From: Roseovarius sp. S88 | GTDB lineage: Bacteria > Pseudomonadota > Alphaproteobacteria > Rhodobacterales > Rhodobacteraceae | Assembly (NCBI RefSeq): GCF_037023735.1 | Contig: NZ_CP146069.1 | Location: 2,459,501-2,523,500 of the forward strand | Direction: 5' to 3' | Length of the DNA: 64,000 nucleotides | Shown: positions 1 through 64,000 of the stretch, piece by piece | Position numbering within the stretch: the stretch's first letter is position 1 | Layout: each line of letters starts with the position of its first letter | Notes under the pieces: generated by a model | The model's database searches: none | Told to the model about the DNA's origin: nothing | The model's input: only the letters and a program-made list of their open reading frames with translations | Position numbers and translations under genes: made by a program

Positions 1-20
1 ATTGCGGCAGCACTCCCCAT
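1..20 (-). CDS. rsmH: 16S rRNA (cytosine-N4)-methyltransferase RsmH, first codons only
   Basis: An ATG at 20 opens a frame (MGSAAA...) that runs off the left edge of the window, three bases after the mraZ stop. Only six codons are visible, so the call rests on position: rsmH (mraW) follows mraZ in the division and cell-wall cluster of nearly all bacteria that have it. RsmH methylates C1402 of 16S rRNA. The sequence shown cannot confirm the family. Confidence 0.45.
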
Positions 21-23
21 CGC

Positions 24-527
24 TCAATCCTCGCCCGGTGGGTAAACCAGAGTGAGGGGATCGAAGTCATCCGACTGCTCGGACAGCCAGGCCTCCATCT
101 CGGCCCCTTCCGTGCCTTCATAGGTGTCGGCGTTCCAGATCTCAAAATACTCGCCCATGGCGACCATCGTTGCCTCGCCGTCCAGCCCAATCTGCTGGCG
201 CAAACGCTGCGGCAGAACAATCCGGCCGTCCTTGTCAATTTCGGTATCCCAGGATTTGCCCAAGATCATCTTGCTGGCACGTTTACGCGCCTCGGACCCG
301 CGCGGCATGGCACGGATATCGGCCTCGATCTCGGCCATCGCCTCAATCGTATAAGCCTGTAGACAATTCTTCAGATGGGGTCCGTGCAACACGACCATGC
401 GAGGCAACGGGTTTTCCGGGCAGCGCGGGTCGCCATCGGCCAGCACAGCGCGAAAATCGGCAGGGATCGACATCCGACCCTTGCCGTCAACCTTCTGGTT
501 AAACTCGCCTCTGAAGCTCAGCGTCAC
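24..527 (-). CDS. mraZ: Transcriptional regulator MraZ
   Basis: MraZ is an AbrB-like DNA-binding protein that represses its own division/cell-wall operon by binding repeated GGG-containing boxes. Two copies of the family motif are visible: FNQKVDGKGRMSIPADFR near the N-terminus and DKDGRIVLPQRLR in the second half. The frame stays open upstream to an ATG at 608, but the extra 27 residues are basic and low-complexity. The GTG at 527 is preceded by an AAGAGGGG ribosome site and gives a 167-residue protein of usual family length with the conserved FRGEF right after the start, so I chose it. The rsmH start lies 3 bp downstream. Confidence 0.9.
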   Translation of the reverse strand: MTLSFRGEFNQKVDGKGRMSIPADFRAVLADGDPRCPENPLPRMVVLHGPHLKNCLQAYTIEAMAEIEADIRAMPRGSEARKRASKMILGKSWDTEIDKDGRIVLPQRLRQQIGLDGEATMVAMGEYFEIWNADTYEGTEGAEMEAWLSEQSDDFDPLTLVYPPGED

Positions 528-1210
528 TGCGCGCCTGCCCCTCTTGTTCTGCCCCCGTTTCGATTTTTTTAGCCCCTGAAACGAAACGACGGATTGAGCT
601 GCTGCCACTGCCCAATCCGCCGCCCTCGTCCCGCTTTGCGGGGTGTCCAGCTGCGCGCGCCACCTGGGGGGATGTCTGCTCGCCCGCGCGCCGGATCTCT
701 CGTTGTGATGAAGCGGGTGCCTGTATGAAACCTGACTTGGAATTTTTCGGGGTTCTAAATGCCCCTCTTATCCCGTCCTCATCGTGCAAGAAGTAATACA
801 TGGTACTTCCTGGAACTCAATAAAAATTTACCCGAATAGCTACTGAATATGGTTTTTTCAGCTCTCCCAAAACAATATCTTGTATACCTATTGGGTAAAA
901 CAACACATAATTTGGGGTAAAAATAAATTATTAACACAACATATAGTGAATAATTTCCTTTCCTAAAAATTCCCATATTTTCCCGGATATTTCTCAAAGC
1001 ACTACAATCAAAATGAGATCAAAACAAGAACATTTTGATTTCACATCAAAAATTCGCCTGAAATTCCACAAGTGATTCGCGTCAGACCATCGAAGATTCC
1101 ATGATTTCCCGGCGCAAACACCACTCGGTTCCAGGCAATCCCATCCAGATGGGGAATTCAGTCGCAAAATGTCTGAAAACTGGGTGCGTCAGACCTTGCA
1201 AACGGAGGGC
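528..1210. other. Gene-free, partly AT-rich region upstream of mraZ
   Basis: No convincing gene is present. About 780-1080 is strikingly AT-rich compared with the rest of the window and presumably carries the promoter(s) of the mraZ/dcw operon. A perfect 10-bp inverted repeat (AATCAAAATG at 1006-1015, CATTTTGATT at 1031-1040) sits at its distal end. A possible weak promoter reading toward mraZ has TTGAGT, a 16-bp spacer and TATTAC, at about 795-822 on the minus strand. No clear array of MraZ boxes was found. Confidence 0.5.
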
Positions 1211-1573
1211 TTACTCTTCCACCGACCTGGCCGTCACCACAACTTCGATCAGATACCCCGGATCCAGCGCCACGCCTACGCAGGCCCGTTGTGGCCAGTT
1301 CGCCTCCGGACCGATCCAATCGTTCCACTCGACGTCCATCTCTGGTTTGAAGGCGATATCGCTCAGATACACCGTCGCCTGAAGCAGCTGAGTCTTGTCG
1401 CTGCCGACCTCGCGCAGAAGCCTATCAAGCTCCTCCAACGTATTTGCGGTCTGCGCCGCAATCCCATCCGCGCAAAACGGATCAGTGGCAACGATATAAG
1501 CCAGCCCACCGGCTTGTACGGCAGAACATCGGCCTATTGCCTCTCCGGGCATGCGTTTCACTTCAATCTCCAA
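1211..1573 (-). CDS. RidA (YjgF/YER057c/UK114) family protein
   Basis: This is a 120-residue single-domain protein of the Rid family, whose members hydrolyse reactive enamine/imine intermediates made by PLP enzymes, or act on related small molecules. The sequence shows the usual layout: an N-terminal strand, the TLEELDRLLREVGSDKTQLLQATVYLSD helix-strand core, and a C-terminal VALDPGYLIEVVVTA strand. The canonical substrate-binding arginine (R-x-C-V/A) is present in the form QRACVGVAL. The start overlaps the end of the GNAT gene by 11 bp, so it is the last gene of the dmdA run. The substrate cannot be told from sequence. Confidence 0.85.
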   Translation of the reverse strand: MEIEVKRMPGEAIGRCSAVQAGGLAYIVATDPFCADGIAAQTANTLEELDRLLREVGSDKTQLLQATVYLSDIAFKPEMDVEWNDWIGPEANWPQRACVGVALDPGYLIEVVVTARSVEE

Positions 1574-2069
1574 GCCACTTGAACATCACCAACGCATCCA
1601 CCAGCCCCTGCTCGGGATGTCGAAACGCGCGCGGCAACCGCCCCACAGTTTCAAACCCCAGCTTTATCCAAAGCGCTATCGCCCCCACATTGCTGGCGAC
1701 CACAAAATTGAACTGCATGGCCTCATAACCCAAATCGCGCGCCGCAGTCTGGCTGTGAACACACATCGCCCGGGCAATCCCCTGCCCCTGTGCGGCCGGT
1801 GCCGTAATGTAACCGCAGTTGCAGACATGGGCACCACCGCCCTGCTGATTGGTCTTGATGTAATAGGTGCCAAGGATCTCGCCATCCCGCTCGGCCACAT
1901 AGCTCGCCGCAGGCATATCGCACCGTAGGTGCAGAATGTCCTCACGCGAGATACCCGGATCAATGGCATAGGTATCCCCGGGCCGGATCACGTCGCGCAG
2001 GATCGGCCAGAGCGCGTCACGGTTATCGTCGCGCACTGGCCTTATCGTTAGGTCATCACGCGTTGACAT
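1563..2069 (-). CDS. GNAT family N-acetyltransferase
   Basis: A 168-residue acetyl-CoA-dependent acyltransferase of the GNAT fold. The acetyl-CoA loop motif A is visible as APAAQGQGIARAMCVHSQTAARDLGY, followed by the LGFETVGRLPRAFRHPEQGLVDALVMFKWL ending typical of small amine or amino-acid acetyltransferases. The substrate is unknown. Its start overlaps the acuI 3' end by 14 bp and its 3' end overlaps the RidA gene, so translational coupling within the DMSP operon is likely. The RidA/GNAT pair may remove reactive by-products, but that is inference from neighbourhood. Confidence 0.85.
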   Translation of the reverse strand: MSTRDDLTIRPVRDDNRDALWPILRDVIRPGDTYAIDPGISREDILHLRCDMPAASYVAERDGEILGTYYIKTNQQGGGAHVCNCGYITAPAAQGQGIARAMCVHSQTAARDLGYEAMQFNFVVASNVGAIALWIKLGFETVGRLPRAFRHPEQGLVDALVMFKWLGD

Positions 2070-3042
2070 CCACCACCACGCGGCCCTTGACCTGACCTTT
2101 GAGTATGTCCGCGCCCAACCCCGGCAAATCGGCGAGCGTCGCAGGCTGGATCATCGCCTCCAGCTTGTCCATCGGCAGGTCCTTGGCAATCCGCTCCCAT
2201 GCGCGAAGGCGGTTCTCATAGGGTTGCATCACACTGTCGATACCCAACAGATTCACGCCGCGCAAGAGAAACGGAATGACCGTGGCGGGCAACCCTGCTC
2301 CCCCTGCCAAACCCACAGCCGCAACACTGCCGCCATACTTGATCTGACCAAGCGCGCGCGCCAGCATCTCGCCGCCCACGGCATCCACACATCCGCCCCA
2401 GGTCTCGGCCTCGAGCGGGCGCTTGGTGGTCTCGTTGATCTCTTCGCGTGCCACGATCTGCGTGGCCCCAAGGCTTTTAAGATAATCCGCCGTCTCGGGC
2501 CGTCCGGTCACACCCGCCACCTCATGACCCAGATTGGCCAGAATGGCCGTGGCCACGGACCCAACGCCACCAGCGGCGCCTGTGACCAAAACCGGCCCAT
2601 CCTTGATCCCGTGATCTTCCAAAGCCATCACTGCAAGCATCGCCGTGAATCCGGCTGTGCCCACAGCCATCGCCTGGCGTGTATCAAGACCCATTGGCAA
2701 AGGAACAAGCCAGTCGGCGTTGACCCGCGCCTTTTGGGCATAGCCGCCCCAGTGCACCTCGCCCACACGCCAGCCGGTCAGAACAACCTTGTCACCGGGC
2801 TTGTACCGATCATCCTGAGACGCCTCGACGGTTCCGGCAAAGTCAATGCCCGGCACATGCGGATAGCTGCGCACCAATCCGCCGCCCGGCCCAATGCACA
2901 GGCCGTCCTTGTAATTCACTGTCGAGTATTCGACGGCGACGGTCACATTACCCTCGGGCAAATCCGCGTCACTGATTTCCTTGACCACAGCCGAGGTCTT
3001 GCCGCTCTCTTCGTCCTTTTCAACAACCAATGCGTTGAACAT
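2056..3042 (-). CDS. acuI: Acryloyl-CoA reductase AcuI (zinc-less MDR-family oxidoreductase)
   Basis: AcuI reduces acryloyl-CoA to propionyl-CoA with NADPH, which detoxifies acrylate made from DMSP and feeds propionate metabolism. The 328-residue protein has the medium-chain dehydrogenase layout: a GroES-like N-terminal domain (VNYKDGLCIGPGG...VPGIDFAGTV), then a Rossmann domain with VTGAAGGVGSVA and VTGRPETADYLKSLGA. The motif VGTAGFTAMLAVMALE and the C-terminal LKGQVKGRVVVDV are characteristic of the YhdH/AcuI group. I chose the ATG at 3042 (MFNALVVEK); the frame extends 17 codons further but without family similarity. It lies 58 bp after dmdA on the same strand, the dmdA-acuI order known in roseobacters. 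Confidence 0.93.
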   Translation of the reverse strand: MFNALVVEKDEESGKTSAVVKEISDADLPEGNVTVAVEYSTVNYKDGLCIGPGGGLVRSYPHVPGIDFAGTVEASQDDRYKPGDKVVLTGWRVGEVHWGGYAQKARVNADWLVPLPMGLDTRQAMAVGTAGFTAMLAVMALEDHGIKDGPVLVTGAAGGVGSVATAILANLGHEVAGVTGRPETADYLKSLGATQIVAREEINETTKRPLEAETWGGCVDAVGGEMLARALGQIKYGGSVAAVGLAGGAGLPATVIPFLLRGVNLLGIDSVMQPYENRLRAWERIAKDLPMDKLEAMIQPATLADLPGLGADILKGQVKGRVVVDVNA

Positions 3043-3100
3043 ATCGCTCTCCATCCTGTCCTTGCAGAGCCACGCCCTGCTTTCATCGTTCAAAAAATAC

Positions 3101-4204
3101 TCAAATCCAGAAACACCGGTTCACCGTGGCGCGACGCGTGCCATCCGGGGTCTCGACATCCAAAACCGTACCCGGTGTCCAATGGGTCATACGGATCATG
3201 CCGATCGCCACGTTGGTGTCAAAGTCCGGACTCCAGGCGGCGGAACTGACGCGCCCCACCACCGTGCCCTCAGACGTCACCGGCCACCACCTGTCACAGC
3301 CGGGCACAGGTGGTCCATCAATGGAAATCGCCCGGATTTCCTGCACCGGGCCTTCCTTGGCCACGCGCAGCAATGCATCGCGCCCGATACACCCAATCGC
3401 ACTGTGGGTGTTGCAAAACTTGCCCAGCCCACATTCATGCGGTGTGTTGTCATCGGTCATGTCATTGCCGTAGCTCAACAAGCCACCCTCGATCCGTTCA
3501 ATGAGGTTGGGGCACCCGGCATGTACATCCAGATCCTTGCCCGCCTCCATCAACGCATTCCAAAGCGGCATGCCGATGTCGCCGCCTTCAACATAAACCT
3601 CAAAGCCTCCCTGCTTGGAATATCCCGAGCGCGCGATCACCAGATCACGGCCCTGAAAATCAAACACGCCAAAGCGGAAAAAGCGAATGTCACGCACCCC
3701 GTCGCCAAAGACCCGCGACAGAAGCTCATCCGATTTCGGTCCCTGAATGGCCAGAGGGGATACATCCGGCTCATCCACCAGCACATCCAGCCGCCAGCCA
3801 TGCGCAATCGCCTTGACCCAGTAGAGCAAGTCACTGTCAGCAATGGAAATCCACCAGCGGTCTTCTGACAGTTTCACCGCCACCGGATCGTTCAGCATCC
3901 CGCCGGTCTCATCCACGATAGGCACGTAGTAACATTGTCCAGCAGTCATACCGCGCAGGTCGCGCGGGGTGAGCATCTGCATCAAGCGCCCGGCATCCGG
4001 GCCACGCAGCTCGATCTGGCGTTCCACCGCAACATCCCAGATTTGTACCGCCTCTTTGAGATGCCGGTAGTCCTCCTCGACCGAGCGAAACACCGTGGGC
4101 AAAAGCATGTGATTATAGACAGTGTACGCCTTGACCCCGGCGGCTTCGACACCATCGGAAAAGGGTGTGCGGCGCAGACGCCGCGACGGAGACAAAAGCG
4201 CCAT
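3101..4204 (-). CDS. dmdA: DMSP demethylase DmdA
   Basis: DmdA is a tetrahydrofolate-dependent enzyme that removes a methyl group from dimethylsulfoniopropionate, giving 3-methylmercaptopropionate and 5-methyl-THF. The 367-residue protein has the aminomethyltransferase (GcvT) fold and matches my memory of Ruegeria DmdA across its length: the N-terminus PSRRLRRTPFSDGVEAAGVK and YTVYNHMLLPTVF, the central CYYVPIVDETGGMLNDPVAVKL, RSGYSKQGGFEVYVEG, and LLSYGNDMTDDNTPHECGLGKFC. GcvT itself lacks this N-terminus and the LLSYGNDM block. The start codon overlaps the stop of the small upstream gene (TGATG). The following gene is acuI, which supports the assignment. Confidence 0.94.
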   Translation of the reverse strand: MALLSPSRRLRRTPFSDGVEAAGVKAYTVYNHMLLPTVFRSVEEDYRHLKEAVQIWDVAVERQIELRGPDAGRLMQMLTPRDLRGMTAGQCYYVPIVDETGGMLNDPVAVKLSEDRWWISIADSDLLYWVKAIAHGWRLDVLVDEPDVSPLAIQGPKSDELLSRVFGDGVRDIRFFRFGVFDFQGRDLVIARSGYSKQGGFEVYVEGGDIGMPLWNALMEAGKDLDVHAGCPNLIERIEGGLLSYGNDMTDDNTPHECGLGKFCNTHSAIGCIGRDALLRVAKEGPVQEIRAISIDGPPVPGCDRWWPVTSEGTVVGRVSSAAWSPDFDTNVAIGMIRMTHWTPGTVLDVETPDGTRRATVNRCFWI

Positions 4205-4458
4205 CAGCTTTTTCCTCGTAAATTACGTTTACATGTGGTGGGCGCTTTGCCCGTCGTGGAGTAGGCCGCAATGCCACAGGTGGCACAGCGGTATTCGACA
4301 AAGCGACCGTTTTGATCGCCGGTTTCTGCCCATTTACAGTCTCGCTTTCGAAACACCTGATCGAGCTTTCCGGCGACCGTGTCCCCAGCCCTCTGGCGAC
4401 CCCAGGCCCACCAGACAAAGCCGATAACAGCCAGCGCGATGACAAGGGCCAGCGGCAT
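4204..4458 (-). CDS. Small membrane-anchored protein with C-terminal cysteine motif
   Basis: This 84-residue protein has one N-terminal membrane segment (about residues 2-19, ending in WWAWGRQR) and a soluble tail with cysteines spaced as a partial zinc-ribbon: one near residue 41, CATC at about 58-61, and one near 77. I do not recognise the family. A TGAGGA ribosome site precedes the ATG, and the gene is wedged between the DinB-like gene (1-bp gap) and dmdA (TGATG overlap). It is therefore probably translated with dmdA. It could be a metal- or redox-sensing accessory; nothing in the sequence proves this. Confidence 0.75.
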   Translation of the reverse strand: MPLALVIALAVIGFVWWAWGRQRAGDTVAGKLDQVFRKRDCKWAETGDQNGRFVEYRCATCGIAAYSTTGKAPTTCKRNLRGKS

Positions 4459-4459
4459 C

Positions 4460-4969
4460 CTAAGCGTCCTCAGGCATCAAAAAGAGATCGGAAACCGGCG
4501 CAACCAACCCTGCTGCGGTCAACAGGGCATGAATTTGCCCGCGGTGATGGGTTTGATGGTTGAACATGTGGGTGACGCAAAGCGCAATGGGCTTGGTCAC
4601 ATCGCGCTGTGCAGCACCCGAGTACCACTTGAGGTCCCCTGCGAGGTCAACACTGCGCAGAGAATTGGCCCAATGCCGGACCTTGCCATCCAAGTGAAAG
4701 CGCGCAGCGTTCCACGCGCCCAGCGTTGGATGCAACATCGGGCTCTTTGGAATGCCACCCACGGGTGCCTCTACTGAGGGATCAAACCGGCTCATCCAGA
4801 TCTGATCGCCCCAGAGCAAGTGATTGAGCGTGCCAAGGATCGACCCAAAGAACGCACCACGATCTTTGGTCAGAACCATCATCGGCTGACCATCCAACGC
4901 ATCAAAGATCTGGCGGTTTTGCCAAGCCCCATAGCGCGCCATCATCTGACAATATTCTGGCGTGATCAT
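4460..4969 (-). CDS. DinB family protein
   Basis: A 169-residue four-helix-bundle protein of the DinB/DUF664-type superfamily, which holds a divalent metal with three histidines and includes thiol-dependent S-transferases (mycothiol- or bacillithiol-type). Visible features are MMARYGAWQNRQIFDAL at the N-terminus, LNHLLWGDQIWMSRF with the first histidine, and MFNHQTHHRGQIHALL with the other two. The gene lies 9 bp after DUF1326 and 1 bp before the small membrane protein gene, inside the dmdA operon. A role in thiol or sulfur chemistry would suit that context but is inference. Confidence 0.88.
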   Translation of the reverse strand: MITPEYCQMMARYGAWQNRQIFDALDGQPMMVLTKDRGAFFGSILGTLNHLLWGDQIWMSRFDPSVEAPVGGIPKSPMLHPTLGAWNAARFHLDGKVRHWANSLRSVDLAGDLKWYSGAAQRDVTKPIALCVTHMFNHQTHHRGQIHALLTAAGLVAPVSDLFLMPEDA

Positions 4970-4978
4970 CTGCGCGGC

Positions 4979-5686
4979 CTAGGGCTTGGGGCCTTTCCAG
5001 TCGATCGGGCAAATCTCGGCGGACTTGCCGCCAAAGTCCCAGATCCGACCATAGTCGCGCACTTTGGATTTGATCCCGCGCGCGGCAATGATGTCCGGGC
5101 CCATCCAGTACTTGGAGTTTGAGATCATCACCGGATGATCCTTGCTGGCCCCTTCGACCATCTCAATCTCGCCCTGAATTTTCCGGCCAATGTAAAGCCC
5201 GCGCTTGGTGCCTTCGCGGACAATCTCGACCTTTTCGCGTTCGGCCCCCACGATGTCACTCACCAGCATGGTGAAGAGACCCGTGGTGCCCCCAGCCGCA
5301 CCAGAAAAAATCTGCAAGATACCATTATAGGCCTTGCCGCTGGCGCGCTCGTCCACATAAGCCGCCACTTTCCAGCCGCCTTCGGCCATGCGTCCAGGGA
5401 TATCGACCATCAGGCCCACGTTGAGACCCGACAAATCCTCCCCCTCAAAATGCCCCTCATCAATCGCAATGGCCATCCAGGCGTGACAATGCCCTTCGGT
5501 CGGTGGATGCGCCCCGAGACTGACCACGCAAGGGCAAAAGACTTCGCAAGAGCAATTCAGGAACAGCTCACCCTTGATGGCCCATTCCGTGGGTGACATC
5601 TTGCGCCGCTTGGGGTTTTCCATGCGGTTGTCGATGCGCTGCGACACCGGCAGCTTGTCTGCATCCTGACGACGTTTTAGGGCCAT
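4979..5686 (-). CDS. DUF1326 domain-containing protein
   Basis: A 235-residue protein with the DUF1326 signature: a cysteine-rich segment CSCEVFCPC, then GHCHAWMAIAIDEGHFEGEDLSGLN, typical of this uncharacterised family. The spaced cysteines and histidines suggest metal binding or redox activity. It has no signal peptide. The ATG at 5686 has a strong GGGAGG ribosome site. It starts 4 bp after the DUF2182 membrane protein gene. From memory the two families often occur together, so they probably form one functional pair. The role in a DMSP-linked operon is unknown. Confidence 0.88.
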   Translation of the reverse strand: MALKRRQDADKLPVSQRIDNRMENPKRRKMSPTEWAIKGELFLNCSCEVFCPCVVSLGAHPPTEGHCHAWMAIAIDEGHFEGEDLSGLNVGLMVDIPGRMAEGGWKVAAYVDERASGKAYNGILQIFSGAAGGTTGLFTMLVSDIVGAEREKVEIVREGTKRGLYIGRKIQGEIEMVEGASKDHPVMISNSKYWMGPDIIAARGIKSKVRDYGRIWDFGGKSAEICPIDWKGPKP

Positions 5687-5690
5687 GTTT

Positions 5691-6497
5691 CTATCCTCCC
5701 ATAACCAGCGGCGCGGCCAATACGGCCAGTCCGCCTGCGATCAAGATCATGCCCATGGGCCGGATCACCCGGTGGCCGATCTGTGGTAACTTTTCCAATA
5801 CCATAAAGAGCGTGGCCAGTCCCATCCAGAGCAGGCTCATCACTCCGCCGACAAATCCCAACGCCATGAAGCCCCAGCAACAGCCAACGCAAAAAGCGCC
5901 CATGCCCAGCCCCATGCGCAGCCCGCCGCCAAAGCCGGTGCGCCAGTGGCCCAGGAAATAGGTCATCGGGCTATGACACACCCCGTGACAGACCTCTTTG
6001 GCGCGGGTGAACTGAAAGGCCCCCACGACAATCAGCAGGCCACCAGAAATGAGCGTTGATTTGGCGATTCCCAGCATGTCAATCACACCGCCGAACAACA
6101 GCCCAAGCTGCACCAGCGTGATGAGGGCGGCAAAGCCCACCCATACGGCGAAGTAACCCAGCAGAACACCAAGCCAGCCCGGTGTCGTGCCATTGGCGCT
6201 ATGAATGAGGTCTTCATAAGCCCGCAGCGTCGGCACCATCGTGGGCAGCATCATCGCCGCCATCATGATCGCCCACATGGCAAAAATCGAGCCAAACCGG
6301 TCCATCGCCATCATGCCTTCGCCCATCGACATTGGCATGCCAGGCTGCATTGCGCGCATCTTTTCCGCCATGGGTCCAGGACGCCCAATAAGGTCAAGGT
6401 CCATGCCAATCGCCATCATGTACATGACCATCCAGGCCATCAGAATGGTGGCAAATAACGCGAGCCAGGCGATGGAACGCAGCGACAAAACGGACAT
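5691..6497 (-). CDS. DUF2182 predicted metal-binding integral membrane protein
   Basis: A polytopic, methionine-rich membrane protein of 268 residues with about seven membrane segments. Family marks are WAIMMAAMMLPTMVP, the cysteine-histidine pair KEVCHGVCHSP, and CVGCCWGFMALGFVGG. Methionine-rich runs (MAEKMRAMQPGMPMSMGEGMMAMDRF between the first two membrane segments) recall copper-handling proteins, but the family has no settled function. I prefer the ATG at 6497; the frame also has a TTG at 6527. It is the first gene of the minus-strand run that includes dmdA and faces the GntR gene across a shared promoter region. Confidence 0.87.
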   Translation of the reverse strand: MSVLSLRSIAWLALFATILMAWMVMYMMAIGMDLDLIGRPGPMAEKMRAMQPGMPMSMGEGMMAMDRFGSIFAMWAIMMAAMMLPTMVPTLRAYEDLIHSANGTTPGWLGVLLGYFAVWVGFAALITLVQLGLLFGGVIDMLGIAKSTLISGGLLIVVGAFQFTRAKEVCHGVCHSPMTYFLGHWRTGFGGGLRMGLGMGAFCVGCCWGFMALGFVGGVMSLLWMGLATLFMVLEKLPQIGHRVIRPMGMILIAGGLAVLAAPLVMGG

Positions 6498-6511
6498 GAG
6501 CTTCGTGGCCC

Positions 6512-6540
6512 TTGGATTGAGTCTCAACTGGCGATATAAT
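6512..6540 (+). promoter_or_regulatory. Near-consensus sigma-70 promoter of the GntR gene
   Basis: TTGGAT at 6512-6517, a 17-bp spacer, and a perfect TATAAT at 6535-6540 form one of the best promoters in the window. The predicted start near 6547 gives a leader of about 19 nt. AAAGG at 6553-6557 is well placed as the ribosome site for the ATG at 6566. Confidence 0.7.
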
Positions 6541-6565
6541 TGTCAGACATTTAAAGGTCTGACAA
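6540..6565. promoter_or_regulatory. Inverted-repeat operator, probable GntR self-regulation site
   Basis: A perfect 9-bp inverted repeat, TTGTCAGAC (6540-6548) and GTCTGACAA (6557-6565), with an 8-bp centre. It starts on the last base of the -10 box and ends just before the ATG, so it covers the transcription start and ribosome site. Each arm, read with flanking bases, nearly fits the T-N-GT-N3-AC-N-A dyad of FadR-subfamily GntR proteins; the two dyad centres are 15 bp apart. A bound regulator should block its own expression and may also affect the divergent dmdA operon. Confidence 0.65.
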
Positions 6566-7303
6566 ATGAAATCTTCCTCTGACAGCAAACCACAGGACCT
6601 CTCAGCGCAAATCGCCCAGGCCATCCGCGATGCCATCATCGAAGGCCGCATGATCGTGGATGAACGCCTGCCCTCGGAGGCGGAACTGTCAGAGCAGTTT
6701 GGCGTCTCACGGTCCACTGTGCGCGAAGCCCTCAAGCGGCTTGCAGCACAATCGCTGATCCGTACGCAGCGCGGCGCCTTTGGCGGGGCTTTTGTCAATC
6801 GTCTGAGCTACGAGGATGCCTATAGCCAGCACATCACGACCTCGACGCTTTTACTGTCGATGAACGCAGTCAGCTTTGAGACCGCCTGCGAGGCGCGCTA
6901 TGCCATGGAACGGGCCTGCGCGCCCCGCGCGGTCGAACGCCGAACGCCCGATCATCTGGCCACCATGCGCGCCGAAATTCACCGCCAGTCCCAACCGGGC
7001 CTGAGCGACGAAAGCTTCTGCGCCTCAGATGTCGCCCTGCACCGCGCATTGGTCGATGCCGCGGGCAACCCGGTGCTCAGCTATCAACTCGCCGGGGCGG
7101 TTGAAGCCATGCAGCCTCTGATGAACATGATCACCTTCACAGCGCGCTCAAGAGAAGAGATTGTGGGTCTGCACACCGAACTGGCAGATGCGTTAGAAGG
7201 CGGACGGGCAAAAGACGCTGAAGCCGCGCTTCACAAACTCGAAGCTTACACACTGACTTTGGGGCATGATGTCATGGCCGCGCGGGCGCGCAAGTCGAGC
7301 TGA
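6566..7303 (+). CDS. FadR-subfamily GntR transcriptional regulator
   Basis: A 245-residue regulator with an N-terminal winged helix (about residues 8-75; LPSEAELSEQFGVSRSTVREALKRLAAQSLIRTQRGAFGG) and a C-terminal all-helical FCD-type ligand domain (about 90-230) with acidic/histidine positions such as DVALHRALVDAAGN and GLHTELADALEGG that hold a metal in relatives. Such proteins usually respond to small carboxylates. It is divergent from the eight-gene dmdA run and has an operator over its own promoter, so it is the natural candidate regulator for that run. The ligand might be a DMSP-derived acid, but this is inference. Its stop codon abuts that of the AraC gene. Confidence 0.92.
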   Translation: MKSSSDSKPQDLSAQIAQAIRDAIIEGRMIVDERLPSEAELSEQFGVSRSTVREALKRLAAQSLIRTQRGAFGGAFVNRLSYEDAYSQHITTSTLLLSMNAVSFETACEARYAMERACAPRAVERRTPDHLATMRAEIHRQSQPGLSDESFCASDVALHRALVDAAGNPVLSYQLAGAVEAMQPLMNMITFTARSREEIVGLHTELADALEGGRAKDAEAALHKLEAYTLTLGHDVMAARARKSS

Positions 7304-8233
7304 TCAAATCGTGTCTGGCATACTGCCCTGTCGTCCGTTGCGAAAATCACTCGGGCTGACGCCCGTGCTGCGCTCAAACATTCGGCTAAACGCCGTGCGG
7401 CTGGAAAACCCAACTTGATGCGCGACGGCTTTGACCGGCAGGTCGCTCTCGCGCAGCAGAACTCCGGCCTTTCGAATGCGCAGGTCCCGCAACAATTCAA
7501 TCGGTCCGGTGCCAAAGACATCCGCAAACCGTTGCGCAAATCGCGACCGGCTCATGCCGCAAAGCTCTGCCAGACTTTCAACAGTATGAGCGCCACCCGG
7601 ATCATCAAGCATGGCACGCAAACTAGCCCAAAGCGATGTGTCCTTCAGCAGGTTCATCCATCCCACACTGGCCCCATCGCGTGCAAAACGGCGGCGCAGC
7701 AGATCAATCATGCACTGCGTCAACAAGACCCGGATCATGGCCCGGCTGCCCAATGTTGGCGCGCTCAGCTCTTGCAGAAGCATTTGCAGCACCGGTCCAA
7801 GAGTTTCGCCCTGCGTGATGTTTTCGCAAAGCGGAGCGCGGATCAGATCAATCACGTCTGACGCGCCGCGCAACCCGACTCGCACATGGGCGCACAGCGC
7901 TGTAATGCGGGCGTTCACCATGGTCCCCGGTTCCGATTTCAGCAATCGGCGCAACTGAAGCTCTGCGGGTTTGCATTCCGGTACCGGATGCGTTGACGGC
8001 CCTTCGCTCCTCAAAGTGTGGCGATGCATCGCCGGTATCAGGACCAATGCGCCCTGCGACACCGGGATGGAAGGCGCGCCACGCAAGATGATCTCCCCTT
8101 GCCCCGAAAGAATATAGTGCAGCGTCGCGCCTGTATCCTGCCCAAGTCCCAGATCACACGCACCACGCAGCTCACAGACTGCGAAGGGATCGGGGAAAAT
8201 ATCGATCCGGTCGAGGACTTCATCAAAGTTCAT
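7304..8233 (-). CDS. AraC family transcriptional regulator (cupin-type sensor domain)
   Basis: A 309-residue regulator. The N-terminal 190 residues look like the cupin_6 sensor domain (TGATLHYILSGQGEIILRG, VLIPAMHRHTLRSEG). The C-terminal third has the two AraC helix-turn-helix motifs: ESLAELCGMSRSRFAQRFADVFGTGPIELLRDLRI and KAVAHQVGFSSRTAFSRMFERSTGVSPSDFR. I used the ATG at 8233 (MNFDEVLDR); the frame continues upstream to 8284. The gene is divergent from the isochorismatase-like gene 128 bp away, which is its likely target. Such regulators often sense oxidised or toxic small molecules. Confidence 0.9.
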   Translation of the reverse strand: MNFDEVLDRIDIFPDPFAVCELRGACDLGLGQDTGATLHYILSGQGEIILRGAPSIPVSQGALVLIPAMHRHTLRSEGPSTHPVPECKPAELQLRRLLKSEPGTMVNARITALCAHVRVGLRGASDVIDLIRAPLCENITQGETLGPVLQMLLQELSAPTLGSRAMIRVLLTQCMIDLLRRRFARDGASVGWMNLLKDTSLWASLRAMLDDPGGAHTVESLAELCGMSRSRFAQRFADVFGTGPIELLRDLRIRKAGVLLRESDLPVKAVAHQVGFSSRTAFSRMFERSTGVSPSDFRNGRQGSMPDTI

Positions 8234-8361
8234 AGCCCAACCATATCCACGTTCTGGACGAAAAGATACGCATCCAATATCCAACGCACGTAATTCGGAC
8301 GCACAGATACATCAAACCTTCCACGTTCAGGAACAGGCACATTCAAAAATGGAGGATTACC

Positions 8362-9195
8362 ATGTGCAATGGACATGATCATGACCACGAAGAAACGGGC
8401 GCCAACATCTCACGTCGCGCGGCCCTGACCGGCGTTGCCGCCGCAACCGCGGCAGGTGCAGCGACCGCCCTGTCCGCTCCTGCAGCCGCTCAAGACAACC
8501 CCTATGCCGACCCTGCAGAACCAGCGCTGCCCCCGTCGAACATGACGCTCGATCTGAGCCGAGCGGCCCTTGTTGTGACCGACCCGCAGATTGACTTCCT
8601 GCATCCTGATGGCGTGACCTGGGGTGTGATTGGAGCCAGCGTTGAAGAGCACAACACCGTTGAGAACATCGAGACTCTCTTCAAGGCCGCCAAGGCCGCC
8701 GATCTGACCGTCGCTGTGTCACCGCACTACTATTACCCGACGGACAAGGGCTGGCGCTTCGAAGGGGCGCTGGAAAAACTGATGCACAAAATCGGGATGT
8801 TTGATCGCACAGGGCCGACCAATCTTGATGGGTTCGAAGGATCGGGCGCGGATTTCATGCCTCAATACAAACCCTATATCGAGGACGGCAAAACCATCGT
8901 GACCTCGCCGCACAAGGTCTATGGCAATGACACCAATGACCTCAGCCTGCAATTGCGCAAGAACGGCGTGGATCAGGTCATCCTTGCCGGTATGTCGGCC
9001 AACCTGTGCACCGAAAGCCACATGCGAGAGCTTTTGGAAGATGGGTTTGAGGTTGCTGTGGTGCGCGATGCAACTGCCGCTGCCATGCTGCCCGAAGGCG
9101 ATGGCTACCTCGCGGCCCTGATCAATTTCCGCTACATGGCCAACGCGGTGTGGAGCACGGAAGAAACCATCGCGAACATCAAAAACGCAGGGTAA
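8362..9195 (+). CDS. Tat-exported isochorismatase-like cysteine hydrolase
   Basis: A 277-residue isochorismatase-fold hydrolase. The catalytic triad is visible: Asp74 in VVTDPQIDFL, Lys185 in TSPHKVYG and Cys216 in SANLCTES. The N-terminus is unusual: a His/Asp-rich start (CNGHDHDHEE) followed by a twin-arginine motif (SRRAAL, residues 17-22) and an Ala-rich stretch ending AAAQD, so the enzyme is probably exported folded to the periplasm. Most family members are cytoplasmic amidases. A ribosome site (GGAGG) precedes the ATG. The divergent AraC gene is probably its regulator. The substrate is unknown. Confidence 0.9.
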   Translation: MCNGHDHDHEETGANISRRAALTGVAAATAAGAATALSAPAAAQDNPYADPAEPALPPSNMTLDLSRAALVVTDPQIDFLHPDGVTWGVIGASVEEHNTVENIETLFKAAKAADLTVAVSPHYYYPTDKGWRFEGALEKLMHKIGMFDRTGPTNLDGFEGSGADFMPQYKPYIEDGKTIVTSPHKVYGNDTNDLSLQLRKNGVDQVILAGMSANLCTESHMRELLEDGFEVAVVRDATAAAMLPEGDGYLAALINFRYMANAVWSTEETIANIKNAG

Positions 9196-9210
9196 CTGCT
9201 CTGAAATCCA

Positions 9211-9245
9211 AGTGAGTGCGTTAACACCTGTTTGGCGCACTCACT
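9211..9245. terminator. Hairpin between convergent genes, possible bidirectional terminator
   Basis: A perfect 10-bp stem (AGTGAGTGCG at 9211-9220, CGCACTCACT at 9236-9245) with a 15-nt loop lies between the hydrolase stop and the Trm112 gene. The right arm includes the Trm112 stop codon. There is no U-tract, so its strength as a terminator is uncertain. Confidence 0.4.
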
Positions 9246-9444
9246 CGATCCGCCGGGCCTGATCAATCAGCATAATCGGGATGCCAGAGCGCACCGGAAA
9301 GGCCAGACCGGCGGCCTCGCTGATCAGCTCTTGGTTTTCCGCACTGTATTTCAACGACGTGTGCGTTTGCGGGCAGATCAACGCCTCTAGCATGCGCCGG
9401 TCTATCTCTGAGACTTCTGTGATTGTTGTCGTGTCAACACTCAT
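9241..9444 (-). CDS. Trm112 family protein
   Basis: A 67-residue Trm112-like protein ([35 protein letters not shown]). Trm112-type proteins are small partners that activate SAM-dependent methyltransferases acting on tRNA, rRNA or protein; bacterial versions often keep only part of the zinc site, as here with a single visible cysteine. The start overlaps the preceding Lon-substrate-domain gene by 4 bp (ATGA), so the two are translationally coupled. Confidence 0.9.
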
Positions 9445-10085
9445 TGCATGACTTCCCGTGCGTCGCCGCCGCGCATGGCAAACTCGATCAGCGTCACCAG
9501 TGTCTCACGTCGCGTGGCCAAACAGGGCGCCTCCAGAAGTGCCTGTTTGTCCTCAGGATCAAACCCCAGCAGCATAGACAGCGAATTGATCAACAACTCG
9601 TCATCCGCGTCCTTGAGCGAGTCCCAGTCGGTCCGCAACTCCTGCGCCTCGAAATACCGCCCCAAAAGCTGCATGAACCCGTCGCGATCAAAATTCTTGT
9701 CGCGATCTTCGGGACCGAGATCCCGCTCGAACCCGTCCCAGGACACTTCCGCGCGTCGGTAGGGTGTGAACCCGTCAACCTCTTGCTGAATGCGAAACCG
9801 CGACATGCCACACAGTGTAATCATGTAGCGACCATCTTCGGTCTCGGAAAACTGGGTGACACGTCCGGCACATCCGATCTGATGCAGCCCAGCGCCATCC
9901 TGACCTTTGAGGGGATTGGGTTGCACCATACCAATCAGGCGATGCGGGCTTTTGAGCGTATCCTCGAGCATCGCCAGGTAGCGCGGCTCGAACAAATGCA
10001 GTGGCAACCGCGAGCGCGGCAGCAAGAGCGCGCCGGGCAGCGGAAACAGCGAAATCGTGTCTGGAAGATCACCCTGATGCTTCAT
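9441..10085 (-). CDS. LON peptidase substrate-binding domain protein
   Basis: A 214-residue protein made only of the N-terminal (LAN) substrate-recognition domain of Lon protease: [34 protein letters not shown] at the N-terminus, then [30 protein letters not shown]. There is no ATPase or protease domain. Stand-alone copies are common in alphaproteobacteria, usually next to a YbbN-type thioredoxin and a Trm112 protein as here. This suggests a shared protein-quality-control role; the activity itself is not established. Confidence 0.9.
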
Positions 10086-10111
10086 GGTGGTGATGTAGGG
10101 CGTTCCCTGCG

Positions 10112-11023
10112 TCAGGCAAATATCATTGAGCTCAATTTTCGACGGCCATTGAGGACGATGGGATCATTGGGTTTGAGCGCTTCGAAAATGGTGAAGAGCT
10201 GCGTTTTCGCAGCCGCGTCATTCCACTCGCGATCTCGGCGGAAAAGCTCCAAAAGCTCATTCACCGCCTCTTCGCTCTGACCCGCCGCCTGCAAGGCCTG
10301 CGCAAGGTCAAAACGCGCCTGATGATCATCTGAATCGGCCTCCACGGCGGCGCGTAGCTCCGCCACCGGCCCGGCATCTGCCGCTTGTCGCGCCAGCGCA
10401 AGCTGCGCATGGGCGGCCTCAAGCTCTGGGCTTTCAGCAATGGACGCAGGCGCACCGTTCAGGATGGCCTCAGCCTGATCAGGATCATCCAGCGCCAGAT
10501 AGCTGGCCACCAGCCCGGCATAGGCGGCGGCGTTCTCGCCATCCTCTTGTAGGATCGCCGCAAATGTTTGGGCGGCATCCGCAGCGGCGCCCTGGTCAAG
10601 CATCTCTTGCGCGGCGGCCACCGCATCGTCCAACCCACCGCTGGCATCCCCACCCGCAGCTTCAACAGTCCGCGCTACAAACGCGTCAATCTCGGATGGC
10701 GGAACAGCCCCCTGAAACCCGTCAATAGGCTGGCCCTTGAAAAAGGCATAGACCGTCGGGATCGACTGCACCTGAAGCTGGCCTGCGATCATCTGGTTTT
10801 CGTCCACATTGACCTTGGCCATCTTGACCGCACCCTTGGCCTTGGCCACCGCGGCCTCAAGCGCCGGACCCAGTGTTTTGCAAGGCCCGCACCAAGGTGC
10901 CCAGAAATCCACAATCACCGGCACGGTTTGTGACATCTCCACGACCTCGGTCATGAAGTCCGCCTCTGAGACGTCCTTGATCAGGTCATCTGCAGCTGGG
11001 GTTTGACCACCGAGTTCAAGCAT
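10112..11023 (-). CDS. Thioredoxin-fold co-chaperone YbbN/CnoX-like, with TPR region
   Basis: A 303-residue protein with an N-terminal thioredoxin domain carrying the active site WCGPC (cysteines near residues 45 and 48) and a C-terminal helical region of about 170 residues with TPR-like repeats (AAAYAGLVASYLALDDPDQAEAIL, ARFDLAQALQAAGQSEEAVNELLELFRRD). The family links GroEL/DnaK to oxidised clients. Unlike E. coli YbbN, which lost the CxxC site, this copy keeps a full CGPC and may be redox-active. The ATG at 11023 is preferred over 11044 because CCGGAGG lies 7-8 bases before it. Confidence 0.9.
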   Translation of the reverse strand: MLELGGQTPAADDLIKDVSEADFMTEVVEMSQTVPVIVDFWAPWCGPCKTLGPALEAAVAKAKGAVKMAKVNVDENQMIAGQLQVQSIPTVYAFFKGQPIDGFQGAVPPSEIDAFVARTVEAAGGDASGGLDDAVAAAQEMLDQGAAADAAQTFAAILQEDGENAAAYAGLVASYLALDDPDQAEAILNGAPASIAESPELEAAHAQLALARQAADAGPVAELRAAVEADSDDHQARFDLAQALQAAGQSEEAVNELLELFRRDREWNDAAAKTQLFTIFEALKPNDPIVLNGRRKLSSMIFA

Positions 11024-11199
11024 AACAGCCTCCGGATTCATCATTTGGATCAGTTGGCCGTTACATGGCGTAGCCCGCCGCGTTCTGCAAGAGGCAGTGT
11101 TTGCGGGTGAATGAGTTTAACCTTTGGCTTCAGTACGACCCAACGCTTAAAGTGAGGTTTGTGTGGAATGGCTGCTTGTAGCCCAAAGTTACGCCGATT

Positions 11200-11895
11200 T
11201 CAATTTAAGCAACTGCCCCGTTCAACCCGAACACCTGCAATCTCACCATTGCGCATGTACGCTATCTGAACCCCAATTGCATTCCGGCGCACGTCCCAAT
11301 CAGGTCGCCATGGCGCATCGCTAAAGAGCGGCGCAACAAACATCGAATAGATTGAGCATGATGGCGGAACGTACTCCAAAAACGATCCGCGTAATGTCCG
11401 AGAAGTTAATGGCGGCTTTTGAGTATCAGAAATCGTAAAGGCATAAATCGCCATACCTTGCGCACGAAACCAATCCTCAACCCTCTCAGAGGTGCGCAAA
11501 ATGTCTGCGATGTAGAAAACGCAAAGCGTCACTTCCTTGTCGTTGTTAAAGTCAGCCCATCTCAAATCCAACAAATTCAATGGCGTATCGTTGGTCTCAA
11601 CGTCGGCAAGACACGCGGTTACGTCAGGAAACTTCTCGTGAGCTTCTTTGATGAAGACGTGGTTAAAACTCATCTGTCTCCCATTTGACATGAAAGGGGA
11701 TGGATTATTAATCTTGGGATGTGATGCAGGAATTAGGAAACTTAGTCGCTCTGCTTCGTCGATTGATGGGGGCTGGATGTTGGATGAATAGATCGCGACG
11801 GACTGCTTATAGCTTCGAACTATTTCAAACGCTGTTACACAGAGGGCTAATCCGAGAAATAAAGAAAGAATGGTTCTCAAAAAACGTCTCACCAA
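11200..11895 (-). CDS. Hypothetical membrane-anchored protein, low GC
   Basis: A 231-residue protein with an N-terminal membrane anchor or signal (residues 5-22) and a soluble, probably periplasmic, domain of about 200 residues with cysteines near residues 94, 124, 179 and 228 that could form disulfides. I do not recognise the family. Its GC content is clearly lower than that of the neighbours, and it lies between unrelated core genes, which suggests lateral gain. Nothing downstream on the same strand is close enough to share a clear operon. Confidence 0.65.
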   Translation of the reverse strand: MVRRFLRTILSLFLGLALCVTAFEIVRSYKQSVAIYSSNIQPPSIDEAERLSFLIPASHPKINNPSPFMSNGRQMSFNHVFIKEAHEKFPDVTACLADVETNDTPLNLLDLRWADFNNDKEVTLCVFYIADILRTSERVEDWFRAQGMAIYAFTISDTQKPPLTSRTLRGSFLEYVPPSCSIYSMFVAPLFSDAPWRPDWDVRRNAIGVQIAYMRNGEIAGVRVERGSCLN

Positions 11896-11922
11896 GTCAC
11901 TCCAAGTTGAGGCTTCAGTTAT

Positions 11923-12063
11923 CTATTGTCCCTTTTGGACAATACCAAGGTAGATGTATTCTTTGTCCGCACTACCGCCTTTCAAAACAGCCTCTTTTCC
12001 AACCAAACTCATTGGATCTTGAGTTGGAGCCCTTGGCGGATCTTCGTTCGTTTCTTCAAACAT
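11923..12063 (-). CDS. Possible small protein of 46 residues
   Basis: The end of this frame (MSLVGKEAVLKGG..EYIYLGIVQKGQ) looks more protein-like than its upstream part. Starting at the ATG at 12063 it would encode 46 residues; a second ATG lies at 12012. No good ribosome site is visible. It lies 27 bp before the low-GC hypothetical gene, on the same strand, and could be its partner or a remnant of a larger gene. Low certainty. Confidence 0.3.
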   Translation of the reverse strand: MFEETNEDPPRAPTQDPMSLVGKEAVLKGGSADKEYIYLGIVQKGQ

Positions 12064-12127
12064 GAGATCACGAGCCGCAGGCCTGTTGTGCCAGCGACGG
12101 TCTATAATCGGATGTGCTCCAGGCGTG

Positions 12128-12418
12128 TTAGACCTTCGGCAACGGCAAACACCCCGGCAACCCCGCAGGCAGGACCATCCGCCCCCCTGCCCGGTAAAGC
12201 GCCAGACCCAAACCCTCGGTATCGCCGCGCACGGCAAGCCAAAGGCCCCCACCGCCGACCACTGCGGCACCTTCCGGCAAGTTGTTCACAAAGTCCCGGC
12301 TCGGCAAAAGGACAATCGCGCCGGGGGCTGCGTCACTGACCACCATCACCGTCAAAACCGTGGCCAACCACCCTCCTGCCACACAGATCAGCGCGACCCC
12401 CCACGTCCTAATAGTCAT
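12128..12418 (-). CDS. Small membrane-anchored protein at the end of the flavin-oxidase trio
   Basis: A 96-residue protein with an N-terminal hydrophobic segment (about residues 5-26, VALICVAGGWLATVLTVMVV) and a short Gly-rich extracytoplasmic tail. Not recognised. The ATG at 12418 lies inside the 3' end of the 491-residue membrane protein gene (11-bp overlap), so it is translated with it. The overlap with a real gene and consistent frame support expression; the function is unknown. Confidence 0.6.
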   Translation of the reverse strand: MTIRTWGVALICVAGGWLATVLTVMVVSDAAPGAIVLLPSRDFVNNLPEGAAVVGGGGLWLAVRGDTEGLGLALYRAGGRMVLPAGLPGCLPLPKV

Positions 12419-13883
12419 GGATATGTTCCAGCCTGAGCCGGTCCGGGCCACTCGCCGCCTGCATCTGGCGCAGACGCTCGGCCAGATCACTGACCTTCAA
12501 AAGCACCAAATGACGGTTGTCGCCATAGCCCTGCCGCGCAAAGCTGTGCAGTGCGCCATCGGCGGTCTTGGCCTGCGACAGGGCGGTGAACATGATGTCG
12601 TCATTGCCCGCAATCTCGACAAACTCTGCCCCCTGCCCGGCCATCTGAACCAGCAACTCTGTCAACTCCCGATAGCGCGGCGTTTCGATCTCGATGCCTT
12701 CGGCGCGAGTGTCAATGAACGTGACACCGTCCAGCGCCTCGATCTGCTCACGCTCTAGCCCACTTACGATCATCCGCAAGGTAAGCTCATCTGGCCCCAC
12801 CTGCTCAACCGCGTTGCCAATGACCCGCGCGTAAGCGGCCTTGATCTTGTACTCTGTGCCCAGCGCCGCCGCGCGTTCGACATCGCGGAACTGATCCGTG
12901 GCGTTGGTCAAAAGGTCTTCGCGGTCGCTGTCGAAATCCCATTTGAACCACGGCACCTGCTGCAGGAACGCCGCATAGGCCCTGGCCTGATCGGCAGAGA
13001 GTTCATCAAGCGGCGCGCGATCCTCACCCCGCTGCCACGCCGCCGCCCGGCCCAGTGTTTCCTCATACGCGGCCTTGGCCAAAAGCTCTGCGGTGAAACT
13101 GACGCCGATCACATAGACCATGCGCTTGGTTTCCCAATCCATGCCGCCGTGGTCGGCCGAGGCAAAACTCAGCTCGCAGAGCGAGGACCAGAAGCCACCA
13201 ATGGCTTGCAGATACCCAAAGTCATGCGGGTCGCCCGTGCTGATCACCTGCGCATAGTCGTCATATGCGTGCACGATATGCCATTCAGGGTAAGTCATCA
13301 GCGTGCGCGCCTCAGAGCGGTGATGCTCAGGCGGCAGGATGGCGGTGTATGTGGCATCCTTGGTCTTTGGAATGCAGGCCAGCTCATTATAGCCCGCAGG
13401 CATGAGCAGGCCGATAACCAATACGACCAGCAACAGGACCAGCCGCAGGGTCCATTTGAACAAACGCCGGATCACGTCACGCCCCCGGTCGAGCTTCAGC
13501 CCGGCAAAGAGCGCAAAGCCCCCCAGCCCAATATGCGGCAGGTTGGCCAGGATACGCGGCACCGATAGCGAGAAGCCTTCAGAAGGGTTGGAGAAGATCG
13601 CCAGATCGAGAAAGCCGTATGCTGTGAATATCCCAAAGATCCCATCGGCCAGATACAGCGCGCCAAAGATGACCAGAAAAATCTTGGCCGCCCGGTGGCT
13701 GATGAGCGCTGCCGATAGTGCCCAGAGGGCTGAGACCACATGCAGTGCATCGTCAAACGGATCAAGCGCGAAGATACCAAAGGCCAGCCCATTTTCATCG
13801 GTCAGTCCGGGAATATAATTCAGCGACGCCGCCACAAGCAGCGCCACAGTGTAGAACAAACAAATTTTACGCAATAAGGTCAT
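12408..13883 (-). CDS. Polytopic membrane protein with large soluble C-terminal domain
   Basis: A 491-residue protein: four to five membrane segments in the first 165 residues (around 8-28, 45-62, 67-90, 110-130, 141-165), resembling small DUF4383-like membrane units, followed by about 320 soluble residues beginning after CIPKTKD. I do not recognise the soluble domain; it has a conserved-looking TYPEWHIVHAYDDYAQ block. Its start codon overlaps the stop of the flavin oxidase gene (ATGA), and its end overlaps the small membrane protein. The trio thus probably works as a membrane-bound unit, perhaps passing electrons from the oxidase; that is inference. Confidence 0.75.
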   Translation of the reverse strand: MTLLRKICLFYTVALLVAASLNYIPGLTDENGLAFGIFALDPFDDALHVVSALWALSAALISHRAAKIFLVIFGALYLADGIFGIFTAYGFLDLAIFSNPSEGFSLSVPRILANLPHIGLGGFALFAGLKLDRGRDVIRRLFKWTLRLVLLLVVLVIGLLMPAGYNELACIPKTKDATYTAILPPEHHRSEARTLMTYPEWHIVHAYDDYAQVISTGDPHDFGYLQAIGGFWSSLCELSFASADHGGMDWETKRMVYVIGVSFTAELLAKAAYEETLGRAAAWQRGEDRAPLDELSADQARAYAAFLQQVPWFKWDFDSDREDLLTNATDQFRDVERAAALGTEYKIKAAYARVIGNAVEQVGPDELTLRMIVSGLEREQIEALDGVTFIDTRAEGIEIETPRYRELTELLVQMAGQGAEFVEIAGNDDIMFTALSQAKTADGALHSFARQGYGDNRHLVLLKVSDLAERLRQMQAASGPDRLRLEHIHDY

Positions 13884-15367
13884 AGCTGGCTCAGATACTG
13901 GTCCCAAAGATGGTTACGAAAGACAAGGCTTGGATCAAGCGCCCGTTTGGCCTCTGCAAATTCCTGGGCACGCGGGTATCCGCGCCGCATCTGGGTGACC
14001 GTGGCGTGTGGTCGATACGGCAAGTAATACGTCCCGCCAATGGCAATCACCCCGTCAATCAGTTCCCGCGTCATGCGCGCCATGTCGGCCTCGCCTCGCC
14101 GTGTCATTTCCTGACTGAACGACATCACCGCCGCAATCCGTGGCACCGGCGCATAGGAGAGCCAGCTATCGGGATCGGTGTCGATATAGCGCAAGGTCAC
14201 GTTCAGGAACTCTTGGAAGGATCCCGGGATCACCCGCTGACACAGGTCTACAAACTCGGCAAACCGCTCCGGGCTGACGAAATATTCATGCAGGATATCC
14301 GTGCGATCCGGATTACGATCATCAAGCGTGAGAACCGGCTCATTCATCAGCGAATTGCGCGTCGCAACACCATCTCCGATAGAGGGGCCAAGATCGGTTT
14401 CAAACCACCAGCGCAGGGATTTTGCAGGCTCATTGCCAAGCTGCCAGCGGTAAACCCGGCTGGCGATATGCGCCATTGCGCCCGAGCCGGACGCGGCGGG
14501 CAGATCGGATTGATCCTCTGTCGCACGATAGGTTATCATCAGCGCCTTTTCGAAAAAGCTCTCACGCTCCACATTGAGCCGCCCATAGGCCATCGTGACC
14601 GCCGGGTCCAAGAGGACTTCGACGAAACGTGTGCCATACTCTTTGGCGGGAAACTCCTCGAATGTGGGGGCAAGCCGCGTGTTGCGCTCCATCTCGACCA
14701 CCATCTCGGTGATCGCGCCGGTCAGGCCATAGCCCCCCATCGTCTGACCAAAGAGATCGGCGTTTTGCGTGCGCGAACATGTCACCAGCTCGCCATCCGC
14801 CAGCACCATGTCAAAGCTTTGCACAGTCGCCCCCATCGGCCCCATCTTCACCGGCCAACCGTGGGCATTGACGCAAAACGTCGCCGCCACGCCGAAATCA
14901 TGGTTGGATTGCATTACCTTGGGGCCAAAACCGATAGGGTCGAGTGCCGCGATCACCTCGGCCCAAGTTGTGCCTGCCTGCACCCGGTAGGTGCCAGCGT
15001 CAGTGTCCGGTTCGACAAAGCCACCCTGATAAGTGATCGCGTGCCCGTCTCGCGGAATAGCCTGCGCGCCCATGGAATGACGCGCGGCACTGACATTCAC
15101 CGCCCGGCCCGAAGTGCGCGCAATCCGAATTTCATCGCGCAGCGCCTCCACCAAGGCGTCGCCACGGCTGTTTTCGAGGATCAAGTGTTTGTGAATGGGT
15201 GTCTCAGACAGACCACTGGCATCATTGAGCGTGCCCTCTGCCCCGCTCGGTTTGATCCAGGAGACGCCGTCATAGCTGGGCAAATCGGCACCCAGCCGGT
15301 GCGTCGCCAACCCGCCGATCAGGGCACCGCCACCCAGTAAAAGCGCACGTCTCGAAAGCTTGCGCAT
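13880..15367 (-). CDS. Tat-exported FAD-binding oxidoreductase (aldonolactone oxidase type)
   Basis: A 495-residue flavoenzyme of the vanillyl-alcohol-oxidase superfamily, closest in layout to gulono- and arabinonolactone oxidases. The FAD-binding PCMH domain is clear: VNVSAARHSMGAQAIP, TYRVQAGTTWAEVIAAL, AATFCVNAHGW and GGYGLTGAITEMVVEM. The C-terminal part (LPYRPHATVTQMRRGYPRAQEFAEAKRALDP, ending RNHLWDQYL) matches the oxidase end. The start at 15367 gives a twin-arginine signal (KLSRRALLLGGGALIGG), so it is exported folded. It heads an overlapping trio with two membrane proteins. The substrate is unknown; sugar lactones or polyols are reasonable guesses. Confidence 0.87.
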   Translation of the reverse strand: MRKLSRRALLLGGGALIGGLATHRLGADLPSYDGVSWIKPSGAEGTLNDASGLSETPIHKHLILENSRGDALVEALRDEIRIARTSGRAVNVSAARHSMGAQAIPRDGHAITYQGGFVEPDTDAGTYRVQAGTTWAEVIAALDPIGFGPKVMQSNHDFGVAATFCVNAHGWPVKMGPMGATVQSFDMVLADGELVTCSRTQNADLFGQTMGGYGLTGAITEMVVEMERNTRLAPTFEEFPAKEYGTRFVEVLLDPAVTMAYGRLNVERESFFEKALMITYRATEDQSDLPAASGSGAMAHIASRVYRWQLGNEPAKSLRWWFETDLGPSIGDGVATRNSLMNEPVLTLDDRNPDRTDILHEYFVSPERFAEFVDLCQRVIPGSFQEFLNVTLRYIDTDPDSWLSYAPVPRIAAVMSFSQEMTRRGEADMARMTRELIDGVIAIGGTYYLPYRPHATVTQMRRGYPRAQEFAEAKRALDPSLVFRNHLWDQYLSQL

Positions 15368-15468
15368 CGCATCCCTCTCTAACGCCCCATAATGCCATCT
15401 TTGCAGCAAAGGCGCCAAATGCCAGGTCCGGAAACCCTGACTTTTTCAATCAACGCATTGGGTTTGCA

Positions 15469-15490
15469 CCAGAAAATGCGCATTTTCTGG
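15469..15490. repeat. Perfect 22-bp palindrome
   Basis: Half-site CCAGAAAATGC followed directly by its exact complement. It lies between the divergent-side end of xth and the start of the flavin-oxidase gene. CATTTTCTG recurs as a direct repeat just to the right (15494-15502). It could be a regulator site or a dispersed intergenic repeat. Confidence 0.6.
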
Positions 15491-15528
15491 GCCATTTTCT
15501 GTATAGAAAAAGGTCTCTTTGAGAGCAA

Positions 15529-16317
15529 TCAGAGGTCAAATGTCGCAAAAACCGGCGCATGATCTGAAGGCTTTTCCCATCCGCGCGCGTCACGCAGGAT
15601 ACGGCTGGAATGGGCGGCACTGGCAATGTCCGCACTGGCCCAGATATGATCCAGCCTGCGCCCTTTGTCGGCGGCGTCCCAGTCGCGGGCGCGGTAGGAC
15701 CACCAGCTATATAGCTGTCCCTTGGGGATGTCCGCGCGGGTGACATCTGACCAGCCGCCTGCCTCCATCACATCGCCAAAATGCTCCACCTCAATCGGCG
15801 TGTGACTCACAACTTTCAAAAGCTGCTTGTGGCTCCAGACGTCATCCTCGCGTGGGGCGATGTTCAGATCCCCCACCAGGATGGACTTTTCGGGGCGCTC
15901 GGATTTGAACCAATCCCGCATATCCGTCAGGTAATCGAGCTTTTGGCCAAACTTCTCATTCACCTTCCGGTCCGGCACATCGCCCCCCGCAGGGACATAG
16001 AAGTTGTGAATGACCGTGCCATTCTCCAGCCGTCCCGCCACATGACGCGCATGACCCAGTCCGGCAAAATCCTTATCGCCCAAATCTTCAATCGGCAGCT
16101 TCGACAGGATCGCCACGCCATTATATCCCTTCTGCCCGCGCGCAATCATGTGGGTATAACCCAGTGCAGCAAACCCTTCCGTCGGAATTTTCTCGACCGG
16201 GGATTTGCACTCTTGCAGGCACAGGACATCCGGCGCTTCCTCACTCAGAAGCTTGGCAACAATCGGTTCGCGCAGACGCACGGAATTGATGTTCCAGGTG
16301 GCAAGCGTAAAGGGCAT
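15529..16317 (-). CDS. xth: Exodeoxyribonuclease III
   Basis: A 262-residue Mg-dependent AP endonuclease / 3'-5' exonuclease of base-excision repair. Motifs: ATWNINSVRLR at the N-terminus, LCLQECK with the metal-binding glutamate, GYNGVAILSK, VGDLNIAP, LDHIWAS and the terminal SDHAPVFATF with the catalytic Asp-His. Length and motifs fit the XthA family. It lies 18 bp after the alpha/beta hydrolase gene on the same strand and may be read with it. Confidence 0.95.
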   Translation of the reverse strand: MPFTLATWNINSVRLREPIVAKLLSEEAPDVLCLQECKSPVEKIPTEGFAALGYTHMIARGQKGYNGVAILSKLPIEDLGDKDFAGLGHARHVAGRLENGTVIHNFYVPAGGDVPDRKVNEKFGQKLDYLTDMRDWFKSERPEKSILVGDLNIAPREDDVWSHKQLLKVVSHTPIEVEHFGDVMEAGGWSDVTRADIPKGQLYSWWSYRARDWDAADKGRRLDHIWASADIASAAHSSRILRDARGWEKPSDHAPVFATFDL

Positions 16318-16335
16318 GGCAGCGTCCTGACCAGA

Positions 16336-17316
16336 TTATTGCGCGGATTGATCGGCAATAAGCCCCAGCGCCAACTCAAGTGCAAGCAGGAACGCATCGG
16401 GATCCTCGATCTGCGGGATATGGCCCAGGTCTGGCATCAGGACCAACTCCGATCCCGGCGTGGCGGCATTGAGCGCAAAAGCCTGATCCACCGGTGTCAC
16501 CGTGTCTTCCTCGCCCCACATGTAGACCACCGGAAGCGTCAGCGCCGCGTAGTTCTCTTTTCGTGTGCTCAGTGCGTCCTGCGGCGGCACCAGCAGCGAA
16601 GGCAGCCAATCCGAATAGGCCGCCGTCGTGCCTTCGCGTTCAAAGGGTCGTGTCAACACACCGACCACCTCATCGCTGGCCGCCTCTTTGACATGAATGA
16701 GTCCTCTGAGGAACACGCGTGTGAGCCAGGGATTGGTCATGGTAAGCGCCGTGGCCGCCTCCCGGATTGGCTCAAGGCGGAGGATGAAAGGCAGGCTTTC
16801 GTTCTTTTCATGCGCGCCCAGTCCCAGCGCGCCGTCCACAACGATCAATGCCGCAAAAGCCGAGGGGTCCTGCATCACCGCCTCGACACCCGGCGCCGCC
16901 CCAACCGAATGTGCTACTAGAATAGGTTTCACACCCAGTGCTTTTACCAAGGCGCGTATACGCTCAGCTTGACGCGTGCGCGCATAGTCTCGGTCCAAGG
17001 CATGATCAGAAAAGCCAAATGGTGGCATATCAAACGCCACCGCGCGCCACCCCTCTGCGCTCATTTCTTTCAAAGTTGGCGCCCAAAGTCCCGACCAGGC
17101 GGCAGTCCCATGCGCAAAGAGCAGCATCGGCGCGTCCACTGGTCCCTCTTCCAGCACGAAAATCGCGCCTTCGGATGTCTCAACCAACCGTCCTTCAGGT
17201 GGCAGGATCGCCGCGCGCGGATCGCCTTCCCGCAAAAACGCCGCTCCGCGCGCCAATAACAGTACAACCGCCGAAACAACGCCCAGCCAGAACAAGGATT
17301 TTGTGATCCACCGCAT
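16336..17316 (-). CDS. Alpha/beta hydrolase, membrane-anchored
   Basis: A 326-residue alpha/beta hydrolase with an N-terminal membrane anchor (residues 4-22). Catalytic features: oxyanion region FAHGTAAWSGLW, nucleophile elbow VAHSVGAAPG (serine), acid in WGEEDTVTP, and histidine in DLGHIPQIEDP. The ATG at 17316 (MRWITKSLF) is preferred over the longer frame, whose extra residues are not family-like. The substrate cannot be inferred. xth follows 18 bp downstream. Confidence 0.85.
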   Translation of the reverse strand: MRWITKSLFWLGVVSAVVLLLARGAAFLREGDPRAAILPPEGRLVETSEGAIFVLEEGPVDAPMLLFAHGTAAWSGLWAPTLKEMSAEGWRAVAFDMPPFGFSDHALDRDYARTRQAERIRALVKALGVKPILVAHSVGAAPGVEAVMQDPSAFAALIVVDGALGLGAHEKNESLPFILRLEPIREAATALTMTNPWLTRVFLRGLIHVKEAASDEVVGVLTRPFEREGTTAAYSDWLPSLLVPPQDALSTRKENYAALTLPVVYMWGEEDTVTPVDQAFALNAATPGSELVLMPDLGHIPQIEDPDAFLLALELALGLIADQSAQ

Positions 17317-17380
17317 GCAACGCGCTCCCTTTTGGGATGCAGCATAGCAACCCGCGACGTCGCCACAATGATGAGCCGCC

Positions 17381-17409
17381 AAAAAAAGACCCCGGGCAAA
17401 GCCGGGGTC
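17381..17409 (-). terminator. Intrinsic terminator downstream of the cenR-like gene
   Basis: On the minus strand, an 8-bp GC-rich stem (GACCCCGG / CCGGGGTC, loop of 6) is followed by seven T residues (plus-strand A run 17381-17387). It lies about 100 bp after the response-regulator stop and before the hydrolase gene. It is a textbook rho-independent terminator. The 98-nt stretch between stop and terminator could be released as a short 3' RNA. Confidence 0.85.
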
Positions 17410-17507
17410 AGTCCAACAGGGAGGTGCATATATTAGCCGCCATATGCTGCGGTGTAAGTCAGAGATAGCAGGTCGAAGACTCGGTCTCTTTGACTTGTGT
17501 CAAGTTT

Positions 17508-18194
17508 TCACGCCAAAAGCCGGTACCCGCCAGATTCGGTCACCAGAAGCCGCGCGTTGGACGGATCCGGCTCGATTTTCTGACGCAACCGGTAGATATG
17601 TGTCTCAAGCGTATGCGTGGTCACGCCTGCGTTGTAGCCCCAGACTTCGTGCAAAAGTACATCGCGCGCCACCACGCCATCGGGCGAGCGATACAGAAAC
17701 TTCAGGATGTTGGTTTCTTTCTCGGTCAGGCGAATTTTGCGGTCATCTTCGGTGATCAGCATCTTCATCGCTGGCTTGAACGTGTACGGCCCAAGCTGAA
17801 AAATCGCATCTTCGGATTGCTCGTGCTGACGCAGCTGCGCGCGAATGCGGGCCAGAAGCACAGGAAACTTAAAGGGTTTGGTGATGTAATCATTGGCCCC
17901 GGCATCGAGACCCAGGATCGTGTCGGCATCACCATCATGGCCCGTCAGCATCATGATCGGCGCTTTCACGCCCTGTTTGCGCATCAAGCGGCACAGCTCG
18001 CGCCCATCTGTGTCGGGCAGACCCACATCCAGAATGACAAGGTCGTAGATGCCGTCCTTGGCCCGCGCCATGGCGTCGGTTCCGTTGGCCGCCTCGAAGA
18101 CATCAAAGTCTTCGGTCATCACCAACTGTTCACTAAGCGCCTCGCGCAAATCCTCGTCATCATCGACGAGCAGAATCTTCTTAAGCTGAGCCAT
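17508..18194 (-). CDS. cenR: OmpR/PhoB-family response regulator, probably CenR
   Basis: A 228-residue two-component response regulator. The receiver domain (about 5-120) has the acidic pocket DDDED at 11-15, phospho-acceptor Asp56 in VILDVGLPDTDGRE, and Lys106 in NDYITKPF. The C-terminal winged helix has IRLTEKETNILKFLYR and THTLETHIYRLRQKIEP. The sequence strongly recalls CenR, an essential cell-envelope regulator of Caulobacter and Rhodobacter, but the name rests on memory. The ATG at 18194 has a GAGGA site; upstream in-frame residues are not family-like. It is divergent from ribA. Confidence 0.85.
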   Translation of the reverse strand: MAQLKKILLVDDDEDLREALSEQLVMTEDFDVFEAANGTDAMARAKDGIYDLVILDVGLPDTDGRELCRLMRKQGVKAPIMMLTGHDGDADTILGLDAGANDYITKPFKFPVLLARIRAQLRQHEQSEDAIFQLGPYTFKPAMKMLITEDDRKIRLTEKETNILKFLYRSPDGVVARDVLLHEVWGYNAGVTTHTLETHIYRLRQKIEPDPSNARLLVTESGGYRLLA

Positions 18195-18363
18195 ACCAAT
18201 TTTCCTCTTTGCTTGGCCAAGTACTTGTGACACGCCAAGCTTGCAGGCAAGGTCTGTGACAGAGCAATCACGCCCAAGTGTAACTGAGGGGCAAAATGTT
18301 TCATTTGGTTTCAAAACCCTGTAGGCGGGTCGAGAGTTTGCAGACGATGACAAAGGAAGATGT

Positions 18364-19446
18364 GTGACCAGCCTCGGCCCTGACATGACAGACCTTCTGG
18401 CACGTGCGCGGGCGGATCTACGCATGGGTGTACCGGTTGTTCTAGAGGCGTCTGGTCAAACGGCTCTTGTCCTGTCCGCCGAGACGCTGAATGCGACGCG
18501 TCTAAAGGCGTTGCAGGATTTAGAGGGTATGCCAGTGCTGGTCATTTCAGCCCGACGGGCTGAGACGCTCAAAGCGCGCCCCTATGACGGGGATCTCGCA
18601 CGCATTGTTCTGCCAGAAGAGGCGACACTCGATTGGGTACAAGGCGTGGCCGATCCTGCCGATGACCTCAGCATGCCCATGAAAGGTCCACTCCTGTCCG
18701 AGCGCAGCGGATCAGCGGACCTTCATCGTACAGCAATTGCGCTTGTCAAATCCGCACGGCTGTTACCAGCGTCTGTGGTCTTGCTCAGTGACATGCCAAA
18801 TGATCCGGCGCTCACCCGCCTCGACGCAGAAGCGGTGTCAATCACGCTGCAAGACCAAAGCCCCATGCACCGAGTTGTCAGTGCCCGTCTGCCCTTGCCC
18901 GTGTCCGAAGCCGGACGCCTGCACATCTGGCGTCCCGAAGATGGCGGAGAAGAACACTACGCCGTGGAAATCGGCACCCCCGACCGTGACATTCCGGTTC
19001 TGGCGCGCCTGCACTCGGCCTGCTTTACCGGCGACTTGCTCGGGTCTTTGAAATGCGATTGCGGCCCGCAGCTTCGCGGCGCTCTGGCGCAGATGGGGAC
19101 CGAAGGCGCAGGCGTCCTGCTCTATCTTAATCAGGAGGGCCGCGGCATCGGCCTTGCCAACAAAATGCGCGCTTATGCGCTCCAGGATCAGGGCTTTGAC
19201 ACGGTCGAGGCCAACCACCGCCTGGGTTTTGAGGATGACGAACGCGACTTCCGTATCGGTGCGGCCATCTTGCGGGATATGGGCTTTTCGTCTGTACGGC
19301 TTCTGACCAACAACCCTGCCAAGATAGACATGATTCAGGCCCATGGGATCGAAGTGACCGAACGCGTGCCCCTCAAGGTTGGCGAAGGCGAGCACAACCG
19401 TGCCTACCTGGCCACCAAGGCGAAGAAATCCGGACATTTGTTGTAA
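18364..19446 (+). CDS. ribA: GTP cyclohydrolase II with N-terminal extension
   Basis: RibA opens GTP to 2,5-diamino-6-ribosylamino-pyrimidinone phosphate, the first step of riboflavin synthesis. The catalytic domain fills the C-terminal half of 360 residues: zinc cysteines 220, 231 and 233 (SACFTGDLLGSLKCDCGPQL), LYLNQEGRGIGL, and LTNNPAKIDMIQAHGI. The first about 170 residues form an extra domain seen in alphaproteobacterial RibA; it lacks recognisable catalytic motifs of dihydroxybutanone-phosphate synthase. The start is GTG at 18364; an ATG at codon 8 is an alternative. No FMN riboswitch is evident in the 169-bp leader. Confidence 0.92.
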   Translation: MTSLGPDMTDLLARARADLRMGVPVVLEASGQTALVLSAETLNATRLKALQDLEGMPVLVISARRAETLKARPYDGDLARIVLPEEATLDWVQGVADPADDLSMPMKGPLLSERSGSADLHRTAIALVKSARLLPASVVLLSDMPNDPALTRLDAEAVSITLQDQSPMHRVVSARLPLPVSEAGRLHIWRPEDGGEEHYAVEIGTPDRDIPVLARLHSACFTGDLLGSLKCDCGPQLRGALAQMGTEGAGVLLYLNQEGRGIGLANKMRAYALQDQGFDTVEANHRLGFEDDERDFRIGAAILRDMGFSSVRLLTNNPAKIDMIQAHGIEVTERVPLKVGEGEHNRAYLATKAKKSGHLL

Positions 19447-19592
19447 AGTCGGGAAGTCGGCTTTCCGGGACGGAGCAGACATCGCTTTCTGCACGACCAA
19501 AGTCTGTTTTTCAGATTCCCGAGAAGTATTTCCTTAAGCTTTTGTCGCTAGGAACACAGCTTTCTGCATACCTGTCGAACACGTCTGCGCGC

Positions 19593-20663
19593 ATGGCTAG
19601 TTTCTCATTCAAATTTTCAAGCGGATCGCCGACTTCAAACGGTTTCTCGGAGACCGTTAATAATACTTTTACCTACACTGGTCCGAGCAGCCCGGATGGT
19701 GAAATTGTCATCACGGATAATGGATCCGGAATAGATGGTCAGACACTGGAAGACGACAACGGTGGCGGCAGCGAATTAGCAACCGGTACGGCTACAATTG
19801 GCGGATTGACCTCAACGGATAGTCTCGTCAATGCCGAAAGGGCCTACACCGTTAGAGACGAAGTCACCGGCAGAGTGTTTGAAGTTGTCTCTCTGGAAAT
19901 TGAGACAGGCGACGCTGCTGGCTTTTACACGCTGTCCGAAGTGCCTCTGGTTGCGGGGCGCAGCTACACCTTGCTTGATTTCGATGGTTCCCCGGATGCG
20001 TCATCTGGCGACCCCGCCTTCACTTACGCCGAGTACGTATGTTTTGGCGACGGCACTCTCATTGCAACGCCGCAAGGGCCGCGGAAGGTCGAAAGCCTTA
20101 GTCGAGGCGATCTGGTAGAGACGCTCGATCATGGCGCACAGCCGCTCATTTGGACAGGGTCAAGGCGTCTGAGCTTCGGCGACAACGACAGCAGCCAGAA
20201 ACCAATCGAGATCAAATCTGGCTCCTTGAGGAACGGGATGCCCCACAGCCGGCTCGTTCTCTCGCCCCAACACCACATTTTGATTGCCGGGCCGTCCGTG
20301 TACGACATCTCAGGCGACAATGAAGCATTCGCACCTGACAAAAGCTTGCTCAAGATCAAGGGAATCCGCGTCATGGCTGGCCGAAAACACGTCCGCTACC
20401 ACAGCCTCATGACTTGGCGGCATGAGGTCTTGTTTGCCAATGGACTTCCAGTCGAGAGTTTTTGGCCTGGCCACTATGCACGATCACTACTTGCTTGGAC
20501 TGATAGACTGACCATTTTGTCGCTCTTTCCCGGCATCTCTCACGATGTTGACATAGCCTATGGACCGATGGCCCGCAGACGAGTTTCGGTTGGACAAATT
20601 CGTTCGTTAGATGTTACTTCACTTGTTGCGCCGGTTACCGGTCATCAAGAAAGCTGCTGTTAG
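19593..20663 (+). CDS. Hint-domain protein
   Basis: A protein of about 356 residues: an N-terminal Ser/Thr/Gly/Asp-rich region (about 1-145) and a C-terminal Hint (Hedgehog/intein) domain beginning at Cys150 (VCFGDGTLIATPQGPRKVESLSRGDLVETLDHG) with LVLSPQHHILI and a histidine-rich follow-up. Hint domains cleave or splice at the Cys. In roseobacters such proteins are common, often secreted or surface-linked, with unknown role. The start is uncertain: ATG at 19593 (chosen) or TTG at 19542; neither has a good ribosome site. Base composition is lower in GC than in flanking genes. Confidence 0.8.
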   Translation: MASFSFKFSSGSPTSNGFSETVNNTFTYTGPSSPDGEIVITDNGSGIDGQTLEDDNGGGSELATGTATIGGLTSTDSLVNAERAYTVRDEVTGRVFEVVSLEIETGDAAGFYTLSEVPLVAGRSYTLLDFDGSPDASSGDPAFTYAEYVCFGDGTLIATPQGPRKVESLSRGDLVETLDHGAQPLIWTGSRRLSFGDNDSSQKPIEIKSGSLRNGMPHSRLVLSPQHHILIAGPSVYDISGDNEAFAPDKSLLKIKGIRVMAGRKHVRYHSLMTWRHEVLFANGLPVESFWPGHYARSLLAWTDRLTILSLFPGISHDVDIAYGPMARRRVSVGQIRSLDVTSLVAPVTGHQESCC

Positions 20664-20732
20664 AGCAGAACGCAGCGCTGCGTAGTTTGGGCTCAAAGAT
20701 GGCTTCCCATACGGTCATGCCGAAGATGCAGC

Positions 20733-20969
20733 CTAACGCTCCTCGCCGGCATCCGGGTCGGCCTGTCCCACGCCCAGGAACACCGGCTTGAGCGGAACGA
20801 TCCAGATGATGCCCAGCACCACAAACACCGCCAGTTCCGTCAAAAACCCGATCTCAAACCGCGCGCGCAACCAATCCGTCAGGTTCACAGCCACCACAAT
20901 ATAAAGCGGCAGCGCGATGAGCAGGATCAGCAGCGACAGCTTGCGGCGTGTTTTGTAAGGCAGTGCCAT
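20733..20969 (-). CDS. DUF2842 membrane protein
   Basis: A 78-residue protein of the alphaproteobacterial DUF2842 family with two membrane segments (about 11-29 and 40-60; VFVVLGIIWIVPLKPVFLGVGQ is the recognisable end). No function is known. The ATG at 20969 has a GAGGAG site five bases upstream, so I prefer it over the GTG at 20972. It follows purA by 9 bp on the same strand and is probably co-transcribed with it. Confidence 0.85.
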   Translation of the reverse strand: MALPYKTRRKLSLLILLIALPLYIVVAVNLTDWLRARFEIGFLTELAVFVVLGIIWIVPLKPVFLGVGQADPDAGEER

Positions 20970-20978
20970 CACGGCTCC

Positions 20979-22274
20979 TCAATCGGCGAACGGATCGGTC
21001 ACAAGGATCGTGTCTTCCCGTTCCGGTGAGGTAGACAGTAGCGCGACGGGGCATTGGATCAACTCTTCCACCCGGCGCACATATTTGATCGCATTGGCCG
21101 GAAGGTCGGCCCAGCTGCGCGCGCCTTCGGTGGTCTCCGACCAGCCCGGCATTTCCTCGTAGATCGGCGCACAGCGCCATTGCTGATCGGTAGCGGTCGG
21201 CAGATAATCCAGCCGCTCGCCATCGAGCTCATAGCCGACACAGATTTTCAGGGTCTCAAACCCGTCGAGCACATCAAGCTTGGTCAGCGAAATACCCGTA
21301 ACGCCCGAAGTGGCACAGGTCTGCCGCACGAGGGCTGCATCAAACCACCCACAGCGCCGCTTGCGCCCCGTCACGGTGCCAAATTCATGCCCACGCGTGC
21401 CAAGCCGGTTGCCGTCTTCATCTTCCAGCTCAGAGGGAAACGGCCCCTCGCCCACCCGCGTGGTATAGGCCTTCACAATGCCCAGCACGTAATCAATGGA
21501 GCCGGGGCCAATACCCACACCCGTGGCGGCCTGTCCTGCAATCACGTTGGACGAGGTCACAAACGGGTATGTGCCGAAATCAATGTCGAGAAGCGCGCCT
21601 TGCGCCCCTTCAAACAGGATGCGTTTGCCCGCCTTGCGTTTCTCATTGAGCACCTTCCAGACCGGAGCCGCGTATTGCAAAATCTGCGGCGCAATCTCGC
21701 GCAGCTGTGCCAGAAGCGCGTCGCGATCAATGGGCTCAATCCCCAACCCCTTGCGCAGCGGATCGTGGTGCTGCAGCGCCCGGTCCACCCGCGCCTCAAG
21801 CGTGGCGTCATCCGCCAGATCCGCCACCCGCACCGAGCGCCGCCCGACCTTGTCCTCATAGGCCGGACCAATGCCACGCCCCGTTGTGCCAATCTTGGTG
21901 CCTTTACTGGCCGCCTCTTCGCGCGCGCGATCAAGCTCGCCATGGATCGGCAGAATGAGCGGCGTGTTCTCGGCAATCATCAGCGTCTCGGGGTTGATCT
22001 CGACCCCCTGCTCGCGAATGGTGGCGATTTCATTCACCAAATGCCAGGGATCCAGCACCACACCATTGCCAATCACCGACAACTTGCCACCCCGCACCAC
22101 ACCCGAAGGCAGCGCGTTGAGCTTGTAGACCTTGCTATCAATGACCAGCGTGTGCCCGGCGTTATGCCCGCCCTGAAACCGCGCGATCACATCGGCCCGC
22201 TCTGAGAGCCAATCGACAATCTTGCCTTTTCCTTCGTCGCCCCACTGAGCGCCGACAACCACAACATTCGCCAT
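20979..22274 (-). CDS. purA: Adenylosuccinate synthase
   Basis: PurA joins IMP and aspartate using GTP, the first committed step of AMP synthesis. The 431-residue product has the family length and motifs: [63 protein letters not shown], and [12 protein letters not shown]. The frame continues 70 codons upstream, but the ATG at 22274 starts exactly at the conserved N-terminus. DUF2842 follows after 9 bp. Confidence 0.97.
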
Positions 22275-22425
22275 GAAGACCCCTTTGGTTTCGGTGAACC
22301 CCGCGCCGGTATAGCGAGAGGCCAAGGCGGGGGAAACCGGAATTTCAGGACCGTGGTGCGGCGCAATGACTGGACAGAGGCCATGCCCCTTGGCACTCTG
22401 CGCCCAAAACGCAAAAGGAGCAGAC

Positions 22426-22824
22426 ATGGCAGGGTTTTTGGCACGGTGGGCGGTGGCGTTTGTTTTATTGGCGGCCACGTTCAACCCGACGGAATGGAAT
22501 TACGTCCGATGGGTTCGGGTAAACTGGGGCGACCAGATGCCGGTGGCGGTGCTTCTGGGTCTGATCCTTCTGGTCGGCTACATCATCTATCTGCGCGCCA
22601 CGCTGCGCTCCATCGGGGCGTTCGGCATGGGGCTCGTGCTGGCCATTGCCGCGGCCCTTGTCTGGGTTCTGGTCGATTTCGGCTGGATTAACCTCGACAA
22701 CCCCACGGCCAATCTCTGGCTTGGGCTTGTGGCCCTCTCACTGGTGCTCGGCATCGGCCTCAGTTGGAGCCACGTCCGCCGCCGCCTCAGCGGTCAGGCG
22801 GATATGGATGATGTGGATGAGTGA
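22426..22824 (+). CDS. Small polytopic membrane protein, four predicted segments
   Basis: A 132-residue protein with about four membrane segments (6-22, 38-57, 66-86, 94-115) and an acidic tail (QADMDDVDE). The [10 protein letters not shown] motif between the first two segments recalls an uncharacterised Rhodobacteraceae family (possibly DUF6524; from memory only). The ATG at 22426 has a strong AAAAGGAG site. It is divergent from purA, 151 bp away. Function unknown. Confidence 0.75.
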
Positions 22825-22829
22825 GGGGG

Positions 22830-22885
22830 CTGGAATTTTGCGAAATTCCAGGCTGATTTCTTGCAAGAAATCATGCGCTGCATGA
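22830..22885. repeat. Three consecutive palindromes
   Basis: Directly after the membrane-protein stop: a hairpin CTGGAATTT / AAATTCCAG (22830-22851, 4-nt loop), a perfect 20-bp palindrome with half-site TGATTTCTTG (22854-22873), and TCATGC / GCATGA (22871-22885, 3-nt loop) sharing three bases with the second. No T-tract follows. The arrangement looks like a composite intergenic repeat rather than one terminator. Confidence 0.6.
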
Positions 22886-22954
22886 CCTGCTAGACCAGTG
22901 TGGTTGATGGGAGAGCGAGGTCTACTAAGAGTCCAAAGTGATTACCCTTTCGGG

Positions 22955-23329
22955 TCAAACAGCGGTTTCAGATTTTGAAACCGCGAAAATTTCAAAGGCT
23001 CCACATTTTCGCTGAATTACCCCAAGTGCACACACCAGTTTGAAAGAGCCATCGCTGTCAATTTCGAATAATTCGACACCATACTCTACCAACTCTCCAT
23101 CAAATCGTGCGTCTGATAACTGATTGAAAATCAGAGTAGCTTCCGTGTCGGTTCTCCGCCACCAATCGGTTTTTGGATCGATTGTGCAAAGCCTTCCAAG
23201 ATTTAGCCTCAGACTGCTTTCGTCCGAAGAAAGTACAACTGAAAGTACTTCAGCATCATGCAAATCCATATAGTGTGCTAAGAACTTTCTGATGTCGTGA
23301 GGCGATCGATAGGTTATCGTTGTCGCCAT
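22955..23329 (-). CDS. Hypothetical protein of 124 residues, low GC
   Basis: A small soluble protein without signal or membrane segment. The block MDLHDAEVLSVVLSSDESSLRLNL resembles the start of several small accessory proteins, including polymorphic-toxin immunity proteins, where an LHDA-type motif is followed by beta strands; this resemblance is weak and from memory. It stands alone, with lower GC than its neighbours, between the palindrome cluster and a gene-free stretch, which suggests lateral gain. No toxin gene is nearby. Confidence 0.6.
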   Translation of the reverse strand: MATTITYRSPHDIRKFLAHYMDLHDAEVLSVVLSSDESSLRLNLGRLCTIDPKTDWWRRTDTEATLIFNQLSDARFDGELVEYGVELFEIDSDGSFKLVCALGVIQRKCGAFEIFAVSKSETAV

Positions 23330-23743
23330 CGTAAGTCTGCTTTCGTTTGCTTGAGGACATCAGGTGCTTCAAAAAGATTTTGACACAGGCGTGCTTGAAA
23401 TGGCCAGAGTTCAAAGGCAGGAATTTTCGCAAACCTGCCTTTCGACCTTAAATCGCCCGACTGTATAACTGGACAACTGCCATCAACGACAAACAGGCCG
23501 ATTAACCAGAGCCGCGCGATGGCCAGACCGCGGGATGGCGAACTTACATTTGTTCATTACACTTTATGTCCGACCATTCGGAAAATGTTTTGTCCGACGC
23601 GCTTACGTTGACCAATCGCCAGCCCAGGGGGCGGTCTGGCGATCGCGCGGCGGGCCTGCGGCCCTTGATTCCGCGCGAGGGTGTGCAAAGACGTCACAAA
23701 GCGGTGTGTCGACACCACCTCCCCCAATCCGCCAAACACCGAC
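23330..23743. other. Gene-free stretch upstream of secG
   Basis: No convincing gene. The left half is moderately AT-rich and may hold the promoter of the minus-strand hypothetical gene. The right half is GC-rich, with short palindromes (for example GTGTCGACAC near 23707) but no tRNA or riboswitch pattern that I can recognise. Confidence 0.4.
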
Positions 23744-23772
23744 TTGCAGCGTCGACACTTATTGCTTAGATA
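23744..23772 (+). promoter_or_regulatory. Candidate promoter of secG
   Basis: TTGCAG at 23744-23749, a 17-bp spacer and TAGATA at 23767-23772. The start would lie near 23779, about 24 nt before the secG ATG. GTCGACAC occurs within the spacer and once more upstream. Confidence 0.4.
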
Positions 23773-23802
23773 CCGCCCATCCGAGACCCAAAGGGCCGAT
23801 CC

Positions 23803-24174
23803 ATGGAAAACGTCATTCTGCTTATCCACCTTCTGCTGGCGCTGGCGCTGATTGCGGTTGTGCTTTTGCAACGCTCCGAAGGCGGCGGTCTGGGCATGGG
23901 CGGCGGTGGCGGCAATGTCTCTACGGGCCGCGCGGCGGCCACGGCCATGGGCAAGCTGACCTGGGTTCTGGGCATTTCGATTTTCTGCACTACGCTGGTT
24001 TTAACCGTGATTGCGGCGCAGAATTCCGGCGGCAGCTCTGTTCTGGACCGCATTACTGATGATGCCCCCGCTTCAAGTGGCGACAGCTCCGTGCCTGGCC
24101 TGCCCTCCACGGGCGAAGGCCTCCTGCCGCCATCGCTTGACGATGACGCACCCCTGGTGCCTCTGGCGGACTAA
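23803..24174 (+). CDS. secG: Preprotein translocase subunit SecG
   Basis: SecG is the small membrane subunit of the SecYEG channel. The 123-residue protein has the two membrane segments of the family (about 2-20 and 47-70) separated by the conserved loop LLQRSEGGGLGMGGGGGN...RAAATAMGKLTW. The C-terminal 45 residues are Ser/Pro/Asp-rich, as in other alphaproteobacterial SecG. It is transcribed alone and followed by a hairpin terminator. Confidence 0.93.
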   Translation: MENVILLIHLLLALALIAVVLLQRSEGGGLGMGGGGGNVSTGRAAATAMGKLTWVLGISIFCTTLVLTVIAAQNSGGSSVLDRITDDAPASSGDSSVPGLPSTGEGLLPPSLDDDAPLVPLAD

Positions 24175-24203
24175 CACCACAATCGGTAGATAACTTCAAA
24201 AAG

Positions 24204-24230
24204 ACCGCAACATCATGTTGCGGTTTGCTT
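24204..24230 (+). terminator. secG: Terminator hairpin after secG
   Basis: A 9-bp stem (ACCGCAACA / TGTTGCGGT) with a 3-nt loop at 24204-24224, followed by TTGCTT. An A-run just to the left would give a T-tract on the minus strand, so it may act in both directions. Confidence 0.6.
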
Positions 24231-24375
24231 GCGCATATCAAACGAATCCTTTATGGGTTTAGTCCCGTGGGTTTGCGGTCTTTCCAGGACAGTTCGAGCC
24301 TCAAAAACAGCCCTGAAAACGGGCGTTCATCAGGCGCTGTCAGCCAAAATACACGGGGGGTAGAGACGCCAGACC

Positions 24376-26019
24376 ATGGCTCGTTACGTTTTCATTACAG
24401 GTGGTGTTGTCTCCTCATTGGGCAAAGGATTGGCCTCGGCCGCTCTGGGTGCCTTACTACAGGCCCGAGGCTTTTCCGTACGGCTGCGCAAACTCGACCC
24501 TTACCTCAACGTCGATCCCGGCACGATGTCGCCCTTTGAGCATGGCGAGGTATTCGTCACCGACGACGGGGCCGAAACAGACCTCGATCTGGGCCATTAC
24601 GAGCGTTTCACAGGTGTGCCTGCGCGCATGACAGATTCGGTCAGTTCGGGGCGTATCTACTCCAACGTGCTGGAACGTGAACGGCGCGGCGACTATCTTG
24701 GTAAAACCATTCAGGTCGTCCCCCACGTCACCAATGAAATCAAAAAATTCATCGAGATCGGCGATGATGAGGTCGATTTCATGCTTTGTGAGATCGGCGG
24801 GACCGTGGGCGACATCGAGGGGCTGCCGTTTTTTGAGGCCATCCGCCAGTTCAGCCATGACCGTCCGCGCGGCGAGTGCATTTTCATGCATCTCACCCTC
24901 CTGCCCTATCTGGCCGCATCGGGTGAGTTGAAAACCAAGCCGACGCAGCACTCGGTCAAAGAACTGCAGTCCATCGGCATCGCGCCCGATATTTTGGTCT
25001 GCCGCTCGGAACAACCGATCCCCGAAAAAGAACGCGAGAAAATCGCGCTCTTCTGTAATGTGCGCAAAGAGGCCGTTGTCGCAGCCTATGACCTGAACTC
25101 CATCTATGAGGCGCCTCTGGCCTACCATCGCGAGGGTCTGGATCAGGCAGTGCTGGATGCCTTCAACATCTCCCCTGCCCCGAAACCCGACCTCAGCACA
25201 TGGATCGACGTGGTGGACCGCATCCACAACACCGATGGCGCGGTCAATATTGCGATTGTTGGCAAATACACCCAGCTTGAAGATGCCTATAAATCGATCA
25301 AGGAGGCACTCACCCATGGTGGCATGGCCAACCGGGTGAAAGTAAATGTCGAATGGGTCGATGCCGAGATTTTCGACGAAGAAGACCCCGCCCCCCATCT
25401 CGAAGGATTTCATGCTATCCTTGTGCCCGGCGGCTTTGGCGAGCGCGGCACTGAAGGCAAGATCAAGGCCGCGCAATTCGCCCGCGAACGCAAGATCCCC
25501 TATCTGGGCATTTGCCTCGGCATGCAGATGGCTGTCATCGAGGCGGCGCGCAACCTGGCGGGCCTCAAGGACGCCGGCTCAGAAGAGTTTGATCACGAGG
25601 CTGGCAAAAAACGTTTCACGCCCGTGGTCTATCACCTCAAGGAATGGGTTCAGGGCAACGAAAAGGTCAAACGCAAAGTCACCGATGACAAAGGCGGCAC
25701 CATGCGGCTTGGCGCCTATGATGCGGTGCTCAAAAAGGGATCAAAGGTGGCCGAAGTCTATGACAGCCTAGCCATAGATGAACGCCATCGCCATCGCTAT
25801 GAAGTCGACACCAAATACCGCGAAAAGCTGGAGAAATGCGGGCTGATCTTTTCCGGCATGTCCCCCGACGGGCGCTTGCCGGAAATCGTAGAATGGGAAG
25901 ATCACCCGTGGTTCATCGGCGTACAGTTCCACCCCGAGCTGAAGTCCAAACCTTTCGCGCCGCACCCGCTCTTTGCTGACTTCGTGCGCGCGGCGCTGGA
26001 AACCTCGCGCTTGGTCTAG
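24376..26019 (+). CDS. pyrG: CTP synthase
   Basis: PyrG aminates UTP to CTP with glutamine. The 547-residue protein has the synthetase domain ([72 protein letters not shown]) and a C-terminal class I glutamine amidotransferase domain with the nucleophile in [18 protein letters not shown] and [12 protein letters not shown] as the His-Glu pair. Length is normal for the family. Its stop is only 2 bp from the convergent stop of the next gene, so there is no room for a terminator between them. Confidence 0.98.
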
Positions 26020-26021
26020 GC

Positions 26022-26669
26022 CTAACGACCTTTCACCGCCCGTTTGCGTGGCACAGGTTTGCGCAGGTCGCGCTCTTCGGTTTCTTCCTCCGGCAGATAG
26101 CGCAGCATGCGGCGCGAGACGCCAAGCTCCATCACCGGGCTGAGAAGATCGCGCAGCAAGCTTTGGTTTTCGGCATAAACAGCCGTTTCATGCTCTCGGT
26201 CGAGCCGCAACTCATTGTTGGTCAGCGTCGCGATAATCGCCTCATCAAGAACGTACCGCCCTTGCCGGTTGTCTTCTCGATCCTTCGCCTGCGCGATCAA
26301 CCAACGATCCAACCTGCGACGATCAAGAACACCGCGATCCGGCCAGGCCAGGTAGAAACCAGAGTTCACCCGCAAGCAGATATTGTCCAATAGCCGCGCT
26401 GTGGCTTTCCATTTCTCAGGCACGTCGCGCTTGGGCATATAGTTGAACCGCTCTGGTTCACCATTCAGAAACGCAGACACCGCCGAGCCGAGATCCATGC
26501 ATTTCTGTGCCATGATCCAACTTAGGACGGTCTGTGGATACGCGCCCCAGTCATACGCCATCGCCAATGCGCGCAACTCGTCATCTGTCCCTGTCTGGGC
26601 CAGCTCAAGCTGTTCGTCCGGGGTGCCTTTGGACCAATCAAAGTCCTTGAAAGTTGCCTCTGTTGGCAT
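26022..26669 (-). CDS. Hypothetical protein, DUF4274-like N-terminus
   Basis: A 215-residue soluble protein. The first third (DDELRALAMAYDWGAYPQTVLSWIMAQKCMDLGSAVSAFLNGEP) resembles the DUF4274 pattern, in which a Tyr-x-Trp block is followed by CDLGTAL; here CMDLGSAVSAF. The middle is helical and charged, and the end is a basic tail (KPVPRKRAVKGR). No function can be given. It converges with pyrG and is probably a single-gene unit. Confidence 0.7.
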   Translation of the reverse strand: MPTEATFKDFDWSKGTPDEQLELAQTGTDDELRALAMAYDWGAYPQTVLSWIMAQKCMDLGSAVSAFLNGEPERFNYMPKRDVPEKWKATARLLDNICLRVNSGFYLAWPDRGVLDRRRLDRWLIAQAKDREDNRQGRYVLDEAIIATLTNNELRLDREHETAVYAENQSLLRDLLSPVMELGVSRRMLRYLPEEETEERDLRKPVPRKRAVKGR

Positions 26670-26838
26670 CTTGCCTCACATCTACAAAAAATCACGCGTC
26701 CTGAGCCAAGTTTATCTGCCCCGAAAGCGCTATTTCTTAGGTGCAAATGTGACGCGATTGAGACTTTAGCCGCGAAGATTGCAAAGCTGTGTTTCCTCAT
26801 CCAGAATTATCCGAAAATACGCAGACAGAGAGGACAGT

Positions 26839-27132
26839 ATGGCCAAGGGATATTGGGTGGCACATGTCGATGTGGACGACCTTGGCGAATATGAATCCTA
26901 CAAAACCGCCAATGCCGCCGCGTTTGCCGAATATGGCGCGCAATTCCTGGTGCGCGGTGGCGCGCGCGAGCTGCGCGAAGGTGATGCACGCACCCGCACA
27001 GTGGTGATCGAGTTTCCCACCTACAAAGCAGCTTTGGCATGCTACAACTCCAAAATCTATCAGAATGCCAAGGCGCTGCGCGATCCCATTTCAACCGGCG
27101 ATCTCGTGATTGTCGAAGGTGTCAACAGATAG
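26839..27132 (+). CDS. DUF1330 domain-containing protein
   Basis: A 97-residue protein of the DUF1330 family (ferredoxin-like dimeric alpha/beta barrel): KGYWVAHVDVDDLGEYESYKTANAAAFAEYGAQFLVRGG and VVIEFPTYKAALACYNSKIYQNAKALR are the typical blocks. No enzyme activity is established for the family. The ATG at 26839 has an AGAGAGGA site. It heads a plus-strand run with the two TerB-like genes, 15 bp upstream of the first. Confidence 0.92.
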   Translation: MAKGYWVAHVDVDDLGEYESYKTANAAAFAEYGAQFLVRGGARELREGDARTRTVVIEFPTYKAALACYNSKIYQNAKALRDPISTGDLVIVEGVNR

Positions 27133-27147
27133 AAAGGGGATCGACAC

Positions 27148-27606
27148 ATGGACGCAAAATCATTTCTACACAGACTCTTGCACGCTTTTGACGCGCCTGA
27201 ACCTGACCCGTTGCCCGAACCGGATGAGAAACTGGCGCTTGGCACTTTGCTTGTGCGGGTCGCCAAATCCGACCTGACCTATGTCTTTGCCGAAATCAGT
27301 CAGATCGATCGGCTCTTAACCCGTTTATTTGATCTTGGTCCCATCGAGGCTGCCAAAATGCGTGCCACCTGTGAACGTCTCGACAAAGAGGCACCGGAAA
27401 CCGAAAAATTCGCACGGATCATCCGAGAAATGGTCAGTTTCGATGCACGCCTCGACGCTCTTGAGGCGCTGTGGGAAGTGGTGTTGGCCGATGGGTCAAT
27501 CCGGACACAGGAAATCGAAGTGATCTCGAAAGTCCAGATCGCCCTGGGACTGAGCGAAGAAGACAGCGTCGCCGCCAAGGCCAAAGCGATGGAACAAATG
27601 GGATGA
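27148..27606 (+). CDS. TerB-like protein, first of a tandem pair
   Basis: A 152-residue all-helical protein of the TerB / DjlA-N-like superfamily. The pattern LALGTLLVRVAKSDLTYVFAEISQIDRLLTRLFDL ... LDALEALWEVVLADGSIRTQEIEVISKVQIALGLS is typical: acidic residues at the ends of paired helices that bind metal in TerB. The bulk of the family has unknown roles in stress responses. A GGGG-type ribosome site precedes the ATG. It is a paralogue of the next gene (same layout, PEPEPLPE linker after a short amphipathic start), arising by duplication. Confidence 0.85.
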   Translation: MDAKSFLHRLLHAFDAPEPDPLPEPDEKLALGTLLVRVAKSDLTYVFAEISQIDRLLTRLFDLGPIEAAKMRATCERLDKEAPETEKFARIIREMVSFDARLDALEALWEVVLADGSIRTQEIEVISKVQIALGLSEEDSVAAKAKAMEQMG

Positions 27607-27657
27607 ACCGAACCCTGCCCATTGGCGCGTCGCGCCCTTTCGCCTATATGCATCCCT

Positions 27658-28098
27658 ATGTTTGCTGATTTTCTCAAGAACTTAGTGGCCCCAGAGCCCG
27701 AACCCCTGAACGACAGTGACGCAAGACTTGCGCTTTCTGCGCTTTTGGTGCGGCTGGCGCGCACCGACGGTGAATATTCCGTCTCCGAAGCAGCGCGGAT
27801 CGAAAGCATAATCTCCGCCCGCTACGGGTTAAGTACAACGGACGCACGATCCTTACGCGGTGAAGCCGAAACGCTGGAGTCCGAAGCGCCCGACACCGTG
27901 CGGTTTACCCGTGCGATCAAGGACGCGGTGGCCTACGAGGACCGCATCGGCGTGATCGAGGCGCTTTGGAAAGTCGCCCTTGCCGACGGCGCCCGCGATG
28001 CCGAAGAAGATGCGCTCATTCGTCTGGCTGCCAGCCTTTTGGGCGTCAATGATGTCGACAGCGCCAAGGCTCGGCAACGTGTTGCAAACGCTGGATAA
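27658..28098 (+). CDS. TerB-like protein, second of a tandem pair
   Basis: A 146-residue paralogue of the preceding gene: MFADFLKNLVAPEPEPLNDSDARLALSALLVRLARTDGEYSVSEAARIESII, and VIEALWKVALADGARDAEEDALIRLAASLLGV. The Asp positions (ARTDGEYS, ALADGARD) are better kept here than in the first copy, which has AKSDLTYV and VLADGSIR. I used the ATG at 27658; its ribosome site is poor, so it may depend on translation of the first copy 51 bp upstream. Confidence 0.83.
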   Translation: MFADFLKNLVAPEPEPLNDSDARLALSALLVRLARTDGEYSVSEAARIESIISARYGLSTTDARSLRGEAETLESEAPDTVRFTRAIKDAVAYEDRIGVIEALWKVALADGARDAEEDALIRLAASLLGVNDVDSAKARQRVANAG

Positions 28099-28104
28099 AC
28101 CTGC

Positions 28105-28845
28105 ATGATTGCGAGCCTGCCGATGTATGACCGCCACGAATTGCAGGCGGCCAATGATCGCCTGTGGCACGCCGTTCGTGAAAACTTGGGCTTTGGGCCA
28201 GACAGTCTGAAGCGTGATGGTGACATCTGGGAGCACTGGATGTCCCCCGATCTTTTGTTGTCACAAACCTGCGGCTTCCCCTACCGCGCAAGGCTGCACG
28301 GCGCTGTGCAACTTGTGGGCACACCGGACAATCGTCTGGAAGGCTGCGCACCCGGCGAATATTGCTCGGTCTTTGTGGCTCGTGCAGATGAGCTGCGAGA
28401 TCAAATCAAAGACTACTCATCTTCTGTTTTCGCCTACAATGAACCGCTCTCTCAAAGCGGTTGGGCAGCTGCGGCGAACTATGGCTTTAGTCGCGGCTTT
28501 TCGTTCGCCAGAACCTCAAAGTCCGGAGGGCATCTTTTCTCGGCCAAGGCTGTGGCCGAGGGGCGCGCCGATCTGGCCGCGATTGATGCGCTGACCTGGC
28601 GACACATTCAGCGATATGATGATTTTGCCGCACAGCTGCGCGTGGTCGCGCATACAGACCCGACACCAACCCTTCCGTTCATCACAGCCCGTGACCGAGA
28701 CCTGGCCCCGATCAGAGACGCGCTGGCCAAGGCCATCGCTGACTTACGCGAAGACGACCGTGAGTCACTCTCGTTATATGGTCTCGTCGACATCCCCGCT
28801 GAGCGCTATCTGAGCGTGCGAACGCCAGTACCGCCCAGCAGTTGA
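28105..28845 (+). CDS. PhnD-like protein without signal peptide
   Basis: A 246-residue protein resembling the PhnD/SsuA group of phosphate or phosphonate substrate-binding proteins: LLLSQTCGFPYRARLHGAVQLVGTPD, YCSVFVARAD, AYNEPLSQSGWAAA, GGHLFSAKAVAEGRADLAAIDALTWR. There is no signal peptide or lipobox, so it appears to stay in the cytoplasm and is not an ordinary transport receptor. The gene is 6 bp after the second TerB-like gene and about 150 bp before the ABC transporter genes. It could be a sensor or a relic; the role is unknown. Confidence 0.78.
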   Translation: MIASLPMYDRHELQAANDRLWHAVRENLGFGPDSLKRDGDIWEHWMSPDLLLSQTCGFPYRARLHGAVQLVGTPDNRLEGCAPGEYCSVFVARADELRDQIKDYSSSVFAYNEPLSQSGWAAAANYGFSRGFSFARTSKSGGHLFSAKAVAEGRADLAAIDALTWRHIQRYDDFAAQLRVVAHTDPTPTLPFITARDRDLAPIRDALAKAIADLREDDRESLSLYGLVDIPAERYLSVRTPVPPSS

Positions 28846-28992
28846 CGTTGCGGAAAGAAGCCTGAAAACTCCGCTTTGGTGGCAAAATCACTAATCAAAC
28901 AGCGTTTTTCGGCGATTTGAAAGTTGCATTGTGCAAATTTTTGCGTCCTAGTACCGGGTGTTAACCATCCGCCACCTGACCGGAACCTGCCT

Positions 28993-29769
28993 TTGTCCGA
29001 CACGACGCCCGTTATTGAAATTCGCAACCTGCACAAAGCCTATGGGTCTTTGGAGGTCATCAAGGGTGTCGATATCACCGCCAAGCGCGGCGACGTAGTC
29101 TCACTGATTGGTTCATCGGGGTCTGGCAAATCCACCATTCTGCGCTGTGCCAACCTTTTGGAAGACAGCCAGGATGGCGATATTGTCTTCAAAGGTGAGC
29201 CGGTGAAATGGTCGGGTCAGGCCATGTCGCGCCGCCCTGCCGATGCCAAACAGGTTCTGCGGATTCGCACGAACCTGAGCATGGTCTTTCAACAGTTCAA
29301 CCTCTGGGCGCATCTAACCATCTTGGAAAATGTGATGGAGGCCCCGGTGACCGTGCTAGGCCGAGACCGCGGCGAGGTCGAGACATCGGCCCGCCAATAC
29401 CTCGACAAGGTGGGCATTGGCGACAAATGCGATGTCTACCCCGCGCAGCTCTCGGGCGGACAGCAGCAGCGCGCGGCCATTGCGCGTGCGCTGGCCATGG
29501 AGCCTGAAGCGCTTTTGTTTGACGAACCCACCTCGGCGCTTGACCCCGAGTTGGAACAGGAAGTTGTGAAAGTTATCAAGGATTTGGCCTCAGAGGGCCG
29601 CACCATGATGATTGTCACCCATGATATGAAGCTGGCCCATGATGTGTCGGATCACGTGATCTTTCTCCATCAGGGTCTCATCGAAGAAGAAGGCGTGCCC
29701 GAAACACTCTTCGGCGCCCCGAAATCAGAACGGCTGCAGCAGTTTCTCAGCTCGACCATGGCCGCCTGA
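28993..29769 (+). CDS. Amino-acid-type ABC transporter ATP-binding protein
   Basis: A 258-residue ATPase of the GlnQ/HisP group, which powers import of polar amino acids or opines. Motifs: Walker A IGSSGSGKSTI, Q-loop MVFQQFNLWAHLTI, signature LSGGQQQRAAIARAL, Walker B ALLFDEPTSALDPE, and the switch histidine in VTHDMKLA. The start is a TTG at 28993 (MSDTTPVIEI); a TTG at 28924 also lies in frame, but promoter-like boxes (TTGCAT, then CTAGTA 18 bp on) overlap that point. Receptor, hydrolase and two permease genes follow on the same strand. Confidence 0.9.
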   Translation: MSDTTPVIEIRNLHKAYGSLEVIKGVDITAKRGDVVSLIGSSGSGKSTILRCANLLEDSQDGDIVFKGEPVKWSGQAMSRRPADAKQVLRIRTNLSMVFQQFNLWAHLTILENVMEAPVTVLGRDRGEVETSARQYLDKVGIGDKCDVYPAQLSGGQQQRAAIARALAMEPEALLFDEPTSALDPELEQEVVKVIKDLASEGRTMMIVTHDMKLAHDVSDHVIFLHQGLIEEEGVPETLFGAPKSERLQQFLSSTMAA

Positions 29770-29799
29770 AAAGAAACTTGAAGAAAAGGGAGTAACCAA

Positions 29800-30522
29800 A
29801 TGAAAAAACTAGTCATTTCTGCATTGGCGCTGGCGCTGTCCAGTGGTATTGCAATGGCGGAAGACAAGACCATCCGTCTCGGCACCGAGGGCGCCTACGC
29901 CCCTTGGAACTTTCTCAATGACGCCGGTGAGGTCGACGGCTTTGAACGCGAGTTGGGCGACGAGCTGTGCGCGCGCGCTGAACTCAAATGCGAATGGGTC
30001 ACAAATGAGTGGGATTCAATCATCCCCAACCTGGTGAACGGCAACTATGATGCCATCATCGCGGGTATGTCGATCACGGATGAGCGCGACGAAGTCATTG
30101 ATTTCACAACAAACTATACGCCACCAGATCCATCCGCCTATGTCGCGGCCTCCGACGGCGTTGACCTCGAAGGCGGCGTGATCGCGGCGCAAACCGGTAC
30201 GATCCAGGCGGGCTTTGTCGCTGAATCCGGCGCAACACTGGTTGAATTCGCAACGCCCGAAGAAACCATTGCAGCTGTGAAAAGCGGTGAAGCGGACGCG
30301 GTTTTGGCGGATAAATCCTATCTCGCGCCCATCGTGGCCGAAGATGGCGACCTTAGCTTTGTCGGCCCGGACGTGCCACTGGGCGGTGGTGTCGGCATGG
30401 GCATCCGCGAGTCGGATGGCGAGCTGAAAGCCAAGTTTGATGCCGCCATCCAGTCGATGAAAGACGACGGCAGCCTCAACGCCATGATCACAAAGTGGGA
30501 AGTCTCCTCGACTTTCGAGTGA
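29800..30522 (+). CDS. ABC transporter substrate-binding protein, polar amino acid type
   Basis: A 240-residue periplasmic receptor (SBP family 3). A signal peptide (residues 1-20, ALALSSGIAMA) is followed by IRLGTEGAYAPWNFLNDAGEVDGFERELGDELCARAELKCEWV, EWDSIIPNLVNGNYDAIIAGMSITDERDEVIDFTTNY, and GGGVGMGIRESDGELKAKFDAAIQSMKDDGSLNAMITKW. This layout matches lysine/arginine/ornithine/histidine-type or octopine-type receptors. A strong AAGGGAG ribosome site lies before the ATG. The exact ligand is not readable from sequence. Confidence 0.9.
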   Translation: MKKLVISALALALSSGIAMAEDKTIRLGTEGAYAPWNFLNDAGEVDGFERELGDELCARAELKCEWVTNEWDSIIPNLVNGNYDAIIAGMSITDERDEVIDFTTNYTPPDPSAYVAASDGVDLEGGVIAAQTGTIQAGFVAESGATLVEFATPEETIAAVKSGEADAVLADKSYLAPIVAEDGDLSFVGPDVPLGGGVGMGIRESDGELKAKFDAAIQSMKDDGSLNAMITKWEVSSTFE

Positions 30523-30584
30523 TCTGATCTTGCTGCGCTCCGGCAGTGGCCGGGGCGCAGATTTCTCCGGCCTTTTGGGGGCAT

Positions 30585-31409
30585 ATGGCCTGGCACCTGA
30601 ACCACACGCATGACAGCCAACTTGGCACCATCGCCTGGGGAAAAGCGGGCGATGGACCGCCTCTTGTGCTGGCACATGGCTGGCCTTGGTCATCCTACGC
30701 CTGGCACCGCGTGATCCCGATCCTGGCGGACCATTTTACCGTTTACTGGTACGATATGCCTGGGTTTGGTAAGTCAGACAAAGCACTCGATCACCCCACA
30801 GGTCTTGATGCACAAGCCGTTGTTTTCGCTGAAATGTTATCTTTATGGCAGCTTGATAAGCCCTCTGTCTGGGCGCATGATTTCGGCGGTGCGATCTGCT
30901 TGCGTGCGCAGCTTTTGCATGACGCCCGTTATGACCGCACGCTTTTGATGAATATCGTGATGATGCGCCCTTGGGGATCGGACTTCTTTGAGCATGTCAG
31001 ACACCATATCGAGGCTTTCCTGGGCCTTCCGTCACATATCCATGCGGCTGTTGTGCAGGCCTATATCGATGGTGCGCTCATCAAGCCGCTGGATGAGAAA
31101 GACCGAGACGCTCTGCAAGCCCCTTGGCTTGACAAGGAAGGACAGCGCGCCTTCTACCGGCAGTTTGCCCAAGCTGATGAGGCGCTGACCGCTGAAGTTG
31201 AAAATGAACTCAATATGTTATCCCGCCCTGTTCAGGTAATTTGGGGCGCTGACGATCCTTGGATTCCTTTAGACCGCGGCATGGCTCTGGCCGAAGCAAT
31301 TGGGTGCGAGATACATCCAATTCAGGGGCTGGGTCACCTGCCACAGCTCGAAGATCCCACAGCGGTGCTTGACACTGCCTTACCCTATTTGATGGCGGAG
31401 GCGGCATAA
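30585..31409 (+). CDS. Alpha/beta hydrolase of dehalogenase/epoxide-hydrolase type
   Basis: A 274-residue cytoplasmic hydrolase. The nucleophile position is Asp99 in VWAHDFGGAICLR, as in haloacetate/haloalkane dehalogenases and epoxide hydrolases, with LAHGWPWSSYAW as oxyanion loop, WGADDPW as acid and GLGHLPQLEDP as catalytic histidine. The ATG at 30585 has a GGGGG site. It lies between the receptor gene (62 bp) and the first permease gene (1 bp), so it belongs to the transporter operon. It probably acts on the imported compound or a conjugate of it; this is inference. Confidence 0.87.
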   Translation: MAWHLNHTHDSQLGTIAWGKAGDGPPLVLAHGWPWSSYAWHRVIPILADHFTVYWYDMPGFGKSDKALDHPTGLDAQAVVFAEMLSLWQLDKPSVWAHDFGGAICLRAQLLHDARYDRTLLMNIVMMRPWGSDFFEHVRHHIEAFLGLPSHIHAAVVQAYIDGALIKPLDEKDRDALQAPWLDKEGQRAFYRQFAQADEALTAEVENELNMLSRPVQVIWGADDPWIPLDRGMALAEAIGCEIHPIQGLGHLPQLEDPTAVLDTALPYLMAEAA

Positions 31410-31410
31410 C

Positions 31411-32295
31411 ATGTTTGCGTATTGCACCGACCCCTCCACCCTAGAAAACCTGCGCTGGCTGTCCTGTTACCTGACGACGGGCAAGCACGTTAACCTTTAT
31501 TACTCAGTGATCACCGTGCTGGTGCTTCTGGCCATCACCGCCCCCACCGCGCTAGCTTTTGGCTTTGCCGGGGCCACCGCTGCCAGATCGCGGTTCGCAC
31601 CGCTGAGCTGGCTTGGCAAGGGCTATATCTCCATCGTGCGCGGCGTGCCCGACATCGCGTTTTTCCTCTTTTTCGTCATCGCCCTCGATCAGGCGTTTGA
31701 GTGGATCCGCCACAAAGTCAAATGCCCCGACTGGACCGAACCGGTGCGCCAGGGCAATGACTTCATCGTCTGCCAGGCCGCCAAACTGCCTTTGGGTGAT
31801 GCCCCGCAATGGGTGCATGAAACCTATGGCTTCTTCCTCGCGGTTCTGACCTTTGCCATCGTTTTCGGCGCCTTTGCGGCAAACGTGCTCTTTGGCGCCA
31901 TGCGCGCCGTGCCGCGTGCCCAGATTGAAACGGCCGAAGCATACGGCATGACCGCGCGCCAAAGCTTCTGGCGCATTCTGGTGCCGCAGATGTGGGTCTA
32001 CGCGATCCCTGGCCTCAGCAACCTTTGGATGGTGCTGACCAAGGCCACACCGCTTCTGTTCCTGTTAGGCGTAGAAGACATCGTCTACTGGGCCCGCGAG
32101 CTAGGCGGCACCGCGCTGCCGCGCTTTACCGACTATCCCCATGGCGACTGGCGCATGTGGTATTTCCTGGTGCTGCTGGTCTTCTACCTTGGTCTCACCA
32201 AAGTTTCCGAGATTTTCCTCGAACGCCTTATGACCCGCCTCACCCATGGGCAGGCCACCACCGGCGGTGAAGCCCAGAGAAAGGCGGCGGCATGA
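31411..32295 (+). CDS. Amino-acid-type ABC transporter permease
   Basis: A 294-residue inner-membrane permease with five to six membrane segments. The conserved cytoplasmic loop is RAVPRAQIETAEAYGMTARQSFWRILVPQMWVYAIPGLSN, matching the HisQ/HisM EAA motif; YISIVRGVPDIAFFLFFVIALDQAF is the N-terminal family block. An insert of about 40 residues with two cysteines (KCPDWTE ... VCQAAK) sits between the first membrane segments and is longer than usual. The start is 1 bp after the hydrolase stop, and the end overlaps the second permease gene by 4 bp. Confidence 0.92.
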   Translation: MFAYCTDPSTLENLRWLSCYLTTGKHVNLYYSVITVLVLLAITAPTALAFGFAGATAARSRFAPLSWLGKGYISIVRGVPDIAFFLFFVIALDQAFEWIRHKVKCPDWTEPVRQGNDFIVCQAAKLPLGDAPQWVHETYGFFLAVLTFAIVFGAFAANVLFGAMRAVPRAQIETAEAYGMTARQSFWRILVPQMWVYAIPGLSNLWMVLTKATPLLFLLGVEDIVYWARELGGTALPRFTDYPHGDWRMWYFLVLLVFYLGLTKVSEIFLERLMTRLTHGQATTGGEAQRKAAA

Positions 32296-33098
32296 GCTGC
32301 TGGGAAACAATTCAGGCCTACGCCTTCCGCTCAGTGGGCTTTGGCGAACGGCTCTTACCGAAAGAGGATTTCACCCTTTGCCAGCAATTCACCCTGATCG
32401 GCTCCGGCATGATCTGGAATGTGTATTTCGGCGCGCTGGCCCTGTTGTGCGGCTTTTTCCTCGCCACCGCCGTGGCACTTGGCAAAGGCGCGCAGAACCC
32501 GCTGCTGCGCAAACCCTCAGAGTGGTTCATCTTCCTTTTCCGCGGCTCGCCGCTTTTTATCCAGTTCTTCTTTGCCTATTTCGCTTTTCTCAGCCTGAAA
32601 CAGGTGAACCCAATCTTTGACCCCTTCACCGCGGCCTGGCTCGGCGCGCTCATCGTGCTCTTCCTCAACACAGCCGCCTATTCGGGCGAGATTTTCTACG
32701 GCGCACTGCGCTCCATCCCTAAGGGCGATGTAGAGGCCGCCGATGCCTACGGGTTTTCGGGCTGGCCGCGCTTTCGCAAGATCATCTGGCCCACCATGCT
32801 GCGGCTCGCCTGGCCGGCCTATACCAACGAGGCGATTTTCCTCTTCCATGCCACCACACTGGTCTTTTTCTCGGCCTTCCCCGCCTGGCAACAAAGGGGT
32901 GACGCGCTCTACTACGCCAATTATTTCGCCGACAAGACCTTCAACCCCTTCGTGCCCTACCCGATCCTCGCAGGCTATTTCATCCTGCTGACTCTCTGCG
33001 TCATCGGTCTCTTTGGACTGATCAACCGCTATCTCAACCGCCACCTGCCGCAGGAAAGCCGCCGCAGGCTGAAACTGCGCATGAACATCATCCGCTGA
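32292..33098 (+). CDS. Amino-acid-type ABC transporter permease
   Basis: A 268-residue partner permease (HisM-like). Family blocks are WFIFLFRGSPLFIQFFFAYFAF and RSIPKGDVEAADAYGFSGWPRFRKIIWPTMLRLAWPAYTNEAIFLFHATTLVFFSAFP. It starts within the end of the first permease gene (ATGA overlap). Together they form the heterodimeric channel of the transporter encoded from 28993 onward. The gene ends the operon; inverted-repeat sequence follows. Confidence 0.92.
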   Translation: MSCWETIQAYAFRSVGFGERLLPKEDFTLCQQFTLIGSGMIWNVYFGALALLCGFFLATAVALGKGAQNPLLRKPSEWFIFLFRGSPLFIQFFFAYFAFLSLKQVNPIFDPFTAAWLGALIVLFLNTAAYSGEIFYGALRSIPKGDVEAADAYGFSGWPRFRKIIWPTMLRLAWPAYTNEAIFLFHATTLVFFSAFPAWQQRGDALYYANYFADKTFNPFVPYPILAGYFILLTLCVIGLFGLINRYLNRHLPQESRRRLKLRMNIIR

Positions 33099-33140
33099 TC
33101 ATCTATCATTTGAGCGGCTGCGCCGCAAAACGATCCTTCG

Positions 33141-33224
33141 TTGGGGCGCTGCCCCAAACCCCGGGATATTTCATGGCAAAAAGAAAGCTCTAACCCTGTC
33201 TTTTCTTTTTGCTAAAAATATCCC
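33141..33224. terminator. Inverted-repeat region, probable bidirectional terminator
   Basis: Between the convergent ABC operon and DUF4336 gene: a hairpin TTGGGGC / GCCCCAA (33141-33157, loop GCT), then a large imperfect inverted repeat, GGGATATTT (from 33163) with GCAAAAAGAAAG and, facing it, CTTTTCTTTTTGC with AAATATCCC (to 33224). The T-rich and A-rich arms provide U-tracts on either strand. This layout is common in Rhodobacteraceae intergenic DNA. Confidence 0.6.
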
Positions 33225-33253
33225 CGCCGGAGGCTCCGCGCTTTGCCGCACGC

Positions 33254-34045
33254 CTACCGTTGGCTGTTTTCGCGGTCTTTCATATCCTTGATCGCGCTAT
33301 CCCAGCGCCGCGCGCGCAAAACTCGGCGGAAGGCGCGTTCCAGCTCCCCTACACCGTCACGTTCATACCACCGCCCATGGGCGATAATCACCCGACGCGG
33401 TCGCCACTCAATCATCTGTTCGATATCCTCGGCAAAAACCTCTTTGTCCCGAAAGCTCCAGGCAATGAGGGGTGGCGTTTTCCCGTCGCTTTCATCAATC
33501 CCGTTTAGCCACGCAAATGGACGGCAATGCGCTGGCAGTTTCTCGGTCTCAAACGCCTCGATGAGGTCAGTCAGCACAAGCGTCTCCCCCGCACGATGAA
33601 AGAACACCACCTCCTTGTGCCAGCGGCTGCCGCGCACGATGAGTTGGTCGATCTGTCCCTTCCAAGCCTCTTCAGGCCCATTGGAGCGAAACGCCGTACT
33701 TTCGGGCAGGCTCAGACCATTCTTGGCGGCCCGGTCATGCACACCGGGGGCCGCCCAAAACGTTGCTTCGGGATAAGCACTGCACCAATCGGGAATATTT
33801 AGATAGTGGATCTGATTGGGTGCAATGAGATGGCGTACCGGCCCCAGCGCGTCCAGCTCAGCGCACAGGCTTTCGTTCAGTTGAGTGGGCGAATGCACCC
33901 AGATGTCTCCATTCTTCAACTGCGCCACAGTGGCGCGCGTTGAAAACGGAAACCCATAGGATTTGATCGCAGGACCGTCGACAATCCAGAGGCCCTCAGC
34001 CACGGGCTTGAGCGTGTTCAGAGGCTCATAGCCCGTGGGTACCAT
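33254..34045 (-). CDS. DUF4336 domain-containing protein (metallo-hydrolase-like)
   Basis: A 263-residue soluble protein of the DUF4336 family, distantly like the metallo-beta-lactamase fold but with an altered metal site: EGLWIVDGPAIKSYGFPFSTRATVAQLKNGDIWVHSPTQL, VRHLIAPNQIHYLNIPDWCSAYPEATFWAAPGV, HKEVVFFHRAGETLVLTDLIEAFE, and RRVIIAHGRWY. No function is established. The gene is 3 bp after the exported cyclophilin gene on the same strand. Confidence 0.88.
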   Translation of the reverse strand: MVPTGYEPLNTLKPVAEGLWIVDGPAIKSYGFPFSTRATVAQLKNGDIWVHSPTQLNESLCAELDALGPVRHLIAPNQIHYLNIPDWCSAYPEATFWAAPGVHDRAAKNGLSLPESTAFRSNGPEEAWKGQIDQLIVRGSRWHKEVVFFHRAGETLVLTDLIEAFETEKLPAHCRPFAWLNGIDESDGKTPPLIAWSFRDKEVFAEDIEQMIEWRPRRVIIAHGRWYERDGVGELERAFRRVLRARRWDSAIKDMKDRENSQR

Positions 34046-34048
34046 GGC

Positions 34049-34600
34049 TTATTCGCTGACCGAAACCTTGCGCATCACGTCCGGCGCGCCAACAACAGCG
34101 CCGTTCGGACCTGTACCGCGCTTGATCGCATCAATGATATCCATGCCCTCGGTCACGCGCCCCACGACGGTGTATTGCCCATTCAGGAAATGCCCGGCAT
34201 CAAACATGATGAAGAACTGACTGTTGGCACTGTTGGGGTCCTGTGCCCGTGCCATGCCCACAACGCCGCGATCAAACGGCACATCGGAAAACTCTGCCGC
34301 CAGATCGGGCCGTTCACTGCCACCGCGACCGGCGAGACGCATGTCTTCGCCTTCCTTGCCGAACTCAACATCACCGGTCTGTGCCATGAAGCCATCGATC
34401 ACGCGATGAAACACGACGTTGTCATAGGCACCTTCATTGGCCAGTTCGGATATCTGTGCCACGTGACCTGGCGCCACGTCTTCCAGAAGATCAATCGTGA
34501 CGGTGCCCATGGCCTCGCCTACGATCTCAATCGTCATTTCCGTGGCCACGGCAGGTGCGGCCAGAGCGATCAGGCTTGCAGAGAGAAACGTCTTATACAT
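34049..34600 (-). CDS. Peptidyl-prolyl cis-trans isomerase, cyclophilin type, exported
   Basis: A 183-residue cyclophilin with a signal peptide (MYKTFLSASLIALAAPAVAT). It assists proline isomerisation of periplasmic proteins. Motifs: VAPGHVAQISELANEGAYDNVVFHRVIDGFMAQTGDVEF, GVVGMARAQDPNSANSQFFIMF, HFLNGQYTVVGRVTEGMDIIDAI. Its start overlaps the end of the cytoplasmic cyclophilin gene by 8 bp. The pair arose by duplication and serves two compartments. Confidence 0.95.
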   Translation of the reverse strand: MYKTFLSASLIALAAPAVATEMTIEIVGEAMGTVTIDLLEDVAPGHVAQISELANEGAYDNVVFHRVIDGFMAQTGDVEFGKEGEDMRLAGRGGSERPDLAAEFSDVPFDRGVVGMARAQDPNSANSQFFIMFDAGHFLNGQYTVVGRVTEGMDIIDAIKRGTGPNGAVVGAPDVMRKVSVSE

Positions 34601-35099
34601 CGGCGGCCACCTTCACGCTGATCATCCTGTCGGGGTTCATCGGTGGTTCGCCGCGCAGGATCGCATCGACATGCTCCATGCCTTCAATCACCCGGCCGTA
34701 GACGGTGTATTGCCGGTTGAGAAAGTGGTTGTCGCTGAAGTTGATGAAGAATTGAGAATTGGCGCTGTCAGGGTTTTGGCTACGCGCCGCGCCCAAGGTG
34801 CCGCGATCATGTGGCACGCCGGAAAACTCGGCCTTCAGGTTGGGCAGGTCGCTGCCGCCTGTGCCCGCAAGGCGAATGTTGAAATCCTTTTCCAGATTGC
34901 CATTCGCCACATCGCCGGTCTGTGCCATGAAGCCATCAATCACCCGGTGAAAACACACATTGTCATAGGCACCTGACCGCGCCAGCTCTTTCATCCGCTC
35001 ACAATGGCCGGGTGCCACATCGGGCAAAAGCTCGATGGTCACGGTGCCGTCCTTCAGCTCGATCAGGACTGTGTTTTCTGGATCTTTGATCTCGGCCAT
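34593..35099 (-). CDS. ppiB: Peptidyl-prolyl cis-trans isomerase, cyclophilin type, cytoplasmic
   Basis: A 168-residue cyclophilin without signal peptide: TVLIELKDGTVTIELLPDVAPGHCERMKELARSGAYDNVCFHRVIDGFMAQTGD, GGSDLPNLKAEFSGVPHDRGTLGAARSQNPDSANSQFFINF. The ATG at 35099 is preferred; the frame stays open to 35207 but the extra residues are not family-like. A GGAGG ribosome site precedes it. The exported paralogue and DUF4336 gene follow on the same strand. Confidence 0.95.
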   Translation of the reverse strand: MAEIKDPENTVLIELKDGTVTIELLPDVAPGHCERMKELARSGAYDNVCFHRVIDGFMAQTGDVANGNLEKDFNIRLAGTGGSDLPNLKAEFSGVPHDRGTLGAARSQNPDSANSQFFINFSDNHFLNRQYTVYGRVIEGMEHVDAILRGEPPMNPDRMISVKVAADV

Positions 35100-35239
35100 C
35101 CGGGCCTCCTTTGAATGAAACGTTCCCCGATACCTAGGCGCTTCGCTCCCGATTGCCAAGCCAGAGGTTGACGCCCCGGCGGAGCCAAGCCAAAAGGCGC
35201 GCGACACCTAACCGGTCAGACTACAAGGGAGTGGGTGAT

Positions 35240-36424
35240 ATGGGTTGGAAATCGCTTGATGATGTAAACCTTGCAGGCAAGACCGTGCTCACCCGCGTGG
35301 ACATCAACGTGCCCATCGAGAACGGCCAGGTCACCGACACCACCCGCCTCGACCGGATCAAGCCCACGATTGACTCCATTCTCGCAGCTGGAGGCAAGCC
35401 TATGCTGCTGGCGCATTTTGGCCGCCCCAAAGGCAAGGTCGTGGACGAGATGTCGCTGCGCCACGTGGTGCCTGCCCTGTCGGAGGCCATTGGGCACTCG
35501 GTACAGTTCATCGAAACACTGGAGGGCGCCGAGAACCTGACGGCGGAGGCCAAGGCGGCCGAGGTGCTGCTTTTGGAGAACATCCGCTTTCACCCCGGCG
35601 AAGAGGCCAATGATCCCGAGTTTGCCACACGCCTTGCAGGTTTGGGCGATGTCTACTGCAACGACGCCTTTTCCGCCGCCCACCGCGCGCATGCCTCGAC
35701 AGAGGCTCTGGCGCGCCATTTGCCGGCCTGCGCAGGCCGGTTGATGCAAGCCGAACTGAGCGCGCTGGAGGCAGCATTGGGCGCGCCGGAACGCCCGGTT
35801 CTGGCCGTTGTCGGGGGCGCGAAAGTGTCCACCAAGCTCGATCTTCTGGGCAATCTGGTCGAGAAGGTCGACAAGCTGGTCATCGGCGGCGGCATGGCCA
35901 ACACGTTTCTGGCCGCCCAAGGCCTCAATGTGGGCACATCGCTCTGTGAACATGACATGGCCGACACCGCCCGCGAGATCATGGGCAAGGCAGGGGCCGC
36001 AGGCTGCGAGATCCTCTTGCCTGCTGACGTCGTGGTGGCGCGCGAATTCAAAGCACATGCGACCCATGAAGTCGTCCCCGCCCATGCCTGTCCCGAAGAC
36101 GCGATGATCCTTGATGCCGGTCCACAAGCCGTTGCCCGGATCAGCACGGCCATTGAGGCCTCAAAAACCCTTATCTGGAACGGGCCTTTGGGCGCGTTCG
36201 AGCTGGAGCCGTTCGATGCGGCAACCAACACCGCCGCCCGTCATGCCGCAGAGGCAAGCCGCGCAGGCACGCTTGTCTCGGTCGCAGGTGGCGGTGACAC
36301 GGTCGCCGCCCTCAATCAGGCCGGAGCGGCGGAAGATTTCACCTATATTTCCACCGCCGGGGGTGCGTTTCTGGAATGGATGGAAGGCAAGACCTTGCCT
36401 GGTGTGGCGGCGCTTGGGGGTTGA
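35240..36424 (+). CDS. pgk: Phosphoglycerate kinase
   Basis: Pgk transfers phosphate between 1,3-bisphosphoglycerate and ADP in glycolysis/gluconeogenesis. The 394-residue protein shows [97 protein letters not shown], and [12 protein letters not shown], all family blocks. The ATG at 35240 starts the conserved N-terminus ([16 protein letters not shown]). It is transcribed away from the cyclophilin genes and followed by REP-like repeats. Confidence 0.97.
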
Positions 36425-36437
36425 GCAAGGACTGACC

Positions 36438-36502
36438 GTCATCCCCGGCTTGACCGGGGATCTCTTAATCACGAGCTCCTCGGGTCAAGCCCGAGGATGA
36501 CA
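36438..36502. repeat. REP-like pair of hairpins after pgk
   Basis: Two related stem-loops in opposite orientation: ATCCCCGG / CCGGGGAT (36441-36461) and CCTCGGG / CCCGAGG (36478-36496), framed by GTCATCC and GGATGAC. Similar GTCATCC-GG-CTTGACC units are scattered through many alphaproteobacterial genomes. They may also act as the pgk terminator. Confidence 0.65.
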
Positions 36503-36527
36503 TAAGAAAAGAAAGATAAGCCGCGCG

Positions 36528-36589
36528 GTAGGGTGGGCAATCTTGCCCACCAATTCGATCACAGCGGTGGGCAACATTGCCCATCCTAC
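36528..36589. repeat. 62-bp inverted repeat of the GTAGGGTGGGCAA type
   Basis: The left half (GTAGGGTGGGCAATCTTGCC, from 36528) and the right half (ending GCCCATCCTAC at 36589) are reverse complements at 22 of 24 positions, around a 14-bp centre. Each half also contains a small hairpin (GGGCAA / TTGCCC). This is a dispersed mobile-type palindrome found in many bacteria. It sits 43 bp before the LysE-type gene. Confidence 0.65.
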
Positions 36590-36632
36590 TCCTTTCTTGC
36601 ACCACCACCTCTCCACCCCTACCCTCCACGCC

Positions 36633-37226
36633 ATGGAGAACCTCACCGCCTTCCTGCTGGCCGCCTTTGCCCTGACGGGCAGTCCCGGACCGAACACGCT
36701 GAGTGCAGCCGCTGTTGGAGCCTCGTTCGGGCGGATACGCGGGTTGCGCTATGTCGCGGGATTGGTGGTTGGCGTGATGCTCGTGGCGCTGATTGTCGGC
36801 ACGGGCATTTCCGGCGCGATCTTCGCCCTGCCCGGTGTGACGCCGGTCATCACGGCGATGGCCATCGTATATTTCCTCTACCTCGCCTGGAAAATCGCGA
36901 CAGCCCCGGCGATTGGGCATCTGGAAAACAACGACGCCAACCCGCCGCGCCTCATTGACGGCATCTTCGTCACCCTGGCCAACCCCAAGGCCTATGCCGC
37001 GATGGCCGCGCTTTTCTCGGGCTATGTGCTGATCGCGGGCAACCCGCTTATAGACGGGCTTTGGAAAGCGGCCCTGATCCTCGGCGTGATCATCATCGTC
37101 AACTTCCTGTGGCTGATGACCGGCGCGGAACTGGCGCGGCACCTGCGCTCTCCGCGCGCCGCCCGTGCAGTCAACATTGCCTTTGCTCTGCTCCTGCTCG
37201 CCTCCGTAGCGACACTTGCAATGTGA
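36633..37226 (+). CDS. LysE family translocator
   Basis: A 197-residue membrane protein of the LysE/RhtB superfamily, which exports amino acids and similar compounds. Typical features are the N-terminal FALTGSPGPNTLSAAAVGASFGRIRGLRYVAGLVVGVML, about six membrane segments, and LANPKAYAAMAALFSGY. The ATG at 36633 begins the conserved N-terminus; the frame extends upstream through the GTAGGGTGGGC repeat, which I take as non-coding. The exported substrate is unknown. Confidence 0.9.
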   Translation: MENLTAFLLAAFALTGSPGPNTLSAAAVGASFGRIRGLRYVAGLVVGVMLVALIVGTGISGAIFALPGVTPVITAMAIVYFLYLAWKIATAPAIGHLENNDANPPRLIDGIFVTLANPKAYAAMAALFSGYVLIAGNPLIDGLWKAALILGVIIIVNFLWLMTGAELARHLRSPRAARAVNIAFALLLLASVATLAM

Positions 37227-37303
37227 AGAACACCGCACTCGACGCCCGACCCACCTTTGCCTAAGCTGCAGCGCAAATTCCGCCAAAGACAAGGAGCGCA
37301 GAG

Positions 37304-38083
37304 ATGGAGAGCTGGACATTGGTCACCGGAGCCTCCGAAGGGCTTGGCGTGGAATTTGCCAAGCTGGCGGCCAAGGAAAAGCGCAATCTCATACTTGTGG
37401 CGCGCTCAGAGGACAAGCTCAACGCCCTGGCCGAGGAGTTGCGCAACGACGCCGTGCAGGTCGAGGTCATGCCCACCGATCTGTCAGATCTCATCCAGAC
37501 CGAGGCGCTCTGGGCCAGGGTCAGCGAAGGTCGTGTTATCGACCGGCTTGTGAACAATGCCGGTATTGGCAAAAACAGCGCCTTCAGCAGGCCGGAGAGC
37601 TGGGCGCAGGAACTGACCTCGATGAACGTGAACATGATCGCGCTTACCTATCTGATGAAACAGGCCATTCCGCATATGCAGGGTCATGGCGGCGGGCGTA
37701 TCCTCAACGTGGCCTCTGTCGCAGGCTTCACGCCGGGCCCCAACATGGCGGTCTACCACGCGACCAAAGCCTTTGTGCTGTCGCTCTCCGAGGCCGTGGC
37801 CGAGGAACTGAGCGGCTCGGACGTGACCGTCACCGCCCTTTGCCCAGGGGCCACGGCCACCAATTTCTTTGATGTCGCCGACATGGACGGTGTGCGGCTG
37901 CTCAAATTGGCCAAACCGATGTCGGCCAAAGACGTGGCCGAACAGGGCTGGATCGCTGCGCGCGCGGGCAAGCGGGTGATTGTGACGGGCGCGCTCAACA
38001 AAGTCTTTGCCTTTTTGCCGCGCGTCACGCCACGGCGCGTCACAACCTTTGTTGCGTCCAAAATCATGGGCAAGGCGCATTAA
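37304..38083 (+). CDS. Short-chain dehydrogenase/reductase
   Basis: A 259-residue classical-type SDR: cofactor motif VTGASEGLGVEF (residues 7-18), VNNAGIGK, and the catalytic Ser (NVASVAGFTPGPNMA) and YxxxK (YHATK). The end (RVIVTGALNKVFAFLPRVTPRRVTTFVASKIM) is like the YqjQ/DltE-type subgroup acting on lipid-like or other substrates. A GGAG site precedes the ATG. The TAA stop codon is the first three bases of a 116-bp inverted-repeat element, so the repeat touches the end of the gene. Confidence 0.92.
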   Translation: MESWTLVTGASEGLGVEFAKLAAKEKRNLILVARSEDKLNALAEELRNDAVQVEVMPTDLSDLIQTEALWARVSEGRVIDRLVNNAGIGKNSAFSRPESWAQELTSMNVNMIALTYLMKQAIPHMQGHGGGRILNVASVAGFTPGPNMAVYHATKAFVLSLSEAVAEELSGSDVTVTALCPGATATNFFDVADMDGVRLLKLAKPMSAKDVAEQGWIAARAGKRVIVTGALNKVFAFLPRVTPRRVTTFVASKIMGKAH

Positions 38084-38196
38084 AGCGTTTCGATTTTAAC
38101 TTGAGACATCAAATAAAATCGAAATGCGCGCAACGATTGAGCGTTACACGGCGTTTCGCGAAAATCTGTGACACAGGTTTTCCTCGAAACGCTTTA
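38081..38196. repeat. 116-bp intergenic element with perfect 13-bp terminal inverted repeats
   Basis: Terminal repeats TAAAGCGTTTCGA (38081-38093) and TCGAAACGCTTTA (38184-38196). Inside are two hairpins: CGATTTTA / TAAAATCG (38091-38121) and an 11-bp stem with one mismatch, GAAAATCTGTG / CACAGGTTTTC (38160-38182). GCGTTTCG occurs again in the middle. The size and structure are those of a miniature inverted-repeat element; there is no obvious target-site duplication. Confidence 0.6.
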
Positions 38197-38317
38197 AGTT
38201 TCGCACATGGAAACATGTTCGCCAGGCGGAAAGAGCTGATAGCGCTATCAGAATTGCATGGCCCTGCCCGCCCCTCTAAGAGGGCCGGAGTTGTTTATCT
38301 ATTGATCGAGGACACCC

Positions 38318-39211
38318 ATGTCGAAATCCGCTCAGACCGACAAAATCCGCCAGGGCCAGGGCTTTATTGCCGCCTTGGACCAATCCGGCGGCTCCACGCC
38401 CAAGGCGCTCAAGCTTTATGGTGTGAATGAGGATGCCTATTCCGGCGAAGCGGAAATGTTCGACCTGATCCACGGCATGCGGGCGCGTATCGCGCAGGCT
38501 CCGGATTTTACCGGCGACAAAGTGATCGGCGCGATCCTTTTCGAGATGACCATGGACCGCCAGATTGCTGGCCGACCCTCGGCCGAGTTCCTCTGGGAAG
38601 AGCGCGGTGTCGTGCCCTTCCTCAAGGTGGACAAAGGGCTGGCGGATGAGACCGACGGCGTGAAGCTGATGAAGCCGATGCCCGATCTTGAGGCGCTTTT
38701 GGAGCGCGCCAATGCCGCCGGTATCTATGGCACCAAGATGCGCTCTGTGATTGACGCGGCCTCGCCCTCGGGTATTGCCGCCAATGTCGCGCAACAATTC
38801 GAAGTGGGGGGCACCATCCTGGATCATGGTCTGGTACCGATCATCGAGCCGGAAGTGACCATTTCCATCGCCGACAAGGCCGGGGCCGAGGACATTCTGG
38901 TGGCCGAGATCGCCAAGAACCTCGACGCCCTGCCCGAGGGTCGCGACGTGATGCTCAAACTCACCCTGCCCGAGACGGCAAACCATTACAAAGCGCTGGT
39001 GGATCACCCACGTGTCTTGCGGGTTGTGGCGCTATCTGGTGGATATTCCCGCGAAGAGGCCAATGACCGCTTGTCCAAAAACACCGGCATGATCGCCAGC
39101 TTCTCGCGCGCCTTGACCGAGGGGTTGTCGGCGGATCAATCGGACGAGGCGTTCAACAGCACGATTGGCACAACCATCGACAGCATCTACCGCGCGTCGA
39201 TTGCCGGTTGA
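38318..39211 (+). CDS. Class I fructose-bisphosphate aldolase
   Basis: A 297-residue Schiff-base aldolase that cleaves fructose-1,6-bisphosphate to triose phosphates. Family blocks: GFIAALDQSGGSTPKALKLYG, ILFEMTMDRQIAGRPSAEFLWEERGVVPFLKVDKGLADETDGVKLMKPMPDL, GTKMRSVI, GLVPIIEPEV, VMLKLTLPE and VVALSGGYSREEAN. It is the single-domain class I type used by many roseobacters. A GAGGA site precedes the ATG. It is separated from the SDR gene by the MITE-like element. Confidence 0.95.
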   Translation: MSKSAQTDKIRQGQGFIAALDQSGGSTPKALKLYGVNEDAYSGEAEMFDLIHGMRARIAQAPDFTGDKVIGAILFEMTMDRQIAGRPSAEFLWEERGVVPFLKVDKGLADETDGVKLMKPMPDLEALLERANAAGIYGTKMRSVIDAASPSGIAANVAQQFEVGGTILDHGLVPIIEPEVTISIADKAGAEDILVAEIAKNLDALPEGRDVMLKLTLPETANHYKALVDHPRVLRVVALSGGYSREEANDRLSKNTGMIASFSRALTEGLSADQSDEAFNSTIGTTIDSIYRASIAG

Positions 39212-39331
39212 TGGGCCTCATGACTGGGGCGCGGTGTTAAAGCGGCGCACCATCACAAGGAAGCACACGAAAAAGAGAATACCAAGCAACCCTGTGCGGC
39301 TTGAAGCTACGCTTTGGCTCTGACGCCGGGA

Positions 39332-39565
39332 TCAGTCCTCTGCAGGTTGGCTCTTCACGGTGTTGACCACCCCAAGGAAGATGCCTGCAAAGAGGCCCAA
39401 AGCACCCCAGGTGACCCCATTGGCAAGGGCAAAGCGGACCGTTTCACCGAACGTGACACCGCCGGAGGAAAAATTCACCAGGATAAAAATCAACGGGGTG
39501 ACAACAAGGCCAAAACCCGCGCCACCAACGGCCCCCAAAAGAGCCCAAATCTTGTAAGAATTCAT
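39332..39565 (-). CDS. Small membrane protein of 77 residues
   Basis: Two membrane segments (about 8-31 and 47-68) with a short loop (NFSSGGVTFGETVRFALANG) and an acidic tail. I do not recognise the family. It converges with the aldolase gene and has no same-strand neighbour close by. The hydrophobic pattern and consistent length suggest a true gene, but only a comparison could confirm it. Confidence 0.6.
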   Translation of the reverse strand: MNSYKIWALLGAVGGAGFGLVVTPLIFILVNFSSGGVTFGETVRFALANGVTWGALGLFAGIFLGVVNTVKSQPAED

Positions 39566-39776
39566 GGTCAGCTGCGCTTTCTGCGTTTAAGTTTCTTGTG
39601 TCCGCCCTTGGAGGTCAGGTCTATTCTAGTCGCTCGCGGGGGCTCTCACAACAGTTAAAGCTCCCACTTTTCGCAGGCGTCCGGATGCAAGCGGCGTAAG
39701 CGTCACCTTGGTGCAAAACAACGCATTACGCCTACGCACCGAAGTCAGCTCCCGGCTTTGGCACCGCAGCCTGCGC

Positions 39777-39790
39777 AATTTGATCAAATG
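39777..39790. promoter_or_regulatory. Palindromic operator upstream of the first GS-like gene
   Basis: ATTTGATCAAAT, a perfect 12-bp palindrome at 39778-39789, 61 bp before the start codon of the first GS-like gene. The same core occurs before the amidotransferase gene at 41205-41218 and nowhere else that I saw. A GGTGC / GCACC dyad lies further upstream. Confidence 0.55.
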
Positions 39791-39850
39791 CATCTGGAAG
39801 CTTTGCCTGCTTCCCACTAGGCTGCGCAAAACTCTGCGGGACAGCGGATC

Positions 39851-41167
39851 ATGGACCTAAGCGAATATCAAACCTTTCGGGTGGCCGCATCTGACCTAAA
39901 TGGCCGGATGCGTGGCAAACGTGTGCCGGGCTCTTACGCTGGCAAACTTGATCAAGGCGCGGTGCGTATGCCATTTTCGGCCAGCAATGTCGACATTTTC
40001 GGCTTTGACATCGAAGACAGCCCACTGGTCTTTGAGACCGGCGATGCCGATGGCGTGCTGCTGCCCACAGAGCGTGGCCCGGTGCCCTTGCCCTGGCTGG
40101 AGGTGGACCAGCCGCTGGTGCCCATGGCAATGCATCATGAAGACGGCACACCCTTTGCAGGCGACCCACGCCATGCGCTGGCCACCGTTCTGGCGCGCTA
40201 CGGCGCACGCGGCTGGCATGTGATTGCCGCAACCGAGCTGGAATTCACGATGGTGGATGACAGCGGCGACGCACTGGCCCCGATCAAAGACCCTGACTCA
40301 GGCAGAGCGCTTGAACTGCCCGATGTGTTGTCATTGGCGCAGCTTGATATTTTCGATGCCTTTCTCAGTGATCTCTACAAAGCCTGCGAAAAGATGGGGA
40401 TTCCGGTGCAAACCGCGACCTGCGAGTCCGGCCTTGGACAGTTCGAGTTCACCCTCACCCATCAGGATGCCATGCGCGCCGCCGATGACACCTGGCTCTT
40501 CAAGCGTCTGATCAAGCGGATGGCGCGCAAGCACGGGCATGCGGCAACGTTTATGGCCAAGCCGTTTGCCGAGGATGCGGGCAACGGGATGCATATGCAT
40601 TTTTCCGTTCTGGATGCAGAGGGGCGCAATGTCTTTGACAATGACGGCCCCGAAGGCACCGAAACGCTCTTGCACGCCATCGCCGGGTGCCTGTCATCCA
40701 TGCAGGAAAGCACGCTTCTCTTTGCGCCGCACGCCAACAGCTACGAGCGGCTGGTGCCCGGTGCGCATGCGCCCACCTCGATTTGCTGGGCCTATGACAA
40801 CCGCACCGCCGCCCTGCGCGTGCCTGGCGGATCGCCCAAGGCGCGGCGGATCGAACATCGCGTCGCCGGGGGCGACACCAACCCCTATCTGACCTTCGCC
40901 GCCGTTCTCGGCGCGGCGATGAACGGGATTGAAGACGCCAGAACCCCGCCCCCGCCGATCACAGGCAATTCCTATGATCAGGACCTGCCGCAACTGGCCG
41001 AGGACTGGGACATGGCCATCGCGCTCTTTGAAGGCAGCGATGCGCTGGCGCGGATTTTTCACGCCGATCTCATCCGAAACCTTGTCCTGACCAAACGGCA
41101 AGAGATGCGCCTGATGTCAGAGCGCCCGGTGGACGAACACTGGAAAATCTACCTCGAAACCGTGTAA
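39851..41167 (+). CDS. Glutamine-synthetase-family ligase (gamma-glutamyl-amine synthetase type)
   Basis: A 438-residue glutamine-synthetase-fold ligase, shorter than GlnA and missing its adenylylation-loop region. Visible blocks: ATELEFTMVDD (metal glutamate), TCESGLGQFEFTLTHQDAMRAADDTWLFKRLIKRMARKHGHAATFMAKPFAEDAGNGMHMHFSVLD, NSYERLVPGAHAP and RIEHRVAGGDTNPYL. Members of this group (PuuA, GlnA3, GlnA4, N-methylglutamate synthase GlnT-like) join glutamate to amines. The amine is not readable. It opens the amine cluster and has a palindromic site in its promoter. Confidence 0.88.
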   Translation: MDLSEYQTFRVAASDLNGRMRGKRVPGSYAGKLDQGAVRMPFSASNVDIFGFDIEDSPLVFETGDADGVLLPTERGPVPLPWLEVDQPLVPMAMHHEDGTPFAGDPRHALATVLARYGARGWHVIAATELEFTMVDDSGDALAPIKDPDSGRALELPDVLSLAQLDIFDAFLSDLYKACEKMGIPVQTATCESGLGQFEFTLTHQDAMRAADDTWLFKRLIKRMARKHGHAATFMAKPFAEDAGNGMHMHFSVLDAEGRNVFDNDGPEGTETLLHAIAGCLSSMQESTLLFAPHANSYERLVPGAHAPTSICWAYDNRTAALRVPGGSPKARRIEHRVAGGDTNPYLTFAAVLGAAMNGIEDARTPPPPITGNSYDQDLPQLAEDWDMAIALFEGSDALARIFHADLIRNLVLTKRQEMRLMSERPVDEHWKIYLETV

Positions 41168-41204
41168 ATCAGGCTTGATGTGCTGCTGACGCACGGCTAG
41201 CCTG

Positions 41205-41218
41205 AATTTGATCAAATT
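41205..41218. promoter_or_regulatory. Palindromic operator upstream of the amidotransferase gene
   Basis: AATTTGATCAAATT, a perfect 14-bp palindrome ending 9 bp before the ATG at 41228. It shares the 12-bp core ATTTGATCAAAT with the site at 39777. Its closeness to the start suggests repression when occupied. Confidence 0.55.
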
Positions 41219-41227
41219 TGGTGACCT

Positions 41228-41905
41228 ATGAAAATCGGTATCCTGATGACCGGCCATGCCCTTCCCGATCTGATCGAGGACACGGGCGATTACGACGCAA
41301 TCTTTGCCCAGCTGCTCGCCGACAAGGGGTTTGAGTTTGACCGCTATGATGTCGTGGATGAGGTCTATCCCTCGAGCCCCGAGGACGCCGATGGATGGCT
41401 GATCACCGGCTCAAAACACGGCGCTTACGAGGATCACCCGTGGATTCCCCCGCTTGAGGCGTTCATTCGAGACATTCGGGACGCAGGCAAGCCTCTCATC
41501 GGAGTCTGTTTCGGCCATCAGATCATCGCCCAAGCCTTGGGCGGAACGGTGGCGAAGTTCGACGGAGGATGGTCCGTGGGCCGCACGGAATATGACATTG
41601 ACGGTCAGACCGTTGCGATGCATGCCTGGCATCAGGATCAGGTGATCACGCCACCCGAAGGCGCTCATATCATCGGGCGCTCGGATTTTTGCGAAAACGC
41701 CGCGATGATGATCGGCGACAAAATCATGACGATCCAGCCGCACCCGGAATTTACCTCACATATCCTGACCACCATCATCGACCAGCGCGGCAAGGGCGTT
41801 GTGCCGGACGATCTGCTCAAGACAGCCCGCGATGAGGCGGACGCGCCCATTGACAGTGCTGCTTTTGCCGAGCGCATGGCAGACCATTTCAGAAAAGGGG
41901 CCTAA
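41228..41905 (+). CDS. Class I glutamine amidotransferase-like hydrolase
   Basis: A 225-residue type 1 glutamine amidotransferase domain without a synthase partner domain. The triad is visible: Cys94 in IGVCFGHQIIAQALGG, and His172/Glu174 in IQPHPEF. In amine pathways PuuD-type proteins of this fold hydrolyse gamma-glutamyl conjugates; this copy is shorter and more like the GMP-synthase-like subgroup. It is placed between two GS-like ligase genes, 3 bp before the second, so it may release the gamma-glutamyl group or supply ammonia. Both are inference. Confidence 0.87.
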   Translation: MKIGILMTGHALPDLIEDTGDYDAIFAQLLADKGFEFDRYDVVDEVYPSSPEDADGWLITGSKHGAYEDHPWIPPLEAFIRDIRDAGKPLIGVCFGHQIIAQALGGTVAKFDGGWSVGRTEYDIDGQTVAMHAWHQDQVITPPEGAHIIGRSDFCENAAMMIGDKIMTIQPHPEFTSHILTTIIDQRGKGVVPDDLLKTARDEADAPIDSAAFAERMADHFRKGA

Positions 41906-41908
41906 GCC

Positions 41909-43270
41909 ATGGCCAAAGACTGGACTTCAAAACTACCCGACGCGGCGCAAACCTATCTCGAAGGGCACCGTCTTGATGAGGTAGAATGCATCATTGCCGA
42001 TTTGCCCGGGGTCGCGCGCGGCAAGGCGGTTCCTGCGAGCAAATTTAGCAAGCAGGCCTACTTTCACCTGCCGGATTCGATTTTTTACCAGACCATCACC
42101 GGCGATTGGGGTGAAGCGGCAGGCGATGAAGGCTTCATCGAGCGCGACATGGTGCTCAAGCCCGATATGGACACCGCCTCCGCCGCGCCCTGGACGGGGG
42201 ATTGGACCCTGCAGGTCATTCACGATGCCTATGACCGCGATGGCAAACCAATAGACTGCGCCCCGCGCAACGTGCTCAAGCGCGTTGTGAAGATGTATGA
42301 AAAGATGGGGCTGGAGCCGGTTGTGGCACCTGAGATGGAGTTTTTCCTCATCGCGCGCAACCTCGACCCGCGTCAGGAAATTGCCCCAATGGTCGGCCGG
42401 TCGGGCCGACCTGCGGCCGCGCGGCAGGCGTATTCGATGACAGCGGTGGATGAGTTCGGCCCGGTGATCGACGACATCTATGATTTTGCCGAAGCGCAGG
42501 GTTTCGAGATTGACGGCATCACGCAGGAAGGCGGTGCAGGTCAGCTTGAGATCAACCTGCGCCATGGTGATCCGGTGAAACTGGCCGATGAGGTGTTTTA
42601 CTTCAAGCGCTTGATCCGGGAGGCGGCCCTGAGGCATGACTGTTTTGCCACCTTCATGGCCAAACCCATCGCCGCAGAACCCGGCAGTGCCATGCATATT
42701 CACCACTCGATCATTGATATCGAAACCGGGAAGAACGCGTTTTCCGGCCCTCAGGGCGGCGAGACGGACATGTTTTATCACTTCATTGGCGGATTACAGA
42801 CCTACCTGCCCTCAGCCCTTGCCGTGATGGCGCCATACGTGAATTCCTACCGCCGCTACGTGCGAGACAATGCAGCACCCATCAACCTGGAATGGGGCCG
42901 TGACAACCGCACGACAGGCATCCGCGTGCCGCTGTCCCCGCCTGAAGCACGCCGCGTGGAAAACCGCATCGCGGGCATGGATTGCAACCCCTATCTGGGT
43001 ATCGCCGTCAGCCTCGCCTGTGGGCTTTTGGGCATGAGGAACGAAACCCGCGCCAAGACGCAATATCGCGGCGACGCCTATGAGGGCGAGCCGGATTTTG
43101 TCAATGAACTTGGGGCCGCCCTTGATCTTTTTGACGAGGCCACGGACCTGCACAAGATCCTCGGCCCAGACTTTGCCCGCGTCTATTCCATCGTGAAGCG
43201 CGCCGAATATGCCGAGTTCCTGCAGGTCATTTCTCCTTGGGAACGTGAGCATCTCTTGCTGAACGTCTGA
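41909..43270 (+). CDS. Glutamine-synthetase-family ligase, PuuA-like
   Basis: A 453-residue GS-fold ligase, closer to gamma-glutamylputrescine synthetase PuuA than the first copy: ECIIADLPGVARGKAVPASKF, VAPEMEFFLIARN, GITQEGGAGQLEINLRHGDPVKLADEVFYFKRLIREAALRHDCFATFMAKPIAAEPGSAMHIHHSIID, NSYRRYVRDNAAPINLEWGRDNRTTGIRVP, and VENRIAGMDCNPYLGIA. It would activate glutamate with ATP and join it to a primary amine. It follows the amidotransferase by 3 bp and precedes a PuuB-like oxidase by 47 bp. Confidence 0.9.
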   Translation: MAKDWTSKLPDAAQTYLEGHRLDEVECIIADLPGVARGKAVPASKFSKQAYFHLPDSIFYQTITGDWGEAAGDEGFIERDMVLKPDMDTASAAPWTGDWTLQVIHDAYDRDGKPIDCAPRNVLKRVVKMYEKMGLEPVVAPEMEFFLIARNLDPRQEIAPMVGRSGRPAAARQAYSMTAVDEFGPVIDDIYDFAEAQGFEIDGITQEGGAGQLEINLRHGDPVKLADEVFYFKRLIREAALRHDCFATFMAKPIAAEPGSAMHIHHSIIDIETGKNAFSGPQGGETDMFYHFIGGLQTYLPSALAVMAPYVNSYRRYVRDNAAPINLEWGRDNRTTGIRVPLSPPEARRVENRIAGMDCNPYLGIAVSLACGLLGMRNETRAKTQYRGDAYEGEPDFVNELGAALDLFDEATDLHKILGPDFARVYSIVKRAEYAEFLQVISPWEREHLLLNV

Positions 43271-43317
43271 GCCTTTGGCGCGGGTCTGGATCTGAGTATT
43301 TTGGGAACAGTGAAACG

Positions 43318-44622
43318 ATGAACCTGCTCTACTCCAATGACCGTCCAGGTCAGTATCCGCCAAGCTGGTACGCGGCCACGACCGAGGCTTTGGAGCCATT
43401 CGAGCCTTTGCGCGGCGAGACGCGGGCCGATGTCTGCGTGATCGGCGGCGGATTCACCGGGCTGTCCGCCGCGCTGCATCTGGCCGAGCGCGGATATGAC
43501 GTGGCGCTGGTGGAGGCGCATCGCGTTGGGTTTGGGGCCTCGGGGCGCAATGGCGGGCAGTTGGGCAGCGGCCAGCGGCAGGATCAGGAAAGTTTGGAAA
43601 AGCTTGTCGGGCGTGAGGATGCCGGCAAGCTCTGGGACTTGGCGGAAGATGCAAAAGCGCTCGTTAAATCCCTGATTTCCAAACACAAGATTGACTGCCA
43701 CCTGAAGTCGGGGATTGCCCATGCAGGCTTCACCAAAGCTGAGGTGGCCGAAGAGCACACCTATGCCGATTTCCTGGCCGAGCGCTATGGCTATACCGCT
43801 CTGGAAAAGCTTGATCGCGATGCGATGCAGGCGCTTTGCCCCTCACCGCGCTATGTGGGCGGCTCGCTCGATATGACGGCGGCGCATTTGCACCCCCTCG
43901 CTTATGCCTTTGGACTGGCGCGGGCGGCAGCAGCAGCTGGTGTTCGGATTTTTGAAAAGAGCGAAGTGCATCGCATCACTCCCGGCACGCCGGCCCTGGT
44001 CGCGACAGACAAAGGTCGAATCAAGGCCGATCACGTGATCCTTGGCTGCAACGGGTATCTGGGCGGGCTGGACCGCAAGGTGGCGGCACGCGTGATGCCG
44101 ATCAACAATTTCGTCGTGGCCACGGAACCCTTGGGCGATGAGGCCGCACGCGTGTTGACCCGCGATGTGGCCGTGGCAGATAGCAAATTTGTCGTCAACT
44201 ATTTCCGCCTCAGCCACGACAAGCGCCTGCTCTTTGGCGGCGGGGAAAGCTATGGTTACCGCTTTCCAAGTGACATTGCGGCGCTGGTGCGCAAGCCGAT
44301 GACGCAGATTTTCCCACATTTGCGAGACGTGAAGATCGACTACGCCTGGGGCGGTACGCTGGCGATTACCATGAAACGCATGCCTTACCTTGCACGCCTT
44401 GCGCCCAACATTTTGTCAGCCTCGGGATATTCCGGCCATGGGGTCGGCACGGCGACGTTTTCGGGCAAGCTTATGGCTGATGTGATCGGTGGTGACGCAG
44501 ACGGGTTTGACACCATGGCGCGCGTGCCCACGCCCACTTTCCCAGGCGGCACGGCACTGCGGTCTCCGCTCCTGGCGCTGGCGATGACCTGGTACGCCAC
44601 GCGCGACCGGCTGGGCCTCTGA
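43318..44622 (+). CDS. FAD-dependent oxidoreductase, PuuB/OrdL-like
   Basis: A 434-residue DAO-family flavoenzyme. The dinucleotide motif is VCVIGGGFTGLSAALHLAERGYDVALVE (about residues 39-66), then RVGFGASGRNGGQLGSGQRQD, and at the C-terminus LSASGYSGHGVGTATFSGKLMADVI. PuuB relatives oxidise gamma-glutamyl-amines to aldehydes. The gene is read from the same strand as the two ligases and is the next step expected in a gamma-glutamylated amine pathway. No aldehyde dehydrogenase (PuuC) is in the window. Confidence 0.9.
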   Translation: MNLLYSNDRPGQYPPSWYAATTEALEPFEPLRGETRADVCVIGGGFTGLSAALHLAERGYDVALVEAHRVGFGASGRNGGQLGSGQRQDQESLEKLVGREDAGKLWDLAEDAKALVKSLISKHKIDCHLKSGIAHAGFTKAEVAEEHTYADFLAERYGYTALEKLDRDAMQALCPSPRYVGGSLDMTAAHLHPLAYAFGLARAAAAAGVRIFEKSEVHRITPGTPALVATDKGRIKADHVILGCNGYLGGLDRKVAARVMPINNFVVATEPLGDEAARVLTRDVAVADSKFVVNYFRLSHDKRLLFGGGESYGYRFPSDIAALVRKPMTQIFPHLRDVKIDYAWGGTLAITMKRMPYLARLAPNILSASGYSGHGVGTATFSGKLMADVIGGDADGFDTMARVPTPTFPGGTALRSPLLALAMTWYATRDRLGL

Positions 44623-44732
44623 CACGCAGCCCGGCGCTCGTTTCCAAAGTTTACAAAAATTTCGCTTTGGGTGTCGTGTTGTCTGCGCTATACATTCGGA
44701 AAATCGAAAAACTATCTTGAGGTATTCCGAAC

Positions 44733-45944
44733 ATGACACTCCCCCCAAATGTCTATGATGCCGAACCAATCCCTGACGCGGCGCGCCTGGAAATCGACAA
44801 ACTCATGAAATCCGGAGATCTTTTTCGCTACACGGCCGCAACAGACGCCCCTGTCGCGCTTTTGGAGCGCGAATTTGCAGACATGATGGGCAGCACCTAT
44901 GCGCTGGCTGTTTCGTCCTGTTCGGCGGCACTTTTTCTGTCGCTGAAGGCTTTGGGACTGAAACCCGGCGCAAGGGTGCTGATCCCGGCCTTTACCTTTG
45001 CCGCTGTCCCATCCTCGGTGGTGCACGCCGAATGCGTGCCGGTCTTGTGTGAGGTAAAAGACAATTACCGCATTGATATCAAAGATTTTGAATACAAACT
45101 TGATGCAGATATAGACGCCGTGATCATCAGTCACATGCGCGGCCACACCTCGGATATGGACGCGATCATGGCGCTGTGTGATGCGCGGGACATTCCCGTT
45201 GTTGAGGACGCCGCCCATAGTCTGGGCACGCTCTGGAACGGGCAAAATATTGGCACGATTGGCCGTGTGGGATGTTTCAGCTTTCAGTCCTACAAGCTGG
45301 TCAATGCCGGTGAAGGCGGGATCATGATCACCGATGACGCCGATCTTGTGGCGCAGGCGGTGATTATGTCAGGCGCCTACGAGCATAACTGGGCCAAGCA
45401 TATGGCTGGCTCTGAACCTGCGCTCGAGGCCGCCTTTGCCAAATGGCAGAACCGCCTGCCGCTTTACAATCTGCGTATGGGCAACCTGTCGGCGGCAATC
45501 ATTCGCCCGCAATTGGCGGAAATCCCGCGCCGGGTGCGCGATGGGCGAGCCAACCATGATTATGTCGCGGCCCGGCTCAATACGTCGCCCTGGCTGCATG
45601 TGCCTGACAAACTCAAACCAGAAGACCGCGCGCCGGATTCCATTCAATTCAACCTGGTGGATATGAACGATGCTGAAACCGATGCATTTTCCAAGGCGGC
45701 GGTCGAACGTGGTGTGAAAGTACAAGTGTTTGGGCAGAGCACAGACAACGCCCGTGCCTTCTGGAACTGGAAGTTCCTGCCCGGCCCCACGCCCGACCTG
45801 CCGCAGACGCGCACGATGCTGATGCGCGCCTGCGATGTGCGCCTGCCTGCACGGCTTAACCGCGAAGAACTTGATATAATTTCTGAGGCACTGGTGATGG
45901 CCGCGCAGGATGTGATGGGAGAGCCGCGCGCCTACGGGACTTGA
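44733..45944 (+). CDS. DegT/DnrJ/EryC1/StrS family aminotransferase
   Basis: A 403-residue PLP enzyme of the DegT family. Visible are YALAVSSCSAALFLSLKALGLKPGARVLIPAFTFAAVPSSVVHA, VVEDAAHSLGTLWNGQNIG, and the PLP lysine in CFSFQSYKLVNAGEGGIM. Most relatives aminate sugar-nucleotide ketones; this one has no sugar or surface-polysaccharide genes near it, so another keto or aldehyde substrate is possible. A 110-bp leader contains a TTCGGAA / TTCCGAA inverted repeat (44695-44731), suggesting a promoter of its own. Confidence 0.9.
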   Translation: MTLPPNVYDAEPIPDAARLEIDKLMKSGDLFRYTAATDAPVALLEREFADMMGSTYALAVSSCSAALFLSLKALGLKPGARVLIPAFTFAAVPSSVVHAECVPVLCEVKDNYRIDIKDFEYKLDADIDAVIISHMRGHTSDMDAIMALCDARDIPVVEDAAHSLGTLWNGQNIGTIGRVGCFSFQSYKLVNAGEGGIMITDDADLVAQAVIMSGAYEHNWAKHMAGSEPALEAAFAKWQNRLPLYNLRMGNLSAAIIRPQLAEIPRRVRDGRANHDYVAARLNTSPWLHVPDKLKPEDRAPDSIQFNLVDMNDAETDAFSKAAVERGVKVQVFGQSTDNARAFWNWKFLPGPTPDLPQTRTMLMRACDVRLPARLNREELDIISEALVMAAQDVMGEPRAYGT

Positions 45945-45975
45945 CTTCGTCCGACAGCCGCAGGTCCATAGCCCC

Positions 45976-46881
45976 ATGAAGCGTGATTTTTCCAAAGGGG
46001 CCGCATGGATGCGCGGCGAGGTTGTTCCCGTCGGAGATGCAACAATAGGCGTCACCGACTGGGGGCTGACCCATGCGGACTGCGTTTATGATGTGGTTCC
46101 CGTCTGGCAAGGCGCGTTTTTCCGGCTGGACGATTATCTGACTCGGTTTGAGGCGTCGGTTGCGGCAGCGCGCATGGATGTGGGCATGGACCGCGCCGCG
46201 ATTGAGAATGCCTTGCACAAAATGGTTGCGGCATCCAGTTTGCAGGATGCGTATGTAGCTATGGTTGCTGCACGCGGCATCCCATTGGTTCATGGCGTGC
46301 GAGACCCCCGTGCCTGTGCCAACCATTTTTATGCCTGGTGCGTGCCTTATGTGCATGTCATCGCCCCGGACAAGGCCAAGATCGGCGTAGAAGTGCATCT
46401 GTCGTCAACCACGCGTCGCATTCCCGAAGACAGCGTCAATCCACTGGCCAAAAACTACCATTGGGGCGACTTTACCCAAGGACTCTTTGAGGCTAAGGAT
46501 GCCGGGTTTGAGACGGTGCTGCTTCCGGATCATGCGGGCAATGTGACCGAGGGCCCGGGATTCAACGTCTTTGCGCTCAAAGAAGGACGAATTTTGACAC
46601 CGGATCGCGGCGTGCTGCACGGGATCACAAGGCGCACGGTGCTTGAGTTGGCTGTTGAGGCGGGATTGACCGTTGAGGAACGCGCTCTTCCGGTCGAGGA
46701 GTTGATGGAGGCCGATGAGGTGTTTCTGTCCTCCTCCGGCGGCGGTGTAACGCCTGTGGCGCGTATCAATGATCGGCAGTTTTCGAATGGTGCCGCCGGA
46801 CCGGTCGGTTTGCAATTGAGGTCAGCGTATTTCGCGCGACTGGAAGATGCGCGATTCCGAACTGAAATCACCTACACCTAA
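45976..46881 (+). CDS. Class IV PLP aminotransferase
   Basis: A 301-residue fold-type IV aminotransferase (branched-chain, D-amino acid or (R)-amine transaminase family). Motifs: TDWGLTHADCVYDVVPVWQGAFFRLDDYLTRFEAS at the N-terminus, PLAKNYHWGDFTQGLFEAKDAGFETVLLPDHAGNVTEGPGFNVFALKEG with the PLP lysine in AKNYH, and EVFLSSSGGGVTPVARINDRQF. It lies 31 bp after the DegT gene on the same strand. Two unrelated aminotransferase types in series is unusual and suggests successive transaminations. The substrate is unknown. Confidence 0.9.
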   Translation: MKRDFSKGAAWMRGEVVPVGDATIGVTDWGLTHADCVYDVVPVWQGAFFRLDDYLTRFEASVAAARMDVGMDRAAIENALHKMVAASSLQDAYVAMVAARGIPLVHGVRDPRACANHFYAWCVPYVHVIAPDKAKIGVEVHLSSTTRRIPEDSVNPLAKNYHWGDFTQGLFEAKDAGFETVLLPDHAGNVTEGPGFNVFALKEGRILTPDRGVLHGITRRTVLELAVEAGLTVEERALPVEELMEADEVFLSSSGGGVTPVARINDRQFSNGAAGPVGLQLRSAYFARLEDARFRTEITYT

Positions 46882-46886
46882 AATCT

Positions 46887-47852
46887 TCACACCAACACCA
46901 GCTTGTCTTTGAGAAACGGATAGGCCGTCAGCGCGGGTGTCACAATCGTCTCTTGCAAGATAGGCCGCAGGCTTTGGGCAACCTTCTCTGGCATGTCCTG
47001 TAAGATATCTTTGCGCGCCGTAAGGCTGATGGTGCGGCTGAGCGGTTCGAAAGGCAGTTCCAGCACGTCAATCTCATCCGCAAAACGGCGCCCCCGCATC
47101 AGAGCCAAAGGCGGCAGGATGCTCCACCCCGCGCCCTGCCCGACCAGCGCCAGGATGGCGTGATAGCTGTCTAGCTCAAACCGGTGCGGCAGCGTGATCT
47201 TTTCACGCGCGAGATGCGAGGTCAGCAAGCGCCCCATGTAATGCCGTTGCGTGTATTGGATCAAAGGCAGGCGCATCAGTTGTTTAAGAACATTGCCACC
47301 AGAGTCCACCGCACCCTTGGGCACCGCCGCAACAAACCCTTCGCGCAAGAGCGGATGAACCTCGGCCCAGTCATCTCCGGCATTGAGTTCGGCGGCGACA
47401 ATCACGTCCAGTGCGCGACTTTCCAGCAATTCGTAAAGATAGTGGCTCGCCCCGGTTTCCAACAAGAACTGGCTGGATTTCAACTCACCTGCCATATGCG
47501 TCAAAAGCTTCGGCGTCACATCCGCCTCGAAATCCTCAATCATCCCGAGACGAAACCGGGTGAGCATCGACAGATCGGACATCGCCAACTCTGCCCGCGC
47601 CTGCGCCGCTTCATTGAGGATCACCTGCGCCCTGCGGCGCAAAATCTCGCCTGCAGGTGTCAGGCGCACAGGCCGCGCATTGCGTTGCAAAAGCGTGGCT
47701 CCAACAGCCGCCTCAAGGTTAGTCAGTTGTTGGCTCACCGCAGAGGGGCTTGCTCCCAACCTTTTTGCAGCCGCAGAGATCGACCGCTCATCTGCGGCCG
47801 CCATGAAGACTTCGATCCCCCATAGTGTGATCTTACCGGGGCTGTCGACCAT
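46887..47852 (-). CDS. LysR family transcriptional regulator
   Basis: A 321-residue LysR regulator: N-terminal helix-turn-helix AAADERSISAAAKRLGASPSAVSQQLTNLEAAVGATLLQR and a C-terminal periplasmic-binding-like effector domain. Its start is 6 bp after phaR on the same strand, and its stop faces the aminotransferase stop with 5 bp between. It could be read with phaR and act elsewhere, or regulate the amine cluster in trans. No T-N11-A site was identified near the cluster. Confidence 0.9.
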   Translation of the reverse strand: MVDSPGKITLWGIEVFMAAADERSISAAAKRLGASPSAVSQQLTNLEAAVGATLLQRNARPVRLTPAGEILRRRAQVILNEAAQARAELAMSDLSMLTRFRLGMIEDFEADVTPKLLTHMAGELKSSQFLLETGASHYLYELLESRALDVIVAAELNAGDDWAEVHPLLREGFVAAVPKGAVDSGGNVLKQLMRLPLIQYTQRHYMGRLLTSHLAREKITLPHRFELDSYHAILALVGQGAGWSILPPLALMRGRRFADEIDVLELPFEPLSRTISLTARKDILQDMPEKVAQSLRPILQETIVTPALTAYPFLKDKLVLV

Positions 47853-47858
47853 GTGACT

Positions 47859-48443
47859 TTACTTGCCTAGTTTGGACAACTTATTCTGCAAATCGGCGAG
47901 TTGTTTTTTGATCGCGTCGAGATCTTCTTCGCTTTCGGTCTCAGTATCACCCTTGTCACTAGCGACCTCAGCACTGTCATCAGAAGATGGCATGGTGTTC
48001 ATCGCCTGCATCCCGCCAGTCATGGCCTTCAGGAACGCTTCCTGCTGCGCACGCATCGCATCCATCCCGGGAATCCCCGCCAAGGGATTGGCGCGGGCCA
48101 TATTTTCCATCATCTGGCTCTGGCCTTTTTGTAGCATCTCAAACGAGGCCGACAGGAAATCAGGCACCATAGAAGTCGCTTGCGTCGTGTAGCTGCGCAC
48201 CAGGTCGTTCAGCACATTGATCGGCAGCACATTCTCTCCGCGGCTTTCATGCTCGGCAATAATCTGCAACAAGTACTGCCGTGTCAGGTCATCCCCCGAT
48301 TTCAGATCGATGATCTGCACCTCGCGCCCATCGCGAATGAATTCAGCAATATCTTCAAGCGTGACGTAGTCAGAGGTCTCGGTGTTGTACAATCTGCGGC
48401 TGGCATACCGCTTGATCAACAGTGATTTTTCGGATTTTCCCAA
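47859..48443 (-). CDS. phaR: Polyhydroxyalkanoate synthesis repressor PhaR
   Basis: PhaR binds PHB and phasin-gene promoters and releases DNA when PHA granules appear. The 194-residue protein has the N-terminal PHB/PHA DNA-binding domain (LLIKRYASRRLYNTETSDYVTLEDIAEFIRDGREVQIIDLKSGDDLTRQYLLQIIAEHE), followed by a helical, Met/Gln-rich granule-binding part and an acidic tail. It sits beyond phaP with LysR 6 bp downstream. An imperfect CTGC-N3-GCAG dyad lies 26 bp upstream of its start. Confidence 0.95.
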   Translation of the reverse strand: MGKSEKSLLIKRYASRRLYNTETSDYVTLEDIAEFIRDGREVQIIDLKSGDDLTRQYLLQIIAEHESRGENVLPINVLNDLVRSYTTQATSMVPDFLSASFEMLQKGQSQMMENMARANPLAGIPGMDAMRAQQEAFLKAMTGGMQAMNTMPSSDDSAEVASDKGDTETESEEDLDAIKKQLADLQNKLSKLGK

Positions 48444-48468
48444 AGCCTACCCTCCCACGAATGCAGCG

Positions 48469-48479
48469 CTGCAGCACAG
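48469..48479. promoter_or_regulatory. Imperfect PhaR dyad upstream of phaR
   Basis: CTGC-AGC-ACAG, one mismatch from the CTGC-N3-GCAG dyad found at the phaP and phaC promoters. TGCAGCGCTGCA (48462-48473) overlaps it. It suggests weak self-regulation of phaR. Confidence 0.4.
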
Positions 48480-48497
48480 CTTATGCTACTGCAGAAC

Positions 48498-48529
48498 AAA
48501 AAGAAAGGGCGAGCCGATGGCTCGCCCTT
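48498..48529 (-). terminator. phaP: Intrinsic terminator of phaP
   Basis: On the minus strand, an 11-bp stem (AAGGGCGAGCC / GGCTCGCCCTT, 3-nt loop, at 48505-48529) followed by TTTCTTTTT. It lies 48 bp after the phaP stop and should separate abundant phaP mRNA from phaR. Confidence 0.85.
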
Positions 48530-48577
48530 ACAGGTTCGGGCTCAGATTGGGAGGAGGAGAGCCCGGAAACCTTTAAC

Positions 48578-49027
48578 TTACTTCGCGGCAGACGTTGCTT
48601 TCTTGGCAACAGCTGTCACTTCGTCAGTTGCTTTTTTAACAGCTTTGGCTGCGTCTTCTTGCAGGTCTTTGCCAGCCGCCATCATCAGTTCAACTGTGTC
48701 CATTTGGACTTTCTTGGCGATCTCAGCGAAGGCAGCCATGTTTTCTGCAGCAACTTCAGCGTTGGCCGATGCAAAATCGGTGATCGCTTTGGCATAGTCA
48801 GCAGGCTCTGCTTTGGCTTTTGTCACGTCGGACAGTTTGGCCAGAGTGTCTTTGGCCCATTTGCCGGAAAGCTCAGCGGATTTCTCAGCGGCTTCCAGAG
48901 CAACACCTGACATTTTTTCGTTCAGAGTTGCTTGGTTTTTGAAAGCTTCTTCAAAAGCTTTGGTGTCGACAGGGAATGCGCCCATGAAGTCTTTCATGAC
49001 GGCGTTGAAGTCTTGTGCTTTAGCCAT
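48578..49027 (-). CDS. phaP: Phasin family protein
   Basis: A 149-residue amphipathic helical protein that coats PHA granules. It is Ala/Lys-rich with the phasin pattern ALEAAEKSAELSGKWAKDTLAKLSDVTKAKAEPADYAKAITDFASANAEVAAENMAAFAEIAKK, and an Ala/Lys tail. The ATG has a strong TAGGAGG site five bases away, fitting high expression. Two perfect CTGC-N3-GCAG dyads lie 74-111 bp upstream, and a strong terminator follows. Confidence 0.93.
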   Translation of the reverse strand: MAKAQDFNAVMKDFMGAFPVDTKAFEEAFKNQATLNEKMSGVALEAAEKSAELSGKWAKDTLAKLSDVTKAKAEPADYAKAITDFASANAEVAAENMAAFAEIAKKVQMDTVELMMAAGKDLQEDAAKAVKKATDEVTAVAKKATSAAK

Positions 49028-49100
49028 GGTGGCCTCCTAAAACTTTGTTCGGTCGCAAGCAGGACCGCCCTGCTTTCTGCGTCTGCAAACTATATAGATG

Positions 49101-49138
49101 CTGCAGCGCAGCATTGCAAGCTTTTTTCTGCATTGCAG
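49101..49138. promoter_or_regulatory. Two PhaR-type dyads in the phaP promoter
   Basis: CTGC-AGC-GCAG at 49101-49111 and CTGC-ATT-GCAG at 49128-49138, both exact matches to the TGC-rich dyad reported for Paracoccus and Rhodobacter PhaR (from memory). Their centres are 27 bp apart, between phaC and the phaP start. Confidence 0.7.
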
Positions 49139-49172
49139 CATAAAATTTCAGAAGGATGATTTTAATTTTAAA

Positions 49173-50978
49173 TCAGAGGCTTGCGCGCTTCCGCACGTAA
49201 GTTCCAGGCGCCGGAGCCAGAGCAGGATGCTCAGAATCACCCGGCATCCGGGCTGCAACCATGGCGCCAGAGCGCTTTTTCAGCCAGGCTTCCCATGTGG
49301 GCCACCAGGAACCTTCCTGCTCCTCTGCCCCTTCCAGCCATGCGTCTGCCGTCTCTGGCAGGTTCTTGTTGGAATAAAACCCGTACTTCTTTTTGCTTGG
49401 CGGGTTCACGATCCCGGCGATATGACCTGACTCAGATACAATAAAGGTGCGATCCTTGGACCCGGTCTGCAAAAACCCGCGATAGCAGTCTTTCCAGCGC
49501 GCGATATGATCCGTCTCACAGGTAATCGCCATGATCGGCACGTTGACGTCGCTGATATGCAAAGTCTCACCGCACATCTCGATCCCATCGGTGACAAAGG
49601 CATTCGCCTGACACAGCTCGCGCAGATATTGGACCGTCATCCGCCCCGGAAGGTTCGCCCCGTCCCCGTTCCAGTAGAGCAGATCAAAAGCAGGAGGCGT
49701 CTCCCCCATCATGTAGCTTCGGATGGCGGGCTTATATATAAGGTCATTGGAACGAAGGAACGACATGGTCCGCCCCATAATGAAAGAGCGCAGCACGCCC
49801 TTTTCGTTCACTTCCTTTTCAATCCCGTCGACAAAGTCGTCCTGCAGGAAAGGAACAAACTCACCCTGATCGCTGAAATCGGTGAGTGCGGTAAAGAAGG
49901 TGGCGGACTTGATCGACTTGTCGCCCCGCTTGGCCAAAAGCGCCAATGTCATATGAAGCGTCGTGCCCGCAATACAGTAACCGACAGTGTTCACCTGACG
50001 CTCGCCTGTGATGGCCTTGGCCTCGCGGATCGCAGTCAGATAACCATCTTCTATATAGTCGTCGATGGCGACATCAGCGTAGGACGCGTCCGGGTTCACC
50101 CAGCTTACGACAAAAAGCGTATAGCCCTGATCGGTGATCCATTTGATAAGGCTGTTCTCTTGTTTGAGGTCAAGAACATAGAATTTGTTGATCCAGGGCG
50201 GAAAGATCACAACCGGTGTCTTATGCACCTGTTTGGTCGTAGGCGTATACTGGATGAGTTCCATCATCTTGTTGCGATAGACGACCTCACCTTCGGTCAC
50301 AGCAACGTTTTCGCCCAACTCAAATGCGTTCTCATCACAAAGCCGCACGACCATCTCACCATTATTGGCCTCCAGGTCTGCAACAAGGTTCTCTAGCCCG
50401 GCCACAAGGCTCTCGCCCTCGGTTTCCACCGCTTTTTCAAGCGCATCGGGGTTTGTGGACAGGAAATTCGTCGGGCTCATCATGTCGATGATCTGCGCCG
50501 CAAAGAACTGCAAACGCTGCTTGTCCTTGTCGTCCAGCTCTTCAGCCTCAGCCACGGCGTTTTCTATGGCCAGTTTGTTGATTGCATATTGGTGTTTGAT
50601 GTAGCTGAAATAGGGATGCGTATCCCAAAGCGGATTGGAAAACCGGCGATCCCCTTTCAACGGGTCCTCTTCATCCGCCCCATTTGGCAAAGGTGCGCCT
50701 TTGGCAAGACTTTGCTGCGCTTCCATAAAATGACGAACGGATTTGCCCCAGTATTCAAGCTGCTGCTCATACATCTTTCCCGGATTTTCCATGAAGGATT
50801 TCCAGTAAGATCCGGCTGCTTTCACGAAAACGTCTTGTGACGGGCCATTGAGTTCCTGCGCGGGCGGGGTGCGCACAGTCAATGCTTGCACCAAACGCTG
50901 AGACAGCGTTTCAACCCGTTCAAGATTGGCGCTCATGCGGTCCAGATTGGTGTTCTGTGCATCGTCCTGAGTTGCCAT
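49173..50978 (-). CDS. phaC: Class I polyhydroxyalkanoate synthase
   Basis: PhaC polymerises (R)-3-hydroxyacyl-CoA into PHA. The 601-residue protein has the class I length and layout: an N-terminal domain with PNGADEEDPLKGDRRFSNPLW, and an alpha/beta-hydrolase catalytic domain with Cys335 in the lipase-like box VGYCIAG, Asp490 in CETDHIARW and His519 in SESGHIAGIVNPP. FPPWINKFYVLDLKQENSL is also conserved. phaP and phaR follow on the same strand; phaZ is divergent. A perfect PhaR dyad lies 24 bp before the start. Confidence 0.97.
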   Translation of the reverse strand: MATQDDAQNTNLDRMSANLERVETLSQRLVQALTVRTPPAQELNGPSQDVFVKAAGSYWKSFMENPGKMYEQQLEYWGKSVRHFMEAQQSLAKGAPLPNGADEEDPLKGDRRFSNPLWDTHPYFSYIKHQYAINKLAIENAVAEAEELDDKDKQRLQFFAAQIIDMMSPTNFLSTNPDALEKAVETEGESLVAGLENLVADLEANNGEMVVRLCDENAFELGENVAVTEGEVVYRNKMMELIQYTPTTKQVHKTPVVIFPPWINKFYVLDLKQENSLIKWITDQGYTLFVVSWVNPDASYADVAIDDYIEDGYLTAIREAKAITGERQVNTVGYCIAGTTLHMTLALLAKRGDKSIKSATFFTALTDFSDQGEFVPFLQDDFVDGIEKEVNEKGVLRSFIMGRTMSFLRSNDLIYKPAIRSYMMGETPPAFDLLYWNGDGANLPGRMTVQYLRELCQANAFVTDGIEMCGETLHISDVNVPIMAITCETDHIARWKDCYRGFLQTGSKDRTFIVSESGHIAGIVNPPSKKKYGFYSNKNLPETADAWLEGAEEQEGSWWPTWEAWLKKRSGAMVAARMPGDSEHPALAPAPGTYVRKRASL

Positions 50979-51001
50979 TTTAACATTCTTCCCGTATTTT
51001 T

Positions 51002-51012
51002 CTGCTGTGCAG
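51002..51012. promoter_or_regulatory. PhaR-type dyad between phaC and phaZ
   Basis: CTGC-TGT-GCAG, an exact match to the dyad found twice at phaP. It is 24 bp upstream of the phaC start codon and 124 bp upstream of phaZ, so a bound PhaR could block phaC and possibly affect phaZ. Confidence 0.65.
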
Positions 51013-51135
51013 CATAGCAGCCCAGCGCGAAACCTGTTACCACCGAGTCGCTGTGTGCACCGGATATAAACGTGTCGCCTTGCATTGTGACTGCGACGAA
51101 TAGAACCGGGCCGCTCAGGTCAAAGGAGTAAGTAC

Positions 51136-52434
51136 ATGCGATATATGGTTACGTATGACCTGATGGAAGCGTCACGAAATATGAACCAGTGGTTTGGCGC
51201 CACCGCGCTTTCCATGGCATCTTACCCGATGTTTAGCATGGTTCCAAATCCGGCCTTTCAATGGATGGCGGCCTGGGGCGAAGTGACCGAACGCACGTTC
51301 CAGCGTATGGTGGTCAAACCCGACTGGGGTATTGAGTCCATCACCGGCCAGGACGGACGTGATCACCTGATCAAAATCGAAACCGTGGTGGAAAAGCCGT
51401 TTGGCGACCTGATCCATTTTGACGTGCAGGGCCGCGATGAGATGGACCGCCGGGTGCTCTTGGTGGCCCCGATGTCGGGCCACTATGCGACGCTTCTGCG
51501 CTCCACAGTGAAATCCCTGCTGCCCGATTGCGAGGTTTATGTCACCGATTGGCACAACGCCCGCGACATCCCCGTCTCAAGTGGCAAATTCGACATCGAG
51601 GATTACACCCTCTACCTGATGGATTTCATGCGCGCGCTGGGCAGCGACCTGCATGTGATTGCCATTTGCCAACCGGCCCCGCTCACGCTGGCGGCCACGG
51701 CCTATCTGGCCGAATTGGACCCAGACGCGCAGCCCCGGTCATTGACCTTGATCGGCGGACCGATTGACCCCAGCGCGGCGCCGACTGAAGTGACGGATTT
51801 TGGCCACCGCGTGACCATGGGCCAGCTCGAAGAAACGATGATTCAGCGCGTGGGCTTTAAGTACAAGGGCGTCGGCCGCATGGTCTATCCCGGCCTGCTG
51901 CAGCTGGCGTCGTTCATGTCGATGAACGCCGAGCGTCACGGCAAGGCTTTTATCAATCAGATCAGCCGCGTCGCACAAGGCGAAGCAAGCGACCGCGACC
52001 CACATAACAAGTTCTACGACGAATATCTCGCCGTCATGGATATGCCAGCCGAGTTTTATCTCTCGACCGTGGAACGCATTTTCAAAGCCGGCGAAATTGC
52101 AAGCAACGAATTTGTCGTAGCCGGTCACAAGGTTGATATTGGCGCGATCACCCGCGTTGCGGTGAAAACCGTGGAAGGCGGCAAAGACGACATCTCGGCC
52201 CCCGGTCAATGCGTGGCAGCCCTGGATCTGCTCACCGGCCTGCCCGATGACATGAAGGCCAGCTATATCGAGCCAGAAGCCGGGCATTACGGCATTTTTG
52301 CAGGTCGTTCATGGCGCAATAACATCCGCCCTCTTGTGCTTGATTTCATCGACGCCAACTCTGAGGCTCCAGCGCGGCGCGCACGCACGGCCCCCAAAAA
52401 GGCGCGCAAGTCCCGGAAAATCGCCGCTGAGTAA
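51136..52434 (+). CDS. phaZ: Intracellular polyhydroxyalkanoate depolymerase
   Basis: PhaZ hydrolyses native PHA granules inside the cell. The 432-residue protein has the intracellular type features: no signal peptide, VLLVAPMSGHYATLLRSTVKSLLPDCEVYVTDWHNARDIPVSSGKFDIEDYTLYLMDF, nucleophile Cys178 in VIAICQPAPLTL, and GHYGIFAGRSWRN near the end. A basic tail (ARRARTAPKKARKSRK) may bind DNA or granules. An AAAGGAG site precedes the ATG. It is divergent from phaC-phaP-phaR. Confidence 0.95.
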   Translation: MRYMVTYDLMEASRNMNQWFGATALSMASYPMFSMVPNPAFQWMAAWGEVTERTFQRMVVKPDWGIESITGQDGRDHLIKIETVVEKPFGDLIHFDVQGRDEMDRRVLLVAPMSGHYATLLRSTVKSLLPDCEVYVTDWHNARDIPVSSGKFDIEDYTLYLMDFMRALGSDLHVIAICQPAPLTLAATAYLAELDPDAQPRSLTLIGGPIDPSAAPTEVTDFGHRVTMGQLEETMIQRVGFKYKGVGRMVYPGLLQLASFMSMNAERHGKAFINQISRVAQGEASDRDPHNKFYDEYLAVMDMPAEFYLSTVERIFKAGEIASNEFVVAGHKVDIGAITRVAVKTVEGGKDDISAPGQCVAALDLLTGLPDDMKASYIEPEAGHYGIFAGRSWRNNIRPLVLDFIDANSEAPARRARTAPKKARKSRKIAAE

Positions 52435-52437
52435 GCC

Positions 52438-53184
52438 CTAAGACGCGAGTGGCTGCTCAATCCGCACCATTTTGGTGCGCAACACAAGCGGCTGTTTGAT
52501 CCACGCCCGCAGAGCCGCGGTCACTGCATCCGGCGCCTCCAATGTCGGCAAATGCCCCGCGTCGCGAATAATTGCCAGATCCGCATGCGGGATCATACCC
52601 GCCATGAATTCGTGCCGTTTGACAGGCGTCAGCGTGTCATGCTCGCCGCACATCACGAGTGCGGGCACATTGCATTTACGCAAAGTCGCCTGATAGTCGC
52701 GCCGCCGCTGCAGGGCACGCGCCTGTCGGATGATCGCCTCGCACCCGACATTCTCGGCCATTTTGGCCACCAGGTTGAGGATACTTGTCCGCTCTGGTCC
52801 AGGCGCAAGGTACTCAGGGCGCACAATGCTGGCGGCCGCCTGATCCAGAAGGCCCGCTTTCAGCTTTGTAATCAGAGGCTCATAATCAGCAGCCGTCTGA
52901 GGTGTTTCCGGCAAGGAATTGGTGTCCATCAACGCAATCCGCGTCACCCGCTCGGGCGCCCGGCGCAACAGCTCCATCGCCACAATGCCGCCCATCGACA
53001 GACCGGCCAATGCAAACTTCAAGGGCAGTTGATCCAGCAAGGAGGAAGCAATTTCTTCGATCCGGTTGCCGCCTGTAATCGGGGCCACAGTCACAGCGAC
53101 GTCACGGCTCATTGCCGTAACCTGCGGACCGAACAGACGCGCATCGCACATCATGCCCGGCAGGAAAACCAGGGGCTCTTGCAT
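52438..53184 (-). CDS. Alpha/beta hydrolase
   Basis: A 248-residue serine hydrolase: VFLPGMMCDARLFGPQV, nucleophile serine in LAGLSMGGIVAMELLRR, acid in CGEHDTLTPVKRHEFMAG and histidine in DAGHLPTLEAPDAV. The arrangement is that of RutD/PcaD/3-oxoadipate-enol-lactonase-like esterases, but no substrate can be assigned. It converges with phaZ (3 bp between stops). A link to PHA turnover, such as oligomer hydrolysis, is possible by position only. Confidence 0.87.
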   Translation of the reverse strand: MQEPLVFLPGMMCDARLFGPQVTAMSRDVAVTVAPITGGNRIEEIASSLLDQLPLKFALAGLSMGGIVAMELLRRAPERVTRIALMDTNSLPETPQTAADYEPLITKLKAGLLDQAAASIVRPEYLAPGPERTSILNLVAKMAENVGCEAIIRQARALQRRRDYQATLRKCNVPALVMCGEHDTLTPVKRHEFMAGMIPHADLAIIRDAGHLPTLEAPDAVTAALRAWIKQPLVLRTKMVRIEQPLAS

Positions 53185-53409
53185 TGTTATTATTCCTTAC
53201 TGCTCGCGAAACCTGTCGCTTATTTTTTCTCGACAGTGCCATGTGATGCGCAAATTGCAAGGGGCCTGTGTGGCGGTGAATGAGATAAACTTAGCCAGCA
53301 GAGGATAAATGCAACAGTTCTAGTGGCCCAATTGTTGCCTCTGAGTTATCCTATATTCTCAAGCGGATATGACATCCGATCGCTGACGGGAGAAGGGTAT
53401 GACCTAAAG

Positions 53410-54168
53410 TCAGCTGACGGCGGCCGCGCTCAGAACGTCTTCGACAGCCGCTTCGATCAACGCCAGACACGCAGCATCCGAGAAGCGGTGATCTGCCCCT
53501 TTCACCAGTGTCAGGTGCATATCGTCACCTGTGGCATGTTCAAGCAGTCTCAGCGCCACTGACATGTCCACATCTGCATCCGCCGTGCCCTGCAAAAACC
53601 GCACTGGGAAAGGAAGGCGCAGCGGGTCGCGCAGCACGAGGTTTTGCCGACCCTCTTCAATCAACTTGGCCGTGATGATGTAAGGCTCATCATATTCGCT
53701 GGGCAAAGCCACCTGCCCGTTTTGCGCCAGTTCTGCTTTTTGCGCATCGGAAAACCCGGCCCACATGGAGTCTTCGGTAAAATCCGGCGCAGCGGCAATA
53801 GTCACAAGCCCCGCCACGCGCTCTGGCATAGCACGGGCCGTCAACAGCGAAATCCACCCGCCCATACTGGAGCCGACCAGAATCTGAGGCCCGTCTGTGA
53901 GTGCCGCAATCATTGCGCGCGCATCTGCCGCCCAGTCGCCGATGCATCCGTCGGTAAACGCCTCAGAGCTTTGCCCATGCCCGGAATAGTCAAACCGCAA
54001 AAAGGCCCGCCCGGTGCGGCGCGCCCAGTCTTGCAGATGAACGGCCTTGGTCCCCTCCATGTCGGACTTGAACCCGCCCAGAAACACCACGCCCGGCCCG
54101 TCCCCCTCTGTCAGGTGATAGGCCAGCCGCCGTCCGTGCGGAGATGTCAAAAACTGCGTGTCGCCCAT
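53410..54168 (-). CDS. Alpha/beta hydrolase (carboxylesterase type)
   Basis: A 252-residue serine hydrolase: VVFLGGFKSDMEGTKAVHLQDWARRTGRAFLRFDYSGHGQSSEAF, nucleophile in LVGSSMGGWISLL, acid in FLQGTADADVDMSVALRL, and histidine in VKGADHRFSD. The N-terminus is the BAAT/esterase-like FLTSPHGRRLAYHL. I used the ATG at 54168, with an AGGGG site, over the longer frame to 54198. It is a stand-alone gene on the minus strand, 225 bp before the other hydrolase. Confidence 0.87.
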   Translation of the reverse strand: MGDTQFLTSPHGRRLAYHLTEGDGPGVVFLGGFKSDMEGTKAVHLQDWARRTGRAFLRFDYSGHGQSSEAFTDGCIGDWAADARAMIAALTDGPQILVGSSMGGWISLLTARAMPERVAGLVTIAAAPDFTEDSMWAGFSDAQKAELAQNGQVALPSEYDEPYIITAKLIEEGRQNLVLRDPLRLPFPVRFLQGTADADVDMSVALRLLEHATGDDMHLTLVKGADHRFSDAACLALIEAAVEDVLSAAAVS

Positions 54169-54613
54169 AAGACCCCTGCCCTTATCATATCTGGGCAAAT
54201 GTCTTCCGAAGACGTCACGCTTTCAAGCCGCAATTGGCTGGAATTACATAATCGAGCCGATGATGCGCTCAATCCGGTCAAGCGGATACTGCCGCTCGTG
54301 CCCGGGCCTCTCTTCTAGCGCCGCTCTTGGAAATCCCTGCCACACGTCGCCTTGTGCGTGGCTTGTCGTGCCTGCCTCATGTGGCCCATCCTGGAGCCGG
54401 AACTCAGTCTCTAACCTGGCCATGTTTTCACGCCGTTTTGTTGTTTTTCTAAACCCGAGGCGTCATTTGAATCGCGCCCTACGTAAAACTGTTAACAGGC
54501 AAATTTCGATATGGAAATATCTTTTTATTTCATTGTGTTACGATAAACATTCGCATGCACGCGCGTACAATCAAATACAAATGCACACGCCCGCACACAA
54601 TGCGCACTGGCAC
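54169..54613. other. Gene-free stretch
   Basis: No protein-like frame or RNA gene recognised. The right part (54490-54613) is AT-rich with CA-rich repeats and leads into the terminator of the small gene at 54665. The promoter of the hydrolase at 54168 should lie in the left part. Confidence 0.4.
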
Positions 54614-54640
54614 AAAAAAAGGGCGTGCCGGGCACGCCCC
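54614..54640 (-). terminator. Intrinsic terminator of the 81-residue protein gene
   Basis: On the minus strand a perfect 9-bp GC-rich stem (GGGCGTGCC / GGCACGCCC, single-base centre, 54621-54639) is followed by seven T residues. It lies 24 bp after the stop of the gene at 54665-54910. Confidence 0.85.
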
Positions 54641-54664
54641 AATCTGCATTCGAGGGACCTTGAA

Positions 54665-54910
54665 CTATCCGCCTACATAAGGCGCGTTTTTGGGGCGATA
54701 GAAAACCTTCTGGTTATGCAACCGCCCTAAGAGGTCATGGATGCGCCGCACCGACATATCTGCGACCTGCGATTTTTCGCACTGTGTAGGACTGGGCATT
54801 CCCTCCTCGATCATCGTGCTTGCAAGCTCAGACTTTGAGCGTCGCAACGCATCTTCGATCAATTCCATATCCTCAACAGACAACTGAAAATCGACATTGT
54901 AACGAGCCAT
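54665..54910 (-). CDS. Small conserved-looking hypothetical protein
   Basis: An 81-residue soluble, charged, mainly helical protein: ARYNVDFQLSVEDMELIEDALRRSKSELAS, then VADMSVRRIHDLLGRLHNQKVFYRPKNAPYVGG. I do not recognise the family. The ATG at 54910 has a GGAAAGG site, and the gene ends in a strong terminator, so it is a real single-gene unit. The DLLGRLHNQK helix with a Pro-rich end may be a binding segment. Function unknown. Confidence 0.75.
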   Translation of the reverse strand: MARYNVDFQLSVEDMELIEDALRRSKSELASTMIEEGMPSPTQCEKSQVADMSVRRIHDLLGRLHNQKVFYRPKNAPYVGG

Positions 54911-55248
54911 CTTACGCGCCTTTCCCAAGCAATAATAAATACTGATCGTGCATTAGCTTGAGGCTAATATAAGCATGAAGAGCACGTCGTAAAGGAGAAA
55001 AAGACAAATTTCTTCAATATGTTATTCGGCGTGCAGAATGCCATTGGATACCGTTCTCAGCATACGTTTGCACACATAAATCACCTCTATGGCTAACCCT
55101 TTGTTAATACTCGACGACCCAAAATCCGCATTCCTTGCATCAAAGCATCCTGAGCCTTGACTTGGCTGCATCTGAGGTTCAAAAGCAGCGCACATATTTT
55201 TCGCAATCGGGCGTTCCGTGGGCGCCAAATCGACGAGGAGAGCCTATC
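54911..55248. other. Region upstream of thrS
   Basis: Divergent promoter region for the small minus-strand gene and thrS. It is AT-rich to about 55110, then GC-richer in the thrS leader. CTAA-N7-TTAA (55093-55107) is one base from a CtrA-type box. GACGAGGAG just before the thrS ATG is the ribosome site. No T-box or other riboswitch was recognised. Confidence 0.4.
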
Positions 55249-57195
55249 ATGGCCCAGATTTCCCTGACCTTTCCTGATGGCAATGGGCGCCAATACGCGG
55301 CTGGAATCACCCCGGCCGAGGTGGCTGCCGATATTTCCAATTCGCTCGCCAAAAAGGCCATATCGGCCCATGTCGACGGGCAACACTGGGATCTGGCCTG
55401 GCCTATCGAGGCTGATGCTTCCATCGCCATCAACACCATGAAGGACGAGACCGCCGCCAATGAATTGGTGCGCCATGACCTCGCGCATATCATGGCCCGC
55501 GCCGTGCAGGAGATTTGGCCTGATACAAAGGTGACAATCGGCCCGGTCATTGAACACGGCTGGTATTATGATTTTGACCGCGCAGAGCCGTTCACCCCCG
55601 AGGACCTCGGCCTCATCGAGAAAAAGATGAAGGAAATCATAAATTTGCGCGACCCTGTTCGCACAGAAGTCTGGGACCGTGATCGCGCCATCCAGCACTA
55701 CAAGGACAACAACGAGCCTTACAAAGTCGAGCTGATCGACGCCATTCCGGGCGATGAGCCCCTGCGGATGTATTGGCATGGTGACTGGCAGGATCTTTGC
55801 CGTGGCCCGCATTTGCAACATACCGGCCAAGTGCCCGCCGATGCGTTCAAACTCATGTCCATCGCCGGCGCGTATTGGCGCGGTGACAGCGACCGCGCGA
55901 TGCTGCAACGCATCTATGGCGTGGCTTTTACCGGTAAGGAAAAGCTAAAGGCATACCTCAACTTCCTAGAGGAAGCCGAAAAGCGCGACCACCGCCGTCT
56001 GGGCCGCGAAATGGACCTCTTTCACATGCAGGAAGAGGCCCCCGGTCAGGTGTTCTGGCACCCCAATGGCTGGACCATCTACACCGAGCTGCAGGATTAC
56101 ATGCGCCGTAAACAGCGCGCCGGTGGATATCACGAGATCAACACGCCCCAAGTGGTGGACCGCAAGCTTTGGGAGGCCTCGGGTCACTGGGACAAGTATC
56201 AGGAACACATGTTCATCGTTGAGGTGGAAGAAGAACACGCCAAGGAAAAGGCGATTAATGCGCTCAAGCCGATGAACTGCCCGTGCCACGTGCAGGTGTT
56301 CAATCAAGGTTTGAAATCCTATCGCGACCTGCCCTTGCGGCTGGCCGAGTTTGGCTCGTGCTCTCGCTACGAACCTTCTGGCGCGCTACATGGCATCATG
56401 CGCGTCCGCGGATTTACACAGGATGACGCGCATATTTTCTGCACCGAGGACCAGATCGAAGAAGAATGCGCGCGGTTCATCAATTTCCTTGCGGATATCT
56501 ATGCCGATCTGGGCTTTGAGGAATTTGAGATCAAATTCGCAACCCGTCCTGAAAAGCGTGTGGGCAGCGACGAAAGCTGGGACCATGTCGAGGGCGCGCT
56601 GGAAGGCGCGATCAAGGCCACCGGGCGCACCTTTACGCTCGAGCCCGGCGATGGCGCGTTTTACGGACCGAAACTGGATTTCTATCTGACCGACGCCATT
56701 GACCGTGTCTGGCAATGCGGCACGTTTCAGGTGGACCCCAACCTGCCCGAGCGGCTGGGCGCGACCTATATTGCCCCCGATGGAAGCAAGCAGCGCCCCT
56801 ATATGCTGCACCGCGCGACCTTGGGCAGTTTCGAACGGTTCGTCGGCATTCTCATCGAGAACTCAGCCGGTCGCCTACCCTTCTGGCTGGCCCCGCGCCA
56901 GGTCGTCGTGGCTCCCATCATCTCAGAGGCCAACGACTATGCCGAAGAGGTGGTCGCAAACTTGCGCGCGGCAGGCGTGCGGGCCGAGGCCGACCTGCGC
57001 AACGAAAAGATCAACTACAAGGTCCGCGAACATTCCGTCGGCAAAGTGCCGGTGATCCTGGCCGTGGGTATGCGTGAGGTTGAGGACAAAACCGTAACTG
57101 TCCGCCGTTTGGGTGAAAAACAAACCGCTGTGAAGCCGCTCTCAGAGGTCACTGAGGCGCTGACCAAAGAGGCCACGCCGCCCGACCTTGCCTGA
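55249..57195 (+). CDS. thrS: Threonyl-tRNA synthetase
   Basis: ThrS charges tRNA-Thr. The 648-residue enzyme has all expected domains: TGS ([13 protein letters not shown]), the editing domain with [18 protein letters not shown] and [15 protein letters not shown], the class II catalytic core with [44 protein letters not shown], and [13 protein letters not shown], and a C-terminal anticodon-binding domain ([24 protein letters not shown]). I used the ATG at 55249, which begins at the TGS domain and has a GAGGAG site. Confidence 0.98.
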
Positions 57196-57201
57196 GCCTG
57201 C

Positions 57202-57573
57202 TTAGAAATGGGCTTTTGGTTCGTCCGGCTTTCCCGCCGCGACGGCCAAGAGCCCGCCCAGCGCGGTGAAGCCAATGGGGAACATGGTGAAGACACCAAA
57301 TCCAAACGCATAGCCCATCAGGGCCGCTGAAAGCAGCATGAGGATCCCACCCCAAAGCGCGCGGACACGTGCCATAGCCCCGCCTGCGATGGCCAGAATT
57401 GGCGCTAGGAAACTGACTGCACGGATCAAACCCTCTCGGTCTACCTGTTCGGCAACGCCTTCAATCTCGCCATATTCGCGTATCACTTCGGTGTACCCAA
57501 AGCTGAAAAACCCGACAAACAGGGCCAGAACCCCACCGATAATCCCCAATACCAGGGCCGCGTTACGCATCAC
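57202..57573 (-). CDS. Small membrane protein, DUF4064-like
   Basis: A 123-residue protein with about four membrane segments (5-25, 52-70, 73-90, 94-112). The beginning, ALVLGIIGGVLALFVGFFSFGY, recalls DUF4064 membrane proteins, from memory only. The ATG at 57573 overlaps no other gene, and the stop lies 6 bp from the thrS stop (convergent). Function unknown. Confidence 0.7.
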   Translation of the reverse strand: MMRNAALVLGIIGGVLALFVGFFSFGYTEVIREYGEIEGVAEQVDREGLIRAVSFLAPILAIAGGAMARVRALWGGILMLLSAALMGYAFGFGVFTMFPIGFTALGGLLAVAAGKPDEPKAHF

Positions 57574-57618
57574 ATGTCTCCATTCATTTGCTGGACCCGA
57601 TCTATGCCACAGTGCATG

Positions 57619-57930
57619 TCATACCAAGGCCGCTTGCACGTCTTTGCTCCAACCCAGAAAAAATTCCCCGTCTTTTTCAATCAGAGGACGCTTCATCAGA
57701 GTTGGGTGTTTTGCAATGAGCGAAAGGGGTGTATCGACACGCTCAGCTTCATTAAGCGCGCGCCATGTTGTCGAGCGCGTATTGAGCAGCGCATCACCCA
57801 AAGCCGCATAGGCGGATTCCAGCACGCCTTGCGGCACACCATCTTCGCGGACATCCCGAAACTGCGCATCCGGCATTGATTTCAATGCTTTGCGGCATGT
57901 ATCGCAAGATTTCAAACCGTATAGGATCAT
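57619..57930 (-). CDS. ArsC/Spx-family protein
   Basis: A 103-residue thioredoxin-fold protein of the ArsC/Spx/YffB group: ILYGLKSCDTCRKALKSM with a CxxC at residues 9-12, and LIAKHPTLMKRPLIEKDGEFFLGW with the conserved LMKRPL. True arsenate reductases have a single Cys in a C-x5-R pattern; the CxxC and shortness fit the YffB-like reductase subgroup. No ars genes are nearby. It lies 45 bp upstream of the small membrane protein gene on the same strand. Confidence 0.88.
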   Translation of the reverse strand: MILYGLKSCDTCRKALKSMPDAQFRDVREDGVPQGVLESAYAALGDALLNTRSTTWRALNEAERVDTPLSLIAKHPTLMKRPLIEKDGEFFLGWSKDVQAALV

Positions 57931-58124
57931 AGGTGATTGCCTGTATTTTAATCTCTTGCCGCGACTTTAACGCCCGATCACGGCGGTTTCACTTGCTTTT
58001 TACAAGCCATGCCCAATCTTTTTACCTGTGATCAAATCCGGCGTTTCCCAACATAAACGTGGGCCAGCATCACGTTATGGCCCGGCATTTTCCGGGGAAT
58101 TGGAAGTCAAGAAGGAGAAGCGGA

Positions 58125-58331
58125 ATGCCAACCGGCACCGTGAAATGGTTCAATACCACAAAAGGGTACGGTTTTATCGCGCCCGATGAAGGCGGCAAGG
58201 ACGTCTTTGTACATATCAGTCAGGTGGAACGATCCGGACTGACAGGTCTGGCTGACAATCAAAAGGTTGGCTACGAGCTTGAAGAAGGCCGCGACGGTCG
58301 GCAGATGGCGTCAGACATCAAGCCGCTCTGA
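58125..58331 (+). CDS. Cold-shock-domain protein
   Basis: A 68-residue CspA-family RNA/DNA-binding protein: TGTVKWFNTTKGYGFIAPDEGGKDVFVHISQVERSGL holds RNP1 (KGYGFI) and RNP2 (VFVHI). It acts as an RNA chaperone. The ATG at 58125 has an AAGGAG site. The leader contains a GGGCCA / TGGCCC hairpin (about 58061-58083) that could mediate temperature control. It is a single-gene unit converging with folA. Confidence 0.95.
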   Translation: MPTGTVKWFNTTKGYGFIAPDEGGKDVFVHISQVERSGLTGLADNQKVGYELEEGRDGRQMASDIKPL

Positions 58332-58408
58332 GCCAGAGGCCAAAAAGCGATACGACAATGGATCAGGCTGAACCCCCTCGGCCTGAACCAAGCGCGCGAA
58401 GTCGAAAC

Positions 58409-58897
58409 TCAGACGCGGCGCATATACTCCACCAGAATACATTTCGGACCCTCTGAGCGCAGATCAACGCGAAGTGTTTCGGACCAGTCTGCCATCTCAA
58501 CCGCTGGAAACCAAGTGTCCGCCCCGTCCACATCCAAATCCACCTCGGTGATCAAAAGCCGCTGTGCGAGGGGCAGCAGCGCACGATAAATGCCTGCCCC
58601 ACCGATCCCATAAATGCGCGCATGCCCCGCAGCCTTGGCCGCCTCAACCGCGGCTTCAATCGATGGCAACACATGCTCAGCCCCTTCAGGCGCGCCGGAC
58701 GACACCACGAGATTCAAACGGTTTTTCAAAGGTCGTGCCACCGGCGGCAAACTGTTCCACGTGTTGCGCCCCATAATGACCGCGCCGCCCATCGTTTCGC
58801 GTTGAAAAAACTTCAGGTCTTCGGGCACATGCCACGGAATATCACCATCCCTGCCAATCGCCCCATTCCGGTCGCGCGCAACAATCAAAGAGATCAT
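58409..58897 (-). CDS. folA: Dihydrofolate reductase
   Basis: FolA regenerates tetrahydrofolate with NADPH. The 162-residue protein has ISLIVARDRNGAIGRDGDIPWHVPEDLKFFQRETMGGAVIMGRNTWNSLP, AGHARIYGIGGAGIYRALLPLAQRLLITEVDLDVDGADTWFP. Its start overlaps the thyA stop (TGATG), so both are read and translated together. That suits the pathway, as ThyA makes dihydrofolate. Confidence 0.97.
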   Translation of the reverse strand: MISLIVARDRNGAIGRDGDIPWHVPEDLKFFQRETMGGAVIMGRNTWNSLPPVARPLKNRLNLVVSSGAPEGAEHVLPSIEAAVEAAKAAGHARIYGIGGAGIYRALLPLAQRLLITEVDLDVDGADTWFPAVEMADWSETLRVDLRSEGPKCILVEYMRRV

Positions 58898-59718
58898 CAG
58901 ACCGCCACCGGCGCGGAAATATGCGGATCGGGATCATAGCCTGTGATCTCAAAATCCTCGAATTTGAAATCAAAGATGGATTGAACCTCCCGCGTGATCC
59001 GCAACTTGGGCAAGGGTTTTGGCGTGCGCGTCAGTTGAAGTGCCACCTGTTCGGTATGGTTCGAATAGATATGAGCATCCCCAATCGTGTGCACGAAATC
59101 GCCCGCCTCGTACCCCGTCACATGCGCGAGCATCTCCAGAAGCAGCGCGTAAGAAGCGATATTGAACGGCACGCCGAGGAACATATCAGCCGAGCGTTGG
59201 TAGAGCTGCAAATGCATTTTGCACCCGATGATCCGCACCTGCCACAGCGTGTGACAAGGTGGCAGGGCCATGTCCGGCACATCTCCGGGATTCCACGCCG
59301 ACACGATCAAACGGCGGCTGTCCGGAGTGGTCTTGATCATCTCCATCAAATTGGAGATCTGATCAATCTCACGGCGGCGAAACAGCTCGGGATCATCCGT
59401 TGGCTCAAGTGCGGGAAACCGCCGCCATTGGTGGCCGTAAACCGGACCGAGATCACCATCCTCGTCAGCCCATTCATCCCAGATCGAAACCCCGTTCTCC
59501 TTCAGATAGCGGATATTCGTGTCGCCTGAGAGAAACCACAAAAGCTCATGAATGATCGACCGCAAATGCAGCTTTTTGGTTGTGACCAAAGGAAATCCTT
59601 CTGACAGCGGATAACGTGCTTGCAATCCAAAGGCCGAAATCGTGCCAGTCCCCGTCCGGTCAGAGGAGGACTGCCCCCTATCGAGTACCTGCTGCAAGGC
59701 GTCATGATATTGTTGCAT
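58897..59718 (-). CDS. thyA: Thymidylate synthase
   Basis: ThyA makes dTMP from dUMP with methylene-THF. The 273-residue protein shows [80 protein letters not shown], catalytic Cys in [30 protein letters not shown], and [10 protein letters not shown]. It is the first gene of a thyA-folA pair. Confidence 0.98.
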
Positions 59719-59947
59719 GCGTTTCCATCCGGCGAAGATAGCCTGTTGAAAAAACCACAGGCCGAGTCGATACCGACTATATATGGCCGCGCAGATCGCT
59801 GAAACCTCAATATCAGGTGCGAGTAAGGGAACCCGCGCTGAATTCAGTTGGTCTGGTCAGACCGGTTGTTCACGAATCTGTCGCTGGACTCACCCCCCAA
59901 ATCCGCTACCTCTTGGACAACGCAAAACAAATTTCAGGGAGATGCGT

Positions 59948-60376
59948 ATGGGTCTGAAATACCTGCATACTATGGTCCGGGTCAAAGACCTCGATGAGTC
60001 GTTGGCATTCTACAAACTTCTGGGCCTCCAAGAGACCCGCCGTTATGACAACGAAGGCGGGCGGTTTTCGCTTATCTTCCTGGCGCCTGAAGGGCAGGAA
60101 GAGTGCCCTGTTGAGCTCACTTACAACTGGGATGGCGATGATGCCCTGCCCTCGGACAGCCGTCATTTCGGGCACCTCGCCTACCGTGTCGATAATATTT
60201 ACGAAACCTGCCAGCACCTGATGGACAATGGCGTGACCATCAACCGCCCGCCGCGCGACGGGCATATGGCCTTTGTGCGCAGCCCCGACAATATCTCGAT
60301 TGAGCTTTTGCAGGCCGGTGATGCCCTACCCCCAGCTGAGCCTTGGGCGAGTATGGAAAACACAGGGCATTGGTGA
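59948..60376 (+). CDS. gloA: Lactoylglutathione lyase (glyoxalase I) or related VOC protein
   Basis: A 142-residue VOC-fold metalloenzyme, closest to GloA, which converts the methylglyoxal-glutathione adduct to lactoylglutathione. Motifs: YLHTMVRVKDLDESLAFYKLLGLQETRRYDNEGGRFSLIFLA, VELTYNWD (metal Glu), FGHLAYRVDNIYETC (metal His), and RSPDNISIELLQ (metal Glu). The ATG at 59948 has a GGGAG site; an ATG two codons earlier also exists. The stop overlaps the next gene (TGATG). It opens a four-gene overlapping run. Confidence 0.88.
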   Translation: MGLKYLHTMVRVKDLDESLAFYKLLGLQETRRYDNEGGRFSLIFLAPEGQEECPVELTYNWDGDDALPSDSRHFGHLAYRVDNIYETCQHLMDNGVTINRPPRDGHMAFVRSPDNISIELLQAGDALPPAEPWASMENTGHW

Positions 60377-60987
60377 TGCGTGCAGGTCTGATATGGACCG
60401 TGGCGGCGCTTGCGATTTCGACTTCGCCGATACAGGCCGATCCACTGGCCGATGCGGCGGCAGAACAGGTCGGCGTGACCGTGTTCTACGACCCGTCCTA
60501 TCAGGGCCTCTCGTTCCCCGGCGGGGACATCCCGCGTGATCGCGGCGTGTGTACCGATGTTGTGATCCGCGCCCTGCGTGATGCGCATGACATCGACCTG
60601 CAAGTCGCTGTGAACCGGGACATGAAGGCGGCCTTCTCGGCGTACCCCACGATCTGGGGCCTGAGCACCACGGACCGCAATATTGACCACCGCCGCGTGC
60701 CTAACCTTGAGACCTTACTCCAACGGATTGGCGCAGCGCGTCCGCCAAGTGACGATCCGGATGACTTTGCCCCCGGCGACATCGTCAGCTGGCGGCTGGT
60801 GGGGTCCAACCTTCCGCATATCGGGATCGTCAGCACCCAGCGGACGACAGATGGAACACGCCCCCTCATCACCCACAATATTGGTCAGGGCACGCGCACC
60901 GAAGACATTCTGTTCGTTCACCAGATGGTCATGCGGGCCCGGTTGGACGATGCCGCGCGCACGCAGTTGCGCCGCCTGTCCGAGTGA
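60376..60987 (+). CDS. DUF1287 domain-containing exported protein
   Basis: A 203-residue protein with a signal peptide (about 1-21, ending QAD) and the DUF1287 domain: YDPSYQGLSFPGGDIPRDRGVCTDVVIRALRDAHDIDLQ, FAPGDIVSWRL, HIGIVS and LITHNIGQGTRTEDILF. The Cys in GVCTDVV and His in HIGIV match the papain/NlpC-like pattern, so a periplasmic amidase or peptidase activity is plausible but unproved. It overlaps gloA upstream and DUF1194 downstream by one base each. Confidence 0.9.
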   Translation: MRAGLIWTVAALAISTSPIQADPLADAAAEQVGVTVFYDPSYQGLSFPGGDIPRDRGVCTDVVIRALRDAHDIDLQVAVNRDMKAAFSAYPTIWGLSTTDRNIDHRRVPNLETLLQRIGAARPPSDDPDDFAPGDIVSWRLVGSNLPHIGIVSTQRTTDGTRPLITHNIGQGTRTEDILFVHQMVMRARLDDAARTQLRRLSE

Positions 60988-61703
60988 TGGTGATGGGGCG
61001 TCAAATCAGCATTTGTGCGCTCTGCTTGACCCTTTTTTGCCTGCCTATTAGCGCCGCAGCGCAAAGCTGCCGCCTCGCTCTGGTGCTGGCTGTCGATGTG
61101 TCGTCGTCTGTCGATCAGCGGGAATACGACCTGCAGCGCGTTGGCCTTGCCGCTGCTCTGGACGCCGATGAAGTGCGCCACGCGATTCTGCATGGCGCGC
61201 CCGGAACCGTGGCGCTCGCGGTTTATGAATGGAGCGGGTTTTACCAGCACAAACTGCAGCTGGACTGGACCATCCTTGACAGCGAGGGCGCGATCACAGC
61301 CGCCGTGGCCACCTTGGCTGATATGCGGCGCAGCCATGACGACTTTCCCACCTCCATGGGCCCGGCCCTTGGTTTTGGCGCCTCACTCTTGCAGCGCGCG
61401 CCGAGATGTACGCGCAAGGTGATTGATGTCTCAGGCGACGGTGTGAACAACTACCGATATGGTCCACGTGAAGCGTATAAGCATTTCCCGTTAAAAGACG
61501 TGACTGTGAACGGCTTGGTCATTCTCGGCGAGGACGCCAATGTGCTGGCATATTACGGCACAGAGGTCCTGCATGGACCGGGTGCATTTCTGGTCGTGGC
61601 CAACGGGTTTGAAGAATTCCGAGAGGCGATGACCAAAAAACTCTACCGCGAGATCAACGACATCGTCCTGGGAAGCGCCCCGTCGCTGCAAGAGCCGGGA
61701 TGA
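60987..61703 (+). CDS. DUF1194 (VWA-like) exported protein, first copy
   Basis: A 238-residue exported protein (signal about 1-26, ending AAAQS). The DUF1194 domain is von Willebrand factor A-like: LALVLAVDVSSSVDQREYDLQRVGLAAAL with the metal site DVSSSVD, VYEWSGFYQ, and RKVIDVSGDGVNNYRYGPREA. Such domains bind protein partners through a metal. I chose the ATG at 60987. Its end overlaps the second copy by 4 bp (ATGA). No function is known. Confidence 0.88.
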   Translation: MVMGRQISICALCLTLFCLPISAAAQSCRLALVLAVDVSSSVDQREYDLQRVGLAAALDADEVRHAILHGAPGTVALAVYEWSGFYQHKLQLDWTILDSEGAITAAVATLADMRRSHDDFPTSMGPALGFGASLLQRAPRCTRKVIDVSGDGVNNYRYGPREAYKHFPLKDVTVNGLVILGEDANVLAYYGTEVLHGPGAFLVVANGFEEFREAMTKKLYREINDIVLGSAPSLQEPG

Positions 61704-62422
61704 TCCGAACAACGCTCTTTGCCCTCGCCGTACTTTTGGCCACTTCAGCGGCGCAAGCCCAGTGCCGTCAAGCGCTTGCCCTCGGCCTTGATGTCTCGGG
61801 CTCTGTAGATGCGCGTGAATACCGATTACAACTTGACGGGCTTGCAACCGCTCTGACCTCAGATGACGTGCGCGCGGCGTTTCTTGCCCTGCCAGAAAGG
61901 CCCGTGCGGTTGATGATCTACGAATGGAGTGGGCTTTCTAACCAGAGGATCATCACCCCCTGGACCACAATCCGCTACGGCGCAGAACTTGATCAGATCG
62001 CCGCGAATTTGCTCAGCACGAACCAGCGCTTCACCAACGACGCCACCACCGCCATCGCAGCCGCCATGTTGTTCGGCGCAAGCCAGTTGGCGCAACAGTC
62101 CGAGTGTTGGAAAAAGACGTTGGACATTTCAGGTGACGGTCCTGCGAATGTTGGGGCGCACCCGCAGGCCATCACCGAAGAGATGCTGGGCGAGATGACA
62201 ATCAACGGTCTGGTTATCGGCCCCAAATCTCGCGCCAACACCACCAAGAACCTGAACAACGTCAAATCCCTGCTCACCTACTACAGCGAGTTTGTTCTAC
62301 GCGGTCCCGGCGCCTTTGTTGAAAGCTCCGACAAACATAAGGACTTTGCCGAGGCCATGCGCCGCAAACTGATCCGGGAGTTACGCCTCCCGAACCTATC
62401 TTTGTTGCGCCCCACAAAGTGA
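61700..62422 (+). CDS. DUF1194 (VWA-like) exported protein, second copy
   Basis: A 240-residue paralogue of the preceding protein with its own signal peptide (about 1-20, ending AQAQ). The metal site is DVSGSVD in ALALGLDVSGSVDAREYRLQLDGLATAL, followed by IYEWSGLSNQ and KKTLDISGDGPANVGAHPQAIT. It is translated from an ATGA overlap and ends the run. The two copies may form a heterodimer with the DUF1287 protein as effector; this is inference. Confidence 0.88.
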   Translation: MIRTTLFALAVLLATSAAQAQCRQALALGLDVSGSVDAREYRLQLDGLATALTSDDVRAAFLALPERPVRLMIYEWSGLSNQRIITPWTTIRYGAELDQIAANLLSTNQRFTNDATTAIAAAMLFGASQLAQQSECWKKTLDISGDGPANVGAHPQAITEEMLGEMTINGLVIGPKSRANTTKNLNNVKSLLTYYSEFVLRGPGAFVESSDKHKDFAEAMRRKLIRELRLPNLSLLRPTK

Positions 62423-62450
62423 ATGCACAGCGCTGAAACCTGCCTCAGTC

Positions 62451-62951
62451 TCAGTAAATGTACCGAATCTGATCGGCCCAGTAGCGTTCCACCCGGCGCA
62501 GCGATGACGTGATCGTGTCGATCCCATCATGGCCAATCACGCCTTTGCTCTCCAACCCCTCCGCATGACGCTCAAAGAGCGCTGCCACCACGTCCCGAAT
62601 GCCGCGCCCCTTTTCGGTCAGGCGCACGCGCACCGAGCGGCGGTCAATCTCACAGCGCTGGTGGTGCATATAGCCGGTGTCGACCAGCTTCTTGAGGTTG
62701 TAGCTGACATTGCTGCCCTGATAATACCCGCGCGACTTAAGCTCACCGGCGGTCACTTCATTGTCGCTGATGTTGAACAACAACAGCGCCTGGACCGCGT
62801 TGATATCAAGGATACCCACGCGCTCAAATTCATCCTTGATCACGTCCAGCAAAAGCCGGTGCAACCGCTCGACCAGCGCCAGCGCATCAAGGTAGTTTGT
62901 GAAAAACCCGTCGCCCGTCATCTGCGAGGGCATGTTTGACTGAAAACTCAT
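62451..62951 (-). CDS. MarR-family transcriptional regulator
   Basis: A 166-residue winged-helix regulator: FERVGILDINAVQALLLFNISDNEVTAGELKSRGYYQGSNVSYNLKKLVDTGYMHHQRCEIDRRSVRVRLTEKGRGIRDVVAAL. The layout and GYYQGSNVSYNLKKL block recall LdtR, a MarR regulator of stress tolerance and peptidoglycan genes in alphaproteobacteria; the name is from memory and not certain. It converges with DUF1194 and has its own promoter. Confidence 0.87.
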   Translation of the reverse strand: MSFQSNMPSQMTGDGFFTNYLDALALVERLHRLLLDVIKDEFERVGILDINAVQALLLFNISDNEVTAGELKSRGYYQGSNVSYNLKKLVDTGYMHHQRCEIDRRSVRVRLTEKGRGIRDVVAALFERHAEGLESKGVIGHDGIDTITSSLRRVERYWADQIRYIY

Positions 62952-63031
62952 TATACATCTCCGTGCGATACTGCTCGGCGATGGGTTTGGCGGAAAATGC
63001 CCAATATTCAGTTAAATACGCGCAATAACGT

Positions 63032-63304
63032 CTAAAATGCCGCAGACTTGGGCGCGCTGCTCTCTAAAATACGCGAGATGATGCTCCTGAACTTCTCCGG
63101 CGCATGATCCTGTCCGCTGATCCAGATATAGAGATCCTGATCGTTTTCTTCCAAAAGCGCCTCATAGAGATCAAGCTCTTTCGCGCTCATCCCTGCGAGA
63201 TGCGCCTCGGCAAAGCGCATCAGAAGAATATCCATTTCCTTGGTGCCGCGTCGCATTGAGCGCATGTGCAGCCGTTTCAAACGGGTGTGACCGTCTTCAC
63301 TCAA
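63032..63304 (-). CDS. sdhE: Succinate dehydrogenase assembly factor SdhE
   Basis: SdhE helps attach FAD to the succinate dehydrogenase flavoprotein. The 90-residue protein has the family core RLKRLHMRSMRRGTKEMDILLMRFAEAHLAGMSAKELDLYEALLEENDQDLYIWISG, including the RRGTKEMD motif. A frame open to 63460 is not family-like. The start that fits the family (MSEDGHTRL) is a TTG at 63304, overlapping the stop of the xre gene by 8 bp, so translation is probably coupled; the next ATG (codon 14) would cut the conserved N-terminus. Confidence 0.9.
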   Translation of the reverse strand: MSEDGHTRLKRLHMRSMRRGTKEMDILLMRFAEAHLAGMSAKELDLYEALLEENDQDLYIWISGQDHAPEKFRSIISRILESSAPKSAAF

Positions 63305-63701
63305 CCGGCTGCTCTCGCACAGAGGACCGTAAGCTGCGCTCCAGCATCGCAAGCCGGTCCGCAGACGCGGTGATCTGCGCGCGCAGGTCGCGCATGTCCT
63401 GCAGAATATTGGCCACATCAGGGTTGCCGCCGTTGCGCTCATCCGGGCCATCCGGCGCATCGCCTTCCCCGCTGATCAGCCACAGCAAAGACACGTTCAG
63501 AACCCCCGCGAGCATCGAAAGCTTGTTGGCGCGTGGCTCATTCAGATCATCTTCCCAAGCGCGCAGCGTCTTGAGCTTGATCCCCAGACGTCGCGCCAAT
63601 TCTTCCTGCGTCATGCCGGCCACCTCGCGGGCGCCTGCCACACGATCCCCAAATGTCGTCGCTTCGGGGTTATACCAGTCGTCTTTGCTCGGTGCGTTCA
63701 T
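63297..63701 (-). CDS. XRE-family helix-turn-helix protein
   Basis: A 134-residue regulator with a Cro/C1-type domain (about 18-75): FGDRVAGAREVAGMTQEELARRLGIKLKTLRAWEDDLNEPRANKLSMLAGVLNVSLLWLISG, then a linker and a C-terminal coiled-coil helix (NILQDMRDLRAQITASADRLAMLERSLRSSV) that likely forms dimers. It is translated ahead of sdhE with an 8-bp overlap. Targets unknown; the divergent aminotransferase gene is one candidate. Confidence 0.9.
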   Translation of the reverse strand: MNAPSKDDWYNPEATTFGDRVAGAREVAGMTQEELARRLGIKLKTLRAWEDDLNEPRANKLSMLAGVLNVSLLWLISGEGDAPDGPDERNGGNPDVANILQDMRDLRAQITASADRLAMLERSLRSSVREQPVE

Positions 63702-63758
63702 GTTTCACTCTCCAGGCTCCAGGGTCTTGCTTGCACGTAACCCGCAATGTTGTCTTGA

Positions 63759-64000
<242 letters not shown>

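Follow-up and report, generated by a model that had tools for sequence, protein, structure and literature searches.

The window analysed here is a 64,000-nucleotide stretch of the Roseovarius sp. S88 genome, in which eight minus-strand genes lie at positions 1211-6497. In the order of transcription, these encode PpoB2, a polytopic membrane protein of the former DUF2182 family (5691..6497); a DUF1326 protein (4979..5686); a putative metal-dependent protein of the DinB family (4460..4969); an 84-aa ORF that has a hydrophobic N-terminal segment and a C-terminal cysteine (4204..4458); the dimethylsulfoniopropionate (DMSP) demethylase DmdA of the GcvT family (3101..4204); the acryloyl-CoA reductase AcuI (2056..3042); a GNAT acetyltransferase (1563..2057, with an alternative ATG at 2069); and a Rid-superfamily protein (1211..1561, with an alternative TTG at 1573). 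The first three gaps measure 4, 9 and 1 bp, the 84-aa ORF overlaps dmdA by 1 bp, acuI follows directly 3' of dmdA on the same strand after 58 bp and overlaps the GNAT gene by 2 bp, and the last gap is 1 bp. These coordinates agree with the first-pass annotation, which had described gaps of 9 bp or less except between dmdA and acuI. Absent from it were a divergent plus-strand gene for a GntR/FCD regulator (6566..7303; PF00392 and PF07729) and the palindromic boxes at 6540-6565.

DmdA scored 682 bits against NF009133 (cut-off 410) and is thus a bona fide DmdA. AcuI reached 443 bits against TIGR02823 (cut-off 297) and 423 bits against the narrow model NF051456, slightly below its cut-off of 440. 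The DUF1326 protein, the sole DUF1326 match in this genome, gave 163.5 bits with PF07040 (gathering score 25) and PpoB2 gave 205.1 bits with PF09948 (gathering score 28.7). Further matches were found for the DinB protein (PF05163, 65.8 bits, cut-off 23) and the GNAT protein (PF00583, 50 bits, cut-off 20.7), while searches of Pfam and NCBIfam at E 0.01 gave no family for the 84-aa ORF. The Rid protein scored 52.9 bits with PF01042 (cut-off 27.3) and 31.4 bits with TIGR00004, far under the curated cut-off of 106.25. Its earlier label, RidA, was therefore too specific; membership of the Rid superfamily holds. A profile search of ten proteins (the eight gene products, GntR and an AraC protein) recovered no known copper enzyme. 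In the DinB protein, three histidines that we take to correspond to the metal-binding triad of DinB-type thiol transferases are conserved across 43 aligned rows (H50 1.00, H138 0.98, H142 0.98), and an S-transferase function is putative.

Neighbouring genes were scored at 80 dmdA loci, with a downstream GNAT counted within 5.5 kb, and in 150 genomes of the family, one per genus. The common order at the dmdA loci was a divergent gntR followed by ppoB2, DUF1326, frequently dinB, then dmdA and acuI. GntR was present at 69 of the 80 loci, AcuI at 67, DUF1326 at 62, PpoB2 at 59 and DinB at 34, and nine loci carried GntR and AcuI only. Spacing of 30 bp or less was found in 62 of 78 adjacent PpoB2-DUF1326 pairs and 35 of 40 DUF1326-DinB pairs. 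The common block consists of gntR, ppoB2, DUF1326, dmdA and acuI; dinB, dmdA and a sometimes-present acyl-CoA ligase are variable. As anticipated, DUF2182-DUF1326, and to a lesser degree DinB, thus belong to a conserved block with dmdA-acuI, and the lack of conservation that would have spoken against such a unit did not occur. The conserved unit is smaller than the eight genes first proposed, the GNAT gene (26 of 80 loci, 25 of them titled Roseovarius), the 84-aa ORF (5/80) and the Rid gene (1/80) being local additions.

Across the 150 genomes, DUF1326 was present in 52 of 62 with dmdA, directly upstream of dmdA in 47, and in 25 of the 88 others. It adjoined acuI in 57 genomes and lay upstream in all 57; dmdA was also near in 43 of these, absent in 12 and elsewhere in 2. 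Because the pair is kept beside acuI even where dmdA is absent or elsewhere, it belongs physically to the acuI operon and is able to sit with acuI alone. It is not essential, given that only 57 of 140 genomes with acuI carry it there. Four of 47 dmdA-acuI loci lie in genomes with no DUF1326, and 30 of 91 DUF1326 genes are near neither dmdA nor acuI. The acuI-linked pair is commoner with dmdA (45/62 genomes) than without (12/88), whereas 14 of the 57 pairs stand beside acuI with no intervening dmdA, and the dmdCDBA-type dmdA loci examined contained no PpoB2-DUF1326 pair. Demethylation as the cause of the linkage is doubtful.

Between the divergent genes lies a putative GntR operator (6540..6565) made up of TTGTCAGACC and ATGTCTGACAA, 15 bp apart, with the box TGTCWGACA. 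Of 69 homologous gntR genes, 59 are preceded by the motif TGTCNGACA, compared with 0.2% in letter-shuffled copies, and the other 10 GntR loci lack it. Where no dmdA adjoins gntR, the operator was found at five of seven loci (L164, L166, L167, L176 and L181; not L156 or L179). The divergent GntR/FCD protein is likely the controller of the operon; it would occupy the TGTCWGACA boxes and would be released as acrylate, acryloyl-CoA or a related product builds up.

PpoB2 and DUF1326 occur in two divergent versions, of which the window carries type 1 for both proteins, and the two members agree in type in 71 of 72 pairs. The version changes nine times on the tree of the flanking genes versus once on the tree of the pair, and a single clade is rejected on the flank tree (p 3e-5) and also for each flank gene alone. 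In six pairs of loci that differ in type, GntR, DmdA and AcuI are 83-92% identical, with PpoB2 at 39-45% and DUF1326 at 54-61%. Judged by these comparisons, the two genes behave as a single unit that can be exchanged, the two versions sharing one slot and being nearly always matched. The versions could instead be old tandem duplicates, scattered by differential loss and not by replacement in place; such loss would likewise yield several changes on the flank tree, and the counts give no direction. We consider this origin rather unlikely, since both versions side by side were not found in the acuI/dmdA block of the loci examined and alternation occurs between close relatives (L054 versus L041 and L068; L010 versus L078).

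The family PF09948 is now named PpoB2 copper chaperone in Pfam. Invariant columns of PpoB2 across 55 rows of both types include M28, M74, M78, M82, M83, C170, C174, C203, C206, C207 and M211. The protein has an invariant MWx2Mx3MM helix and five invariant cysteines, and Met and Cys in predicted helices are among the invariant residues (model pLDDT 88.9). The PpoB2 with a published role, that of Marinomonas, is described as transferring copper to a tyrosinase (PMC2855505). The family name, this precedent and the invariant residues favour the metal side of the earlier suggestion that the two DUF proteins handle metal or sulfur by-products, and PpoB2 is, from its sequence, a probable Cu(I) transfer protein. 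Its DUF1326 partner has six conserved cysteines, comprising a CxCx3CPC loop, part of which is modelled at low confidence, and two more. A copper role of the pair is likely and the identity of the metal putative; the conserved soft-metal residues could instead bind zinc, an Fe-S cluster or a thiol.

Together, we read the block as a GntR-controlled acrylate/DMSP operon of roseobacters in which the PpoB2-DUF1326 pair manages copper and is exchangeable as a unit, with a probability of roughly 0.45. PpoB2 would move Cu(I) across the membrane or along it and hand it to DUF1326, the six-cysteine partner that would carry or buffer it, while DmdA would demethylate DMSP and AcuI, which serves to detoxify the by-product acrylate, would reduce acryloyl-CoA to propionyl-CoA. 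We propose that copper management is needed because acrylate and DMSP-derived methanethiol or sulfide would attack or bind cell thiols and copper.

The fold of DUF1326 opens a different path. Its model matches the acetoacetate-decarboxylase-like fold (PDB 4zbo, 4jmd, 3bgt), which suggests an enzyme more than a carrier. The protein might thus be a decarboxylase-like barrel enzyme whose cysteine cluster acts on acrylate, acryloyl-CoA or methylthio compounds through thiol or acyl-thioester reactions, with PpoB2 as a transporter or sulfur-handling membrane partner. Acetoacetate decarboxylase itself uses a catalytic Schiff-base lysine. We regard this alternative as unlikely: identity to the decarboxylases is 6-13%, DUF1326 differs from that superfamily by its cysteine loop and two further conserved cysteines, neighbours fitting acrylate, thiol or thioester chemistry were not recognised around the remote DUF1326-PpoB2 pairs examined, and both the Marinomonas role and the invariant Met and Cys of PpoB2 argue for copper.

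A conserved chromosomal place or shared ancestor could also have kept these genes together in the absence of any functional link. Many loci do have the same outer neighbours (a fumarase-type lyase, an aminotransferase, a photolyase and, in Roseovarius, the mraZ side), so synteny by descent is real, and the GNAT and Rid genes fit such hitch-hiking. For the core it appears improbable, as its order is kept amid many different outer neighbours and its members were repeatedly lost or gained, with at least 10 changes for dmdA, 17 for dinB and 9 for DUF1326 on an AcuI tree that is weakly supported and includes loci added for lacking one or other gene. Moreover, GntR-PpoB2-DUF1326-DmdA recurs outside this family, at locus L262 (where acuI is not within the flank), and it is difficult to account for two divergent, matched pairs in the same slot unless the pair is linked to that slot or its regulator.

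A narrower copper reading would have the pair supply MtoX, the methanethiol oxidase that burns the methanethiol formed after demethylation. MtoX is reported to be copper dependent, and in many bacteria a putative copper chaperone gene of its own (SCO1/SenC) lies next to it (PMC5739008). In the window's genome MtoX is encoded outside the operon. Of the 13 WTGTCWGACAW sites in that genome, one precedes the match of an MtoX gene by ~97 bp; upstream of the other 15 MtoX-B genes examined there was no box. MtoX adjoins the operon in L015, L024, L040, L052 and G038, and dmdA in L189. Across all 150 genomes it accompanies operon-type DUF1326 (32/61 with versus 15/89 without, p 6e-6), but it tracks dmdA itself (36/62 versus 11/88, p 4e-9), and within the 62 dmdA genomes no association was found beyond this effect (29/49 versus 7/13, p 0.76). 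Given also that 29 of 61 operon-type DUF1326 genomes, and 9 of 12 with the operon but no dmdA, have no MtoX, a dedicated MtoX chaperone is very unlikely.

The arrangement resembles that of SPO1913-SPO1914 in Ruegeria pomeroyi, where dmdA likewise immediately precedes acuI on one strand, coupling the acrylate-handling gene to the demethylase, and both rise with acrylate (about 12-14-fold) and DMSP (10-14-fold) (PMC3338564). The sections of that paper drawn on here treat dmdA-acuI and do not name ppoB2-DUF1326-(dinB), and "GntR" does not occur in its main text. The PpoB1-PpoB2 tyrosinase operon of Marinomonas mediterranea similarly places a PpoB2-family membrane protein with its likely client; there the partner is reported to be the copper tyrosinase (PMC2855505), whereas here it is usually DUF1326. 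The mtoX-SCO1/SenC-mauG cluster, described as DMSP-enhanced in R. pomeroyi (PMC5739008), also links a copper chaperone gene to organosulfur breakdown, but with a chaperone of a different family and place.

Breakdown of the algal sulfur compound DMSP determines the amount of marine sulfur that enters the air as DMS, and how cells are switched between demethylation and cleavage is still debated. The usual picture is of a two-gene dmdA-acuI unit. In the loci compared here, this unit lies within a larger conserved block headed by a GntR regulator, whose operator can be recognised, and by two proteins that have been little studied and probably handle copper; the regulator, its ligand and the link to copper thereby become directly testable in tractable marine bacteria. 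For DUF1326 the analysis supplies a physiological setting as well as a predicted fold, and the pair offers a natural case of matched genes alternating between two versions in one slot. Our broadest proposal, which we hold tentatively and think somewhat unlikely in full, is that acrylate/DMSP breakdown in roseobacters is tied to the management of copper: a PpoB2-DUF1326 pair, matched and exchangeable, with a new Cu(I) carrier on a decarboxylase-like fold, would head an acrylate-induced acuI operon and protect or load copper while reactive acrylate and methanethiol form, dmdA being frequent but optional. If true, the place of dmdA as an optional gene in an operon that responds to acrylate would explain why, puzzlingly, the demethylase is induced by a product of the rival cleavage pathway.

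Profile scans, gene calls and the sequence itself bore out the eight minus-strand genes and the spacing that the first-pass annotation had described, as well as the identities of DmdA (3101-4204), AcuI (2056-3042), DUF1326 (4979-5686), the DinB-like protein (4460-4969) and the GNAT protein (1563-2057). The gene at 1211-1561, previously called RidA, encodes a member of the Rid superfamily but scores well below the TIGR00004 cut-off. DUF2182 (5691-6497), at the head of the operon, is now named PpoB2, "copper chaperone", in Pfam. Missing from the earlier description were a divergent gene for a GntR/FCD regulator (6566-7303, plus strand) and palindromic boxes upstream of it. The next gene on the strand of the operon is mraZ (24-608), the start of the cell-division cluster.

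DmdA relatives are encoded on 364 genome-contig stretches, of which we analysed the best 80 with flanks of up to 10 kb, a sample rich in Roseovarius. At distances of up to about 6 kb, and with strand and order as expected, these best 80 of 364 loci contained GntR in 69 cases, AcuI in 67, DUF1326 in 62, PpoB2 in 59, DinB in 34, GNAT in 26, MraZ downstream of the operon in 19, the 84-amino-acid ORF (4204-4458 in the window) in 5 and Rid in 1, with the simple codon-score gene finder used for fetched loci missing short genes such as this ORF. GntR, PpoB2, DUF1326, DinB and AcuI occurred together in 31 of the 80 and without DinB in 25; nine loci had GntR and AcuI only, eight had none of these genes and seven had other mixtures. 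Thus, among the flanking genes proposed to belong to the block, the DUF2182-DUF1326 pair held its place and DinB did so in part, while GNAT and Rid are not conserved members. The locus of Sedimentitalea nanhaiensis (L016; fetched loci are numbered L, sampled genomes G) has DUF1326 but no recognisable PpoB2 between gntR and dinB.

A second sample comprised 150 family genomes, one per genus and at least 90% complete, our own included. DUF1326 was present in 77 of them (91 genes), DmdA above cut-off in 62 and AcuI above cut-off in 140; DmdA and DUF1326 co-occurred in 52, and in 47 the gene immediately preceding dmdA was that of DUF1326. In a class-level survey, DUF1326 was found in 39 of 289 genomes; the 28 loci newly fetched from it contained DmdA in three (L262 from another family, L277 and L279 from the same family) and AcuI in none within flanks of only 1.5 kb.

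Neighbourhoods in the 150 genomes indicate which gene the pair accompanies. Counting genes on the same strand within 5 kb as linked, the 91 DUF1326 genes neighboured both acuI and dmdA in 43 cases, acuI only in 14, dmdA only in 4 and neither in 30, and DUF1326 lay upstream of acuI in all 57 acuI-linked cases. One further genome (G004), where acuI is transcribed away from the pair and GntR, was excluded from this count. The arrangement ppoB2-DUF1326-(dinB)-acuI with the usual place of dmdA empty was seen in 12 genomes without dmdA above cut-off, and in two more (G115 and G001) where dmdA is located elsewhere. Tying the block to demethylation, as had been proposed, is therefore too narrow, since the pair is kept beside acuI in loci without dmdA. 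A purely acuI-based reading is in turn disfavoured by the higher frequency of the acuI-linked pair in dmdA genomes (45 of 62 versus 12 of 88 without dmdA). Taking the two observations together, the description that fits the unit best is a GntR-acuI operon that usually includes dmdA but need not.

The pair was absent beside dmdA in the other, dmdCDBA type of cluster, both in four clusters with acyl-CoA dehydrogenase, enoyl-CoA hydratase and acyl-CoA ligase (L022, L038, L046, L186) and in five partial ones (L051, L053, L067, L190, L202, with L067 and L202 being one place); one member of each cluster was scanned, and the genes are named dmdC, dmdD and dmdB by their position. In the DmdA tree, dmdA of these clusters was mostly nested among operon dmdA, so that insertion of dmdA into the operon is no more likely than its loss. 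Most branches of the AcuI tree were poorly supported, with 8 of 78 starred. Roseovarius mucosus has two dmdA copies, the first in a GntR-ppoB2-DUF1326-dinB-dmdA-acuI block (L017, strain DSM 17069) and the second in a dmdCDBA-type cluster that lacks the pair (L022). Roseovarius sp. 217 (L074) is another carrier of the block. DMSP lyase, considered as the acrylate source in operon genomes lacking dmdA, was dropped, as the one family searched, PF16867, was not enriched above cut-off (5 of 12 versus 63 of 150 overall).

The pair exists in two divergent versions, with cross-version identities of about 40% for PpoB2 and 53-61% for DUF1326 in the loci compared; the window carries type 1. Assigning each protein to the better matching of two reference proteins, 72 adjacent pairs at acuI or dmdA loci comprised 23 of type 1-1, 48 of type 2-2 and a single mixed one. 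For the same 53 loci, quick trees without a mixture model required one type change on the pair tree versus nine on the tree of the flanking GntR, DmdA and AcuI. Grouping all 17 type-1 loci in one clade was rejected for the flanks (log-likelihood 565 worse, p-AU 3e-5) and also gene by gene (GntR, p 1.3e-10; DmdA, 9e-6; AcuI, 4e-8). Cross-type comparisons of closely related loci showed the alternation directly, with identities for GntR, DmdA and AcuI of 92, 92 and 85% versus 39% for PpoB2 and 57% for DUF1326 (L054/L068), of 85, 89 and 89% versus 45 and 57% (L010/L078), and of 90, 83 and 91% versus 40 and 56% (L058/L021). DinB, encoded directly behind the pair, was 65-72% identical in these three comparisons; in two more, the flanks were less alike (71-88%). 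Within one type (L041/L068), identities were 72% for PpoB2, 87% for DUF1326 and 75% for DinB. Either the pair was replaced in place as one unit, or old duplicates of it were lost in a patchwork; the latter must contend with the finding that no locus among those read holds both versions in the block. Replacement and patchwork loss alike suggest that a matched pair is favoured in this slot.

The natural candidate for a recipient of copper was MtoX, a copper-dependent methanethiol oxidase according to PMC5739008 and PMC10936201. In a few loci mtoX adjoins the operon, and in L015, L024, L040, L052 and L189 it stands, followed by the gene of a conserved hydrophobic protein of 216-221 amino acids (no NCBIfam match at E 1e-20 for the L015 copy), beside the dmdA-acuI operon or dmdA. 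Our own genome has two mtoX copies, one of which is preceded, about 97 bp before its match, by an operator-like box (L252, 2956-2966; G000:C1:3257455-3257465). Across the 150 genomes, MtoX was found in 32 of 61 with operon-type DUF1326 versus 15 of 89 without, and in 36 of 62 with dmdA versus 11 of 88 without; weak or partial hits (G020, G027, G032, G069) were left out of these counts and fragments (G013, G051, G126, G141) taken as present. Within dmdA genomes, the association with the pair disappeared (29 of 49 versus 7 of 13, p 0.76 in a Fisher test, which ignores the relatedness of genomes), and MtoX was absent from 29 of the 61 operon genomes. The box preceded none of 15 other mtoX-B genes and one of 20 in the mtoX-A group. 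We therefore rejected MtoX as a general copper client: it tracks dmdA, and the pair is not simply its chaperone. The remaining reading is that the pair may protect or load copper more generally when thiols and acrylate stress the cell.

An acyl-CoA synthetase gene lies within the block in L018, L039, L049, L052 and L176 and downstream of acuI in L070 and L075, while a BCCT transporter takes the place of acuI in L147. In another alphaproteobacterial family (L268, L271, L275, L278), ppoB2-DUF1326 is followed by a relative of this synthetase, whose L268 copy is 49% identical to it and which is of the PRK08162 subfamily in the two of four genomes scanned. Remote DUF1326-PpoB2 pairs, mostly 25-45% identical to the queries, had varied neighbours, among which inspection of sequence starts by eye recognised no copper enzyme and a hydrolase-like/TetR-like neighbourhood recurring in three loci.

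Foldseek matched the PpoB2 model to no solved structure at E < 0.001, and sequence searches of the PDB at E 1 gave no relatives of either DUF1326 or PpoB2. The literature searched contained no mention of DUF2182 or DUF1326, COG5486 (PMC2855505) being the sole related term found, and no paper with dmdA and DinB together. Two papers mention dmdA together with acuI and GntR, and two, PMC4437653 among them, mention dmdA together with "copper chaperone"; the matches listed for acrylate, acuI and copper were mostly unrelated, and the consulted parts of PMC4334477, PMC9870897 and PMC9769926 do not name the pair.

The boxes TTGTCAGACC and ATGTCTGACAA lie between gntR and ppoB2 (6540-6565), one of these two TGTCWGAC boxes reaching exactly to the start codon of gntR. 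Upstream of homologous gntR genes, TGTCNGACA was present in 59 of 69 cases (80 loci, best of 364) compared with 0.2% in letter-shuffled copies; it was also present in five of seven GntR loci without adjoining dmdA and in loci that lack the pair (L034, L042 and L045, for example). Our own genome has 13 WTGTCWGACAW sites, whereas the reversed control matched 3 times. Seven lie inside called genes; the remaining six belong to the operon, the one mtoX, an unannotated 606-amino-acid gene (22 bp from its called start) and three places without clear target. In R. pomeroyi, dmdA and acuI are induced about 12-14-fold by acrylate and 10-14-fold by DMSP (PMC3338564), which an acrylate-responsive acuI operon with optional dmdA would fit.

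Together, these data establish a real, conserved operon, larger than the two-gene dmdA-acuI unit described in the portions of the literature consulted. Its most surprising features are the acuI linkage without dmdA and a matched pair that alternates between conserved neighbours. That copper management by an exchangeable PpoB2-DUF1326 pair is bound to acrylate/DMSP breakdown, with dmdA an optional member, is a tentative reading to which we give a probability of roughly one in four, lowered because the acuI-linked pair is commoner where dmdA is present.
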